A stretch of DNA of 56,640 bases. It comes from Gammaproteobacteria bacterium. GTDB taxonomy: Bacteria > Pseudomonadota > Gammaproteobacteria > Xanthomonadales > Marinicellaceae. The notes beneath the pieces are model-generated. The model did no database searches and was not told where the DNA came from. It saw nothing but the letters and a program-made list of their open reading frames with translations. Of the stretch, positions 1-56,640 are shown piece after piece. Numbering within the stretch: the first letter of the stretch is position 1; every line of letters starts with the position of its first letter. Where the stretch lies: assembly GCA_024280395.1 (NCBI GenBank), contig JAJRQG010000009.1, positions 1 through 56,640 on the forward strand, read 5' to 3'. The translations under genes and the position numbers were made by a program.

Positions 1-1
1 A

Positions 2-133
2 CAGGAGTACCTAAATGAATTTTGTTATCGGTTTAACCGAAGATATTGGGAACCACAAATTCCTAATAGGCTATTGACGCTATGTATAGCTAATAGCCGT
101 GTCGGAGTTGTGGAACAGGAATTTAGTGCATAG
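2..133 (+). mobile_element. C-terminal remnant of an IS1595-family transposase
   Basis: The reading frame is open from the window edge to a TAG stop at 131-133 and gives 43 residues. The stretch EFCYRFNRRYW followed by PNRLLTLCIA is the kind of C-terminus I know from IS1595/ISXO2-type DDE transposases (Y-L-x-E-F-x-x-R-F-N-R-R). The start lies outside the window, so whether the element is complete cannot be seen. The stop is only two bases before the ATG of the truncated aminotransferase frame, so the element end must lie at or very near this junction. A 7-bp inverted repeat (69-75 with 92-98) lies inside the frame. The family assignment rests on motif memory, not a search. Confidence 0.7.
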
Positions 134-135
134 CC

Positions 136-447
136 ATGTTAAATTATTTGCGCAGCCTATGGGTAAAAGATGTAGAAAAATTAAACAACATCGAAGTACT
201 GGGTGGTACAGATGAGGCTTCTCGCACAGGTATGGGTTCGTTTAGAGTTAAGGGTAAAACCAGTATTGATGATGCCAAAGCCTTACAATTAAGAATCGAA
301 AAAGAATTTGGTATTTTTACCGTGGTGAGAAAAGGCTTGGCCAGTGGTGGCTGTGTTCGTGTAACACCACAGGTTTTTACCACTCCTGAGGATATTCAGC
401 TGTTGGTCAGTGCCTTGAAAAAAATTGATCAAACTCCATCTAGTTGA
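136..447 (+). pseudogene. Class V aminotransferase, C-terminal fragment
   Basis: This 103-residue frame matches only the C-terminal small domain of class V (isopenicillin N epimerase or cysteine desulfurase-like) PLP aminotransferases. It has a nievlg segment, a strand-helix core, then KGLASGGCVRVTPQ, VFTTPEDIQLLVSALKKI, which is the family's typical R-V-(S/T)-P...T-x-E-(E/D)-I end. The PLP-lysine domain is absent, and the upstream frame is closed by stops within transposase sequence. The simplest reading is a gene cut by an IS1595-type insertion whose 3' end survives. The ATG at 136 is probably fortuitous. Its stop overlaps the region just before msrB, so it was once the upstream neighbour of msrBA. 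Function is presumably lost. Confidence 0.65.
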
Positions 448-449
448 TT

Positions 450-893
450 ATGAAATATACAAAAGACAAAATCGCAATAGACTCATTAAATTCCGAGCAG
501 TTCAGAGTCACCCAAGAAAACGGTACTGAGCATCCTGGGACAGGGCAATACTTACATAATGTTGAGAAAGGCATTTATGTGGATATTGTTTCAGGTGAAC
601 CCTTGTTTGCTTCAGGTGCTAAATTTGATTCAGGCTGTGGTTGGCCAAGTTTTAGCAAACCTATTGTCAACGATTTCGTCAATGAAATTAAAGACAAGTC
701 TTTGGGCATGATTCGTACCGAAGTGCGTTCGCAAAATGGAGACAGTCACTTGGGTCATGTGTTTGAAGATGGACCACAAGAAACAGGTGGGTTGCGTTAT
801 TGCATTAATTCAGCTTCTTTGCGTTTTATCCCCCTTGAAAAAATGCAAGATGAAGGCTATGGTGATTACATTAATCAAGTAGAGAAACAATAA
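450..893 (+). CDS. msrB: Peptide-methionine (R)-S-oxide reductase MsrB
   Basis: Reduces the R-epimer of methionine sulfoxide in oxidised proteins using thioredoxin. It is 147 residues from the ATG at 450; a TTG six bases upstream is possible but less likely. Family motifs are SGCGWPSF (Cys63, the candidate resolving Cys), DSHLGHVF and [11 protein letters not shown] (Cys118, the catalytic Cys). The two CxxC pairs that bind zinc in many MsrB proteins are absent ([10 protein letters not shown] replaces the first), so this is a zinc-free form. There is no signal peptide, so it is cytoplasmic. The stop overlaps the msrA start by one base (TAATG), indicating translational coupling in an msrB-msrA operon. 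Confidence 0.95.
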
Positions 894-1393
894 TGGCACA
901 AGAAAAGGCAGTATTAGCAGGTGGATGTTTTTGGGGCATGCAAGATTTAATCCGTAAACTCGATGGTGTTACATCCACGCGTGTGGGTTATACCGGCGGT
1001 GATGTGCCCAATGCCACTTATAGAAACCACGGATCACATGCTGAGGCTTTAGAAATTGTATTTGACAATGAAGTCATTTTATTTCGCGATATTTTGGCTT
1101 ATTTCTTTCAAATTCATGATCCAAGCACAGAAAATCGTCAAGGCAATGACAGAGGTGAGTCATATCGTTCAGAGGTTTTTTATACCACCGATGAACAAAA
1201 ACTCATGGCATTAAAAACCATCTTAGATGTCAATGCATCAGGATTGTGGCCAGCACCTGCGGTGACCAAAGTAACAAAAGCCAGTGATTTTTGGGAAGCC
1301 GAAATCGAACACCAAGATTATTTAGAACGCATCCCCAATGGTTATACCTGTCATTTTCCGCGTCCTGATTGGGTATTGCCAGATAGTGACTAA
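893..1393 (+). CDS. msrA: Peptide-methionine (S)-S-oxide reductase MsrA
   Basis: Reduces the S-epimer of methionine sulfoxide, complementing MsrB. It has 166 residues, the compact length common in bacteria. The catalytic motif GGCFWG lies at residues 10-15 with Cys12 as nucleophile; [17 protein letters not shown], the substrate-pocket [12 protein letters not shown] and [14 protein letters not shown] are all in place. The Cys in [11 protein letters not shown] is a possible recycling Cys. It has no signal peptide and is cytoplasmic. It is directly coupled to msrB through a one-base overlap. Confidence 0.96.
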
Positions 1394-1456
1394 TGGTCTA
1401 TTGCTTTCAATTTGAAATTCATATAATATTGATATATCTTTTCCAATGGAAATAAA

Positions 1457-1678
1457 ATGAATAAATTGTTTAAAAACATGAAAACTCATACAAAGATAAT
1501 GGTTTCTTTGTCGTTAATTATTAATATGTTATCTATGATTTTTATGAGAAAAATATTGCAGTCAGACTATTATTATTTGTTTTTCGCAGTTCAACTATTG
1601 GCGGTGGGTTATTTTTTTAAAGTTTTATTCCAGCAGATTAAAACTGACAACCCAAGCCCAAAATCTGGTAAACAATAA
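1457..1678 (+). CDS. Small two-helix membrane protein, unknown
   Basis: A 73-residue protein with two predicted transmembrane segments (about residues 13-30 and 38-58) and a basic N-terminus, ending in a hydrophilic KTDNPSPKSGKQ tail. No family is recognised. Upstream lies TATAAT-like sequence around 1422 and a small palindrome TTCCAATGGAA near 1440, so it may have its own promoter. It sits between msrA and rep on the same strand. Being short, it could be a chance frame, but its hydrophobic layout and position in a clean intergenic space favour a real gene. Confidence 0.6.
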   Translation: MNKLFKNMKTHTKIMVSLSLIINMLSMIFMRKILQSDYYYLFFAVQLLAVGYFFKVLFQQIKTDNPSPKSGKQ

Positions 1679-1687
1679 TCAAATTTC

Positions 1688-1696
1688 TGTTATAAT
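1688..1696 (+). promoter_or_regulatory. Extended -10 promoter candidate for rep
   Basis: TG-T-TATAAT gives a perfect -10 hexamer with an extended TGn, 32 bases before the rep ATG. No good -35 is seen at the expected place, which fits an extended -10 promoter. Confidence 0.4.
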
Positions 1697-1728
1697 CTTT
1701 CGCTTTATTTTCAAAAGTAAATCATTTC

Positions 1729-3717
1729 ATGCTCAACCTTCAACAACAATCCGCAGTAACTTACTGCGATGGTGCTTTATTGGTGCTTGCCGGTGCGGGT
1801 TGTGGAAAAACGCGGGTGATTACTGAGAAAATTGCTTATTTAATCAAAAGCAATATTGCCACTCACCACAATATATTTGCCATTACTTTTACCAACAAAG
1901 CAGCCAAGGAAATGGCTCAGCGTGCCAATAAAATGGTGTTTTTGCCCGAAATAGATGGTAAGCGTGAACGACTTAATATTTCCACATTTCATGCCTTGGG
2001 CATGCGCATTATTCGTGAAGAAATCAAACACTCCCCTTATCGCTATGGGTTCAGTATTTTTGACAGTTCAGAAACCCACAATATTGTTAAAGATCTATTG
2101 CCCAAAGGTTCCAATCGTGAACAAATCAATACCATTCAGTGGCAAATTTCGGCTTGGAAAAATGAAGGGCTAAAAGCCGATGAACTTGATACATCATTTA
2201 TGTTGGCACAAGAAGTGTATAAGCAATACGAACAAAGATTGATTGATTTCAATGCCTTGGATTTTGATGATTTGATTCTACAAACCTTAAGTTTGTTACA
2301 AACCGATGGAGAAGTGTTAAAGCGCTGGCAGGAGAAGATGAAATTTGTGTTGGTGGACGAATACCAAGATACCAATGGCTCACAATACCGTTTGCTGAAA
2401 ATGTTGGTTGGACAACACCGCAATATTATTTGTGTGGGTGATGACGACCAGTCGATTTATGGTTGGCGTGGAGCGCAAGCCGAAAACTTGAATATCCTAC
2501 AACAAGATTTCCCTGAGCTAAAAGTCGTAAAGCTAGAACAAAACTACCGTTCAACCCAAACCATATTGGGTGCGGCGCATGATGTGATTAAGCAAAATCC
2601 ACACGAGTTTGAAAAGAAGCTGTGGAGCGACTTGGGCTCGGGTGATTTAATAAAAATAGCGGCTTTTAATTCGCCTGAAGAAGAGTCTTTACAATTGTCC
2701 GCCGAGATTGATTACCAGCGTATTTTAAAGAAAAATAATTTTGCCGATTACGCCGTTTTGTATCGCTCCAATCATCAGGCTAAATTAGTCGAACAAGTTT
2801 TTCGCAGCAACAATATTCCCTATGTGATGAGTGGTGGTCGTTCATTTTTTGATTTCGCCGAAATCAAAGATTTGATGGCCTATATTCGATTATTGTGTAA
2901 CCCAAAAGACAACGCAGCATTTTTACGCATTGTTAATGTTCCCCGTCGTGGTATAGGGTCAAGTTCATTGGCAAAACTGGCACAAAGTGCAGAACATGCA
3001 CACATCAGTTATTTTAAGGCATCAGGAAACGATGGTGTGTTGTCCTCATTGCCTACAAGAACATCGCAAAAGCTCAAAGAATTTCATGGTCATATGTTGA
3101 AGCTACAAAAGAAAGTAGTCGCCAACATGAACGCTGACAAGATTGTTGATGAATTGGTACATGATATTGACTATATCGCATGGATTGCACAAACCAGCAA
3201 AGACAAAGTGTCAAAACATAGCCGCACAAAATTGGTGTTTGATTTCCAAAAATGGATGCGTGCCTTTACCAAAGACAAGGACATGACCTTGATTGATGCA
3301 GTTGCTCAAATGACTTTGCAGACCAACAAAGACGACGCCAATAATGAAGATGCGGTACAAATGATGACATTACACGCCGCCAAGGGCTTGGAGTTCCAAA
3401 ATGTTTATATGGTTGGCGTTGAAGAAGGCATTTTACCGCACCGCAATTCCATTGAAGAAGAAACCGTAGAGGAAGAACGCCGCTTGATGTACGTAGGCAT
3501 GACAAGGGCCATGAAAAACCTCACCATTAGCTATGTCAAAAAGCGCAAGAATAGATTTGCCCAAGACGACAATTGTGATGTTGGTCCCAGTCGTTTCTTA
3601 GACGAACTTCCTCAAAAATACATCAGTGGATATGGTCAAGTGACCAAAGAATCCGAAGAAAAACAACAAGAAAATAAGAGAGGACATTTGGCTGCATTGA
3701 GAGCCATGTTGGAATAA
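1729..3717 (+). CDS. rep: ATP-dependent DNA helicase Rep (UvrD/Rep superfamily 1)
   Basis: A 3'-5' DNA helicase that helps replication forks pass protein roadblocks and takes part in restart. It is 662 residues, close to the 673 of E. coli Rep. Superfamily 1 motifs run in order: LNLQQQSAV (Q motif), AGAGCGKT (Walker A, with Cys where Ser is usual), VDEYQDTN (motif II), DDDQSIYGWRGA (III), QNYRS (IV), TLHAAKGLEFQNVYMVG (V) and EEERRLMYVGMTRA (VI). The short N-terminus starting directly at LNLQQQ and the total length favour Rep over UvrD or PcrA. It is likely transcribed from its own extended -10 promoter. Confidence 0.93.
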   Translation: MLNLQQQSAVTYCDGALLVLAGAGCGKTRVITEKIAYLIKSNIATHHNIFAITFTNKAAKEMAQRANKMVFLPEIDGKRERLNISTFHALGMRIIREEIKHSPYRYGFSIFDSSETHNIVKDLLPKGSNREQINTIQWQISAWKNEGLKADELDTSFMLAQEVYKQYEQRLIDFNALDFDDLILQTLSLLQTDGEVLKRWQEKMKFVLVDEYQDTNGSQYRLLKMLVGQHRNIICVGDDDQSIYGWRGAQAENLNILQQDFPELKVVKLEQNYRSTQTILGAAHDVIKQNPHEFEKKLWSDLGSGDLIKIAAFNSPEEESLQLSAEIDYQRILKKNNFADYAVLYRSNHQAKLVEQVFRSNNIPYVMSGGRSFFDFAEIKDLMAYIRLLCNPKDNAAFLRIVNVPRRGIGSSSLAKLAQSAEHAHISYFKASGNDGVLSSLPTRTSQKLKEFHGHMLKLQKKVVANMNADKIVDELVHDIDYIAWIAQTSKDKVSKHSRTKLVFDFQKWMRAFTKDKDMTLIDAVAQMTLQTNKDDANNEDAVQMMTLHAAKGLEFQNVYMVGVEEGILPHRNSIEEETVEEERRLMYVGMTRAMKNLTISYVKKRKNRFAQDDNCDVGPSRFLDELPQKYISGYGQVTKESEEKQQENKRGHLAALRAMLE

Positions 3718-3731
3718 AATAAGAATTCCAT

Positions 3732-3795
3732 ACAGAATTTAGGCACTGCCATAAAATGATGGTAGTTTATGATAGCGCCTAAGGATGAATTCTGT
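3732..3795. repeat. Composite imperfect hairpin between convergent genes
   Basis: An outer stem ACAGAATT (3732-3739) pairs with AATTCTGT (3788-3795). An inner TAGGC (3740-3744) pairs with GCCTA (3777-3781), and an apical ACTGCCAT/ATGGTAGT pair is nearly complementary. There is no T-run, so this is not a standard intrinsic terminator. It lies between the converging rep and the anchored protein gene, where it could end or protect transcripts from both sides. Confidence 0.45.
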
Positions 3796-3816
3796 TAAAT
3801 TTCTATGCAGTAAAAT

Positions 3817-5136
3817 CTAAAGCTTTACATTACATTTCGTATAATTGGCATCTAGGCATTCAAACTCAACAGTATTTTTCTCTTTATCAAAATCAAAAGG
3901 ATTTCCTGTGTAATTATTTTTTATTGTAGAGTTCGAGATGTATTCAGTTACGTTGTTGGGTTGATTGCTCGTTAATTGCAATTGTAATTTGACAAGGTTA
4001 AATATGTTGTTTAAATCATGTACTCTGACAGCATAGTTCCAACAATTGTCACAAAAGTTATAGGCTATCATAGACTTGCCTGTGAAGTTATATAAGCTCG
4101 TTGGATTGTAGCTTATTAATGCATTTTTTTGTTTGTTGAACTTTTCCATGTAGTTAGTTTTTACGGCTTGGTAGATTTCTTTCGATGACATTTTGCTAAG
4201 AAAAACATTTGGCTCGGTAAAATATTTGTAGAGCAGATTGTGGTGTGAATTTTTTTGCAACAGAAATGTACTGAAATCTTTATCAAAGGGTTTTAATGCA
4301 TTTATTGCTTTAAACATGGCTCGTGATTCAGAGATGTAACTGTCGCTTATGTCCAGTGCTTGAGCAGAAAGTGGCGTTAATATTGACTGGATTAAATCAA
4401 TTTGTTCTGTATTGGGCTGGTTGTTGCGCAGATAAGTGGATAGATAATCTAAATTGTTTCTAATGTTGGCTTGCGCAATCATTTTATCGATGATCATTTC
4501 TCCATCTTCCAACACCATTTTCCAAAATTTAATCTCTTTTCCAATGTACAACAAAAAATCTGTTTTGTCGGTTGCGTTGTAACGCTGTGCTAAACTTATA
4601 TTACCAAGTCTCAACAATAAAAGATAAGAAGGGAGAGGTGTGCCAATGGTCATGTCATTAAAGTTAGTATAATAAGGCAGGTTTAAAACTTCATTGTAAC
4701 GATGTAACATTAATGAGAGTCTTTTATCATTGTCTGGTGAGTTAAACAACAACTGGCTTAATTCGAGCAAACAATCATTTTCGTCGCGTGAATTGCAAGC
4801 ACCATATTTTTCCAACCATGGTTCGTCAATGTTATCTTTTATACCAAGTATTTCCCTAGATTCGTCATCTCCTAAGTTGTCATTCCCTTTCTTGCGATTT
4901 TTTTGGTAGCGAGTTATTAGTGCATGTCCTGTTTTAATGATGTTTTTGTTTGAATCTGCATTGAGCCCCATAATGGCATAATAGGCATTGCCATCAGTTT
5001 TTGGTATGGGTTTAACTTGCATTATTTCAGTTATTGCAGGATTTAATTTTTCATCAAAGGGTGATGTGTTAATAATAAGTACAAAAGCGATAAATAGGCC
5101 AATGATTAATAATAGTATTTTAAATTGTCTTTTCAT
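3817..5136 (-). CDS. Membrane-anchored periplasmic protein of unknown function
   Basis: A 439-residue protein with an N-terminal hydrophobic segment (about residues 6-23) after a basic MKRQFK start, so it is a signal anchor or signal peptide with the rest outside the cytoplasm. The segment DGNAYYAIMGLNA after the anchor recalls uncharacterised gammaproteobacterial proteins, but I cannot name a family. Several Cys occur in pairs (FCDNC, ECLD...KCN), compatible with disulfides in the periplasm. It is transcribed divergently from a transmembrane winged-helix regulator, 125 bp away, with three direct repeats between them. That makes it a plausible target of the regulator; this is inference from position. 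Confidence 0.75.
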   Translation of the reverse strand: MKRQFKILLLIIGLFIAFVLIINTSPFDEKLNPAITEIMQVKPIPKTDGNAYYAIMGLNADSNKNIIKTGHALITRYQKNRKKGNDNLGDDESREILGIKDNIDEPWLEKYGACNSRDENDCLLELSQLLFNSPDNDKRLSLMLHRYNEVLNLPYYTNFNDMTIGTPLPSYLLLLRLGNISLAQRYNATDKTDFLLYIGKEIKFWKMVLEDGEMIIDKMIAQANIRNNLDYLSTYLRNNQPNTEQIDLIQSILTPLSAQALDISDSYISESRAMFKAINALKPFDKDFSTFLLQKNSHHNLLYKYFTEPNVFLSKMSSKEIYQAVKTNYMEKFNKQKNALISYNPTSLYNFTGKSMIAYNFCDNCWNYAVRVHDLNNIFNLVKLQLQLTSNQPNNVTEYISNSTIKNNYTGNPFDFDKEKNTVEFECLDANYTKCNVKL

Positions 5137-5199
5137 GAGGTTCTCAATGTTGTTTTGATGAACCTATTGTATTTTAATAGATAAATTTCTACCTGAGTT

Positions 5200-5227
5200 A
5201 AACATGGGTAAAACATTGGTAAAACAT
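5200..5227. promoter_or_regulatory. Three direct repeats with 11-bp period, candidate operator
   Basis: The core AAACAT occurs at 5200-5205, 5211-5216 and 5222-5227, each time within a longer TAAA(A)CATGGG-like unit and exactly 11 bp apart. OmpR/PhoB-type winged-helix proteins bind head-to-tail direct repeats with 11-bp spacing. The array lies between two divergent genes, 35 bp before the ATG of a protein of that DNA-binding class. Autoregulation and control of the opposite gene are inferred. Confidence 0.5.
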
Positions 5228-5261
5228 GAGTGAATGAAAAATCAACACTTTTACTGTTACA

Positions 5262-6098
5262 ATGGGTTGCATGAGTAATAGTTCGGAATCTAAACCCATC
5301 CAATGTGGAGAATTAACCATATTGCCTAAATTGGGAAGAGTGGAGGCGGCAGACAAATCAATACGTCTTGGCCCTGTCAATATGCGTGTGCTGGTATTGC
5401 TTGTTGAAAATCAAGGGCAGGTTGTTGCACGCAATAAAATATTCGACTCGGTATGGATCAATCAAGTAGTGAGCGATGACACCTTAACACGTTGTATTTC
5501 AGATCTAAGAACTCAACTTGGCAAGCTAGTTGGTGAGACAAAGCTAATAGAAACCATCCCTAAACAGGGGTATCAGTGGATATCAACCATTGACAAGCCC
5601 TTACAAAAAACAACTGTACAAAAAGGCAAGAAAAAAGGGTTTATTCAATTTACATTTTTGTTAGTAATTGGGTTGATGGTTTTATCAACAACTTTTTTGT
5701 GGGTTGCCAATCACTTAATTGGGTCCGATAAAATAAAAATAGCCTTAATGCCACTTCAGACAACGTCTGTTAATCAGGAGCTTTCTATAGATGTTGGAGA
5801 GTTGTTGCGGGAAAATATTTTAAAAAACAAGAAAATAGGATATTTGTCAACATCGGTATTAAAAAACGTGAGTGGCAATAATTTCTCATACTTATCAAAA
5901 GAGTATGGCGCAGAATGGATTATTGAGTGGAAGATAAGAAGTATGGACGATTCCGAAATAATCAATTTGAGCCTGGTAGATGCTCGTACAGCATTGGTGG
6001 TTCACTCTGTGAATGCAGGAATTAACCGGAACACAGTCAAAATTAAAGCAATATGCGATAATTTTATTAAGGATGTTGAACGGTATTTGGGGCTATAA
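5262..6098 (+). CDS. Transmembrane winged-helix transcriptional regulator (CadC/ToxR-like)
   Basis: A 278-residue one-component regulator. Residues about 12-108 form an OmpR/PhoB-type winged helix (LGPVNMRVLVLLVENQGQVV, then DDTLTRCISDLRTQLG recognition helix, then IETIPKQGYQW wing). A basic linker KGKKKG and a transmembrane helix (about 127-149) follow, then about 125 periplasmic residues that I cannot assign. This layout matches CadC/ToxR proteins that read a periplasmic signal and bind DNA from the membrane. The ATG at 5271 (Met4) is an alternative start. It is divergent from the anchored protein gene; the 11-bp repeats between them are a likely binding site. The signal is unknown. Confidence 0.85.
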   Translation: MGCMSNSSESKPIQCGELTILPKLGRVEAADKSIRLGPVNMRVLVLLVENQGQVVARNKIFDSVWINQVVSDDTLTRCISDLRTQLGKLVGETKLIETIPKQGYQWISTIDKPLQKTTVQKGKKKGFIQFTFLLVIGLMVLSTTFLWVANHLIGSDKIKIALMPLQTTSVNQELSIDVGELLRENILKNKKIGYLSTSVLKNVSGNNFSYLSKEYGAEWIIEWKIRSMDDSEIINLSLVDARTALVVHSVNAGINRNTVKIKAICDNFIKDVERYLGL

Positions 6099-6160
6099 AC
6101 TGCAATGAAGCCCATTCAAAATCCAATTTTCAAAAAACGGTATATTATTAACTTCTAATG

Positions 6161-6189
6161 TTGCTTTAAATAAACTAACCTTATATAAT
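6161..6189 (+). promoter_or_regulatory. Sigma-70 promoter of the atp operon
   Basis: TTGCTT (6161-6166), a 17-bp spacer and a perfect TATAAT (6184-6189) lie about 65 bp before atpI. The -35 is weak and the -10 is consensus. Confidence 0.6.
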
Positions 6190-6250
6190 GCACCGGCTTT
6201 TAGTAAGGGCAATTGTTTCTTGGTGTGTGATAATTAAGGAGCAGCGAGAA

Positions 6251-6259
6251 ATGTTATGA
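6251..6259 (+). promoter_or_regulatory. Two-codon upstream frame overlapping the atpI start
   Basis: ATG-TTA-TGA lies at 6251-6259. Its stop overlaps the atpI ATG (6256) as ATGA. The Shine-Dalgarno-like AAGGAG at 6237-6242 is spaced 8 bases from this ATG but 13 from the atpI ATG, so ribosomes may load at the minimal frame and restart at atpI. Confidence 0.35.
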
Positions 6260-6636
6260 CGTCACAACCATCACTTTCAGAAGTGAGAAAAGTAGTTTTT
6301 TTATTGCCGGTATGGCAATTGTTTTTGGGTGTTGTTGTTGGTCTTGTGTTTTTCCTTATGGCGGGAGCCCATGCTGGAATAGCGAGCTTTTTTGGAGCCA
6401 GCATAAGTTTTGCAGGAAGCTTGGTTTTTGCATTTGTTGTCTTTGGATTGGGCAATCAATCATCAGAAAACATGATGAGAAAAATGTTTCGAGCAGAAGC
6501 TTTTAAAATATTAACCATAGCGATTATGTTTTATGTGGCGTTTGCAAAACTGGGATTACCATTTTTGCCAGTAATAGTAGGATTTATGGTTACATTGATT
6601 GTTTTCTTTGTAGCACTGTTAACAGTATTTAGATAA
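6256..6636 (+). CDS. atpI: ATP synthase protein I
   Basis: First gene of the atp operon. AtpI is a small membrane protein that assists assembly of the c-ring but is not part of the final enzyme. The product is 126 residues with four hydrophobic segments (about 15-36, 40-62, 75-95 and 98-124), the usual AtpI layout, and an AGAHAGIASFFGASISFAGS segment typical of the gammaproteobacterial family. It is followed by atpB after 23 bp. The start is at the overlap with a two-codon upstream frame, with AAGGAG 13 bases upstream. Confidence 0.88.
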   Translation: MTSQPSLSEVRKVVFLLPVWQLFLGVVVGLVFFLMAGAHAGIASFFGASISFAGSLVFAFVVFGLGNQSSENMMRKMFRAEAFKILTIAIMFYVAFAKLGLPFLPVIVGFMVTLIVFFVALLTVFR

Positions 6637-6647
6637 TAAGAGTTTAA

Positions 6648-7505
<858 letters not shown>

Positions 7506-7561
7506 CAATACAAATTATTACAAACAGTTTATTTTTTAAATATTTCGTCAAAAACAATTAA

Positions 7562-7849
<288 letters not shown>

Positions 7850-7904
7850 GCAAACTAAAATTAAGTCTTTATATTAATTAACTTATTTTTAGGAGAATAT
7901 CGCA

Positions 7905-8375
7905 ATGAATATAGGTATCACTTTAATCATCCAAATGGTGGTTTTCATCGTGGTTGTATTAATCACCATGAAATACATCTGGCCTGTAATATTGGGTGCA
8001 ATGGAAGAACGTGAAAAACTAATCGCTGATGGTCTTGCTGCTTCTGATGAAGCAGAAATTGCTTTAAAAAAAGCACAAGATGAAGCCGATGGCATCGTAA
8101 ACGAGGCCAAAGGCGTTGCTACTGAAGTTAGAGAGTCTGCTAACAAAATGGCAAACAAGATCAAAGATCAAGCAAAATCAGATGCTATTGCTGAGAAAGA
8201 ACGCCAAATGGCATCGGCTGTTGCAGAGATTGAACAAGAAGCCAATCGTGCCAAAGAGGAATTACGTAAACAAGTTTCTACATTGGCTCTTGCGGGTGCG
8301 GAAAAATTGTTAAACAAAGAGGTGGATCCAAAAGTTCACGCAGATTTGTTAAACGACTTGGTTAAAGAGATTTAA
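7905..8375 (+). CDS. atpF: F1Fo ATP synthase subunit b
   Basis: Peripheral-stalk subunit of 156 residues, the same length as E. coli AtpF. One N-terminal membrane helix (about 5-27) precedes a long charged helix rich in Ala, Lys and Glu (residues about 30-140) that dimerises as a coiled coil and binds subunit delta. AGGAG sits ahead of the start. The stop is two bases before the atpH ATG, so the two stator genes are probably translationally coupled. Confidence 0.97.
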
Positions 8376-8377
8376 TC

Positions 8378-8905
8378 ATGGCTGAATACGTCACGCTCGC
8401 ACGACCTTATGCCAAAGCGGCTTTTGATTATGCAAAAGGTGCTGGTTTGGTTGATTCTTGGTTGAAGCAATTAACAGTATCAGCTGGTCTAGCATCGGTT
8501 GATAAAGTATCTGCATCTTTTTCATCGCCTGAGAAAGACAACAGTCAGTTGGTTGGTATGTTGGCAGGAATAGATGCTGATGCTGGTTATACAAACTTGA
8601 TACAACTAATGGCAGACAATAATCGATTAGCATTATTGCCAGATGTCATTAATGTATATAAGTATATCAGTGAGCAAGATGCAAAAGCCTTGAGTGCCGA
8701 TGTATTTACTGCTGCTGAACTTGATCAAAAGCAACTCGAAAGCATAAGTGCTTCGTTGTCAAAAAGAACAGGCAAAACGGTCAATCTTACCCAACATATA
8801 GATAAGTCGCTACTTAGTGGTGCACGTATTGTTGCTGGAGATTTGGTCATTGACGGTTCTTTGAAGGCTAAATTAGCTAAATTAAAAACAGAGCTTTTAA
8901 ATTAA
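8378..8905 (+). CDS. atpH: F1Fo ATP synthase subunit delta
   Basis: Links the peripheral stalk to the top of the F1 head. It has 175 residues, the normal length. The N-terminal VTLARPYAKAAFDYA is the family signature (A-R-P-Y-A-K-A-x-F), and the C-terminus has the LLSGARIVAGDLVIDGSLKAKLAKL segment conserved in delta/OSCP proteins. It starts two bases after atpF. Confidence 0.97.
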   Translation: MAEYVTLARPYAKAAFDYAKGAGLVDSWLKQLTVSAGLASVDKVSASFSSPEKDNSQLVGMLAGIDADAGYTNLIQLMADNNRLALLPDVINVYKYISEQDAKALSADVFTAAELDQKQLESISASLSKRTGKTVNLTQHIDKSLLSGARIVAGDLVIDGSLKAKLAKLKTELLN

Positions 8906-8980
8906 TAAAGACCTGTCTTAAATAATATTAAACAACGAGTTGTTCAGTTGAATAACTCATAATTGGAAAGAGGACTCACA

Positions 8981-10528
8981 ATGCAAACGACATTGAATCC
9001 ATCAGAAATTAGCGAACTTATTAAAGAACGCATAAAGAATTTCGAAGTACAATCTGAAGCAAGAACAGAAGGAACAGTTGTATCTGTTTCTGATGGTATT
9101 GCACGTATCCATGGTCTTGCTGATGTAATGCAGGGCGAAATGATTGAATTGCCTAACAACACCTATGCACTTGCCTTAAACCTTGAGCGAGATTCAGTGG
9201 GTGTAGTTATCATGGGTGATTACACAAACATTTCAGAAGGCGACAAAGCAAAGTGTACCGGTAAAATATTGGAAGTACCTGTAGGACCAGAAATGGTTGG
9301 CCGCGTGGTTGATGCTTTAGGAGTTCCTATTGATGGGAATGGTCCAATTGATGCTAAAATGATGTCACCAGTTGAACGCATTGCACCAGGTGTTATTGAG
9401 CGTCAATCAGTTGATGAACCTCTACAAACTGGATTAAAATCAATTGATGCCATGGTGCCAATTGGTCGTGGTCAACGTGAGTTGATTATTGGCGATAGAC
9501 AAACTGGTAAAACCGCTGTAGCGATTGATGCAATCATTAATCAAAAAGGCAAAGGCGTTACATGTATCTATGTTGCCATTGGTCAAAAACGTTCATCAGT
9601 AACAGGAATTGTACGTAAGCTTGAAGAGTTTGGCGCAATGGAACACACCATTATTGTAGCAGCAACAGCATCTGATTCTGCAGCTATGCAATACATGGCA
9701 CCTTATGCAGGAACTGCAATGGGTGAGTATTTCCGTGATCGCGGTGAAAATGCTATGATTGTATTTGATGATTTAACAAAACAAGCATGGGCTTACCGCC
9801 AGGTATCTCTATTATTAAAACGTCCTCCAGGGCGTGAAGCTTATCCTGGTGATGTATTCTATCTTCATTCACGTTTGTTAGAACGTGCATCCAGAGTTAA
9901 TGCAGACTACGTTGAAAAGTTCACAAACGGTGAAGTTAAAGGCAAAACAGGATCGCTTACTGCTTTACCTATTATTGAAACCCAAGCGGGTGATGTATCG
10001 GCTTTCGTACCAACTAACGTGATTTCAATTACTGATGGTCAGATTTTCTTAGAAACTGATTTGTTTAATGCAGGTATTCGCCCAGCGATTAATGCTGGTT
10101 TATCTGTATCTCGAGTAGGTGGTGCAGCACAAACTAAAGTAGTTAAGAAGCTCGGTGGTGGTGTTCGTTTGGCACTGGCTCAATACCGTGAGTTGGCCGC
10201 TTTTGCTCAGTTTGCATCAGATTTGGATGAAATCACACGTAACCAATTGGAACGTGGACAAAAAGTAACTGAATTAATGAAACAGAATCAATACTCTCCG
10301 ATGAGTGTATCTGAAATGGCTGTGACATTGTATGCTGTTGATAAAGGTTACATGGATGATATTGAAATAAACAAAATTGGTGATTTTGAGAAAGGTTTAC
10401 TTGATCACATGAATAATTCAAACGAAAAGTTCATGAATGAATTAAGTGAAACTGGTGCTTATAACGATGAAATCGAAGCAAGCATTAAATCAGGTATCGA
10501 AGAATTCAAAAAAACCGGTACTTGGTAA
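8981..10528 (+). CDS. atpA: F1Fo ATP synthase subunit alpha
   Basis: Non-catalytic nucleotide-binding subunit of the F1 head, 515 residues from the ATG at 8981 (E. coli 513). An in-frame TTG at 8963 exists, but the strong AAAGAGG at 8967-8973 decides for 8981. The P-loop GDRQTGKT spans residues 171-178. [17 protein letters not shown], the ATP synthase alpha/beta signature region, is intact, and the N-terminal [14 protein letters not shown] helix that contacts delta is present. Confidence 0.99.
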
Positions 10529-10549
10529 TCATCTAATTAGAGAATAATT

Positions 10550-11410
10550 ATGGCAGTTGGAAGAGAAATTGTAACCAAAATTAAAAGTGTACAGTCTACC
10601 AAAAAGGTGACTTCTGCTCTTGAAATGGTTTCAGCCAGTAAGATTAAAAAAGCCAAAGATCAAATGTTGGAAGCCAGACCGTATGCCAAACAAATGCAGA
10701 CGATTATAGGTCATTTAGCACATGCCTCGCCAGAATACAGGCATCCTTTTATGAAGGAAAGAGAAGTTAAGCGTGTGGGTTATGTGGTTATTTCAACTGA
10801 TCGTGGTTTATGTGGTGGTTTGAACACCAATTTATTTAAGAAGTGTGTTGCTGATATGAAAGTATGGCAAGACAAAGGTGTGAAAGTTGAAGTTGTCACT
10901 ATTGGCAACAAGGCGGCATCTTTCTTTAAAAAAGTTGATGTCAATCTTAAAGCCAGTATTCCTTCATTGGGCGACAAGCCAGAACTCACCAAACTTATTG
11001 GTGTAGTTAAAGTGATGTTGGAAGCTTTTTCTGATGAGAAAATTGACCGTTTGAATCTGGTATTTAATGACTTCATCAATTCAATCGTTCAGAAACCAAC
11101 GGTTCAACAATTGTTGCCTTTGGAGCCAACTAAAGATGAGAATATCAAGAAAAATTTTGATTACCTCTATGAGCCAGAAGCTAAGGACGTTTTAGAATTT
11201 GTATTGGGTCGTTATGTTGAGTCTTTGGTTTTCCAAGGCGTGTTAGAAAACTTGGCCAGTGAACATTCTGCAAGAATGGTCGCCATGAAAAGTGCCACGG
11301 ATAATGCAACAGACTTAATTAAAGAATTACAGTTGATATACAACAAGGCGCGTCAAGCAGCCATTACACAAGAAATTTCAGAGATTGTTGGCGGCGCTGC
11401 AGCAGTTTAA
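10550..11410 (+). CDS. atpG: F1Fo ATP synthase subunit gamma
   Basis: Central rotor shaft, 286 residues. The N-terminal helix has the family pattern [31 protein letters not shown], and the C-terminal helix has [20 protein letters not shown] followed by [21 protein letters not shown], both near invariant. [11 protein letters not shown] lies in the Rossmann-like domain. It sits 21 bp after atpA and 32 bp before atpD. Confidence 0.98.
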
Positions 11411-11418
11411 AAGAATAA

Positions 11419-12834
<1,416 letters not shown>

Positions 12835-12873
12835 ATAATAAGCTTACTTAAACGTTAAAGAACAGAGAAAAAT

Positions 12874-13296
12874 ATGAGTTCAATACAATGTGACATCGTA
12901 AGTGCTGAAACTGAGATTTTCTCAGGTGAAGTCGCTATGGTATTTGCAACAGGTGTAGCTGGCGAACTAGGTATAGCACCAAGACATGCCCCCCTAATTA
13001 CCTTGTTAAAAGCTGGCGAAGTACGTGTAGAATTACAAGATGGTACTCACCAAAACTATTATGTTTCTGGTGGCATCTTAGAAGTTCAACCGTATTTGGT
13101 TTCAGTTTTAGCTGACACTGCTGTTCGTGCTGAAGATATTGATGAAGCAGCGGCCATTCAAGCCAAAGAAGAAGCCGAAAGATTGCTTAAAGATTCTGAT
13201 AAGCGTCAAGATTTAGCGCAAGTTCAGGCTGATCTCGCAAAAGCAGTTGCACAGATACAAGCGATTAGTCGTTTAAAGAAAAACTTGAAAAGATAA
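12874..13296 (+). CDS. atpC: F1Fo ATP synthase subunit epsilon
   Basis: Last gene of the operon: rotor foot and intrinsic inhibitor, 140 residues. The N-terminal beta sandwich has GVAGELGIAPRHAPLITLLKAGEVRV and the VSGGILEVQPYLVSVLADTAVRAEDID segment of the family. The C-terminal helical hairpin (about 95-138) is rich in Ala and Lys. A strong intrinsic terminator follows 26 bp after the stop, closing the operon. Confidence 0.97.
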   Translation: MSSIQCDIVSAETEIFSGEVAMVFATGVAGELGIAPRHAPLITLLKAGEVRVELQDGTHQNYYVSGGILEVQPYLVSVLADTAVRAEDIDEAAAIQAKEEAERLLKDSDKRQDLAQVQADLAKAVAQIQAISRLKKNLKR

Positions 13297-13322
13297 GTAA
13301 GTATAGTAATTCTTGAATTTAA

Positions 13323-13350
13323 AAAAACCAGCTTAAAAGCTGGTTTTTTT
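13323..13350 (+). terminator. Intrinsic terminator of the atp operon
   Basis: AACCAGCT pairs with AGCTGGTT around a TAAA loop, with an A-run before and seven Ts after. The symmetric A/T flanks allow it to act on both strands, but no gene ends against it from the minus strand; the esterase to the right ends at 13420. Confidence 0.9.
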
Positions 13351-13419
13351 ATGCCTCAATAAAACTGCATAATTGAAGGTTGTAATAAATTATAACGGTT
13401 TATCGTTAGGTCTCATTTA

Positions 13420-14229
13420 CTATTTCCACAATCCCCATTTGAACGCCTTAACTTTTGTTGCTTTAAATATGGTGTGATGGTGTTCTTTGGGTTGTGATAA
13501 ATAGGTCCATTCAATGGTATCTGGGGCATTAGCAGTGAATGCTTTCTGCAAAGCCTCGGTATGTAGATAAATATCTTCGGCATCTGACCCTGTAAACCAA
13601 ATTTTCTTTGGTTTGTCTGTATAATTTTGTAAGTGTGCAGTAGCGTTCTGGACCAATTGGTTGTTATTCCACCATAGAGATGGATCAATGGCCAAATAAA
13701 TATCAAACATTTCAGGACGTAAGAAAAAAGTTTCTACAATAAACAAGCCTGCAACCGATTCGCCGATAATGGCACGTTGATTGTTGGTTGAATAGCGATT
13801 TTCGATATCAGGAAATAATTCGGTCTCAATAAATTTTCTGAATTCAGTTGATCCATCAGTAACTGGTGCGATCTCTGCATCTTGTTTTACATCAGATAAT
13901 CCAGTTAAATCTCGTCTTCGTACTGTGTTTTCAATGCCAACAAGAATTAAAGGAGCAATATCTCCTTTGTCTATAAGTTCAGCAATGGTAGTGGCGATGT
14001 GTGGAAAATCTTCTTTAATTCCTCCATCAGGCATATACAATACAGGGTAGTCATTGGCGCTATTGTAATCAGTTGGTGTCCAGACAGTAATGGTTCGTTT
14101 TTCATTTAAGACTTTTGAATCAATGGTGATAATTTCATGTTTAGGTATAGGATTCGTAGAAGTAGTCTGTTGACATGCAGAAATCAATATTAGGAATACA
14201 ATAATTAATCCGGATAGGCGTATTTTCAT
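13420..14229 (-). CDS. Putative lipoprotein esterase, alpha/beta hydrolase (esterase D / Fes-like)
   Basis: A 269-residue alpha/beta hydrolase of the putative-esterase type (PF00756-like; ferri-siderophore esterases and acyltransferases share it). A lipobox ISAC places the acylated Cys at residue 19, so it is membrane-attached outside the cytoplasm. The nucleophile elbow is GESVAG with Ser158; a conserved AIDPSLWWNN segment follows, and the likely catalytic His is in the PKEHHHTIF run near the C-terminus. The substrate cannot be told. It ends the minus-strand run that begins at the S9 peptidase, 37 bp after the thioredoxin-fold gene. Confidence 0.82.
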   Translation of the reverse strand: MKIRLSGLIIVFLILISACQQTTSTNPIPKHEIITIDSKVLNEKRTITVWTPTDYNSANDYPVLYMPDGGIKEDFPHIATTIAELIDKGDIAPLILVGIENTVRRRDLTGLSDVKQDAEIAPVTDGSTEFRKFIETELFPDIENRYSTNNQRAIIGESVAGLFIVETFFLRPEMFDIYLAIDPSLWWNNNQLVQNATAHLQNYTDKPKKIWFTGSDAEDIYLHTEALQKAFTANAPDTIEWTYLSQPKEHHHTIFKATKVKAFKWGLWK

Positions 14230-14266
14230 GGGCTTAATATTTAAAGAAGAATTAAAATAAATTGTA

Positions 14267-15826
14267 TCACAAATTAGATTGCTTTTGTCTTAGGATATTA
14301 TAAGTTTTATGGGCCAATAATATGCCAGGATCGGTAAAACGGGAGGTGGCAATTTCAGGGGTAGCCAATAATTTCATGGTATGGTCAATTAAGTTGTTAA
14401 GTTCCATTGATGGGCTCTTTGAATAGAGCTGCATAAAAAACCGGGCTGCATCAATATTTTGATCAAGCTGAGGCAGTGGTTTGGTGGGCGTGCCATTGTC
14501 CACGGCACTGATTAGACCTCCTTTAGGATTTTTAAATTGTAGAAGAATAAATACTGCTGCTTGATTAGCATAGTCTATGTATTTAGGATCATTTGTGGCC
14601 ATGTTTAGCAATAAAAAAGCCCTTGCCATATATAAGGTATCGGCAAGAAAAGGCCCAACTGTATCATCCCTGTCATGTTTAAAACCGCCATTGTTTAACT
14701 TTCTATGTTTGATAATCCAGTCGGATGCTTTGATAGCAGCTACTAAGTATTTCTTTTCTTTTGTTGCCATATACACTCGAATCATTCCTTCGATGGCTTT
14801 GCCATTATGAGATGAATATTTATGTTTGTCGACTTTGGGTATTCCTAAAGCCAATCGTTGTTGGCGTTTGAGTTTAAAATAATCATGGGATTTTTCTCCT
14901 TGTTTCAAATCCGCATCTTGACTGCTATAAAAGACTCCCTTGTCGGTTGAATACAAAAACTCCAATAGATAATCCGCTACTTGTTTTGCAGCGACACAAT
15001 ACCTTTGTTTTTGTAATTGCTGACAGGCTGAAGCAAAAGCATACATATTTTTGTATTGGGTATTCATGATTTTTTCATAATGCGGATGTTGCCAATCGGC
15101 ATTGGTCGAATACTGATAAGCGCCACCAAATTCTGGATCAATAATTTGTTTGGCGTTATCCAATGTTTTGATGACTCTATTTGTTGCAGAAGCATCGCCT
15201 TTAGTTGCCAAATACAAATCCCATTCAACCGAATCAATGTCCAAGAATTTCATATTTAACTGTAAGCTGCCCAAGTCAGAATCATAGGCCTGTAAGTGCA
15301 TTATTTTAAGTTGTTGCACCAAGGATTTCTCAAGTTTTGGACTGCTCGAAAGGTTATTTGGTAGTGTCAAAGTAGTGGTTTCAGGAGAGGGGTCTTCAAT
15401 GATGGCTTGTAAAAGCCTGGCCATTCTTCCAGGACTGATATAACCGGCTCTTTTTACAATTTCTGTTCCATCTGGAGTCAACACGATAGTCGCAGGCCAT
15501 CCCCAATTGCGGTAACGTTCAGCCAAATCTGGGCGCAGATCATGATCTGCTTGAGTGGTGATAAAATGATTATTTAATAACGAAACAACTTTTTCATCAG
15601 TGTAGGTGTTCTTTTCCATAACATGACACCAGTGACACCACACTGCAACTAAATCTAAAATAATAAATTTATCTTGTTTTTTTGCCAGTTCAAAACTGAC
15701 TTTGTCGAATTCTTTCCACTCTATTTTATTGGCGTAGGTACTTTGAGAAAACATAATGGCAAATAATAATAGAGTAATGACCTTAGCTTGGGTCCAAATA
15801 AGACTAGTTTGTTTAATGCGTGTCAT
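14267..15826 (-). CDS. Exported thioredoxin-fold protein, YyaL/SPATA20-like (DUF255)
   Basis: From the ATG whose complement lies at 15824-15826 (preceded by AAGGGA) the product has 519 residues: a signal peptide (about 1-32, ending STYA), a thioredoxin-like domain with CHWC (Cys64, Cys67) in a DLVAVWCHWCHVM context, then an alpha/alpha-barrel-like region with GGAYQYSTNADWQHPHYEK and FYSSQDADLKQGE motifs known from YyaL/SPATA20. Family members are usually longer and cytosolic; this one is shorter and exported. A longer frame from 15892 would overlap the upstream gene and hide the signal peptide, so I reject it. A periplasmic redox or carbohydrate-related role is inference. Confidence 0.8.
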   Translation of the reverse strand: MTRIKQTSLIWTQAKVITLLLFAIMFSQSTYANKIEWKEFDKVSFELAKKQDKFIILDLVAVWCHWCHVMEKNTYTDEKVVSLLNNHFITTQADHDLRPDLAERYRNWGWPATIVLTPDGTEIVKRAGYISPGRMARLLQAIIEDPSPETTTLTLPNNLSSSPKLEKSLVQQLKIMHLQAYDSDLGSLQLNMKFLDIDSVEWDLYLATKGDASATNRVIKTLDNAKQIIDPEFGGAYQYSTNADWQHPHYEKIMNTQYKNMYAFASACQQLQKQRYCVAAKQVADYLLEFLYSTDKGVFYSSQDADLKQGEKSHDYFKLKRQQRLALGIPKVDKHKYSSHNGKAIEGMIRVYMATKEKKYLVAAIKASDWIIKHRKLNNGGFKHDRDDTVGPFLADTLYMARAFLLLNMATNDPKYIDYANQAAVFILLQFKNPKGGLISAVDNGTPTKPLPQLDQNIDAARFFMQLYSKSPSMELNNLIDHTMKLLATPEIATSRFTDPGILLAHKTYNILRQKQSNL

Positions 15827-15854
15827 TTTTGTATATCCCTTATTAATCAATTTC

Positions 15855-17888
15855 TTATTTATCTCCATCTTGGTCAATACTGTATTTTTCAAACCAAGCT
15901 AATATCGCAGAAACTTTGGCAATTAGGTTGCTGGGTCTTGCGGCGATGCCGTGTGATGCACCTGGTATCCTTACCATAGCACTTTCTATTTTTTGCAGTT
16001 TTAAAGCAGTATAAAATTGTTCGGATTCTGAAATAGGCGTTCTAAAATCTTGTTCTCCTGTTAACAACATGGTTGGGGTGGTAACATTTCCCACCAATGA
16101 CAGAGGTGAACGGGCATGATAACTTTCTGGATCTTCCCAAGGTTTTTTGGCAAACCAATATTTACTAAAATAGGCAGGTGAGTCAGCGTGTAACACAAAA
16201 CTTGTCCAATTGATTACAGGTTTGGCAACAACCGCAGCTTTAAAACGATTGGTCTTGCCAATTATCCATGCACTCAAAACACCACCACCGCTGCCGCCAG
16301 TGACATAAAGTTGTTGTTCATCAATATAGCCTTTAGCAACGACTGCATCAACACCCGACATTAAATCATCGTAATCTTGACTGGGATAATTGTGGTGTAT
16401 TAAATTGCCAAATTCTTGCCCATAACCGGTACTTCCTCTGGGATTGGTGTATAAAATGACATAGCCTGCAGCAGCATACAATTGTATTTCAGCACTAAAA
16501 ACAGAACCATAACTGGCAAAAGGCCCACCATGAATTTCTAAGATTAGTGGATGTTTTTTATTGGGATTAAAATTGGCTGGTTTAACAATCCAACCTTGAA
16601 TATCTCTCTGGTCAAAAGATGACTTGAACCATATTTCCTCAACCTGTCCGAGGTTTTTGTGACTGAATAAATCTTCATTGAGCCAAGTTAAGCGTTGGTC
16701 TTTGCCTTTTTTCCCTGAACTTAGATCTGCTGGGTGTCCGGTTGTTCCTAATGTATAGGCATAACGGCCATTGTTTGAAACACTGTAACTGGCAGCATTA
16801 TAAGGACGTCCCAATGACAAGCCTCCTAAATTTTCTGTAAGGTTGTTTATATCTCCAGACAGGTTGATATAAGAAAGTTTGGTATTGCCTTTTTCTGTGT
16901 ATTGAAAATATAGCCCTTTGTTGTCATGACTCCATTGAATGTCTTGTATGTTTCTATCAAAACCATGTGAAATTAAACGGCTTTTAGAACCATCACTGTT
17001 CATCAAATATAGGTTATTTAATTGGTAACCCAGATATTTATCATCAAAGCCTAAATAGGCGATGTACTTTCCATTGGGAGATAGTATTGGCGAAAAATCT
17101 GGACCTTGTCTTGAGGTCAATGCTTGTACTTTTCCATCAGATAATGAGACAGAATGTATTTCGCTATTCAATGGATCATATTCTCCATCTTTGTGTAAAT
17201 TAGCGGGGAAAATTAATGACCGCCCATCTTGTGACCAGATAGGATTGCCATGATTGTATTCTGAATCAGTAATCTGTCTGGCTGTACCACCTGAAATAGG
17301 CAGGGTAAACAATTGTCGAAAACCACTTTTCAAATAACCTTGGCCATCGGCACGATAATTGAGTTTATCAATATAGATGGGCGGCTTGCTCCACTTGGCT
17401 CCGTCTGGCTTTTTAGGTAGCTTAATAATTGATGAAGCATCAGTGCCTGCAAACATGCTAAAAGCGATGTGTTTATCATCCTTTGACCATGTCACAGCTC
17501 CAGGACTCTTTGGTGTATTTGTCAGTATTGAAACATCACCAGATTCCATCCAACGCAAATAGATTCGCATTTTCCCATCAGCATTCGATTTATACAGTAA
17601 TTTAGAACCATCATGCGACCACACAGGAGAGTTATCATTATTGTGCCCTGTGGTTAATGGTCTATTGTGAGAACCACCAAAATTAATTATCCATATGTTC
17701 GATAAGTTTTTATCGGTCATCACATCTTTATAGTTTCTGACATAGACAATGGTTTTTCCATCAGGAGAAATCTGTGGATCTGAAACATACTCCAGATTAA
17801 AGATATCAATCAACTCTAGTTTGTTGGAGAGTTCCGCTGAACAAAATCCACAGGAGAATACAAAGATAAGGCTGATTATTGTTTTCAT
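15855..17888 (-). CDS. Secreted S9-family prolyl oligopeptidase-like peptidase
   Basis: A serine peptidase that probably cuts short peptides outside the cytoplasm. It has 677 residues: a signal peptide (about 1-18, CGFCSA), a TolB/WD40-like beta-propeller with repeated SPDGK, SHDG and WSQDGRS units (about 25-400), and a C-terminal alpha/beta-hydrolase domain. The catalytic triad is readable as Ser533 (GGSGGG), Asp614 (TGEQDFRTP) and His646 (GASHG). The oxyanion region HGGPFASYG and NPRGSTGYGQEF are typical of acylaminoacyl or dipeptidyl peptidases. It leads the operon with the exported thioredoxin-fold protein and esterase; a -35/-10 pair lies at 17918-17946. Confidence 0.92.
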   Translation of the reverse strand: MKTIISLIFVFSCGFCSAELSNKLELIDIFNLEYVSDPQISPDGKTIVYVRNYKDVMTDKNLSNIWIINFGGSHNRPLTTGHNNDNSPVWSHDGSKLLYKSNADGKMRIYLRWMESGDVSILTNTPKSPGAVTWSKDDKHIAFSMFAGTDASSIIKLPKKPDGAKWSKPPIYIDKLNYRADGQGYLKSGFRQLFTLPISGGTARQITDSEYNHGNPIWSQDGRSLIFPANLHKDGEYDPLNSEIHSVSLSDGKVQALTSRQGPDFSPILSPNGKYIAYLGFDDKYLGYQLNNLYLMNSDGSKSRLISHGFDRNIQDIQWSHDNKGLYFQYTEKGNTKLSYINLSGDINNLTENLGGLSLGRPYNAASYSVSNNGRYAYTLGTTGHPADLSSGKKGKDQRLTWLNEDLFSHKNLGQVEEIWFKSSFDQRDIQGWIVKPANFNPNKKHPLILEIHGGPFASYGSVFSAEIQLYAAAGYVILYTNPRGSTGYGQEFGNLIHHNYPSQDYDDLMSGVDAVVAKGYIDEQQLYVTGGSGGGVLSAWIIGKTNRFKAAVVAKPVINWTSFVLHADSPAYFSKYWFAKKPWEDPESYHARSPLSLVGNVTTPTMLLTGEQDFRTPISESEQFYTALKLQKIESAMVRIPGASHGIAARPSNLIAKVSAILAWFEKYSIDQDGDK

Positions 17889-17917
17889 GGTGTTGTCCAG
17901 AATTAAATGAGGTTATT

Positions 17918-17946
17918 AAGATACTTGAAGAGCCCTTTAAAGTCAA
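17918..17946 (-). promoter_or_regulatory. Promoter of the S9 peptidase operon
   Basis: On the minus strand TTGACT (17941-17946), a 17-bp spacer and TATCTT (17918-17923) precede the peptidase ATG by about 30 bp. Confidence 0.5.
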
Positions 17947-18042
17947 TACTCAAAATTTTTTTTAGTCCAAAATATTCTGCGGTATATATTCGACCCAGAG
18001 CCGAATAAAATTGAAGTGGTTTATGATTTTTTTATCTGTATA

Positions 18043-18885
18043 TTATTCGAAACCATTTTTAAATAAGTTGTTAAAGCGGTTGTTAAAATAGCCATCAAAG
18101 GTGTTTTGGACTAGGTATTCATACCCTTGAGGAGTTAGATGAAAACAATCTCTGGTGAATGTGAAATCTCGCATGGCCTGAATGGGCGAAGGTCTGTTTA
18201 AATCACCCGGAGGCATAATAACTCCAGGAGCGATGCCATCATTTGGAAAGCCAAAAAATGCTTGCATTAAACCAAAATGAGACACATGAAATACACGCGG
18301 GTCATTCATGGCTATTTGACCATAAATTTGTTCAAAAGTAGTCGCTGCAGTATTGAGTTGGTTGGTTGTTGGCACGCCCATATCTGTAAGTAAGTTATTG
18401 CATGTTTGTCCAAATAAGCCGCCAATAGTGTCTTCAAAATTAGGATAGTCATAAAAGCTCAGTATTACTTGGATGTTACTTCTTTGTGCTAATACAGCAT
18501 CGACAATGGTGGTCAAGTCTGTTTGTATTTGTGACTGTAGTGCTTGCTCTTGCATCGGTGTCATATTGATGTTCCAAGCATTAAGAAAATCATTGCCGCC
18601 GATGGTTAGTTGAACAGTATCAATTTCCGGATTGTTATTGATGGCATCTAATATTATTTGTAATTGAGCAGGTATTGCCCAATCTGACGCTTGTCTACCA
18701 TCTTCAGAAACCGAATCACTGATAGTATGAATAACTAGATTGGGAAAACCATTATCAGAAAAAACCTGATTATGGGTGTTGTTGTCTATTTGCAGTTGAG
18801 CCCAAGAGTCACCTACAACAAGTACCCTAGGTGTTTGTGCAAAGGCAATCGATGTCATGAAAAGTAGGATTAATAATTTGCTCAT
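18043..18885 (-). CDS. Secreted SGNH/GDSL hydrolase with C-terminal NGFE tail
   Basis: A 280-residue esterase/lipase of the SGNH fold. The signal peptide (1-16, TSIAFA) precedes the block I motif VVGDSW with nucleophile Ser27; block III is TIGGNDF and block V is DCFHLTPQGY with Asp246 and His249. The natural substrate is unknown. The protein ends FNNLFKNGFE; short endings of the type (I/L)F-x-x-GFE recur, as I recall, on secreted proteins of Xanthomonadales-like bacteria, so this may be a sorting or secretion tag. The start overlaps the stop of the DUF4442 gene by 4 bp (ATGA), so the two are cotranslated. Confidence 0.85.
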   Translation of the reverse strand: MSKLLILLFMTSIAFAQTPRVLVVGDSWAQLQIDNNTHNQVFSDNGFPNLVIHTISDSVSEDGRQASDWAIPAQLQIILDAINNNPEIDTVQLTIGGNDFLNAWNINMTPMQEQALQSQIQTDLTTIVDAVLAQRSNIQVILSFYDYPNFEDTIGGLFGQTCNNLLTDMGVPTTNQLNTAATTFEQIYGQIAMNDPRVFHVSHFGLMQAFFGFPNDGIAPGVIMPPGDLNRPSPIQAMRDFTFTRDCFHLTPQGYEYLVQNTFDGYFNNRFNNLFKNGFE

Positions 18886-19364
18886 GACTTTCTAGACAAT
18901 AACCAATAAAAGGTACCTACAGCCACAACTTCGTCGGAGAGGTCTTTTATGGTAGTTGTCACAGTGTAGTCAATACTGTCAGCAACTTCTGGTATTTCAC
19001 AGATACATTCTGCGGTTAGATCTCCTTTGGCTTTTTTGATATACTCCATTTCCATTTTGGTCAAAATACCGCGTATTTGACTGGTCATTCCAGACAATAC
19101 AGCTAAACCACTGGTGACTTCCCCCAAATTGATTAACGCTACAGCATGAATGCTTTTAAGATGATTTTTGTTGCCACGTCGCTCTTTAAGAAAAGCCTGG
19201 CAATGGCCTGGTTTCAAATCTGTGATTAGGGCTTTTATGGTGCCAGTATAAGCGGCCATTTTCCCTACAGCTCGTGAGAATAGTTGTTTGCCGAAAGGTT
19301 TGTTTTGGAGTTTTTTCCAATTGGCCAATATTTTTTCGCCGGGTGATTCGTTATTTTGTGACAT
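18882..19364 (-). CDS. DUF4442 hotdog-fold protein (putative thioesterase)
   Basis: A 160-residue cytoplasmic protein of the DUF4442/hotdog group, related to acyl-CoA thioesterases. Features are FLKERRGNKNHLKSIHAVALINLGEVTSGLA (the typical N-x-x-x-x-(I/M)-H-A segment where the catalytic acid and substrate helix lie), and the YIKKAKGDLTAEC strand. No activity can be assigned. It is coupled by a 4-bp overlap to the downstream SGNH hydrolase and divergent from pepQ across only 32 bp. Confidence 0.82.
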   Translation of the reverse strand: MSQNNESPGEKILANWKKLQNKPFGKQLFSRAVGKMAAYTGTIKALITDLKPGHCQAFLKERRGNKNHLKSIHAVALINLGEVTSGLAVLSGMTSQIRGILTKMEMEYIKKAKGDLTAECICEIPEVADSIDYTVTTTIKDLSDEVVAVGTFYWLLSRKS

Positions 19365-19396
19365 AATAAGCCTATGTAATTATTAAGGTGAAGTGA

Positions 19397-20683
19397 ATGT
19401 ACAATAATCATTATAAATATGTTTCAGAAATAATCAACCAAGGACTAGAAAAGGCCAATCTTGATGGTGTTCTGATTTACTCGGGTCATGTGAATAATTA
19501 TTTTCTAGATGACATGCCTTATGCCTTTGCCTGCAATCCGCATTTCAAATGGATGGCACCGATTACCGAAACACCGCATTGTATCATTCATTACAAACCC
19601 AATGAAAAAGCGAAACTGTACCTGTATCAACCCAAAGACTATTGGCATTCATTGGCAAAAACTCCAGAAGGTGAATGGGCAGAAAATTTTGAAATTATTT
19701 CAATTACTTGTAAGGAAGACGTGCCTGATTTTAGTGGTTTACAGAATCATGCATGGATTGGGCAAATTGATTCTTGTGAGTTTGACAACTTAAAGCACAA
19801 CCCAAGAACCTATATGGATTATGTCCACTGGCACCGAGCAATAAAAACTGATTATGAAATTGAAAATATCCGTCAAGCCAATGTTTTGGCATTAAAAGGG
19901 CACAATGCTGCTTATCAGTGTTTCAAAAAAGGCTACAGCGAATTTGAATGCCACATGGCATATATGCTTGCCACCAAGCACAACGAATACCAGTTGCCCT
20001 ATGGAAATATCGTTGCACAAAATGAAAATGGTGCAGTCCTACATTACCAACACATGCAGCGCTTTAGACAAAAGCCGGAAAACATTAAGTCCTTTTTGAT
20101 CGATGCGGGGTGTCAAGTTAATGGTTATGCATCGGACATCACACGAACTCATGCCTATGATGAAAACAGTGAATTTGCCAAGATGATTAATGCAGTTGAC
20201 AGCATGCAAATAGCAATTGGCAAGAAAGCAGTAGCAGGGACCAGTTATATTGATTTGCACACCCAAGCACACTTGATGCTATCAGAAATTTTAAGTGATT
20301 TTGATGTCATCAATTGTGATGCGCCTACCGCTCACGATACAGGCCTATCTAATGTGTTTTTACCGCATGGACTAGGTCATTATCTTGGTTTACAAGTCCA
20401 CGATATTGGCGGCCACCAATCAGATGAAGAAGGCAATATTTTGTCCCCTCCAGAATTGCACCCTTTCTTGCGATTGACCAGAACCCTTGAAGAAAACAAT
20501 GTCCTGACCATAGAACCCGGCATCTACTTTATCGACATGCTACTGGAAAAAGCCAAAGCCAGCGATATCGGCCAATACATCAACTGGAGTAGGGTTGCTG
20601 ATTTTAAACCTTATGGCGGGATTAGGATTGAGGATAATATTGTGGTTAAGAAAACTAAGTCTGTTAATTTGACTCGGGGTTAA
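19397..20683 (+). CDS. pepQ: Xaa-Pro dipeptidase PepQ
   Basis: Cleaves dipeptides with C-terminal proline; M24B metallopeptidase with two Mn ions. It is 428 residues (E. coli 443). The N-terminal creatinase-like domain has the PepQ pattern VLIYSGHVNNYFLDDMPYAF. Metal ligands appear in IDAGCQVNGYASDITRTHA (two Asp), GLGHYLGLQVHDIGG (His), TIEPGIYFI (Glu) and GGIRIEDNIVV (Glu). AAGGTG lies before the ATG. It is cytoplasmic, and divergent from the DUF4442 gene at very short distance, so promoters must overlap the neighbouring coding sequence. Confidence 0.95.
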   Translation: MYNNHYKYVSEIINQGLEKANLDGVLIYSGHVNNYFLDDMPYAFACNPHFKWMAPITETPHCIIHYKPNEKAKLYLYQPKDYWHSLAKTPEGEWAENFEIISITCKEDVPDFSGLQNHAWIGQIDSCEFDNLKHNPRTYMDYVHWHRAIKTDYEIENIRQANVLALKGHNAAYQCFKKGYSEFECHMAYMLATKHNEYQLPYGNIVAQNENGAVLHYQHMQRFRQKPENIKSFLIDAGCQVNGYASDITRTHAYDENSEFAKMINAVDSMQIAIGKKAVAGTSYIDLHTQAHLMLSEILSDFDVINCDAPTAHDTGLSNVFLPHGLGHYLGLQVHDIGGHQSDEEGNILSPPELHPFLRLTRTLEENNVLTIEPGIYFIDMLLEKAKASDIGQYINWSRVADFKPYGGIRIEDNIVVKKTKSVNLTRG

Positions 20684-20699
20684 TTGATTCCATCTTTCT

Positions 20700-20820
20700 C
20701 GTTCCCACGCTCCTGCGTGGTAATGCATAGAGATTTCAAGAAAGGCTGTTTATATTTGCTTAAGAAAGAATCAATATATCTCTAGTACCGTATGAATTAC
20801 CACGCGGAGCAAGGAAACTA
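20700..20820. repeat. MITE-like element with imperfect terminal inverted repeats
   Basis: The left end (20700-20728) and the reverse complement of the right end (20792-20819) agree at about 23 of 28 positions, centred on GCGTGGTAAT. The left end also folds on itself (CCACGC at 20705-20710 with GCGTGG at 20715-20720). The phrase CGTTCCCACGCTCCTGCGTGG is one I remember as a dispersed repeat in several gammaproteobacterial genomes. The element has no coding capacity. Confidence 0.65.
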
Positions 20821-20860
20821 GGAGCTTGTTCGAAATTAGAAAGTTTTACATTGAAACAAT

Positions 20861-20877
20861 GATGGGCGAGACCCATC
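20861..20877. repeat. Short palindromic repeat GATGGG-CGAGA-CCCATC
   Basis: A perfect 6-bp stem with a 5-base loop. GGGCGAGACCCATC also recurs, as I recall, as a dispersed palindrome in other genomes. Together with the element at 20700-20820, the 294-bp gap 20684-20977 is mostly repeat debris; the last 40 bases hold the promoter of the next gene. Confidence 0.5.
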
Positions 20878-20977
20878 TTACAAAAATACTTCCCTGTGTT
20901 ATTGCGTCAATGCGAGAGAAAGAAAGATTATTCAAGATTACCGTTGTAAACTAGAACAAACCACCTACAATACTGAA

Positions 20978-22396
20978 ATGAAAAACTATCATCTCCTACA
21001 ACAAGCTTACAACTTCGAAGATTTTGAAAAAAATGGCAAACAATTAATTGAACAGCTGTCAACTTACTTAAAAGTCCAACAATTACCCGAGTCAAAAGCC
21101 AACAATTGGCAAACTCCTGACAAAGAATTGGACTATTGGGAAAATTATCAGTTCAATGACTTAACGGGTTTTGTGGATGATTTATTGAGCCACTCCATTC
21201 ATTTGCACAATCCTAAATACATGGGTCATCAAGTTTCTGTGCCTGCTCCATTGTCTATATTGACCAATCTTGTTAGTGGTTTATTGAACAATGGTATGGC
21301 GGTGTATGAAATGGGCAAGGCAGCAACCGCTATTGAGAAATGTGTGGTGGAATTATTTTGTGAAAAAGTCGGTTATGATGAGAATTCAAACGGTGTCATG
21401 ACTTCTGGTGGAACCTTGGCTAACTTAACGGCTTTGTTGGCAGCGAGACAAGCTCTAAAAGACAGTGATATTTGGCAAGATGGTTGTCAGGAGAAATTAG
21501 CGGTATTGGTTTCAAACCAAGCCCATTATTCGATAGATCGAGCAGCGCGGGTCATGGGATTGGGAAATGATGGAGTAGTTTTGGTTCCTGTTAATCCTGG
21601 TTTTGCAATGGATAATCAAGCCTTGGAAATTAGCTATCAAAAAACTGTAGATGCTGGCTTTAAAGTCATCGCCATAGTAGGCAGTGCTTGTTCAACGGCC
21701 ACTGGTATTTATGATGATTTAGAATTTATTGGTAATTTTTGCCAAACGAATAATGTATGGTTTCACATCGATGGTGCACATGGTGGTGCTGCGGTGTTTT
21801 CAGAAAAATATAAGTCTTTATTAAAAGGCATAGAAAAAGCCGATTCCATTATTATTGACACCCATAAAATGATGATGACACCTGCTTTGTCAACAGTAGT
21901 ATTGTATAAGGACAAAGTCAAAGGTTCACAAACATTCCACCAAAAAGCCCAGTATTTATTTGAAGACAAAGGCTATGATGATCAGTGGTACAACAGTGGA
22001 TTACGGACATTTGAATGTACTAAATTTATGATGAGTTTAAAGTTTTATGTCTTGTGGAAAAGCTATGGCATCGAAATTTTTGAAGAAAACATCGATTGTT
22101 TGTATGGCTTAGGCAAAGAATTTGCACAGTTGGTTGACAAGCACCAAGATTTTGAATTGGCACTAGATCCCCAAACAAATATTGTCTGTTTTCGGTATAT
22201 GAAATCAGGGTTTGATGAATCACAACTCAATGATTTAAACAAAACCATCCGTCAATCCTTGTTAGAGGACAGTGAATTTTATATCGTTCAAGCTGTTCTT
22301 AATGATACTATTTATTTGCGCGTGACTTTAATGAACCCGTTGACAACAGGGGTTCATTTGCAAAATTTGTTAAATAAAATCACCTTAATTGCGTAA
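20978..22396 (+). CDS. PLP-dependent group II amino acid decarboxylase
   Basis: A 472-residue pyridoxal decarboxylase (PF00282-type: aspartate, diaminobutyrate, glutamate or aromatic amino acid). MTSGGTLANLTALLAAR binds the cofactor phosphate, WFHIDGAHGG contains the PLP-pyridine Asp and DTHKMMMTPA the Schiff-base Lys. Substrate cannot be fixed; NPKYMGHQVSVPAPLSIL near the N-terminus resembles the L-2,4-diaminobutyrate/aromatic type. It has no signal peptide. A TTGTAA-16-TACAAT promoter ends 6 bp before the ATG and no Shine-Dalgarno is visible, so the mRNA may be leaderless. The 3' end overlaps the convergent acyl-CoA ligase by 12 bp. Confidence 0.88.
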   Translation: MKNYHLLQQAYNFEDFEKNGKQLIEQLSTYLKVQQLPESKANNWQTPDKELDYWENYQFNDLTGFVDDLLSHSIHLHNPKYMGHQVSVPAPLSILTNLVSGLLNNGMAVYEMGKAATAIEKCVVELFCEKVGYDENSNGVMTSGGTLANLTALLAARQALKDSDIWQDGCQEKLAVLVSNQAHYSIDRAARVMGLGNDGVVLVPVNPGFAMDNQALEISYQKTVDAGFKVIAIVGSACSTATGIYDDLEFIGNFCQTNNVWFHIDGAHGGAAVFSEKYKSLLKGIEKADSIIIDTHKMMMTPALSTVVLYKDKVKGSQTFHQKAQYLFEDKGYDDQWYNSGLRTFECTKFMMSLKFYVLWKSYGIEIFEENIDCLYGLGKEFAQLVDKHQDFELALDPQTNIVCFRYMKSGFDESQLNDLNKTIRQSLLEDSEFYIVQAVLNDTIYLRVTLMNPLTTGVHLQNLLNKITLIA

Positions 22397-23929
22397 TTCT
22401 TTCTTCAAAATCTTACCCGTTGCGCTCATGGGTAAAGCATCGAGAAATTCTATTTTTCGGGGGTATTTATAACTGGCAATTTGTTTTTTGGTCCATGCCT
22501 TTAAATCTTCAGCACTGACCGACATGCCGTCATTTAATACCACAAAGGCTTTGATTTCTTCGCCCATTTGTTCATCAGGAATACCAATAACTGCCACCAA
22601 GGAAACGGCTTCGTGCTGTATCATCACTTCTTCGACTTGGCGAGGATATACATTTAATCCGCCACGAATAATCATGTCCTTGGTACGGTCTACGATAAAG
22701 TAAAAGCCATCTTCGTCTTTAATCGCCACATCTCCAGAATGCAGCCAACCATCGGTGATGGTTTCGGCATTGGCTTCGGGTCGATTGTAATAGCCTTTCA
22801 TGACGTTGTGTCCTTTGTACCACAATTCGCCTTTTTTACCTGTTGGCACTGTATTGCCCTGGTCATCGACCAATTTAACTTGTACACCCCAAATAGGCGT
22901 GCCTATAGAGCCAGACTTGCGACCGACATCAGGTTGGTTAAAGGTAACTACTGGAGATCCTTCACTCATGCCGTAACCTTCTAGAATATCAACTTTAAAT
23001 TTTTCTTTGAAATCTTTCAGTACAGCCATAGGTAGGGCTGCTCCACCTGATACAGCCAAACGTAAGTTGTCTGTAATTTTTGATACATCATTTGATTCAT
23101 CCATGCCATTAATCATGCCCCAATACATGGTCGGTACACCTGCAAACACAGTAACTTTGTGTTTGACCATTAAATTATGAGCATCATTGGCATCGAACCG
23201 TGGTAATAATATACTGTGACAGCCTTTATAAATGCCCAGATTCATTTGTACAGTCATGGCAAAAATATGAAACAAGGGTAACACTACCAATTGAACATCA
23301 TCAGGGTTAATGTGAATGAATTCTTGATTAACCATGGCATTCATCACCATATTGCTGTGGGTTAATTCTGCTCCCTTGGGTTGTCCAGTGGTGCCTGATG
23401 TGTAGACAATAATTGCCGTATCTTCTGCTGATGTAGACATAGTATCAAATTCAGGTGACATGCCATTCATTAATGAGCCCAAAGTTTTCACGTTATCAAA
23501 TGGAGATGAATCAGTTGGAACGGCCATGACATTAAAAAATTGTGTGCAACGAGGAGATTGGTTAAAGGCATCAAAGCCCATTTGTCCCATGGGTAAATCA
23601 GTTGTCCCCTGAAAACAAAAATAAGCGACGGCATGACTGTTTTCTAGGTGGTATAGAATTTCATCTTTTTTCAGCAACACGCTCAAAGGAACAACAACAC
23701 CACCCATTTTTAAAATACCGTAATATATGATGGGAAAATAAGGCAAATTCAAACAACTTAAGGCAATCTTGTCGCCTTTTTTTATACCATTGGCTATCAA
23801 TCCATTGGCTACTTGATTTGCCGCAGCATTGATTTGTGCAAAAGTCAGAGTGGTATCCATAAAAGTAAATGCAGGTTTGTCGGCATATTTTATGGCGCTG
23901 TCGTCTAAAAACGAAGTGATGTTAAGCAT
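22385..23929 (-). CDS. AMP-dependent fatty acid-CoA ligase (FadD-type)
   Basis: Activates a carboxylic acid, probably a fatty acid, to its CoA thioester through an acyl-AMP. It is 514 residues with the full ANL-family set: the P-loop VYTSGTTGQPKGAELTH, GYGMSEGSPV (A5), DGWLHSGDVAIKDEDGFYFIVDRTKDMI (A7-A8 hinge) and the catalytic Lys near the C-terminus in MSATGKILKKELR. Chain length cannot be told. A GGGGACACC ribosome site precedes the ATG. It is a monocistronic-looking gene, convergent with and overlapping the decarboxylase by 12 bp. Confidence 0.92.
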   Translation of the reverse strand: MLNITSFLDDSAIKYADKPAFTFMDTTLTFAQINAAANQVANGLIANGIKKGDKIALSCLNLPYFPIIYYGILKMGGVVVPLSVLLKKDEILYHLENSHAVAYFCFQGTTDLPMGQMGFDAFNQSPRCTQFFNVMAVPTDSSPFDNVKTLGSLMNGMSPEFDTMSTSAEDTAIIVYTSGTTGQPKGAELTHSNMVMNAMVNQEFIHINPDDVQLVVLPLFHIFAMTVQMNLGIYKGCHSILLPRFDANDAHNLMVKHKVTVFAGVPTMYWGMINGMDESNDVSKITDNLRLAVSGGAALPMAVLKDFKEKFKVDILEGYGMSEGSPVVTFNQPDVGRKSGSIGTPIWGVQVKLVDDQGNTVPTGKKGELWYKGHNVMKGYYNRPEANAETITDGWLHSGDVAIKDEDGFYFIVDRTKDMIIRGGLNVYPRQVEEVMIQHEAVSLVAVIGIPDEQMGEEIKAFVVLNDGMSVSAEDLKAWTKKQIASYKYPRKIEFLDALPMSATGKILKKELRN

Positions 23930-24022
23930 TGGTGTCCCCTAATGATTTAACTTTATAATAAACCAATTTGGTAAATTAATAAATACATATTCAGAATTAA
24001 TTCGAAAGGGGGTAAAGTCAGA

Positions 24023-25138
24023 TTATTCGGTAGGATTTTCTAGGTCTAGTTCGGTAGAAGAATCATCATTTGGAAAATCAATAGCCACATTCTCCACAGT
24101 TTGGTGAGTAATTGGGGTTGCCAATGACAAGTTAAACTCTTCTTGCAAGTAAAATGCTACGCGATTGATACAATAACGGGCTGATTTAAGTTGATAGATG
24201 TTATCCAGGTGATAGTGTAATCTCCAGACAATCGCGTGATCTCCAGTTTCAACAAGCAATATTTTGGGTTTCTTTTCTAAAGTTAACGCACTGCTTTTTT
24301 CACAGGAGACTTCCCATACTTTTTCAAAGAAATCTTCGACTTGTTTTGTTGGTGTGTTATACCCGATTTTGTATTCAATGTAGTCGTTCCAGCCGGTTTG
24401 CCCAGCCCGGTTTAAGATTTCTATTTTTGTGGTTCTCAGTTTTGAATTGGGGATGACGATTTTGTGTTTTTGTACCAAGTCTCTAAATGTGGTTTGGGTC
24501 AATGAAATTTTACGAGTAACTGCCAAAATATCGTACTCTGGGATTCGGCAAATCACACCCGGTTCTAAATCGTGATTGTACAACATAATCAAGCCGTGCA
24601 CACTGTCTATGGCCCAAGCATCCTTGGTAGCAAACAGAATAACCAACAGTCCACCTAGTACGCCTGTAGCTTGTAGCCAGCTAGTTACGTTCCAAATATT
24701 GACCAGCAATAAAATACCAGCAATAATGGTTAATGCTATAATGATGATATACATCATTTCGGATTTATAGGTGCTGGAGGAAATTTCTTCCCCGTCAATG
24801 TTTTTTTCTTTGCCATAGTGTTGTAACGCCCAGGCATGAGAAAATTGGATAAATAGGTATGAAATCAATAACACTAAACCTGTTTGGGAGAGTTGTAGTA
24901 ACCATTGATTGTTTTTAGTTGTACCATTGAACAGGGCGTCAACAACATAGATCATCAACAATAAGAAATTCAAGAACCGAAGCCACCGTATTCGGCTTTT
25001 GTTTTTGTCTTCATCATCGGTAGGTTTTACAATGTATTTGAAAATGACACCAGATAAGATAAAAAACAGCAGGTTGAGTACAATTGCGGATTTGCCAAAG
25101 TTGGACAAATGCTGAAAGTATTCTTGAATGTAAATCAT
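24023..25138 (-). CDS. MscS-family mechanosensitive channel-like protein
   Basis: A 371-residue membrane protein with four to five predicted helices (about 15-35, 50-65, 83-103, 128-148 and 153-170), then a pore-like helix and beta domain: TGVLGGLLVILFATKDAWAIDSVHGLIMLYNHDLEPGVICRI resembles the MscS TM3-beta junction (G-L-x-x-A...D-x-x-x-G-x-x-I). The C-terminal alpha/beta domain carries KIVIPNSKLRTTKIEILNR, typical of MscS. Its role is presumably osmotic release. The start overlaps the stop of the DedA/LssY fusion gene by 4 bp (25135-25138), so it is the second gene of that operon. Confidence 0.85.
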   Translation of the reverse strand: MIYIQEYFQHLSNFGKSAIVLNLLFFILSGVIFKYIVKPTDDEDKNKSRIRWLRFLNFLLLMIYVVDALFNGTTKNNQWLLQLSQTGLVLLISYLFIQFSHAWALQHYGKEKNIDGEEISSSTYKSEMMYIIIIALTIIAGILLLVNIWNVTSWLQATGVLGGLLVILFATKDAWAIDSVHGLIMLYNHDLEPGVICRIPEYDILAVTRKISLTQTTFRDLVQKHKIVIPNSKLRTTKIEILNRAGQTGWNDYIEYKIGYNTPTKQVEDFFEKVWEVSCEKSSALTLEKKPKILLVETGDHAIVWRLHYHLDNIYQLKSARYCINRVAFYLQEEFNLSLATPITHQTVENVAIDFPNDDSSTELDLENPTE

Positions 25139-27066
25139 GGTATCTCCTTAACCTGAAGAAAGTATTGTTGGTTATTTTTATTAAACACAATGAAATTGTT
25201 GTTATTCAATAATTGGATAAAACTTTCAATTGCAGAATTGTCTTCAAAGCTTTTCCAAAAAGTCAGCCCGTATTTGGTGATTATTTCATGGTTGCTGACA
25301 TGTCCTGCATACACTTTGTCTTTTGATTCTCCAATAACAATGGGTTGTTGCCATAAATGAAGAGCCAATAATAGCTTGTCTTTGCGTTTAGAAAAAATAA
25401 CTGACTCAATCTTACCATTGTTGGTGGTAGGGATAATTGCAATGTTTTTGCTATTCTTATCGGTGCTGGCAGCCGTCCAAATATCCTTCCATGCTTTGGG
25501 AGTAATGGTTTTCCAGCCCTGGGATTTCAATTGCTTAGATAATATGGCTAAATCGCCTTTGTAATGGATTTGGAAAGCCTGTTTGGGTCTGTTTAGCCAA
25601 TCATTGCGTTCTTCTAATTTACTGTTTGTCCACTGTTGAGTACTTATTTTTTTAAATATTGGATTGGGAACTTGTTTTAATTCTTGTGCGAAGAAAATCA
25701 AAACAATCACAATTAAAACACCTTGAAAACTAAAGAAAATGGCAGAAACAGGCCAGCCGAGAAATTGCTTTCTCGTCCTCATGCGATAAGCAATGGCCAC
25801 CACAGATGCCCAGAGAATCGCACTAAAAATTGAAATAAGCACCACACCCAATGATTTTTGTAAAAAGAACAATTGAGCAAACGATGTCATCGCTATTAAT
25901 AATGTCGCTAGAGTATAGGGCCAACTGCGTGCTTTGTGTGGCAGTGCTCCTGAAATCAAAGCAGACCAAAATGAAATAACACAGATAAACCATGTCAAAT
26001 GATGGAATCCAAACCATTGTTTTTCAAACTCACTTGAAAAATAATTGATAAACAAAGCCAGTATATAACCTGTTACCACAATAAATGCCCAATGACCTGC
26101 AGCGGTTTCTTTTTTTCTTCTTATTAACCAAATAAAAACCAATACGCTGGGGATTATAATGGTTAGATCATGTGTTGCCGCGAGTATAAATAGCATGACA
26201 GGTTCGGTCCAATCGGTATGAAATGCCTGCATAAATGTATTGACAGAAATGGACCAGTCGCCAATGGTATTGCTATTGAGTATGAAGAACAAGGATGTTA
26301 TGGTCAATGCAATGATGAATGTTGCCATCAATGCCAAAGAACCTTTTTCAGGTTTTCTCGGGTCTATTAAACCAGAAGTAAGTTTGCCTATATGAGGGTG
26401 TTTCTGTGTCCAAACTAAGACATTACTCAGCATTTTATGTGTTCTTGGTAATAGAAATCCATAAAGCAATTGGATAAGCCAATAAACCAGCGCCACTGTA
26501 GCTACAAATATCAGTACCAATATAGCCAACTTACCAGCCACTTTGGATAGCGCACCCATGGCATTACCAAATAACATGCCGGGCAATAGATAAAAGGGAG
26601 ACCATAAAATAGCGGCAATGGTACTGACCATCAAGTATTTTTTTAGTGGCATCTCCATCATGCCTGCGATTGCGGGAATAATGGGTCTTACTAATCCCAC
26701 GAAACGTCCAATAAAGACACTGAGAATCCCCCACTTGGTAAAAAAGCTTTGCCCCTGTTCGATTAATTTGGGAAATTTGTACATGGGCCAAATCTTTAAT
26801 AGGCCTTTTTTGTAGTGGTGACCAATCCAAAAACTTATGCCGTCACCTACAAAAGCACCCAGTGAAGCAGTAATCCAAGCCGTATAAAAATCAACAACAC
26901 CCAAACCAACCAATGTCCCAAGTCCGACCAATATAGCGGCACCTGGCAGTAATATACCGACCAATAACAGTGATTCTCCCAAGGCCACAAGAAAGATTAA
27001 CCAGCCCGTAGCGTTAGGGTGCAGTTGCACCCAATCCAAAACCGTTTGTAGCCAAGACGCTTCCAT
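25135..27066 (-). CDS. DedA - degenerate PAP2 - LssY-C fusion membrane protein
   Basis: A 643-residue protein of three parts. Residues about 1-215 are a DedA (SNARE-associated, lipid scramblase-like) domain with ALGESLLLVGILLPG, GDGISFWIGHH and FIGRFVGLVRPIIPAIAG. About 240-445 have the helix pattern of a PAP2 phosphatase, but the usual K-x6-R-P, PSGH and S-R-x5-H catalytic motifs are replaced (for example KSLGVVLISI where S-R-x-x-L-G-V-H is expected), so catalysis is doubtful. About 465-640 are a soluble region like the LssY C-terminal domain. DedA/PAP2/LssY fusions are known; the loss of PAP2 residues is what I see here. The next gene is the MscS-like channel (4-bp overlap). Confidence 0.85.
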   Translation of the reverse strand: MEASWLQTVLDWVQLHPNATGWLIFLVALGESLLLVGILLPGAAILVGLGTLVGLGVVDFYTAWITASLGAFVGDGISFWIGHHYKKGLLKIWPMYKFPKLIEQGQSFFTKWGILSVFIGRFVGLVRPIIPAIAGMMEMPLKKYLMVSTIAAILWSPFYLLPGMLFGNAMGALSKVAGKLAILVLIFVATVALVYWLIQLLYGFLLPRTHKMLSNVLVWTQKHPHIGKLTSGLIDPRKPEKGSLALMATFIIALTITSLFFILNSNTIGDWSISVNTFMQAFHTDWTEPVMLFILAATHDLTIIIPSVLVFIWLIRRKKETAAGHWAFIVVTGYILALFINYFSSEFEKQWFGFHHLTWFICVISFWSALISGALPHKARSWPYTLATLLIAMTSFAQLFFLQKSLGVVLISIFSAILWASVVAIAYRMRTRKQFLGWPVSAIFFSFQGVLIVIVLIFFAQELKQVPNPIFKKISTQQWTNSKLEERNDWLNRPKQAFQIHYKGDLAILSKQLKSQGWKTITPKAWKDIWTAASTDKNSKNIAIIPTTNNGKIESVIFSKRKDKLLLALHLWQQPIVIGESKDKVYAGHVSNHEIITKYGLTFWKSFEDNSAIESFIQLLNNNNFIVFNKNNQQYFLQVKEIP

Positions 27067-27088
27067 AAGTTTTACACAATTTTCTCAG

Positions 27089-28366
27089 TTATAGTTCAGA
27101 AAAAGCGAACGTAGCCGCTTTTAAAGTTTTGCTCAAAGTTACTTCGTCATGGGTGGACGAGACAAAGGCTGCTTCATATGCAGAGGGCCCAAAATAGACT
27201 CCCTGATTTAACATTTTGTGGAAAAAAACTTTAAACCTTTCTTCATCACATGATGAAATATCAACGAAATTATTGATGGTATCCTGTTCAGTAAAGAACA
27301 TGCCAAACATGCCACCTACATTTACCGTATGAAATGGAATATTATTTTGTTGGGCAATTTCATTTAATCCATCAACTAAATTCTGAGTTTTAACTCCCAA
27401 GTCAGTGTAAAACCCTTGTTTAGAAATAATATCCAGCATCACAGAACCAGCCGTCATAGCAACAGGGTTTCCTGATAATGTGCCTGCTTGATAGACTGGC
27501 CCAAGTGGCGCAATGTGTGACATAATATCTTTGCGTCCACCAAATGCCCCAACGGGTAATCCGCCACCTATTACTTTGCCAAATGTAGATAAATCAGGGG
27601 TAATGCCATACAGTTCTTGTGCACCACCTAGAGCCACACGAAAACCTGTCATGACCTCATCAAAGATGAGCAAGGTTCCATATTTGTCACACAAATCACG
27701 CATGCCTTGAAGGTAGCCATCAACTGGTAGGATCATATTCATGTTGCCCGCAATCGGTTCAACAATAATAGCAGCGACATCATCACCGTGTTGTTTCATG
27801 AGGGCTTCCAGCGCCTCTAAATCATTATAGGGTGCGGTTAATGTTAAGTCGGCAACAGCCGATGGAACACCTGGGGAACCAGGTATACCCAAAGTTAAAA
27901 CGCCACTGCCTGCTTTGACTAGAAATGAGTCCGCATGTCCATGATAGCAACCTTCAAATTTAATGATTTTATCACGTTTAGTAAAACCTCGAGCCAAACG
28001 TATAGCGCTCATGGTGGCCTCAGTTCCAGAATTCACCATACGCACCATGTCCATAGATGGAATAATATTACACAATTTTTCCGCGACGGTTACTTCTTGT
28101 TCGGTTGGTGTGCCAAAACTCATGCCATTGTCGACAGCCTTGTGAACAGCTTTTAAGACTTTTTTATTACAATGGCCTGCAATCATCGGCCCCCAAGAAC
28201 CGATATAATCGATATATTCTTTGTCATCCACATCATAAATATAAGGCCCATTGGCCTTTTTTATAAACAAGGGATCACCGCCGACGCCTTTGAATGCACG
28301 TACTGGTGAATTGACACCACCTGGGATGAATTGTTGGGCTTTAGCAAATAAATCGTGATTGTTCAT
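27089..28366 (-). CDS. hemL: Glutamate-1-semialdehyde 2,1-aminomutase
   Basis: Makes 5-aminolevulinate in the C5 heme pathway. It is 425 residues from the ATG whose complement is at 28364-28366, matching E. coli (426); a longer frame to 28432 adds an unrelated hydrophobic stretch and is rejected. Motifs: [52 protein letters not shown] and the PLP Lys264 in [18 protein letters not shown]. It is divergent from purU with a 22-bp palindrome between them. Confidence 0.97.
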
Positions 28367-28379
28367 TGTATTTATAATT

Positions 28380-28401
28380 CTTATAAAAATGTTATTATAA
28401 G
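28380..28401. promoter_or_regulatory. Palindrome between hemL and purU
   Basis: CTTATAA (28380-28386) pairs with TTATAAG (28395-28401) around an 8-base centre. It lies in the middle of the 75-bp divergent intergenic region and may be an operator, or simply overlapping AT-rich promoter elements. Confidence 0.35.
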
Positions 28402-28441
28402 TGTTCTTGAAATATAATGACATTTTTATCATGAACAGTTT

Positions 28442-29278
28442 ATGAAAAATATTGCACGCATATTGATTGATTGTAAAGATGCCAAAGGCTTGGTTTATCA
28501 GGTTTCTAAAGTTTTTTTTGAAAGAAGTTTAAATATCGACAGCAATCAAGAATTTGTAGACAAGCAAGTGAGTAAATTTTTCATGCGCTCGGTGGTCAGT
28601 GGTGACTTTGAAGTCAGCGAACTGGAATCTGCGATACAAGAAATCCTGCCTGAAAATGCCCATTTGCGTGTAATAGCACCTGAAAAGAAAAAAATTATTT
28701 TGTTAGTGACCAAAGAATCTCATGCTCTGGGCGATATATTGATTCGACATTCAGCAGGAGAATTGGATGCAAATATTCAAGCTGTTATCGGTAATCACAA
28801 GACCTTAGAACAATTGGTGAAACGTTTTGATATTCCATTTCACCACATTCCAGCAGAGGGCATGGACAGACAAACCCATGAAAAAAATGTGATGGCAGTT
28901 ATTAACCAATACCACTTTGACTTTTTGGTTTTGGCCAAGTACATGCGCATATTAACCCAAAACTTTGTGGACAACTATGCACAAAAAATCATTAACATTC
29001 ATCACTCATTCTTACCCGCATTTATTGGAGCCAATCCCTACAAACAAGCCTTTGAACGTGGTGTAAAAATCATCGGTGCAACCGCTCATTTTGTCACCAG
29101 CGATTTGGATGAAGGCCCTATCATCGCACAAAATATTATCCCAGTGAACCACCGTTTTGATTGGAAGGATATGCAAAGAGCAGGGCGCGATGTAGAAAAA
29201 GCTGTTTTGTCCAGAGCATTGTCATTGGTGCTAAATGACAGGGTGTTTATTCATGGCAATAAGACCATTGTTTTTTAA
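28442..29278 (+). CDS. purU: Formyltetrahydrofolate deformylase
   Basis: Hydrolyses 10-formyl-THF to formate and THF, balancing one-carbon pools and feeding PurT. It has 278 residues (E. coli 280). An N-terminal ACT domain (about 1-75, [19 protein letters not shown]) precedes the formyltransferase fold with the catalytic [17 protein letters not shown] (Asn and His) and [17 protein letters not shown] (catalytic Asp). The C-terminal [24 protein letters not shown] is typical. The ATG at 28442 lies 75 bp from divergent hemL. Confidence 0.95.
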
Positions 29279-29310
29279 ACAGCCCATTAAGGTGAAAAGG
29301 GTATTGATAT

Positions 29311-29320
29311 TGACCCCTTA
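29311..29320 (-). repeat. Left copy of a 10-bp inverted repeat bracketing the orphan gene
   Basis: TGACCCCTTA at 29311-29320 is the exact reverse complement of TAAGGGGTCA at 29999-30008. The two enclose the AT-rich gene 29359-29994, giving a unit of 698 bp. Confidence 0.6.
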
Positions 29321-29358
29321 CTGTTGGAAAATTTACTTAAATTTGGATCCATATTGGG

Positions 29359-29994
29359 ATGGATATTTTAATGATAGTTTATAAAAAAGAATACATCATC
29401 GTCGATGAAGCAGATGCATTAGATCTACATGAAATATCTAATATGGAATCTGTAAAATTTTATAAAAAATTACCATCAGGACAATATTTATATGATTTCT
29501 GGAACAATGAATTATCAGATTTGGCTAAATACCAACAAAATAATCCTATTGAATATGCTCAAAGAATGATTGACGATGAAGAGTTTGAGAAAAAGTGTTT
29601 AAATATAATCAATACAAGGTATATCCTTACTTACAAAGGTTCAGAAAATTATATGAAAAGGTATTACACTTATTCAGATAACATAGCTAACGTTGTTTTC
29701 GATTACCTTAGTTTCAATCGATATATGCATCAAATATTTGTTGAGATAAATAAAAAAACAACTATAGAATTTGAGTATGTTCGTATGAAGAAAAAAACAG
29801 ATATTTTACTTTCATGGATTACAGATATCAATATTGATTATAAAATTGATAAAAAAGACTCTAAAATTAAAATCATTCTTGGAGATATCAGATCAATAGA
29901 TTGGGCAATGATTATGGTTTTTTTAATGAATGTGAGGATAAATAAAAGAGTAGATTTTTTATTAAATGTTGATCATGAAAACTGGGCAAATTAG
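29359..29994 (+). CDS. Orphan AT-rich gene, unknown function
   Basis: A 211-residue protein with no family I recognise. It has no signal peptide and no clear membrane helix; it is rich in Asn, Lys, Tyr, Asp and Ile. The N-terminal KKEYIIVDEADALDLHEI and a middle acidic IDDEEFEKKCL are the most distinctive parts. Met5 (29371) is an alternative start. Base composition is visibly more AT-rich than that of flanking purU, and the gene is enclosed by a perfect 10-bp inverted repeat and followed by a perfect long hairpin. All of this suggests recent acquisition. A defence, toxin or immunity role is possible only by context; nothing in the sequence shows it. Confidence 0.65.
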   Translation: MDILMIVYKKEYIIVDEADALDLHEISNMESVKFYKKLPSGQYLYDFWNNELSDLAKYQQNNPIEYAQRMIDDEEFEKKCLNIINTRYILTYKGSENYMKRYYTYSDNIANVVFDYLSFNRYMHQIFVEINKKTTIEFEYVRMKKKTDILLSWITDINIDYKIDKKDSKIKIILGDIRSIDWAMIMVFLMNVRINKRVDFLLNVDHENWAN

Positions 29995-29998
29995 ATTT

Positions 29999-30008
29999 TA
30001 AGGGGTCA
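29999..30008 (+). repeat. Right copy of the 10-bp inverted repeat
   Basis: TAAGGGGTCA lies five bases after the orphan gene stop and runs on into GAGTGGAC, the foot of the hairpin at 30012-30051. I recall GGGGTCAGAGT-type phrases next to REP-associated Y1 transposases in other gammaproteobacteria, but none is in the window. Confidence 0.6.
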
Positions 30009-30011
30009 GAG

Positions 30012-30051
30012 TGGACTACCCACGTTTCCACAGAAACGTGGGTAGTCCACA
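30012..30051. repeat. Perfect 18-bp-stem hairpin, REP-like
   Basis: GTGGACTACCCACGTTTC is followed by the loop CACA and then by its exact reverse complement. No T-run follows, so it is not a typical terminator. It is the longest perfect inverted repeat I see in the window. Confidence 0.8.
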
Positions 30052-30125
30052 TACCATTTTTACATCATCGTTTGTAAATACAAGACTGCTGAAGCCAGTT
30101 TGTTTTTTTAGTAGGAAAAAAGGCA

Positions 30126-30139
30126 CGCCATCCGTGGCG
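30126..30139. repeat. Second small palindrome CGCCA-TCCG-TGGCG
   Basis: A 5-bp perfect stem with a 4-base loop inside a GC-richer patch (30121-30160, with AGCCATCCTTGCC following) in an otherwise AT-rich gap. It looks like another dispersed-repeat remnant. The remaining gap 30053-30247 shows no coding potential. Confidence 0.4.
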
Positions 30140-30247
30140 CCAAAGCCATCCTTGCCATTGCGAACTATGTAGATGAAAGATATAGTTTGCTAATACTTAA
30201 CTTACCATTATTATATACGAAAAACATCGTAGATAGCAAGTATTAAA

Positions 30248-31192
30248 TTAACTTTTTATAAATTTGAAGAACGTACCTGTTTGATATATCCCATTTTGAA
30301 ATATATTTCTTTTCTCTATTAGTCGCAGATTTGATTGGATGAATACTTCGTGCCAGTTTGGATTGTTATTGATGGCTTGTGTGACTCTAAATAAATCGTT
30401 AAGCCTTTGATGGGCATGGTGGTATTGTTGTTGCATTTTGATCAGCTCTATCTTATTGGCTTCAAGGATGTTTCTTTGCATGAATAAAATTCCATCAGTG
30501 GCCAACAGTAAAGCTCTCATTAATTCAGAAGGCTGGTTATTAAAACGTTTAATCACCAGTTTTTGTTTAGTTTTTAGTTGTTTGATAAACTCAGCGTAAT
30601 TAATGGATTGACAACAATAGTCGTCAAAACATTGAAATATCTCTATTGTTTTTAAAAATTCATAATCACTTTTTTCAACTTTCATGGTTTTAATGATTTC
30701 TGTTGATCCTGAATGAGCAATCATCACAAAATTTCCCTTGGTTTTTAGAAGTCTATGAACTTGTTGCGCTGCCTTTTCCCAATGGCAGTATTCAATTCCA
30801 TATTGGCTGGTGATTAAGTCAAATTCATTGTTGGCTAATTCTATGTCTTCTACCTTACAGTTTGAGATGAGTTGAATTTTATTTAAGTTTGAAATTTGGT
30901 CAGGGAATCGTTTTTCAATTGATTTTCTGTTGATATCTGCGGCGTCAATGGCAGTAATTTTGAAATTTTTATTTTGTATTTTTGAGCGAGATGCTGACAA
31001 TAGTGCAATAGCACAATTGCCTGTGCATACATCCAATATGTGGCTATTTTTGTTTAGATTATTAAACACTTGTGTCCATTGTTGTTGGATTTCACCGGTG
31101 TAATTTTTTTGAAAATCTTGTGGCAATGAGGTGAGTTGGCCAGTTTTCCAGTACTGACTCCAATGATTGGATATTTTGTTTGTTTTCATCAT
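30248..31192 (-). CDS. Class I SAM-dependent methyltransferase
   Basis: A 314-residue methyltransferase of unknown substrate. The Rossmann-fold motif I is HILDVCTGNCAIALLSA, motif II has ITAIDAAD, and later EFDLITSQYGIEYCHWEKA contains the UbiE-like post-II region. The N-terminal NHWSQYWKTGQLTSLP resembles small-molecule or protein methyltransferases found near secondary-metabolite genes, but I cannot go further. Met1 and Met2 are adjacent and either may be the start. It lies downstream of a TonB receptor, separated from it by that receptor's terminator, so it is probably a separate unit. Confidence 0.82.
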   Translation of the reverse strand: MMKTNKISNHWSQYWKTGQLTSLPQDFQKNYTGEIQQQWTQVFNNLNKNSHILDVCTGNCAIALLSASRSKIQNKNFKITAIDAADINRKSIEKRFPDQISNLNKIQLISNCKVEDIELANNEFDLITSQYGIEYCHWEKAAQQVHRLLKTKGNFVMIAHSGSTEIIKTMKVEKSDYEFLKTIEIFQCFDDYCCQSINYAEFIKQLKTKQKLVIKRFNNQPSELMRALLLATDGILFMQRNILEANKIELIKMQQQYHHAHQRLNDLFRVTQAINNNPNWHEVFIQSNLRLIEKRNIFQNGIYQTGTFFKFIKS

Positions 31193-31215
31193 TTTAAATT
31201 ATTCAGAGGCTCCTT

Positions 31216-31245
31216 AAAAAAAAGGCGCATAATTAATATGCGCCT
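31216..31245 (-). terminator. Intrinsic terminator of the first TonB receptor gene
   Basis: Read on the minus strand, AGGCGCAT (31238-31245 side) pairs with ATGCGCCT (31223-31230 side) around ATTAATT and is followed by eight Ts. It lies 13 bp after the receptor stop. Confidence 0.88.
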
Positions 31246-31258
31246 CAAACTTCAAAGT

Positions 31259-33844
31259 TTAAAATGTATGGGTATAACGGACGTAAGAAACTCTTCCGTA
31301 ACCATCATATAAATTAAAATCATAATTTCTAACCCCAACATTACCCACACCAATAGGCGGTGCTTTTTCTGTCAAGTTTCTTACACCAACGGTGATTTTA
31401 CCGTTCCAAGGTGTATTATAATTGACTTGTAAGTCTTGAGTTACCCATGTAGGAACGTGGCCTTCACCAACACCAGCTACGATGGTATCAAATTGGTCGC
31501 CAATCATGTTGATGTTATAAGCAACGCTCCAATTTTCATAAGCATACAAATTGCTTAAGATAATTCTTTGTTGCGGAACACCTGGATCGTTGATTAAATC
31601 TCTTCCACCGTCAACAGATTGGTCTAATAAATGACTAATTTGTAAGTTGCTGGTGAATCGACCTTCCCATAGTTCTTGATTGAACCTTACATTAAAATCT
31701 ATTCCAGATGTTTCCACTTTACCTTGGTTTCCAAAGCCTGTAAAACATTCTAGAATTGAACCATTGCCTGCTCGGCTACAAAAAAGACCTTCGGGCACAG
31801 GGTCGCCAGAAAGCTCAGAATTAATCAAAAATTGTGCACCAAATGAACGAATTCTATTGTCAATTTGGATGTTAAAATAGTCCAATGTAAAATTTAACCA
31901 GTCATTGGGTTCATAGGCAACACCAAGAGAAAACTGCTTAGATTCTTCTGCTTGTAACAATGCATTGGATTGTCTGGTATCATTGATTTGCAATGAACAA
32001 TTAGCCGGTTGGCCTTGGTTGATACAAGATTGAGGATCATTTACAGAAGTGGCTGAAAAGGAAGGCTTTTGGGTTAGGGTTGGCAGAGTAGGTGCTCTAA
32101 ACCCTTCTCCGTATGACGCCCTAAGTGTTAGCTCTTTAATCGGCTGATATCTAAACGATACTTTGGGAGAAAAATTGCTGCCAAAGTCAGAATAATCATC
32201 ATATCGCCCCGCGATATTCATTTCCAAATTATCTAATAAGGGAAACAATGTTTCGAAATAGACGGAAGTGATGTCTCTGTTTCCTGCTGCTGAATTACCA
32301 GCGGATCCACCAATTTGACCTGCTTCAGATAAAGGGTCATAAATATCTGCATATCTGTCTTCTCGGTACTCTGCTCCAACAAATGCAGAAACTGGGCCAT
32401 TTTGCATGTTGAAAAGATCAAACGCTATTGTGCCAAATATTTCATCTTGATCATAGGTTCCATCGCGAAACACAGTGACGCGCATCGAATTAAGAACAGA
32501 TTCAGGTGTTGCATAAGGATTGTTTAAGTCATAAGAGCCATTTTCAATGTTGGCAGAGGCAGCTGAACGCAACAAGAAGTTGTGTCCAACATCTGCTGTT
32601 CTATTTTTGGTTCTTCTAATACCAAACTCAACTTCAGAATTTCCAACTTGACCTGTGGTTCCTATCAATAAATCTAACATTTCATTGGTAACAGTTGAGT
32701 CTCTGTTGCCCAAAGCATCAAATCTATGCCACCAGTTAACGGCCTGAGGATCCAAGCCTAAATTTGGGTTATATACATTTCCATTGGGGTTGGTTGGATT
32801 GTTTGGGCTGTTGGCAGTTAATGGTGTAGAGAAGAAACTGCTATCAGGAACTGGCGCATAACGTCCAAATGATTTGGTTTGTGTGAAAGATGCATTGGCC
32901 CAAAGGTTCCAATTCTCAGATACTTGATGCTTGCCTTTTACATACAAAGATTTATTTGAAATTGATGCCTCATCCGCACTGACTAATGTAAAATCATAGG
33001 CACAACGCTCTCCTAATTGATAAAAACCTGTTCCAGGAAAATCACAGTCTCCGATGTTTCGCCAGTTAAATTCATCATTTCCATTTTCATCTAATGTCGT
33101 AAAGCTATTGCCGAAGACAGAACCTCCTGGTACATTCCATGGCAAATCTCTGGCAAAGATGATGTCCCTGTCATTCCAGGAAATTCCTGCCAAGAAACTG
33201 GATGTGTCATTGGATGAACCAAAAAGAATAGAACCTTCTTCTCTTGCTCCTCCATCTTCTGGAATGCTGACACTTTGTGCGCCAAGCATAATCTCAAAAC
33301 CCTGATAGTTAGTTCTGGTAATGATATTAATTACACCACCAATGGCATCAGAACCATAAATTGCGGATGCACCATCTGAAAGAATTTCAATTCTTTCAAT
33401 GGCACCTAGAGGAATGGTGTTTAAATCTTGACTTGAGCCTGTAGAGGGAGAACGGGGAAGTCTTCTTCCATCTATTAGAACCAAAGTTCGAGAAGCTCCT
33501 AAGCCCCTTAAGCTAACCGAAGCAGTGCCTTGTGCAGAACTGCCTGATTGTGGTCGAAAAGATCCTGTTGAGTTGAAAGTTAAGTTACGAATTAAGTCAG
33601 CGGCGTTGCTCTCTCCGGTTAATTCAATTTGCTCTCTATCGATTACAGTGATGGGTAAAGCTCCTTCTGTATCAGAGCGTTTTATTCTCGACCCTGTGAC
33701 TTCAATTGTTCCTATAGATACTTTGGAGTCCTCCTCGTCATCATCGGCAGCAAAACTTGTGTTGGATAATGCCATTGAAGCTATTGCACTGGAATACAGT
33801 GCGATTTTGATGGCATTGGTTATTGGATTACATTTGAGTTTCAT
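31259..33844 (-). CDS. TonB-dependent outer membrane receptor
   Basis: A 861-residue outer-membrane receptor. The signal peptide (about 1-32, ...NTSFA) precedes an acidic stretch, a TonB-box-like GTIEVTGSRIKRSD and the plug domain (ADLIRNLTF, SLRGLGASRTLVLIDGRRLP, IPLGAIERIEILSDGASAIYGSDAIGGVINIITR). The 22-strand barrel follows, with the C-terminal RVSYVRYTHTF ending in Phe, the usual Bam signal. The substrate is unknown; the GSRI(K)RS(D) TonB-box type is common in marine peptide/glycan uptake receptors. Upstream is a good promoter with an overlapping palindrome. It ends at a strong terminator. Confidence 0.94.
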   Translation of the reverse strand: MKLKCNPITNAIKIALYSSAIASMALSNTSFAADDDEEDSKVSIGTIEVTGSRIKRSDTEGALPITVIDREQIELTGESNAADLIRNLTFNSTGSFRPQSGSSAQGTASVSLRGLGASRTLVLIDGRRLPRSPSTGSSQDLNTIPLGAIERIEILSDGASAIYGSDAIGGVINIITRTNYQGFEIMLGAQSVSIPEDGGAREEGSILFGSSNDTSSFLAGISWNDRDIIFARDLPWNVPGGSVFGNSFTTLDENGNDEFNWRNIGDCDFPGTGFYQLGERCAYDFTLVSADEASISNKSLYVKGKHQVSENWNLWANASFTQTKSFGRYAPVPDSSFFSTPLTANSPNNPTNPNGNVYNPNLGLDPQAVNWWHRFDALGNRDSTVTNEMLDLLIGTTGQVGNSEVEFGIRRTKNRTADVGHNFLLRSAASANIENGSYDLNNPYATPESVLNSMRVTVFRDGTYDQDEIFGTIAFDLFNMQNGPVSAFVGAEYREDRYADIYDPLSEAGQIGGSAGNSAAGNRDITSVYFETLFPLLDNLEMNIAGRYDDYSDFGSNFSPKVSFRYQPIKELTLRASYGEGFRAPTLPTLTQKPSFSATSVNDPQSCINQGQPANCSLQINDTRQSNALLQAEESKQFSLGVAYEPNDWLNFTLDYFNIQIDNRIRSFGAQFLINSELSGDPVPEGLFCSRAGNGSILECFTGFGNQGKVETSGIDFNVRFNQELWEGRFTSNLQISHLLDQSVDGGRDLINDPGVPQQRIILSNLYAYENWSVAYNINMIGDQFDTIVAGVGEGHVPTWVTQDLQVNYNTPWNGKITVGVRNLTEKAPPIGVGNVGVRNYDFNLYDGYGRVSYVRYTHTF

Positions 33845-33876
33845 TTTTTTCTCCTATTGTTTATTATATATCTACA

Positions 33877-33900
33877 ACTACGTACTAAAGATTACGTAGT
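33877..33900. promoter_or_regulatory. Operator-like palindrome at the TonB receptor transcription start
   Basis: ACTACGTA, an 8-base centre CTAAAGAT, then TACGTAGT form a perfect 8-bp inverted repeat. It begins 11 bases downstream of the -10 of the promoter at 33911-33938, so a bound protein would block transcription. Confidence 0.55.
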
Positions 33901-33910
33901 GTGGATATAA

Positions 33911-33938
33911 ATACTACTACATTGTTCGTACATGTCAA
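33911..33938 (-). promoter_or_regulatory. Promoter of the first TonB receptor gene
   Basis: On the minus strand: TTGACA (33933-33938), a 16-bp spacer, TAGTAT (33911-33916). The -35 is consensus. Confidence 0.55.
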
Positions 33939-33977
33939 TATATAATTAGAAAAGTTTTTGAATCAGGTTAGAAAGTG

Positions 33978-33994
33978 GTCTGAATTAATCAGAC
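33978..33994. repeat. Second palindrome GTCTGA-ATTAA-TCAGAC
   Basis: A perfect 6-bp inverted repeat about 40 bp upstream of the receptor promoter. It could be an activator site or a short structure; it has no T-run. Confidence 0.35.
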
Positions 33995-34012
33995 TTATTT
34001 TGGATAAGCCAT

Positions 34013-34035
34013 AAAAAAAGCCCAGTAAAGGGCCT
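34013..34035 (-). terminator. Intrinsic terminator of the Ser/Thr kinase gene
   Basis: On the minus strand GCCC (34030-34033 side) pairs with GGGC (34020-34023 side) around TTTACT, followed by seven Ts. The stem is short, but the T-run is good. Confidence 0.7.
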
Positions 34036-34077
34036 TTTATCTTTAGGGATGTGGTGTTATTTAGCAAGGTTAATCAA

Positions 34078-36078
34078 TTAGATTTTGCTTTTTAAATTAG
34101 CAGCCAAAGTGTTTGTATATTGCATCACAGCATCAGAGGCTTGGTCGGTTGCATTCAGAGAAGTGTAACTAATCTTAGAGCCATAACCATTGCCTATGCT
34201 ATCACCGGTTTTTATGTCATAGGCATCAATATCGATTTGTGCATTGATTAGCTCACTAGAACGACCTGCATATTGCAATTGTTGAGAACCAACATAGTTA
34301 ACATTTGCGATAACCATCGCTTGACCACCATTTTTTTGAATGAGGTTTTTTAGTTCTGCCAAATCTAAGCCATTGTTCATCAATTGGCGCATGCCTGGAA
34401 TGAACTGTTCGTTCATGACCTTTACGCCCTGTTGTCTCAATTCATTTTCAAGGATTTTTTCAACAGGGTTAGCAATAGCAGGATCACCAAAAGCAATAAC
34501 TACAACGCCTTTATTCAAAGGAATGGTTTTTATTACAGGTTTATTTATAACAGTTTTTGTTGAATGAGTCGCAACTGAATTGATAGGAGGTACTTGTGTT
34601 CTGTTTTCAACAACACCAGCGTCTGTAGGTGTATTGTGAGCAACAGAGTTTGGTGTGGTTGGAATATCAACTTGAGATTTGGCAATATCATTGGCCGCTT
34701 CAGCAGTCTGAGTCGGTGTCTGGATTCCAGTATTTTTGGTATTGATGTTGTTTGTAGTTGATATTGGTTGTGCGGGAATATTCAAGTCGCCTGAATTATC
34801 TAGACTTGCCACATCCTGAGATTTCTCATCAGAAAACATGTTGCCTATTCCTGCCAACAGTCCTTGGCCACTTTTTGATTGTGGTTCGGAGTCATTGAGG
34901 GAGTTGTCGTTGTTCTCGGAACTTGTGTCAATAGGTTCTGGCAGCTTTGATTGAGTATCAGACGATAAATCCCCTTCAAGTGAAGCAATGGAATTACTGC
35001 CGGCGTCAATTTTGTTTTCACCAATAGGCAAATAGCCTCCATAGTAACCAACCCCCGCAGCGGCAACAAGAGTGAACAATGTGGCAGCGATTAACCATCC
35101 TTTGCCACCCTTCTTATTTTGTTGAGTATTGTTGACCAAATATTTATCAGTTATAGCAGCAGCACTTGGTAAGGTAATATTTTCAGATACGTTGGATTTT
35201 TTTGGTGTTGTAGCATGTTCCATGGCTTTGGCATTGGTTTTAATGGCGACAATGGTTTCATTTTCAACGATATTTCCTAAGTCGCGGATTATTTCTTCAC
35301 AACTTTGGTATCTTTCATCTGGAGATTTGGCAATCATCTTATTTAGGATAAAAGAAGTTTTCTTATCCACTTTTTTATTGAGTTCGCGAATATCTGGGAT
35401 ATCAGATTGTACAACTTCTAGCATTAACCCCAATGGGCTGTCGTTCTCAAAAGGAACTTTGCCCGCCAACATTTCATAGAAGACAATACCCAATGAGAAA
35501 ATATCAGAACGTTGGTCCACTTCTTGTCCGATACATACTTCAGGTGATAAATAACCAGGTGTACCAACAAATTCACCCGTGTTGGTTAATTTATCGCCAT
35601 ATTCTCTGGTGCGCGCAATACCAAAATCGACTATTTTTAAAGTACCATCGGTAGTTAACATCAAATTAGCAGGTTTTATATCGCGATGAACCAAATCTTT
35701 TTTATGCGCAGCAGCCAATCCAAGGCAAGCTTGTTTTAGTAAGTTTTTTGCATGCTTTACCGATAAAGAATTGCCACCTTTTAGGATGTCGTCAAGAGAC
35801 TGTCCTTCAATATATTCCATCGCGAAGAAAGGAACACCTTGTTCTTTGCCAATAAAATAGATTTGTATTACATTTGGATTGTTCAATGCAGCAGTAGCTT
35901 TGGCTTCTCGAGTGAAACGTTCAACTAAATCCTCGTCATTCAACAAATGTTCACCCAAACATTTTATTGCTACTTGACGATTTAAAGAAGGTTCCCAACC
36001 TTTATAAACAACACCCATTCCACCACGGCCTAATTCTGAAGTAACCTCGTAATGTCCAAATTTTTTCATAATACTCAC
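34078..36078 (-). CDS. Transmembrane Ser/Thr protein kinase (PknB-like) with periplasmic CsgG-like domain
   Basis: A 666-residue Hanks-type kinase. The kinase domain (about 8-270) has the glycine loop GRGGMG, the catalytic Lys39 in VAIKCLG, HRDIKPAN (Asp133) and DFG (151-153), plus GTPGYLSPE in the activation loop. A transmembrane helix follows at about 328-346, then a Ser/Thr/Asn-rich linker (about 350-525) and a C-terminal domain (about 525-666) with strand-helix layout and LENELRQQGVKVMNEQF, resembling CsgG/FlgT-like outer-membrane-associated domains. Topology: kinase inside, sensor outside. Met4 is an alternative start. No substrate is visible; the PASTA repeats of Gram-positive PknB are absent. 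Confidence 0.88.
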   Translation of the reverse strand: MSIMKKFGHYEVTSELGRGGMGVVYKGWEPSLNRQVAIKCLGEHLLNDEDLVERFTREAKATAALNNPNVIQIYFIGKEQGVPFFAMEYIEGQSLDDILKGGNSLSVKHAKNLLKQACLGLAAAHKKDLVHRDIKPANLMLTTDGTLKIVDFGIARTREYGDKLTNTGEFVGTPGYLSPEVCIGQEVDQRSDIFSLGIVFYEMLAGKVPFENDSPLGLMLEVVQSDIPDIRELNKKVDKKTSFILNKMIAKSPDERYQSCEEIIRDLGNIVENETIVAIKTNAKAMEHATTPKKSNVSENITLPSAAAITDKYLVNNTQQNKKGGKGWLIAATLFTLVAAAGVGYYGGYLPIGENKIDAGSNSIASLEGDLSSDTQSKLPEPIDTSSENNDNSLNDSEPQSKSGQGLLAGIGNMFSDEKSQDVASLDNSGDLNIPAQPISTTNNINTKNTGIQTPTQTAEAANDIAKSQVDIPTTPNSVAHNTPTDAGVVENRTQVPPINSVATHSTKTVINKPVIKTIPLNKGVVVIAFGDPAIANPVEKILENELRQQGVKVMNEQFIPGMRQLMNNGLDLAELKNLIQKNGGQAMVIANVNYVGSQQLQYAGRSSELINAQIDIDAYDIKTGDSIGNGYGSKISYTSLNATDQASDAVMQYTNTLAANLKSKI

Positions 36079-36340
36079 CTTTATTTAACTGTTCAGTAAT
36101 TAACTATTAACAGTTTTACTCATTTAAACTATAGAGCATCCTATATTACTAAACTGTGTTTGAATCTAAACTTAATCAATCATTTGTTGAAATGTGAATT
36201 GCATCACACCTTAATTTTATCATGTAAAACAGTCTTTTTTTTATTAAAAGAGATATTTGTAGAATTTAATCAATGATTTTTAATTGTTATTGCCTATAAT
36301 TGACGCTATATTAATATCAATTATTTAAGGTATACTCACT

Positions 36341-37264
36341 TTGTTAGATAAAACTCGTCAAAATATTTGTACACTTCCGGATGTGGCAGCCGATGTCAAA
36401 GCAAAAGTTGCTGGAACTCTGGAATGGGTCGGCATGTCTGAAATAGAAATGCCAATTAACCTTAATGCTGATGTTGATGTTCCTTCTACCATTGCCAGAG
36501 TTCGAGCAGAAGTCAGTTTGGATGATGAAAGTAAACGGGGCATTCATATGTCGCGGTTGTATTTAGCTTGTGATGAGACTTTTAGCCATCAGTCAATTGA
36601 TTTTGTCAGTCTCGCCAAATTAACTCAACAATTTTTAGAGTCTCACAAAGAGCTGAGCCACAATGCATTGGTTGAAGTAGATTTTGATGCTTTGATTCGG
36701 CGTAAAGCACTGGTAAGCGATAACTCAGGATGGCGCAGTTACCCTGTGAGCTTATTGTTGGTTAGAGAAAAGAATGAAATTACACACATAGAATTGGACT
36801 TCAGTGTGACATATTCAAGTACTTGCCCATGCTCTGCTGCTTTGGCCAGAAGCTTGATTCAACAAAATTTTAAAGAGTCATTCTCCCAAGACAACTTAGA
36901 TTATAATAAGGTTATGGAGTGGATAGGTTCAGAACAAGGCATCAATGCAACGCCTCATGCACAACGTTCAACCGCACATGTTCGCACTATTTTGAAACCA
37001 GATTGTACACAAGTACCGTTGAAAAAATATATTGATATTGTAGAAGATGCACTACAAACGGTGGTTCAAGCAGCAGTTAAACGTGAAGATGAACAAGAAT
37101 TTGCAAAAATCAATGCCAAAAATTTATTGTTCTGTGAAGATGCAGCCAGAAGAATCAAACATGTTTTGGTCAAACAAGACCAAATTGAAGGATTCTGGCT
37201 AAGAGTTCATCACCATGAGTCTTTGCATCCACACGATGCAACAGCAGAGGCCAGCAGTGATTGA
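36341..37264 (+). CDS. folE2: GTP cyclohydrolase I type IB (FolE2)
   Basis: Converts GTP to dihydroneopterin triphosphate for folate (and queuosine) synthesis. It has 307 residues. FolE2 hallmarks: LPDVAADVK near the N-terminus, VDVPSTIARVRAEVSLDDESKRGIHMSRL, TYSSTCPCSAALARSL (metal-binding Cys) and LLFCEDAARRIKHVL. The start is TTG at 36341 with AAGG upstream; the first in-frame ATG would remove the conserved N-terminus. The 262-bp gap before it holds a TATAAT at 36295-36300 as candidate -10. The GNAT gene overlaps its 3' end. Confidence 0.93.
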   Translation: MLDKTRQNICTLPDVAADVKAKVAGTLEWVGMSEIEMPINLNADVDVPSTIARVRAEVSLDDESKRGIHMSRLYLACDETFSHQSIDFVSLAKLTQQFLESHKELSHNALVEVDFDALIRRKALVSDNSGWRSYPVSLLLVREKNEITHIELDFSVTYSSTCPCSAALARSLIQQNFKESFSQDNLDYNKVMEWIGSEQGINATPHAQRSTAHVRTILKPDCTQVPLKKYIDIVEDALQTVVQAAVKREDEQEFAKINAKNLLFCEDAARRIKHVLVKQDQIEGFWLRVHHHESLHPHDATAEASSD

Positions 37265-37796
37265 AGTCACAGTAGAACAAGCCCGTTTAGAAGAGGTGAT
37301 AGATTTGCGTCACACCATCTTGCGCCCAAATCAACCACGAAGCAGTTGCTATTACCCTGAAGATTCTTTTAAAAACACCACTCATTTTGCAGCAAGATTG
37401 GATGCAAAAATTGTTGGAAGCGCTTCAGTTTATAAAGAAAAGCACCCTGATTTTTCATTAAAGCAATCGTGGCGAATCCGTGGCATGGCAGTCTTACCTG
37501 AATACCAAAGGCAAGCCATCGGTACACACCTTGTAGAAACCTGTATTAATCATGCAATCAAAATGAAAGGTGATGTGATTTGGTGCAACGCTCGAATTGA
37601 TGCCGTAAAATTTTACAAACAATCGGGGTTTAAAATAATTGGTGATGAATTTGAAATATCAGGAATAGGGCCTCATTTTCTAATGGCAAAAAATTTAGGA
37701 ATCCATATCGGACAAACTAGATTTATTAAAATTGCAAAAAAATTATTCAGCAATCAAAGGCCAGTTACAGCACCTCAATCCAAAATAAAACATTGA
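37215..37796 (+). CDS. GNAT-family N-acetyltransferase
   Basis: A 193-residue acetyltransferase with the acetyl-CoA pyrophosphate loop RGMAVLPEYQRQAIGTHLVETC and the later VKFYKQSGFKIIGDEFEISGIGPHFLM segment. RHTILRPNQP at the N-terminus is a known substrate-side pattern of this subgroup (RimI/ElaA-like). The acceptor is unknown. The start at 37215 overlaps folE2 by 50 bp; Met8 (37236) shortens the overlap to 29 bp. It is cotranscribed with folE2 and probably with rubredoxin. Confidence 0.85.
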   Translation: MSLCIHTMQQQRPAVIEVTVEQARLEEVIDLRHTILRPNQPRSSCYYPEDSFKNTTHFAARLDAKIVGSASVYKEKHPDFSLKQSWRIRGMAVLPEYQRQAIGTHLVETCINHAIKMKGDVIWCNARIDAVKFYKQSGFKIIGDEFEISGIGPHFLMAKNLGIHIGQTRFIKIAKKLFSNQRPVTAPQSKIKH

Positions 37797-37846
37797 TTTA
37801 ATCTAAATAAACCCAACATACTCAATTCAATTAATAACAAAATACT

Positions 37847-38023
37847 ATGAGCGAAAATTTCAAACAATATATCTGTATCGTCTGTGGATTAATTTATAAT
37901 GAAGCCGAAGGCTGGCCTGAAGACAATATCGAACCAGGCACCAAATGGGAAAATGTGCCCGAAGATTGGGAGTGTCCAGACTGCGGTGTAGGCAAAGAAG
38001 ATTTTGAGTTGTTGGAAGATTAA
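37847..38023 (+). CDS. Rubredoxin
   Basis: A 58-residue gene easily missed by length filters. The product MSENFKQYICIVCGLIYNEAEG... has both iron-binding knuckles, CIVCG (Cys10, Cys13) and CPDCG (Cys43, Cys46), with the aromatic core (Tyr8, Trp23, Trp34, Trp41) and the motif VPEDWECPDCGVGK; it is a complete one-iron rubredoxin. It carries single electrons in the cytoplasm to a partner (rubredoxin reductase, alkane hydroxylase or rubrerythrin), none of which is in the window. It lies 50 bp after the GNAT gene on the same strand. Confidence 0.96.
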   Translation: MSENFKQYICIVCGLIYNEAEGWPEDNIEPGTKWENVPEDWECPDCGVGKEDFELLED

Positions 38024-38035
38024 ACAATTAGCAGC

Positions 38036-38059
38036 AATGTACAATGCGTAATGTACAAT
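38036..38059 (+). repeat. Tandem 10-bp repeat AATGTACAAT with 14-bp period
   Basis: AATGTACAAT occurs at 38036-38045 and 38050-38059, separated by GCGT. Each copy contains the palindrome TGTACA. It sits in the 113-bp space between the convergent rubredoxin and lpxL genes. Confidence 0.45.
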
Positions 38060-38136
38060 TAAGCTTATAAGCATTTTCATTGCAGTATTTCCATGCTCTG
38101 TGCGAGATAAGCTCTTGATTTTAAAATTTTTTTCAA

Positions 38137-39042
38137 TCAATAAGGATTTTTTTCTCCATCGGGAGCGGTTTTAAAGCGTTTGTGCACCCATAAATACTCT
38201 GCTGGGTTTTTCTTTACCATTTGTTCTACTCCTTGGTTAACACGAGTCGTATCGACTATTGGATCTTTGGTGGGAAAATCTTCCATAGCAGGAGATAGGG
38301 TTAAGGTGTAATTGGGTGTCTTTTTGTTTCTTTGTACGTGAAAAAATAAAACTTTACATTTTGATAGTCTTGCCATTTGATGAGTGGCAGTTATGGTAGA
38401 GGCTTGCTTACCAAAAAATGGCACAAATACCGATTGTCCTCGGCGATAATCTTGATCGGGCGCATACCAGAGGATACCTCCAGATTTCAGATGTTTAATA
38501 ATCGGGCGCAGTTCATCTCGTTTGAACATTTTAGTGGCATATTTCAACCGAGACTTTGTCACCATATACTCAGTTACTGGGTGTTTGTGTGGACGATACA
38601 TGCCTGCAATTGGGTATTTTTTACAAAGTATTTTTCCACCCATGTCTAGCGCAGTAAAATGACCCGCAACCAATAATACGCCTTGTTTTTTTTCTAAACA
38701 AGATTCTATGTGTTCACCACCTTTGATAATTGCGCTGTTCTCAATGTGTTTGGTTGAGCCAAAAAAGGCTTTGATGGTTTGAGTCAGCATAATGCCCAAT
38801 TCGGAAAAGTGTTGGTTGATCAATCTATTCTTTTCAATAGGATTAAGTTCTGGAAAACAAATGTCCAAATTTATGGCAACAACTTTTTTACGGGATTTAA
38901 GCAGTGATTTCACTAGTTTTCCTAATCCTTTTCCAATTAAAACTAGCAATTGATAAGGCAGTTGAGCAATTATCCAAATGAAGGAAAATAGGCTCCAAGC
39001 AAATATGTGTTTAAATAATGGTGGTTTAGTAATCATGGTCAA
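38137..39042 (-). CDS. lpxL: Lipid A biosynthesis acyltransferase (LpxL/HtrB-type)
   Basis: Transfers a secondary acyl chain onto Kdo2-lipid IVA at the inner membrane. It has 301 residues (E. coli 306). One N-terminal membrane segment (about 13-35) is followed by the catalytic H-x4-D in HFTALDMGG, MYRPHKHP, PDQDYRRGQSVFVPFFG and LWVHKRFKTAPDGE, all LpxL family landmarks. Met3 is an alternative start. The acyl donor preference cannot be read from sequence. It stands alone on the minus strand, divergent from nhaB. Confidence 0.93.
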   Translation of the reverse strand: MTMITKPPLFKHIFAWSLFSFIWIIAQLPYQLLVLIGKGLGKLVKSLLKSRKKVVAINLDICFPELNPIEKNRLINQHFSELGIMLTQTIKAFFGSTKHIENSAIIKGGEHIESCLEKKQGVLLVAGHFTALDMGGKILCKKYPIAGMYRPHKHPVTEYMVTKSRLKYATKMFKRDELRPIIKHLKSGGILWYAPDQDYRRGQSVFVPFFGKQASTITATHQMARLSKCKVLFFHVQRNKKTPNYTLTLSPAMEDFPTKDPIVDTTRVNQGVEQMVKKNPAEYLWVHKRFKTAPDGEKNPY

Positions 39043-39123
39043 ATTATACCAATATCACACAATGATATTCTTATCTTTGTTGAAACTAGTGTAAAATATT
39101 GTTTTTTAATTTTAGGAGATGTT

Positions 39124-40596
39124 GTGGATATCGTATTTAAACAATTTCTAGGAAACAGTCCAAAGTGGTTTAAGTTAGCCATGCTTGGATTTTTAGTGAT
39201 TTGTTATCCTGCTACCTTGTTGTTGGGTAAAACAGTTATGGGTTGGGCTTTTATTGCTATGTTTATTTTTACATTAGCAATGGCTCTAAAATGCTATCCA
39301 TTGCAATCAGGCGGTTTGCTAGGCTTGGCAATATTATTGTTGGGTTTAACCAGTCCTGAAACAGCATGGCTTGAAATTCAAAACAATTTATCTGTCATCA
39401 TGTTATTGGTGTTTATGGTAAGTTTTATCTATTTCATGCAACCTTTGTTGATCTTTTTGTTTGGAAAATTACTCGTTAAGGTGAAAAATAAAATTATTTT
39501 ATCCCTGATGTTTTCAATTGCCGCAGCATTTTTATCTGCTTTTTTAGACGCACTGACAGTTACTGCGGTACTTATTACGGTATTTATCTCTTTGTATGGG
39601 GTGTATGAAAAAGTTCATTCAAATGCCAAAAATACAGATTTTGATGGCAATGAAATTGATGATTCTAAGCAGATGGGTGGCGATATGCTTAAAGACTTTA
39701 GGTCATTTATCCGGTCATTGGTTATGCATGGAGCAGTAGGTACTGCACTTGGTGGTGTAACTACAATGGTTGGAGAGCCACAAAATTTATTAATTGCAGA
39801 AAAAATGGGCTGGAACTTTACAGAGTTTGCTGCAAGTATGGCGCATGTTACTATTCCTGCAGTAATTGCTGGTTTGATTACTTTGATTATTGTTGAGCAA
39901 TTTAAAATTTTTGGTTTTGGTGGAAAACTAAATCCAAGTGTCCGAAAAATTCTTCAAGGCTATTTGAATAAACAAGATGAAAAAAGAACGCGCAAAGAAA
40001 AGTATAGTTTAATTGTACAAGGAGTCAGTGCTATTTTATTGATTTTGGGGTTGTACTTCCATATTATGCAACCAGGTTTGATTGGCTTGGCTTTATTGGT
40101 AGTTGTCACCTCTTTAACTGGAATTACAGAGGAACATAGAATAGGGAAAGCTTTTGAAGAGTCATTGCCTTTTGTATCTTTACTGGTGATATTTTTTATT
40201 GTTGTAGGAATGATTCATGACCAACATTTATTCCAGCCAGTAATTCACTGGGTTCTTTCAATGCCTATTGAGGTGCAGCCCAAAGCTTTCTTTTTAGCCA
40301 ATGGAATTTTATCGGCTATTAGCGATAATGTCTTTGTTGCCACAGTGTATATCAATGAAGTTAAAGCAGCATTTGATGCAGGCGAAATTAGCAGAGAACA
40401 TTTTGAAACTTTAGCAGTTGCAATTAATACTGGCACCAACTTACCTTCGGTTGCTACGCCCAATGGCCAAGCTGCATTTTTATTCTTATTAACATCAGCA
40501 TTGGCGCCAGCCATTAGGTTGGGTTATATGCGCATGGTTGTCATGGCATTGCCGTACACGATTGTATTAACAATAGTTGGGTATTTTGCGCAATAA
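39124..40596 (+). CDS. nhaB: Na+/H+ antiporter NhaB
   Basis: A secondary transporter exporting sodium in exchange for protons. It is 490 residues with about 11-12 membrane helices. LLGKTVMGWAFIAMFIFTLAMALKCYPLQSGGLL, SAFLDALTVTAVL and LGGVTTMVGEPQNLLIAEKMGW match NhaB, as does the C-terminal AINTGTNLPSVATPNGQAAFLFLL. The start is GTG at 39124 with AGGAG five bases upstream; an ATG at 39119 leads to a stop after ten codons. A terminator hairpin follows. The gene fits a marine or saline habitat. Confidence 0.95.
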   Translation: MDIVFKQFLGNSPKWFKLAMLGFLVICYPATLLLGKTVMGWAFIAMFIFTLAMALKCYPLQSGGLLGLAILLLGLTSPETAWLEIQNNLSVIMLLVFMVSFIYFMQPLLIFLFGKLLVKVKNKIILSLMFSIAAAFLSAFLDALTVTAVLITVFISLYGVYEKVHSNAKNTDFDGNEIDDSKQMGGDMLKDFRSFIRSLVMHGAVGTALGGVTTMVGEPQNLLIAEKMGWNFTEFAASMAHVTIPAVIAGLITLIIVEQFKIFGFGGKLNPSVRKILQGYLNKQDEKRTRKEKYSLIVQGVSAILLILGLYFHIMQPGLIGLALLVVVTSLTGITEEHRIGKAFEESLPFVSLLVIFFIVVGMIHDQHLFQPVIHWVLSMPIEVQPKAFFLANGILSAISDNVFVATVYINEVKAAFDAGEISREHFETLAVAINTGTNLPSVATPNGQAAFLFLLTSALAPAIRLGYMRMVVMALPYTIVLTIVGYFAQ

Positions 40597-40608
40597 ATAT
40601 CTGAATAC

Positions 40609-40628
40609 ATGAAAGAAAATGCTTTCAT
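40609..40628. repeat. Hairpin ATGAAAG/CTTTCAT after nhaB
   Basis: A 7-bp perfect stem with a 6-base loop, 12 bp after the nhaB stop and upstream of the terminator. Confidence 0.35.
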
Positions 40629-40651
40629 AAGGACGTCTTTTATTTCATAAA

Positions 40652-40679
40652 AAAACCCAGCAATAAATCGCTGGGTTTT
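40652..40679. terminator. Bidirectional intrinsic terminator between nhaB and the Asp-box gene
   Basis: AAAACCCAGC pairs with GCTGGGTTTT around AATAAATC. The A/T flanks give U-tracts on both strands. Confidence 0.85.
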
Positions 40680-40685
40680 AAAGTT

Positions 40686-40746
40686 AAGAAATTGATTGGG
40701 GGGAATCAATTCTTGTTGACTCATTCAAAAAAGGGGGATTGAATGA
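40686..40746. repeat. Two further hairpins in the nhaB/Asp-box gap
   Basis: AAGAAATTGATT (40686-40697) pairs with AATCAATTCTT (40704-40714) with one bulge. TCATTCAA (40721-40728) pairs perfectly with TTGAATGA (40739-40746). Together with the terminator they make a chain of four hairpins in 140 bp. The rest of this 280-bp gap (40747-40876) shows nothing else. Confidence 0.45.
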
Positions 40747-40876
40747 ATCTTAAGTAAATAGCCTAGCTAAGTTACTTAAAGTGTATGAAAACATTTTTTT
40801 TATTAGATTGCAAGTCTTATTTTAGCATTTGCTAATATACGGACTATATTTAACAATGTTTTACATTTCAAACGGC

Positions 40877-43723
40877 CTATTTGACCTTAAACTCTGTATC
40901 AGAATTATCGATTTGATTTAATATTTTGATAGAGTAATCTCCTTTTTGTATATATGTTTCATGCCCGAGTCTAATGCCTTCACTAACAGGAGTAAGTGCT
41001 GTTTTGAGGGGCTTTGTCTCATCTTGGTTCTTAAATTTTTCGGCTTTTAAAGCGAGATTCTCATCCAGCCTATTGTCCCATTGCCATATATTAAGCCCTT
41101 TTATCAAGTTTATCTTAGTACTATAAATCAGTTGTTTTTTGCTATCAATTATTTCAATATTGACAGTTTCTGTAGAGTTTGACCAAATTTTGAAGGTGGA
41201 GAAATTTTCATCATTACTTGAGTTAAACCAACGAGAAGGTTTGCGATTCCATGATTCTTTGAAATCAATATCATTGGGTTTTAATAGCGCCAATGGTTTG
41301 TCTTTATAGTCGTTAAAGTTTTGTATAGCGGAAACATCTGAAATCCACATGCTACGGCCATGAGTTGCAACTACCAACTCATTGTCTCGTGGATGCACAA
41401 TCAAATCATGCACTGGAACAGTGGGTAAAGTATTGCCCAACGTTGTCCAATTCTTACCTGAAGTCATCGACACATATAAGCCCTTGTCCGTTCCTAGATA
41501 AACAATGTTTTTCTTCTTGGGATCCTCTTTAATGACATTTACTGCCTCATTTGGAAGATTATTTTTAACCGATTGCCAGGTTTTACCAAAATCTTTTGAT
41601 CGATATACATAGCTCTGAATATCATCATTGCGATAATTATTCAAGGTTAGCCATAGTACTTTTTTATCGTGTTGTGAAGCAACAATGCGGGAAACCCACA
41701 GCCTTCTGGGTAATTTCTTTCCCACATTTTTCCAAGTGTGTCCATCGTCCTCGGTAACCCAGACCATGCCGTCATCTGTTCCTACAGCTAGTCTGCCAAA
41801 CTCTAATGGAGATTCACTAATGCTGGTAATGGTAGCAAAAGGAACATCGCCATATTTTAAAGATTGGGTTAAATTTTTACTGATGGCCTTATAAGTTTCA
41901 CCTTTGTCAAAACTTCTAAATAGTTTGTTGGCACCATAGTAAATAATTTCAGGGTTGTGGGTTGAAAGAATAACAGGAGTATTCCAGTTGTAGCGCAAAG
42001 GAATCTCATCAATATAATTGGGTGGCTTAATCGATTCTGGCTTACCACCCTCTAGTCTAAAATAGTTACCAAATTGAAATCCAACATAAGTGGTTTTGTC
42101 ATCAATACCAACATGCATTCCATCGCCGCCAAACAAGCGTTTCCAAGATTCACCATCTTGCCATTTATTCTGACTTGAGCCCTTTAATGTGCCATTGTCT
42201 TGTAATCCGCCATATACATTGTATGGCTCTGCCATATCAACATTAACTGAATAAAATTGTCCGACGGGTTGATAATCCAGTTTCCTCCAGTTGTTACCAC
42301 CATCATACGATTCATCGGCGCCACCATCATTGGCTGCAATGATGTGCTCAGAGTTTTTAGGATCAATCCAGACTTCATGGTAATCCACATGGACTTTTGG
42401 GTCGAAAAGTGAAGCCCATGTTTTTCCACCATCCATTGATTTAATTAACGGCACGCCCATAGTGTAAATGGTATTGGGGTTATTGGGGTCAACATGAATT
42501 TTACCAAAATAGTAACCATAAGTGAAAACCACACCTGATAATGGTACCTCGTGAGTTTTATAGAAGCTATTGCCGGCATCATCAGAGCGGTAGACTTCTA
42601 GTCCCTTAATATCAGTGTTGAATAAATTATTATTCGCATCTTTTAATGATTTAACCAAGTCTATGATGTCCATGGACTTATCTTTTATTGCTTCAATGAT
42701 TGATTCAGCAGTAGTTTTTGGAGGAAAGTTGTTGTCACGTAGAAATGTTTCTATTTCATCTTCGTCTTGTAATAAAAACTCTTCTCGCGACATTGTTTTT
42801 AACCTTTTGGCATTAATGGCTGTATCGCCCATGTCCCACTTTTCTTCTGGCAAGACTTCTTGGTTATCAACCACCACATACACTATATTGCTGTCAGATC
42901 TTGCTACATCAACGCCCATGCGCCCTACAAATTTACCGCTGGGCAAACCATTGTCCAATACTTTCCAACTTTGTCCATGATCACTGCTCTTATAGATTTT
43001 GCTTCCTTCTCCGCTCTCAACAAAATTCCAGGCTTTGCGTTCACGTTGCCAAGCGCTGGCATATACCTCACCATTGTTGGCTATGGATAAATCTATAAAG
43101 CCAGTTACCTTATTTCCTTCAAGGACTTTTTTCCAAGTATTGCCAGCATCCTCGCTGACGAATATTCCTCGATCACTGCCCTTGGAATACAAAGCACCAA
43201 TTGACGCCACATAAATTCGGTTTGGGTTGTTTGGGTCAACTAAAACATCGCCGATTCTACTGGTGTCACCTAGGCCAATGAAAGACCAATTTGACCCGCC
43301 ATCAATTGATTTGTAAACGCCCATACCTGCATAAGAAGAACGAGAGGAGTTGTTCTCACCTGTGCCTAAATACAGTATTTGATCGTTGTTTGGGTCGATA
43401 TCAAATCCACCAACGATTTGCGAAGGCAAGTGATCGGTGATTGGATTAAATGTGATACCGTTGTCTGTTGACTTCCATACACCCCCTGATGCATATGCAA
43501 TATACATTACATGGTTGTTTTGTGATGAAACTCTAACAGATATTACTCGACCACCTTGAACAACAGGGCCAATATTTCGCCAAGGCAGTTGTTTAAAATC
43601 AGATGAATCAACTATAGATTGGTGTTGTTGCCATGATTTCGATTGGTTTTTGTAATTGTCAGGTGTTGTCGCATTGGCCGTTGCGCTTAATACAGTCAGT
43701 GCTAATAATATTAAATATTTCAT
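40877..43723 (-). CDS. Secreted Asp-box (sortilin/VPS10-like) beta-propeller protein
   Basis: From the ATG at 43723 the product has 948 residues with a clear signal peptide (MKYLILLALTVLSATANA); the longer frame from a TTG at 43783 is rejected. The body has about eleven Asp-box (BNR) motifs S-x-D-x-G-x-x-W/F: STDNGITF, SIDGGSNW, SEDAGNTW, SSDHGQSW, SDDAGNSF, SMDGGKTW, SYDGGNNW, SFDKGETY, TEDDGHTW, SKDFGKTW and TSGKNW. This fits two seven/ten-bladed propellers of the VPS10/glycosidase-exosialidase type. The C-terminal 120 residues (FKIWSNSTETVNIEI...) look like a beta-sandwich. No catalytic residues can be assigned, so ligand binding or glycan hydrolysis both remain open. Confidence 0.88.
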   Translation of the reverse strand: MKYLILLALTVLSATANATTPDNYKNQSKSWQQHQSIVDSSDFKQLPWRNIGPVVQGGRVISVRVSSQNNHVMYIAYASGGVWKSTDNGITFNPITDHLPSQIVGGFDIDPNNDQILYLGTGENNSSRSSYAGMGVYKSIDGGSNWSFIGLGDTSRIGDVLVDPNNPNRIYVASIGALYSKGSDRGIFVSEDAGNTWKKVLEGNKVTGFIDLSIANNGEVYASAWQRERKAWNFVESGEGSKIYKSSDHGQSWKVLDNGLPSGKFVGRMGVDVARSDSNIVYVVVDNQEVLPEEKWDMGDTAINAKRLKTMSREEFLLQDEDEIETFLRDNNFPPKTTAESIIEAIKDKSMDIIDLVKSLKDANNNLFNTDIKGLEVYRSDDAGNSFYKTHEVPLSGVVFTYGYYFGKIHVDPNNPNTIYTMGVPLIKSMDGGKTWASLFDPKVHVDYHEVWIDPKNSEHIIAANDGGADESYDGGNNWRKLDYQPVGQFYSVNVDMAEPYNVYGGLQDNGTLKGSSQNKWQDGESWKRLFGGDGMHVGIDDKTTYVGFQFGNYFRLEGGKPESIKPPNYIDEIPLRYNWNTPVILSTHNPEIIYYGANKLFRSFDKGETYKAISKNLTQSLKYGDVPFATITSISESPLEFGRLAVGTDDGMVWVTEDDGHTWKNVGKKLPRRLWVSRIVASQHDKKVLWLTLNNYRNDDIQSYVYRSKDFGKTWQSVKNNLPNEAVNVIKEDPKKKNIVYLGTDKGLYVSMTSGKNWTTLGNTLPTVPVHDLIVHPRDNELVVATHGRSMWISDVSAIQNFNDYKDKPLALLKPNDIDFKESWNRKPSRWFNSSNDENFSTFKIWSNSTETVNIEIIDSKKQLIYSTKINLIKGLNIWQWDNRLDENLALKAEKFKNQDETKPLKTALTPVSEGIRLGHETYIQKGDYSIKILNQIDNSDTEFKVK

Positions 43724-43893
43724 CTTGTTTGGTTGCTGGTTAGGATTATTGATAATTATGCGTTTTAATAGAGGTTGATTCAATTAATTTTATATTAATG
43801 ACGTATAATTATCGACCTTAATAAGCTTCTAACAAATAAGTCCAGTGACTTTTGGCAGATGTAAAACTAATTAAACCCGATAAAATAACCCAT

Positions 43894-45765
43894 ATGAATA
43901 CAACACTACAAAAAAAGCCTTCTTTTATGACTAAAATTCTGGGTTTTATTCCCAATGTATTAATTAAACTCGCAAACTTTACCCGACACTTCATTTTGTT
44001 AGTTATTTTGTTCATTGTGGTAATGTTATTTGTTGCCAAACAAGATGTTGAGTTAAAAGAAAATACTTCATTGGTTATTGCGCCCAATGGTTATGTTGTC
44101 AATCAGTACAGTGGTACACCATCAGAAAAATTCATCAAACAGTTACAAGGCAATGATGTTCCAGAAACACAAATGCGTGATTTGTTAAAAGCCATAAACA
44201 TGGCAGCAACTGATAAGCGAATAGATGTCTTGGTTTTAAGCCCTGATTTAATGTGGGGTATTGGGTTGGCTGATTTAAAAGAATTAGAATTTGCAATAGA
44301 TGAATTTAGAGAAATTTCTGGAAAACCTGTGATTGCGATTGCTGAAAATATGTCGCAAAATCAATACTATTTTGCCAATTTGGCTGATGAAATTATTCTT
44401 GACCCACAAGCGTTTATGTTTTTTCAAGGCTATGGCAGCTACCGCAATTATTTCAAAGAAGGGTTGGATAAATTGGGTGTGGATGTACATTTATTTAGAG
44501 TAGGTGAATACAAGTCAGCTGCGGAGCCCTATATCCGCAATGATATGTCAAAAGAAGCAAAAGAATCTGCTTTACATTATATGAATGATTTATGGGAAAC
44601 GTATCTACAAGGAATTGCCAATAAAAGAAATATTTCTATTGATGACCTTAAATCTATCATTGAAGACCAAGCAAATTTACTCACTGGTGCAGAAGGAAAC
44701 ATAGCACAAATGTACAAAAATGCTGGTTTAGTAGATCAAATTAAAAATCAGCACTTCAAAGATAAATACTTGGCCGGCCTAAGTGCACAAGATGAAAACA
44801 ATCAAGGTTTCAGGCACATAGGTTTGAATGCTTATTTGACATTATTAGAAAAAGAGAATCCACCTGTAAATTCAGCTAAAATAGCTGTTATTGTAGCAGA
44901 AGGAACCATATTAAACGGCGAACAAGATGCGGGTTCAGTTGGAGGAGTTACCACCAGTGCTTTACTTCGTGAAGCGCGATTAGACAAGTCTGTTAAAGCG
45001 GTTGTTTTGCGTGTGAATTCTGGTGGTGGGGCAGTATTTGCATCTGAACAAATTCGAAGAGAAGTTGACGCCATAAAGGTTGCTGGTAAACCCATAGTTG
45101 TATCTATGGGGAATGTGGCAGCCTCTGGTGGATATTGGATATCCATGACTGCAGATAAAATCTATGCGTCAGAGGCGACCATTACAGGATCAATTGGTAT
45201 CTTTGGCATGTTCATGACTTATCCAAAGGTATTGAAAAAAATTGGTGTACACACTGATGGTGTGGGTACTTCATCATGGGCTGGGGCCTTTAGACCAGAC
45301 AAAGATCTTAATGAAAACTTAGCATCTTTAATTCAGTCGAACATTGAACATGGCTACCAACAGTTTATCACAGCAGTTGCAATGGCCAGAGGTATGGAAG
45401 TAGAGATGGTTGATACCATCGCACGTGGTCGTGTTTGGACTGCTAAGCAAGCCAAAGAACTGGGTTTGATTGATGAAATTGGTGGTTTAAATGCAGCTTT
45501 GGATGATGCTGCACAAAGAGCGAATGTCCAAGACAAATATGATGTGATTTGGATTGAACCAGAATTAACAGACATGCAAAAATTCTTTATGTCCTCATTG
45601 GCCAAAGCAAGCAATATGGTTGATCTTAAGCTGTTCCATAATGACCAAAGAATTATTCAACAATTGCTTTCTCCTATTGAAGAGTCACTGCAACTGTTGG
45701 TTCATGCCAAGGCAGGGCAAGTAACACAATATGCCCACTGTCTTTGTGAAGCAAATATGCAATAG
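43894..45765 (+). CDS. sppA: Signal peptide peptidase SppA (protease IV), long form
   Basis: Degrades cleaved signal peptides at the periplasmic face of the inner membrane. It has 623 residues from the ATG at 43894 (E. coli 618); an upstream TTG at 43852 is less likely. A membrane anchor (about 33-55) precedes two S49 domains. The catalytic Lys is in FRVGEYKSAAEPYIR in the first half and the Ser in GNVAASGGYWISM in the second, the split-dyad arrangement of the long form. VNSGGGAVFASEQIRREV is typical. It is followed 131 bp later by rpoH. Confidence 0.95.
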   Translation: MNTTLQKKPSFMTKILGFIPNVLIKLANFTRHFILLVILFIVVMLFVAKQDVELKENTSLVIAPNGYVVNQYSGTPSEKFIKQLQGNDVPETQMRDLLKAINMAATDKRIDVLVLSPDLMWGIGLADLKELEFAIDEFREISGKPVIAIAENMSQNQYYFANLADEIILDPQAFMFFQGYGSYRNYFKEGLDKLGVDVHLFRVGEYKSAAEPYIRNDMSKEAKESALHYMNDLWETYLQGIANKRNISIDDLKSIIEDQANLLTGAEGNIAQMYKNAGLVDQIKNQHFKDKYLAGLSAQDENNQGFRHIGLNAYLTLLEKENPPVNSAKIAVIVAEGTILNGEQDAGSVGGVTTSALLREARLDKSVKAVVLRVNSGGGAVFASEQIRREVDAIKVAGKPIVVSMGNVAASGGYWISMTADKIYASEATITGSIGIFGMFMTYPKVLKKIGVHTDGVGTSSWAGAFRPDKDLNENLASLIQSNIEHGYQQFITAVAMARGMEVEMVDTIARGRVWTAKQAKELGLIDEIGGLNAALDDAAQRANVQDKYDVIWIEPELTDMQKFFMSSLAKASNMVDLKLFHNDQRIIQQLLSPIEESLQLLVHAKAGQVTQYAHCLCEANMQ

Positions 45766-45779
45766 TTACTTTTGAACTA

Positions 45780-45808
45780 TTGTAATTTAGCATTGTCTTA
45801 ACTATAAT
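45780..45808 (+). promoter_or_regulatory. Promoter of rpoH
   Basis: TTGTAA (45780-45785), a 17-bp spacer and a perfect TATAAT (45803-45808). The mRNA would have an untranslated leader of about 80 bases before the ATG at 45897. Confidence 0.55.
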
Positions 45809-45896
45809 TCACACTCTCGTTGCTTCGTTAGAAGGACGGGAATTTATTTAACACACTTTATTTGCCGCTTAGTTCGGGAATAATAGGAGAAATGAA

Positions 45897-46763
45897 ATGA
45901 CAAAGAAAGTATCAAAAACAAAACAATTAGCTAAAATGCCTGTAATGTCAGGCTCATTGGATAGCTACATATCAGCTGTCAACCAGATACCATTGCTTAC
46001 CAGAGAAGAAGAAAGAGAACTAGGTCTTGAGGTATTTGAAAACAATGACTTAGAAGCAGCACACCGTTTGGTTACCTCACATTTAAGATTTGTGGTATAC
46101 GTCGCAAGATCTTATTCTGGCTACGGACTACCTGTAGGTGATTTGATTCAAGAAGGCAATATAGGCTTAATGAAAGCAGTTAAACGATATGATCCAGCAC
46201 ACAAAGTACGTTTGGTTTCATTTGCGGTACATTGGATTCGCGCTGAGATTCATGAATATATCTTAAAGAACTGGCGGATTTTGAAAGTCGCAACAACAAA
46301 AGCACATCGCAAATTATTTTTTAATTTAAGAAAAAATAAAAAACGTTTAGGTTGGTTGCGTGGCCCAGAAATTGCTGTTATTGCTGAAAAGCTAAATGTA
46401 AAACCAGAAGTTGTGGTTGAAATGGAGTCTCGTTTGCATGGTCAAGATGTTTGTTTTGATTTGCCACTGGATGAAAGTGATGAAGACAATACATTCTCAC
46501 CCCAAGCATGGCTAACTAATTCAGCACCAAGTCCTGAAGCATTACTTGAAAAACAAACTGAAAGTAAACAAAATCACAACTTGTTGTTCAAAGGATTAGA
46601 CAAATTGGATGAACGCAGTTTAGACATCATCGAAAGCCGTTGGTTAGTTGACAAGAAAGCCACATTGCAAGAGTTGGCAAGAAAATACGGTGTCTCTGCC
46701 GAGCGCATTAGACAACTAGAAGCAGTAGCGATGAAAAAGCTTAAAAGCCAGATGTTGGCATAA
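45897..46763 (+). CDS. rpoH: RNA polymerase sigma factor RpoH (sigma-32)
   Basis: Heat-shock sigma factor of 288 residues. Region 2 contains RFVVYVARSYSGYGLPVGDLIQEGNIGLMKAVKRYDP with VSFAVHWIRAEIHEYILKNWR (region 2.4), the RpoH-box-like HRKLFFNLRKNKK distinguishes it from RpoD and RpoS, and region 4 is LQELARKYGVSAERIRQLEAVAMKKLK. In E. coli the rpoH leader is a thermosensor; here the leader of about 80 bases leaves room for that, but I cannot show it. A strong terminator follows, so the gene stands alone. Confidence 0.97.
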   Translation: MTKKVSKTKQLAKMPVMSGSLDSYISAVNQIPLLTREEERELGLEVFENNDLEAAHRLVTSHLRFVVYVARSYSGYGLPVGDLIQEGNIGLMKAVKRYDPAHKVRLVSFAVHWIRAEIHEYILKNWRILKVATTKAHRKLFFNLRKNKKRLGWLRGPEIAVIAEKLNVKPEVVVEMESRLHGQDVCFDLPLDESDEDNTFSPQAWLTNSAPSPEALLEKQTESKQNHNLLFKGLDKLDERSLDIIESRWLVDKKATLQELARKYGVSAERIRQLEAVAMKKLKSQMLA

Positions 46764-46788
46764 TACATTTGAATAACTGAAATACATA

Positions 46789-46819
46789 ATGGCAACTTTC
46801 AAAAGTTGCCATTTTTTTT
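46789..46819 (+). terminator. Intrinsic terminator of rpoH
   Basis: ATGGCAACTT pairs with AAGTTGCCAT around a 5-base loop and is followed by eight Ts. Confidence 0.92.
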
Positions 46820-46877
46820 GTAACAAATAATCAGTGACTTCGTTAATTATGTATAAAATAATAAATAGGAATATTAA

Positions 46878-47579
46878 ATGAAAAAAATAATTATATTAAT
46901 TACTGCTTTAAGCTTCTCATTAACAGCATGTGGGGGATTTTTAGGCAGTAAAACTGTTGCTGATAACACTGAATCACCCAATAAAGACTTCGATACTGTA
47001 AATGGAAGTATTAAAGTAGGGCACCACGCAAATGTTGGTGATTTATCTACTGTCAATGGTTCAGTTAAAGTGTCATCAAACAGCAAAATTGGTGAAGCCA
47101 GCACCGTCAATGGAAGTGTTGTATTTGAAAGGGATGTAACTGCAAAATCTGCTGAAACAGTTAATGGTTCAATAAAACTTGGAGAGAATTGCGAAATACA
47201 AGAAGGTGTTGAAACGGTTAATGGTTCTGTAATAGCATCAACAGGCTGTAACATAGGTGGAGATTTTGAGACTGTTAATGGTAAGCTAAAAGCAACCAAT
47301 ACTAAAATTCATGGAAGCGTAGAAACTGTAAATGGTAGCATCATCTTATTAAAAGGAACAACTGTTTATGAGGATATTATTATCCATAAAAATAAAAGCT
47401 TCTTTGGAAATTCGAATAAAAAGAAGCCAAAAGTTGTTTTAGGTAAAGATGTTGTGGTCAAAGGAGATTTAGAATTTGGTCGCCCAGTTATTCTTTACGT
47501 ACATGATTCAGTCGAAATTGATAAAAACATAGAGAATGCAGAGATACATCCTTACAGTGGGGATGATCTGCCTTATTAA
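46878..47579 (+). CDS. Lipoprotein with seven TVNGS beta-helix repeats
   Basis: A 233-residue lipoprotein with lipobox LTAC at about residue 18. Residues about 38-160 consist of seven units beginning ETVNGS/STVNGS (TVNGSIKVG, TVNGSVKVS, TVNGSVVFE, TVNGSIKLG, TVNGSVIAS, TVNGKLKAT, TVNGSIILL), spaced 17-20 residues, as expected of a right-handed beta-helix of polymer-forming (bactofilin/DUF342-like) type. A shorter KDVVVKGDLEFGRP segment follows. The role is probably structural at the envelope. It lies just after the rpoH terminator and convergent (4-bp overlap) with the glycosyltransferase gene. Confidence 0.85.
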   Translation: MKKIIILITALSFSLTACGGFLGSKTVADNTESPNKDFDTVNGSIKVGHHANVGDLSTVNGSVKVSSNSKIGEASTVNGSVVFERDVTAKSAETVNGSIKLGENCEIQEGVETVNGSVIASTGCNIGGDFETVNGKLKATNTKIHGSVETVNGSIILLKGTTVYEDIIIHKNKSFFGNSNKKKPKVVLGKDVVVKGDLEFGRPVILYVHDSVEIDKNIENAEIHPYSGDDLPY

Positions 47580-48601
47580 TTGTTATTATAGAAGCAATTT
47601 TTCCATTGGTTGAGAATTTCTTTATCAGAAAATAATTTATTGTAAGTAATCTTTGGGTAATTCAATTGCCATGCTTTGATGGTATGTATTATCTCTTGAT
47701 AATTGTTGGCATCAATAAGTTTATTTTCTTTACATAAAATTTCTTTAGCTGATCCTATGTCATGTGCCAATACTGCAGTATTATGTGCATTGGCTTCTGC
47801 ATAAATCAATCCAAATGTCTCAGAGAAGCTATCTTGAGGATAGAACACACACAAAGATTGACGGATATGTTTCATCATTCTTTTGTGTGGTAAACTTCCT
47901 AGAATAGTAACATTGGCATTGTAATTAATATCAGCACCTTTTTTATATCCTGGATTGGCAATATAAAGTTTAAGTTCTGGTATAGCTTTGTTTATTTGCA
48001 AAAAACAATCAGTAATTTGTTTTAATCCTTTATTGGGAGATGAAAAAAATAACAATTTATTCTCATCCTTGTGGTGTTGTATAGAGTCGGGTTTCCCGAC
48101 TGGATTATAACAATATTTTACAACACAGGGTTTTAAGAAAACTGAATAAATCTTGCCTAAAAAAGAGCTGTTTAATAGTTTACCTGTGTGAACTTTATGC
48201 GTATTAGAGTTGCACACAACTGTTGTATTGGTTTTGTTTAAACCTATTCTCTTAAAAGCATATTCTGTATTTTTATAGGTGTGTATCCACAAAAACAATT
48301 TGGCTTTGGGGAATTGCTTTTTTAAGCCGTTTAGTAGTGGGTATTTTCTCAAAACAACAATAAAATCAGGTGCTATTTTGTTGATGTGTTTTTTTGAGAT
48401 AAATTGTAAATTGTCATTTTCTGAACAAAAATCAACACGAAATTTTTGCGCCACAAATACACGGTAAACCTTCGATAATATTAAGGCGGTTTTAATGACA
48501 CTTAATTCAGTTCCGCCTATAGCTTGGGTATCTAATGTTGATACTTGATAAGGTTTAGGGTAAGTATTGTCGATAAATAATACGGTTTTTATTTTTTCCA
48601 T
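47576..48601 (-). CDS. GT4-type glycosyltransferase
   Basis: From the ATG at 48601 (the frame to 48625 runs into the terminator stem of the next unit) the product has 341 residues. GT-B fold: N-terminal VLFIDNTYPKPYQVSTLDTQAIGGTELSV with the sugar-nucleotide-binding GGTE, and C-terminal KLLFFSSPNKGLKQ and DSFSETFGLIYAEANAHNTAVLA with the E-x7-E motif of GT4 enzymes. Acceptor and donor are unknown; no other polysaccharide genes are nearby, so an LPS-core or glycoprotein role is guesswork. It is separated from the TonB operon by a terminator. Confidence 0.83.
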   Translation of the reverse strand: MEKIKTVLFIDNTYPKPYQVSTLDTQAIGGTELSVIKTALILSKVYRVFVAQKFRVDFCSENDNLQFISKKHINKIAPDFIVVLRKYPLLNGLKKQFPKAKLFLWIHTYKNTEYAFKRIGLNKTNTTVVCNSNTHKVHTGKLLNSSFLGKIYSVFLKPCVVKYCYNPVGKPDSIQHHKDENKLLFFSSPNKGLKQITDCFLQINKAIPELKLYIANPGYKKGADINYNANVTILGSLPHKRMMKHIRQSLCVFYPQDSFSETFGLIYAEANAHNTAVLAHDIGSAKEILCKENKLIDANNYQEIIHTIKAWQLNYPKITYNKLFSDKEILNQWKNCFYNNN

Positions 48602-48606
48602 GTGTA

Positions 48607-48641
48607 TAAAAAAGGCTGAGTACATTGATTATACTCAGCCT
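48607..48641 (-). terminator. Intrinsic terminator of the TonB2-type operon
   Basis: On the minus strand AGGCTGAGTA pairs with TACTCAGCCT around a 9-base loop and is followed by a run of Ts. It lies 24 bp after the TPR gene. Confidence 0.88.
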
Positions 48642-48665
48642 ATAAATGTTTAGAAATATATTTCT

Positions 48666-49976
48666 CTAAACTTCTTGATTATTTTCCTTTGATTCAAGTG
48701 TTTTACGGGTTTTTTCTTCTAATTCAAATTTACTTTTCTCTAAATCTTCTATCAATTTAATTTCACGTAAAGTATGTTTTTCCCAGGCCCTTGCTTCCTT
48801 AAGAATTTTCTTGGTTTTCTTTGCGGACCTAAATGCTTGTAATGCTTTACGGTGTTGTTTGAGATTTGAATACGACATGCCCATCAACAAGTAATTATTC
48901 CCAGGGTTTTTGAAACCGCCTTTCTCAGCTGCTTTTTTTGCCGCACTTGCTGACTTTTTATAGTCACCCGCATCAAAATAAACACCAGCCAAACGTGCAA
49001 ATAACGCACCTTTGCTAGATAGTTTTGCCGCTTGTTCTAACACAGGTATTGCTTTGTCATGTTGGTTGGCTTGAGCCCAAGCATTGCCAAGAGTTTCAAT
49101 ATTTTTCTGAGTCTTTTCAATAATGCCATCTTTCATCCCTTTTGCAATAATCTTTGCAGCCTTGTAAGGAACATCTTGGCCCAAAAACATATAGGCAAGA
49201 TTGAGGATGTCACCACTTTTCTTTAATTCATCGTTTAAATATATGGAGTCAAAAATAGCTAACCTCCTGTTATCCTTACCTAGTTCACCATACATACCAG
49301 CCAATTGTTTAAGATAGTTGGTTTTTGGATACAAAGAGACCAATTGTTCATAAGTCTCGGCTGTTTTTTTATAATCGCCTTTGTCATAATACAAGGCCGA
49401 TTTTAAACGCAACCAATTTTCTTTGACTTTTCTACCTGCTGCTGTTTCTAACTCAACAGCCTTATCAACATTGATTAGTGCTTTATCATAGTTTTTTAAT
49501 TGATAATGTGCCTGAGCTAACATGATATGAGCAGTAGGGGTAGGTTTTGCAACCGCAGCTACCCACTCGTTCATGAACTTAATAACCAAATTATAATTTT
49601 CTAATTGAAAATTTAATTGTGCAATGGTGTACTTTGCCTGCAATGCTAGGGCATCAGGTGTTTCTTCAATAGCAATAACTTCTGTATAAGCTCGAATTGC
49701 ATTCTTATAGTCCTCTTGAGAGGCATAGATAAATGCATAAAAATTCCACATTTGAGCTTTTCCATAACCATTTATCTTGTCTCTATTTTTCAAGACATCC
49801 AGTACTGCTAAAGCTTCAGTATGATTACCAGCTTCAGTTAATTCCTGGGCCTTCATCAGTTTTTCAAAAGTCTTGGCATCAATTGCACCAGTTGCTTTTT
49901 GTTTATCCCCACGTGCAATAGACGAGCTTGCAACAATCAATGAGATTAGGATAAGTATTATTTTAATTTTATTCAT
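48666..49976 (-). CDS. Periplasmic TPR-repeat protein of the TonB2-type operon
   Basis: A 436-residue protein with signal peptide (about 1-21, ASSSIA) and about eight to nine tetratricopeptide repeats from 35 to 390 (for example AGNHTEALAVLDVLKN, QEDYKNAIRAYTEVI, QLKNYDKALINVDKAV, KGDYKKTAETYEQLV, AGDYKKSASAAKKA), then a charged helical tail. It is the last gene of DUF3450-exbB1-exbB2-exbD-tonB-TPR, 15 bp after tonB. TPR proteins are regular partners of TonB2 systems, probably scaffolding in the periplasm; the exact partner is unknown. Confidence 0.88.
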   Translation of the reverse strand: MNKIKIILILISLIVASSSIARGDKQKATGAIDAKTFEKLMKAQELTEAGNHTEALAVLDVLKNRDKINGYGKAQMWNFYAFIYASQEDYKNAIRAYTEVIAIEETPDALALQAKYTIAQLNFQLENYNLVIKFMNEWVAAVAKPTPTAHIMLAQAHYQLKNYDKALINVDKAVELETAAGRKVKENWLRLKSALYYDKGDYKKTAETYEQLVSLYPKTNYLKQLAGMYGELGKDNRRLAIFDSIYLNDELKKSGDILNLAYMFLGQDVPYKAAKIIAKGMKDGIIEKTQKNIETLGNAWAQANQHDKAIPVLEQAAKLSSKGALFARLAGVYFDAGDYKKSASAAKKAAEKGGFKNPGNNYLLMGMSYSNLKQHRKALQAFRSAKKTKKILKEARAWEKHTLREIKLIEDLEKSKFELEEKTRKTLESKENNQEV

Positions 49977-49991
49977 ATTTTTATCCTCTTT

Positions 49992-50609
49992 TTAGTCTTT
50001 AGCTAACTGAAATGTGATTCTAGTTTTAACACCATGAACATCCTGTGGAACGCCATCAACCACTCTGGGTTTGTATTTATATCTCAGTGCTGAATTAATT
50101 GCCGCTTTATTAAAAATTTTGGAAGGCTCAGCTTCAATTACAACTGGATTAAGCACTGTTCCTTGCTTTGTTACAGTATAGGACAATAATACATAACCTT
50201 CTATGCCTCTTGAAGATGCCCTTGAAGGATATTGAGGGGCAACCTTAACAATGGGTAGAAATTCTCCATCCGAAGCCGATAAACCAGTGCCGATACTCAA
50301 GTCTAAATCCGCAGTCATGCTATCAGGGGCATTAATTGCCCCAATTTGTGAATCCGGGTCTACCTGATCGAAGTTCTGTTGAGGAATATCGGGTGGTGGT
50401 TGCTTATCAATTTTCGGTTTTTCAGGTTTCTGAACCTCTCTGTTTGTCATCAGTTCAGTTTCTGGCATGAAAATATCAGGCATTTTAATGCGTTTAGAGT
50501 TATCCAGTTCTGGGTTGCCCATTTCAATTAATGCAACCATCAACATAATTAATGCTGCTGTCACTACAAATGCCAGAGGCACTGTAATAATGGCTCGTTT
50601 AATAACCAT
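49992..50609 (-). CDS. tonB: TonB energy transducer
   Basis: Transmits the ExbB/ExbD-derived force to outer-membrane receptors. It has 205 residues from the ATG at 50609, chosen because AGGAGT lies seven bases upstream; a longer frame to 50717 overlaps exbD and lacks a site. One N-terminal membrane helix (about 10-30, VPLAFVVTAALIMLMVAL) is followed by a Pro/Lys-rich linker (MTNREVQKPEKPKIDKQPPPDIPQQ) and a C-terminal TonB domain with VAPQYPSRASSRGIEGYVLLSYTVTKQGTV. It is shorter than TonB1, typical of TonB2. Confidence 0.93.
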   Translation of the reverse strand: MVIKRAIITVPLAFVVTAALIMLMVALIEMGNPELDNSKRIKMPDIFMPETELMTNREVQKPEKPKIDKQPPPDIPQQNFDQVDPDSQIGAINAPDSMTADLDLSIGTGLSASDGEFLPIVKVAPQYPSRASSRGIEGYVLLSYTVTKQGTVLNPVVIEAEPSKIFNKAAINSALRYKYKPRVVDGVPQDVHGVKTRITFQLAKD

Positions 50610-50619
50610 ACGATTACTC

Positions 50620-51033
50620 CTAGTTGCTAGTGGTTGATAATGATACTTTACTGTTTCCAACAACTTGTCTTGCAGCATCAAGTACCGCAGTAAATGTTTT
50701 AATTGATGCGATCTCATCGGCTTGTATCACAACACCGCCTTCTGGATTTTCAGCGTGTAACCTTTCTACATTGGCTTTTACTGATCTTACATCAATTCTG
50801 CGTTTGTCCATCCAGATTGAATTGTCCGCACTAATTGCTATCAATACTGTTGTATCATCTTTTTGGTTTGCTGTACTTGCTTCAGGACGGTTTACTTCAA
50901 CGCCTGACTCTTTAATAAATGTAGCAGTCACAATAAAGAATATTAGCATGATAAATACCACGTCTAACATAGGAGTCAAATCAATTGCTCCTTCTTCTTC
51001 ACCTGCTGATTCTGATAAAAAACTTCTACGCAT
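50620..51033 (-). CDS. exbD: ExbD proton-channel subunit
   Basis: A 137-residue membrane protein with one transmembrane helix (about 22-42) carrying the conserved proton-path Asp in LTPMLDVVFIMLIFFIV, followed by a periplasmic domain (VVIQADEIASIKTFTAVLDAARQVG-like end). With ExbB it forms the motor that energises TonB. It lies 96 bp downstream of exbB2; that gap holds a perfect hairpin. It overlaps nothing, and the tonB start follows after ten bases. Confidence 0.95.
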   Translation of the reverse strand: MRRSFLSESAGEEEGAIDLTPMLDVVFIMLIFFIVTATFIKESGVEVNRPEASTANQKDDTTVLIAISADNSIWMDKRRIDVRSVKANVERLHAENPEGGVVIQADEIASIKTFTAVLDAARQVVGNSKVSLSTTSN

Positions 51034-51099
51034 AGTTCTTCTCTTTTATTTGTTTGTTAATTTTGACACATCTTGTTCAATTAGATCGATATTAGATTA

Positions 51100-51121
51100 G
51101 AAGGCAACAAATATTGCCTTC
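51100..51121. other. Intra-operon hairpin between exbB2 and exbD
   Basis: GAAGGCAA and TTGCCTTC form a perfect 8-bp stem around a 6-base loop. It lacks a T-run, so transcription should continue. It may act in mRNA processing or as a stability element that sets the expression ratio of the flanking genes. Confidence 0.5.
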
Positions 51122-51129
51122 CAAGTAAG

Positions 51130-51660
51130 TCAATCTTCGAACGTAAGGTGTTCTTCTGTTAAATTGTTTTCTTTATCGGCTAATTGAGTGACAAATGTGT
51201 TGGCAAATACACCCGAAAGGGCTACTACCATTCCAGCCATTGTTGGAATTGTAGATTTTGAAACACCACTCGCCATTGATTTCGCATCGCCGCCACCTGT
51301 GGCTGCTAATGTTGAGAAAACTTCAATCATCCCTGTAACCGTTCCTAGTAATCCAAGTAATGGACATAAGGCTATTAAGGTTTTAATTACTGGGATATTA
51401 TGATTAATTTTTTCTTGTACTTCTGAAATCAATTTATCTCTTATTGCATGAGCATTCCATGATTTATGTTCACTGCGTGAAGTCCAAACTTTTAGAACTT
51501 TAGCAAAATCATGTTTATAACTAAATCTTAGATACATATACTTATCTAGAATCATTGCCCACATAATAAAGGTAGTCACAGCTATAACATACAGCACTGG
51601 GCCACCTTTATTAAAGAAATTATCTATAGCTTCAAATACATCTTGTAAAAATATAAGCAT
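51130..51660 (-). CDS. exbB: ExbB-type proton channel (second, short copy)
   Basis: A 176-residue MotA/TolQ/ExbB-family protein with three transmembrane segments: about 18-38, 90-110 and 130-155 (PTMAGMVVALSGVFANTFV). LGLLGTVTGMIEVFSTLA is the family signature in the second helix. It is shorter than the ExbB encoded just upstream; the pair of one large and one small ExbB is the arrangement of TonB2 systems. It starts 12 bp after the large copy. Confidence 0.93.
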   Translation of the reverse strand: MLIFLQDVFEAIDNFFNKGGPVLYVIAVTTFIMWAMILDKYMYLRFSYKHDFAKVLKVWTSRSEHKSWNAHAIRDKLISEVQEKINHNIPVIKTLIALCPLLGLLGTVTGMIEVFSTLAATGGGDAKSMASGVSKSTIPTMAGMVVALSGVFANTFVTQLADKENNLTEEHLTFED

Positions 51661-51672
51661 GCTATACTCCGA

Positions 51673-53022
51673 TTATTTTTGTTCAGCTCTTTCTGCTAAG
51701 ATACCAGCGCTTTGTTCTTCTAGAACATGCATTATGCCTTTGGCTTTTCCGCTTAGGAAGGTATGTAACAATAAAATAGGAATTGCTGCAACCAAGCCTA
51801 GAACCGTAGTTACTAGCGCGCCAGAAATACCACCGGCCATACGTTTTGGATCGCCAGCACCAAATATTGTTATTGCTTGGAAAACTAAGATCATGCCTGT
51901 TACCGTTCCCAGTAATCCCAATAAAGGTGCAACCATTGAAATGATTTTCAATAATGGAAGCGATGCATTAATGGCAGTTCTTTCTTTTAATATGGCTTCG
52001 CCTAATCGCAACTCTAAAGTTTCAACATCCGCATTTCCATTGGCTTCTGCCGCCATTAAGACGCGACCCAATGGGTTGTTATCAGACAATTTTTTAGTTT
52101 TAATTTGTTTCTTTACTTTAGAAGCAACACCACCCAATACTAAGAATCTCCACAATGAAAGCAAGATGCCAAACACGGCAACACCAGAAATGATATAGCC
52201 AACCAGTTTACCTTCGTGCCATTTTTCTATAAGAGTAGGTGTGTTGATTAATGCTGTTAAATAACTGCCTCCAGATGGACCTGTTGGATCAATACCAAAA
52301 GGAACTATACCTGATGTGGCATTTTGCAATTCGGCAGCGCCAGCTTGATAGGCATAAGGCTGTCTTGCTAAAATACTTAAAGCACCAGTTTCAGATTTAT
52401 ACTCTAAATAATTGTCACCTGAAATCATATTGAAGACACCTACACGAACTACTTCCTGTGTACCTTCAACACCGACTTTTGCCTTGAATTTTACGACACG
52501 TCCAGATTCAGAGATTTCTCTGTGCATTTCAAACCATACTTGTTCTATGTCTTCCATTGAAGGCAAGTCAGTAGAGGAGTTCATTTTTTTGATTAGAGAA
52601 TCTAAAAATTCTACACGGTTTGGAAATTGAGTACTGGTTATAGAATTTTCAAATCTGCCTCTTAATTCACCAGCAGTCGATGTAAGGTGACCAAACAGTT
52701 CTTTTAAAGAACCTAGTCTCTCATCACGTTGTTTCCTTTTTTCTTCTACGATTAACTCATTTTCATTAAATTGAATTTCCATTGTTGCAGCTTTCGATTC
52801 TAGAGCTGCAATTTTTGCTTTGGTGTTTCTTATCAATTGTTCTTGCTGTTGCTTTTGTCTAATGAATTCTTGTTCTCTTTTCTTGTTGTCTGCCGCATCT
52901 GCAGATCGTCCAGCTTTGACTTTATTCAATAAATCAGACATTGATATTGGAGCGTTGCCAGCAGCAAATGAACTTGTTGTAAATATAAGAGCAGAAATTG
53001 TAATTGTTTTTATAATATTCAT
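51673..53022 (-). CDS. Large ExbB-like protein with periplasmic coiled coil (TtpC-like)
   Basis: A 449-residue MotA/TolQ/ExbB-family protein. The signal peptide (about 1-20, SSFA) precedes a charged coiled coil (about 35-130: KKREQEFIRQKQQQEQLIRNTKAK and later), a periplasmic beta-rich part, and the channel domain (about 270-440) with LGLLGTVTGMILVFQAI in the second helix. This extended form is TtpC of Vibrio-type TonB2 systems, where it is required for uptake. Its start overlaps the DUF3450 stop by one base, indicating coupling. Confidence 0.92.
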   Translation of the reverse strand: MNIIKTITISALIFTTSSFAAGNAPISMSDLLNKVKAGRSADAADNKKREQEFIRQKQQQEQLIRNTKAKIAALESKAATMEIQFNENELIVEEKRKQRDERLGSLKELFGHLTSTAGELRGRFENSITSTQFPNRVEFLDSLIKKMNSSTDLPSMEDIEQVWFEMHREISESGRVVKFKAKVGVEGTQEVVRVGVFNMISGDNYLEYKSETGALSILARQPYAYQAGAAELQNATSGIVPFGIDPTGPSGGSYLTALINTPTLIEKWHEGKLVGYIISGVAVFGILLSLWRFLVLGGVASKVKKQIKTKKLSDNNPLGRVLMAAEANGNADVETLELRLGEAILKERTAINASLPLLKIISMVAPLLGLLGTVTGMILVFQAITIFGAGDPKRMAGGISGALVTTVLGLVAAIPILLLHTFLSGKAKGIMHVLEEQSAGILAERAEQK

Positions 53023-53804
53023 TATTTTGCCACCTCAGGAGCTGAAATTGGTAAGGTCATTACACTGATTGAGGCTTGTTTGTTTGCCATTTTAATGCCA
53101 TTTTTAACAGAGTTTCTATAAGTTCCGTTATCTAATTCTAACCATGATTTAGTGGCTTTGTCATACACAGCGCTAAGTTTAGTGTCTTTGGTTTGTGCTA
53201 CCATTGCTAGGCGGCCGATTCTTAAAATATTAACATCTTGCTCTTGTCCATTTATTGTAATAATTTTGGCATAGGAGTCAATCTTACGCCCATACTCATT
53301 TTCAATTTGATAGACTTCAAGTACTTGTCTAAATTTCTCAGAAATATCCACTTCTGATTTTTCAATATTCTCTTCTAGAAATAAAATACGTTCAGCCCGC
53401 TCTTGTTCATGGAATGGTAAATCTAAATCAACAAATTGACTTAGGCTTTCAACCATTTTAATAATCAAAGGTAGCATTTGACGTTCAATTAAAGCAACTT
53501 GAGCCGTTGAGCTTTCAAATTTTTCTATCAAAGCCATCTGGCTGTTTATTTGAGTTGATAATTGATCGTTATAAACCTTCAAGCCGTCTACTTGTTTAAG
53601 CAAACTACGATATTCAACCAATCGTGCTTGTGAAGAATCAACAATCTTGTCAACTTTTGCTTGTGATTTGAGAGCATCTTTGACTTTTGCCTCACCAGTT
53701 TTTACAACATCGTCAAGCTGTGCATAGCTCATCGTTGTTGCGCCTATAGTTAAAATCAATGCCAGAGACTTTTTAAATTTAACAATTTGTTTGCGAATTT
53801 GCAT
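53022..53804 (-). CDS. DUF3450 periplasmic protein of the TonB2-type operon
   Basis: A 260-residue exported protein (signal peptide about 1-28, TMSYA) with a long coiled coil (about 35-100, 125-165) and a C-terminal DUF3450 part (EYGRKIDSYAKIITINGQEQDVNILRIGRLAMVAQT, then LDNGTYRNSVKNGIKMANKQAS). DUF3450 proteins are found as first genes of TonB2-type operons; their role is unknown but a periplasmic helper of TtpC is likely. AGAGGACG precedes the ATG. It is the first gene of the six-gene operon. Confidence 0.9.
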   Translation of the reverse strand: MQIRKQIVKFKKSLALILTIGATTMSYAQLDDVVKTGEAKVKDALKSQAKVDKIVDSSQARLVEYRSLLKQVDGLKVYNDQLSTQINSQMALIEKFESSTAQVALIERQMLPLIIKMVESLSQFVDLDLPFHEQERAERILFLEENIEKSEVDISEKFRQVLEVYQIENEYGRKIDSYAKIITINGQEQDVNILRIGRLAMVAQTKDTKLSAVYDKATKSWLELDNGTYRNSVKNGIKMANKQASISVMTLPISAPEVAK

Positions 53805-53890
53805 TTTACGTCCTCTATTTTTTTATGTTTTGTTGTTTGATAATTGTTTTCCCTTTAAATTATTCAAAGGTACTAAATATATTTTTAATA

Positions 53891-53929
53891 AAAAAATACC
53901 CACTGAACAACACAGTGGGTATTTTTTTT
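53891..53929. terminator. Bidirectional terminator after the second TonB receptor
   Basis: ATACCCACTG pairs with CAGTGGGTAT around AACAACA, with A/T runs on both sides. It ends the receptor transcript on the minus strand, so the TonB operon downstream needs its own promoter. Confidence 0.88.
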
Positions 53930-53972
53930 ACTTACTTTACTTTGTTATTTTTATTAAACATTATAGTCTAAC

Positions 53973-56558
53973 TTATAACTCGTAACGGAACCTAAGATAA
54001 TAGAATCCACCGCCAAAGCCCAATGGTGAGTTTTGGTCATATCTGCTACCAGAACCACTACCCAAATGAGGTTGACCATTCAAAGTGCCAAATATTTCAT
54101 CTGGAAACTCATCAGTTACGTTTTGTCCACCAAGAGTAATCGTCATATTATCATTTATGTTATATGCCAATTCAAGATCTAAACTCATGTTATCGCCTAC
54201 AAATATATTATTATCTGTTCCATAATAACCACTATTATGAGTTAAGCGACCTAAGAATCTCCAATCACCAATCATATGATTGGCAGAGAAATTCCAACGA
54301 GTCTGAGGGAGGCCTCTTTCTTGTTCGGTAATTCTTTCGCCACCAAGTAAAGTACCAGTGGTTCCGTCAGGAAGAGTAAAAGAATCAACTCTAACTACTT
54401 CTGTTTCTGTGCGATTAAACGACATAACAAAGTCAGTATTGCCATTGCCAATTTCAGTTGAATAAGTAGCTACAACATCTAAACCTCTGGTTTCTGTATC
54501 AAAACCATTGGTGAAGAAACGGAAGTTTCTTAAGTTAGCTGCACTGGTAATTCCTGATGCCAATAATACATCAACTTCACTTTGAGATAATGCATTGTCT
54601 TGAGATAAGGTAATACGATTATCTAAATCAATTGCAAAATAATCAACTGTTAATTCAACTGGACCAATGTTTGTAACAACACCAAAAGTGAAGTTAGTTG
54701 ACTTTTCAGCATCTAGTGGTTTACCACCACGAGAAACAGCCACTGGATTGGTTGCTGGAATGGTTCCGTTATTAACTAACTCACCAGTCGCACTGAATTG
54801 TGTTGAGACATTAAATGTATTAGATTGACCTGGAGTTGGTGCTCTAAAACCAGTACTGTATGCACCACGTATTGCAAAATCATCGGTAAATTCATAACGA
54901 GAAACAATTTTTCCGTTAGTAGTTGTCCCAAAATCTTGGAAATCTTCAAATCTCAATGCAACACCGACTAACAAACGTTCAGTTACATCTGCTTCTAAAT
55001 CAACATAAGTTGCATAGTTTGAGCGTTTAAATGTGCCGCCTGCTAAATTAGAAAAGCCAGGGAATCCATTTGAAGCTGAACTAAAGCCTTGTGCAGCATA
55101 AGGTCCAATCTGGAAAGAGGTTTGATCACCTACTTTAACAGTGAATGCTTCTTGGCGCCACTCAGCACCAACTGCAACATTTAAACCAGAATAAAAACTG
55201 GCCACTTCAAATTCTTTAGATAGATCAACGTTAACATTTTTTTCCACTTGCTCATAAGCACCTGGATCAAAAGTTGTTGGAGTATTTGGACCTAAAGATG
55301 CGTTGACAGTGTTGCGTATAGAAAAATCAACAAAACTGCGTCCAAATGAACCACTTATATCGTATGCCCAACCATTGTCTAATTCACCTCTTAAACCAAC
55401 GGTTGTTGCAAAATCTTCAACAGTACCACCGAATCTCGGAGTAAAACCACCAGGAAACATTTCTTGGAAAGAAAAACAATTTGGATCAGCAAATACTTGT
55501 GCCAATGCAACTGGATCAGGAACATTGTTGGTAATTGTTACAACAGGACAACCTGCAGAACCATCTAAAACACCATCAGCAGCATCTAAAACATCACCAA
55601 TGAGTAAAGTTGCTCCGCCGTCACCACTAAAAACACCACCACGTGTGTTTGGATTACGGAAAAAGAAACCACCATCTACTTCTTTAGAACCATAGTTACC
55701 AAAAGCATAAAATTCTTTATCATCGCCTAAGTCTACACCCATGTTATAAACAAGTTTTAGATCATCATTGATTTTAGGTTGGCCCCAAATTTGTGCAGGG
55801 GTTGCAACATTTGTATTGCCAGCAGCAATCAAACCCAACGCATCACGACGTTGAACAGAACGATCAGTATCGTCTGTTTCGCCATATTCAAATGATAAGT
55901 TTACAAAACCGTTGTCTGTAAAAGGTAAACCAATGTTACCAGCTAGATTATAAGTAGCACCATCACCTTCATAGTATTGGCCATAACGTGCTTCAAAAGT
56001 TGCGCCATCTGAAGCATCTTTTAATGTAAAGTTCATTACACCAGCAATAGCATCTGAACCGTACTGCGCTGCTGCACCGTCACGTAAAATTGCTACTTGT
56101 TTCAAAGCAATAGCAGGAATTTGTGAAATATCTGGGCCTTGAGCCCCATCAGCAACACCATTGCCAAGCCAAGAAATAACTGCAGAGCGGTGACGACGTT
56201 TACCATTAACCAATACCAAAGTATGGTCAGGTGCAAGTCCGCGTAAGTTTGCTGGGCGAACCAAAGTTGCTGCATCACTAATCGGTTGTGTCATTACTTG
56301 ATAAGATGCCACTATGTTTTTCAATAATGTACTAAGATCCGTTGAACCTTGGTTTATAAAATCTTCACCACTAATCACATCTACAGGAACAGCAGAATCT
56401 GATGCAGAACGTGCAGCGCGGCGTGAGCCCAATACCACTACTTCTTCTACTTCGTCTTCGGCTCCATCTTGTGCGAATGTTTGTGATGAAAAACCTATAG
56501 TTAACGGTGCAAACATGCTTAAAAATAAAGCCGTTCGTTTGTTAAATTTTGTTTTCAT
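53973..56558 (-). CDS. TonB-dependent outer membrane receptor (second)
   Basis: A 861-residue outer-membrane receptor next to the TonB2-type operon. The signal peptide (about 1-29, SSQTFA) is followed by acidic EDEVEEVVVLGSRRA (TonB-box-like), the plug (STDLSTLLKNIVASYQVMTQP, LRGLAPDHTLVLVNGKRRHRSAVI, IPAIALKQVAILRDGAAAQYGSDAIAGVMNF) and the beta barrel with FYYLRFRYEL at the end. The GKRRH plug motif is characteristic of a large receptor subgroup in marine gammaproteobacteria. Substrate unknown. It ends at a strong terminator and begins 82 bp from the window edge. It is no close copy of the first receptor, despite equal length. Confidence 0.95.
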   Translation of the reverse strand: MKTKFNKRTALFLSMFAPLTIGFSSQTFAQDGAEDEVEEVVVLGSRRAARSASDSAVPVDVISGEDFINQGSTDLSTLLKNIVASYQVMTQPISDAATLVRPANLRGLAPDHTLVLVNGKRRHRSAVISWLGNGVADGAQGPDISQIPAIALKQVAILRDGAAAQYGSDAIAGVMNFTLKDASDGATFEARYGQYYEGDGATYNLAGNIGLPFTDNGFVNLSFEYGETDDTDRSVQRRDALGLIAAGNTNVATPAQIWGQPKINDDLKLVYNMGVDLGDDKEFYAFGNYGSKEVDGGFFFRNPNTRGGVFSGDGGATLLIGDVLDAADGVLDGSAGCPVVTITNNVPDPVALAQVFADPNCFSFQEMFPGGFTPRFGGTVEDFATTVGLRGELDNGWAYDISGSFGRSFVDFSIRNTVNASLGPNTPTTFDPGAYEQVEKNVNVDLSKEFEVASFYSGLNVAVGAEWRQEAFTVKVGDQTSFQIGPYAAQGFSSASNGFPGFSNLAGGTFKRSNYATYVDLEADVTERLLVGVALRFEDFQDFGTTTNGKIVSRYEFTDDFAIRGAYSTGFRAPTPGQSNTFNVSTQFSATGELVNNGTIPATNPVAVSRGGKPLDAEKSTNFTFGVVTNIGPVELTVDYFAIDLDNRITLSQDNALSQSEVDVLLASGITSAANLRNFRFFTNGFDTETRGLDVVATYSTEIGNGNTDFVMSFNRTETEVVRVDSFTLPDGTTGTLLGGERITEQERGLPQTRWNFSANHMIGDWRFLGRLTHNSGYYGTDNNIFVGDNMSLDLELAYNINDNMTITLGGQNVTDEFPDEIFGTLNGQPHLGSGSGSRYDQNSPLGFGGGFYYLRFRYEL

Positions 56559-56608
56559 ATTTATAGTCTCCCAGACTGTGTTTTATTTAGTTAAGTTAAA
56601 TTCTTTAT

Positions 56609-56625
56609 TACGAAATGTATTCGTA
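56609..56625. promoter_or_regulatory. Palindrome upstream of the second TonB receptor
   Basis: TACGAA and TTCGTA form a 6-bp inverted repeat around ATGTA, about 50 bp before the receptor start, in a place suited to a regulator. The promoter itself is only partly inside the window. Confidence 0.35.
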
Positions 56626-56640
56626 TCGCCTAATATAACA

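Follow-up and report, generated by a model that had tools for sequence, protein, structure and literature searches.

A short C-terminal tag on predicted exported proteins of Xanthomonadales and its co-distribution with one type II secretion system

The stretch of DNA analysed here (the window) is an entire contig (C38) of 56,640 nucleotides from a host genome of 3.77 Mb in 158 contigs. It encodes on its minus strand a predicted secreted hydrolase of the GDSL/SGNH type (Table 1), whose sequence starts with MSKLLILLFMTSIAFAQ and ends with FNNRFNNLFKNGFE. The Pfam matches of this protein to Lipase_GDSL_2 (E 3.9e-6, 27.9 bits) and Lipase_GDSL (E 2.6e-4, 21.7 bits) fall below the gathering thresholds of 32.9 and 23.6 bits, respectively, and GDSW, GGND and HLTPQG blocks can all be read in its sequence. 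By the GDSL and SGNH motifs, we take the serine of VVGDSW to be the putative nucleophile and the histidine of HLTPQGY the putative catalytic histidine. A preliminary description of this DNA had placed an NGFE ending after the last catalytic block, and this is what the reading frame contains: the 280-residue protein ends LFKNGFE, and 31 residues lie between His249 and the C-terminus. The start of the gene is overlapped by 4 bases by the stop codon of a short open reading frame (18882-19364, minus strand) whose product, we presume, resembles a DUF4442-type thioesterase; the arrangement suggests a two-gene operon.

Table 1. Coordinates of the window protein and of class GN sortase genes in related genomes
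Feature	Position	Strand	Basis
Tagged protein, predicted 280-aa secreted GDSL/SGNH-like hydrolase	window 18043..18885	-	ORF and Pfam
Signal-peptide-like N-terminus, residues 1-16, MSKLLILLFMTSIAFA	window 18838..18885	-	sequence; positive by home-made heuristic, cleavage point guessed
C-terminal tag LFKNGFE with TAA stop	window 18043..18066	-	sequence; one of 50 strict sites in the genome
Putative nucleophile Ser27 in VVGDSW	window 18805..18807	-	sequence and GDSL motif
Putative catalytic His249 in HLTPQGY, last catalytic block	window 18139..18141	-	sequence and SGNH motif
Class GN sortase	L093:9933-10481	-	TIGR03784
Class GN sortase	L090:1839-2387	+	TIGR03784
Class GN sortase	L062, about 1581-2066	-	adjoins tagged gene
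Class GN sortase	L095, about 3534-4016	+	about 6 kb from tagged gene

The preliminary description mentioned similar (I/L)F-x-x-GFE endings on many otherwise unrelated secreted proteins. Across the whole host genome, F..GFE followed by a stop codon occurs far above its reversed-pattern control (58 sites versus 2), and the narrower pattern F.[ND]GFE-stop, the strict tag, occurs at 50 sites versus 0. All 58 ends were read. The eight sites lacking Asn or Asp at position -4 consist of six open reading frames of 6-38 codons, which we regard as chance matches, and two long exported-looking proteins with Ser at this position (998 residues ending FSSGFE in L038, and 262 residues ending FKSGFE in L050). 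A His at -4 is present in a protein of genome G015 (FKHGFE, L084:6027-8495, minus strand); given these Ser and His carriers, position -4 is looser than Asn or Asp.

The consensus of the tag is [DEN]-x-[ILVM]-F-x-[ND]-G-F-E-COOH. Among 48 carriers, that is, the 50 strict sites minus the two shortest fragments, the search pattern imposes Glu at -1, Phe at -2, Gly at -3 and Phe at -6 in every protein, with Asn (31) or Asp (17) at -4. Outside the search pattern, position -7 is Ile, Leu, Val or Met in all 48, position -8 is Leu or Ile in 22, and position -9 is Asp, Glu or Asn in 38. An alignment of 38 carriers has only four invariant columns, F275, G278, F279 and E280, and the sequence upstream is unrelated. 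Over the 50 sites the four Gly codons are used 17, 18, 6 and 9 times, the two Glu codons 38 and 12 times and the three stops 33, 10 and 7 times, and both Phe codons occur. Thus, the variation of codons and stops indicates selection at the level of the protein. Several variants lie around the core set. Open reading frames of 13, 33 and 44 codons in L007, L029 and L040 (the last near 8399, minus strand) consist of the tail only and resemble carrier 3' ends that have been duplicated or broken. An exported open reading frame of host contig C141 (L264:18667-19674, plus strand) has the near-tag end TTDLIFINGFDANN, in which Asp and three additional residues take it outside the strict pattern, and a protein of genome G030 (L089, contig C124, 5200-6834, minus strand) ends in two tags in tandem, VFQDGFEGARTGVVFADGFE.

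Forty-five of the 50 strict sites belong to reading frames complete at the N-terminus, the other five being cut by contig or locus ends. A signal-peptide-like start was found in 38 of these 45, and three of the seven without one are the tail-only fragments. The baseline was 115 of 339 open reading frames of at least 100 residues, drawn from 454,651 bases of the host genome (the window and 20 further stretches) in which the window protein is the only tagged one. The ending is therefore enriched among signal-peptide proteins, as the preliminary description had anticipated (Fisher p about 1e-10), by a home-made heuristic and with search rules that somewhat favour the tagged set (starts within 90 codons and shorter frames were accepted, where the baseline allowed 60 codons and required 100 residues or more). 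Beyond the signal peptide, 37 of the 38 signal-peptide-like carriers have no membrane-spanning stretch in a hydropathy window and one has such a stretch; at or beside the tag itself we saw no transmembrane segment, basic cluster or conserved cysteine in the carriers. The likeness to other C-terminal tags drawn in the preliminary description thus extends to a suffix on exported proteins and stops there: the transmembrane helix and basic cluster that mark PEP-CTERM, LPXTG and GlyGly-CTERM tags are missing.

The carriers are diverse, many being large and rich in beta structure, and some are paralogous. Choice-of-anchor Q is matched by seven of 38 carriers at E values up to 1 (best 1.7e-13), and other domains include beta-helix, FG-GAP, Ig-like, S8, endonuclease I, Reprolysin and GSDH. 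No model of the tag appears among the 25 shown of 40 NCBIfam families and the 25 shown of 39 Pfam families matched by the 38 carriers, and no sorting-tail model among the 25 shown of those 40. One carrier, an M36 metallopeptidase (L254:140-2410, minus strand), is matched by a T9SS-dependent M36 model up to residue 745 of 756; the match ends at profile position 781 of 869 and, at E 6.7e-247, lies below the curated cut-off. Rhombosortase- and myxosortase-dependent M36 models match the same protein. In this single case the tag occupies the place that the T9SS domain has in relatives, and relatives of the enzyme bear different tails in different lineages, as has been described for GlyGly-CTERM (PMC3237569). 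A family of proteins of 86-94 residues (host L031, L040, L045 and L002) combines a signal peptide, mostly a GGG..G.IGQ.DA...GGFW block, and then the tag; the two members scanned alone had no Pfam match.

In a scan of 369 genomes of the class, 31 had a strict match, and at least three tags were found only in the Xanthomonadales, as we assign the order. Outside the order no genome had more than two strict matches, with 30 matches in 364 genomes. This background, together with the reversed-pattern controls, rules out a chance origin of the tag. Within the order, 103 of 299 genomes had a match, 78 had at least three tags, and the maximum was 56. The distribution is sporadic: at least three tags are found in two of 78 genomes of family f2, these two being of different genera, in nine of 76 of family f12, and in 29 of 33 of family f1, though not in the single genome of its genus g2. 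The suggestion that such endings belong to Xanthomonadales-like bacteria fits, in that at least three tags occur only in this order, and has to be narrowed in that the tag is missing from the majority of genomes in the two families with the largest samples. Genus g3 is probably Marinicella, and g12 of family f9 probably Wenzhouxiangella; with these genera the order would be the Xanthomonadales of GTDB (PMC7691419). The only match in genome G013 is a 17-codon open reading frame, probably a chance match. A looser ending, [ND]GF[DE]-stop, was sought in Wenzhouxiangella-type genomes; it had no occurrence in G421, and none was convincing among the ends read in G032, G439 and G478 (eight of ten sites).

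Two types of type II secretion system (T2SS) were distinguished in 40 regions of 20 kb or less. T2SS-B is what we take to be an Xps-like E-F-G...D cluster, with gene letters assigned from gene order. T2SS-A, found in 22 of the 40 regions, is a gspC-D-E-F operon of a dispersed system; its gspG belongs to a second operon, which in the host continues with four prepilin-like open reading frames resembling gspHIJK (L249:10434-13282), and in 10 of the 22 regions the gspC-D-E-F operon is flanked by genes that presumably correspond to ftsE and ftsX. GspC-A has the transmembrane helix, HR domain and PDZ domain of a GspC protein, with HMM matches to the OutC, PulC and EpsC chains, and the B clusters contain no counterpart of it except one weak match (E 1.4e-4). 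Type-A GspG scores 178-184 bits in five of five tagged genomes checked and is absent from the one tag-less genome checked (G036). Against the GspD-A profile, full-length type-A secretins score 820-904 bits, that of tag-less G541 451 bits, and others, fragments excepted, at most 185; the records nearest to the GspD-A of the host come from unclassified Lysobacterales and Alcanivoracaceae MAGs. The secretin model TIGR02517 has no match over its cut-off in tag-less G011 and G025, nor in tagged G007, where the secretin is fragmented and GspC-A is present. A third type of GspC, at 80-91 bits and possibly Xcs-like, occurs in five tag-less genomes of genus g307 in family f2 (G442, G541, G606, G616 and G625).

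The same 299 genomes were scanned for the tag and with a GspC-A profile. At thresholds chosen after the tables had been seen (at least three tags, and more than 100 bits for GspC, so that G610 at exactly 100 bits counts as negative), 72 genomes have both, six have tags without GspC-A, 43 have GspC-A only and 178 have neither (Fisher 2e-31, with related genomes that are not independent). By genus, GspC-A is present in 28 of 29 tagged genera and absent from 46 of 56 tag-less ones, and when GspC labels were shuffled within families, one or fewer tagged genera without GspC arose in none of 20,000 trials (mean 6.8). Families in which the tag is rare follow the same pattern: in f2, GspC-A is found in two of 78 genomes, which are exactly the two tagged ones, and in f12 it is found in nine of nine tagged genomes and is absent from 65 of 67 others. 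GspC-positive genomes hold 1281 tags in 115 genomes; the GspC-negative ones, apart from the six misses, hold 14 in 178, or 0.08 each, which equals the class background outside the order. Among the six misses, G486 and G575 have GspD-A fragments, and G431, G440 and G543 are 77-90% complete. The sixth, G472, is 98% complete and has four strict tags, two of the three ends read looking real, and neither GspC-A nor GspD-A was found in it by profile.

The reverse relation is looser, fewer than three tags being present in 43 of the 115 GspC-A genomes. GspC-A is present in 26 of 30 sampled genomes of the genus assigned to Wenzhouxiangella, and none of the 30 has at least three tags. T2SS-A thus looks necessary for the tag, and it is not sufficient, since Wenzhouxiangella has T2SS-A without tags. 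The true partner could also be another gene that was lost together with T2SS-A. One genome of that genus, G439, is tag-less with T2SS-A present and fits Wenzhouxiangella AB-CW3, a strain reported to excrete no proteolytic activity into the medium (PMC7691419).

Enzymes that might process the tag were sought as well. Gingipain-type peptidase C25 is unusual in Gammaproteobacteria; in this order it reaches up to seven matches per genome (in G000-G040, for example L082:3255-7355, plus strand). It occurs in 25 of 41 relatives and in only one of ten genomes of the genus assigned to Marinicella, all ten of which are tagged (5-17 tags), and on its absence from nine of these ten a PorU-type C25 partner was rejected. 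Exosortase (PF09721) was found in nine of 14 tagged genomes tested (one a frame with stops) versus one of seven tag-less genomes. It tracks the tag weakly, and was rejected as partner on its absence from several of the richest genomes; the tagged genomes without a match are G000, G010, G038, G644 and G520, with 50, 34, 56, 10 and 11 tags. A survey of 17 neighbourhoods of tag genes from seven low-copy genomes of four genera gave five cross-genus matches. Four of them pair one tagged protein with another; the remaining one is a class GN sortase (TIGR03784), for which the two proteins scanned gave E values of 6.1e-33 and 2.3e-61. In G030 and G040, which share a genus, and in G037, from a different family, the sortase gene and a tagged gene are neighbours in convergent orientation; in G035 some 6 kb separate the two. 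The four genomes span three families. Each of these sortases has an upstream partner gene whose product ends in a transmembrane stretch and a mostly basic C-terminus, preceded in G030 and G040 by LPQTD. Because of this partner, the sortase appears to have a target of its own, and PMC3237569 describes class GN sortases as dedicated, one-target arrangements. The LPXTG-like motif, transmembrane helix and basic end are found on the sortase partners and not on the tagged proteins, and no class GN sortase matched in the loci extracted around the tag genes of the host. The preliminary description had suggested a co-occurring protease or transporter family; C25 and exosortase do not track the tag, and the T2SS-A transporter does.

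The short sorting signal that was first proposed stands as a signal common to many unrelated exported proteins; the sorting is our inference. The analysis shows a tag that is concentrated in exported proteins, conserved at the protein level and co-distributed with T2SS-A; from this we infer that tagged proteins are exported by T2SS-A, which reads the tag. We put at slightly under one half (about 0.47) the probability that the roughly nine C-terminal residues act as a sorting signal for T2SS-A export. The N-terminal signal peptide would take the carrier across the inner membrane, the folded periplasmic carrier would be recruited to T2SS-A through its exposed C-terminus, and T2SS-A would then carry it through the outer membrane. 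As expected of T2SS substrates, most carriers have a predicted Sec-type signal peptide and the tagged genomes a T2SS, secretion itself being a prediction.

The likeliest reader would be the PDZ domain of GspC-A, since PDZ domains classically bind C-termini, and direct binding of the tag by this domain is a tentative proposal. Classical PDZ ligands typically end in a hydrophobic residue, unlike the tag, whose last residue is Glu; as this is unusual, another reader is possible, such as the HR domain, the N-domains of GspD or the tip of the pseudopilus. An AF2 model of a GspC from genus g1 contains a PDZ-like domain (block pLDDT 58-89, mostly 75-89), in a chain whose overall pTM of 0.32 makes the placement of domains meaningless. 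Foldseek matched this model to the GspC-HR structures 3oss (2.9e-4) and 2lnv (8e-4) and, more weakly, to the EpsC PDZ structures 2i4s (1.6e-3) and 2i6v (2.3e-3). At PDZ position 213 (Ile213 of the host GspC), 32 GspCs have an aliphatic residue (median 15 tags) and 30 an aromatic one (median 0), a contrast picked by eye, post hoc, and confounded with family. According to PMC12369372, some T2SS substrates require the GspC PDZ domain; secretion of VesB depends on the PDZ domain of EpsC, which also captured a VesB chimera, and that of OutC binds PelI. T2SS-A GspC shares the HR and PDZ domains of EpsC, OutC and PulC, whereas the PDZ-dependent substrates VesB and PelI present loops or an Ig/Fn3 domain and have no common linear C-terminal motif. 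In the full proposal, F-x-[ND]-G-F-E-COOH would act after Sec as a portable linear recruitment signal whose free C-terminus is read by the GspC PDZ domain; we regard this as more doubtful than the export role by itself.

Comparison with known systems places the tag among sorting suffixes of a different build. GlyGly-CTERM, PEP-CTERM and MYXO-CTERM are likewise suffixes on many unrelated Sec-exported proteins, are sporadic among genomes and share with the tag an M36 peptidase family that bears different tails by lineage; the GlyGly-CTERM protein VesB also uses a T2SS. Unlike these tripartite signals and LPXTG, the tag occupies about nine residues at the exact C-terminus with no transmembrane helix or basic cluster, and unlike PEP-CTERM it occurs without exosortase in five of 14 tagged genomes tested. 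The CTD of the type IX system is a folded C-terminal domain of about 80 residues that lacks a transmembrane helix and targets already folded proteins for passage across the outer membrane. The type A CTD (Por secretion) resembles the tag in its C-terminal position, in the missing helix and in the T9SS M36 model that covers one carrier; the tag differs in that it is not an 80-residue folded domain and in that PorU-type C25 does not track it. Substrates of type I systems are not known to have an N-terminal signal peptide, and some have a short conserved extreme C-terminus, which is like the tag, whereas tag carriers have signal peptides. The class GN sortase sits by a tagged gene in three of the genomes read, and its own target differs from the tagged proteins in having a tripartite-looking tail with a transmembrane helix.

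Four other explanations were weighed. The tag may instead serve surface anchoring or retention, with export by ordinary structural signals and the tail read outside the cell, or on exit, by an outer-membrane factor. This reading would account for T2SS-A without tags; carrier families have relatives that end in anchoring tags (the choice-of-anchor Q matches and the M36 models), and V. cholerae VesB without its GlyGly-CTERM is still secreted, GlyGly-CTERM serving surface attachment (PMC12369372). We nonetheless think it unlikely, as the tag lacks the transmembrane segment, basic cluster or adjacent conserved cysteine that known anchoring chemistry wants, and no anchoring enzyme was found in this analysis.

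Processing by a dedicated C-terminal protease or sortase, of class GN or another kind, with T2SS-A co-occurring as a co-lost ancestral gene, is more improbable. Tag systems of the Haft type have protease or sortase partners that are often encoded beside a target, a pattern repeated by the class GN sortase next to tagged genes, and exosortase is commoner in tagged than in tag-less genomes. Against this, each class GN sortase has its own partner with a membrane-spanning tail that the tags lack, the loci extracted around the host's tag genes gave no match to it, and exosortase and C25 are missing from the tagged genomes listed above. A tag for periplasmic stability or quality control, shielding the C-terminus from PDZ proteases or presenting it to them, is very improbable: proteases of the DegS, DegQ and Prc type read C-terminal tripeptides, and many carriers are large and beta-rich, but such proteases are near-universal, and only some genera of a single order have the tag. 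That a DNA-level repeat or copied gene ends encode the tail by happenstance has next to no likelihood, for although three tail-only fragments of 13-44 residues and some paralogous carriers exist, it is ruled out by codon diversity (four Gly, two Glu and two Phe codons and three stops) with unrelated sequence upstream.

Cargo selection by the T2SS has long been a puzzle. According to two accounts, no common linear signal is known for T2SS substrates (PMC7949064, PMC12369372), and the known signals are described as structural and not linear (PMC7949064). A search by title and abstract, in a literature that excludes most subscription journals, found no published description of the tag. As a linear T2SS signal the tag would be new, C-terminal sorting tags as a kind being already known. 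If this reading is true, a nine-residue motif that tracks a single T2SS across genera, in as many as about 50 proteins of a genome, would offer a handle on recruitment; the secretomes of the order would become readable from sequence, and folded proteins might be exported with a very short tag. Even as an anchoring tag, it would be a C-terminal sorting signal without a model among the NCBIfam families shown (25 of 40).
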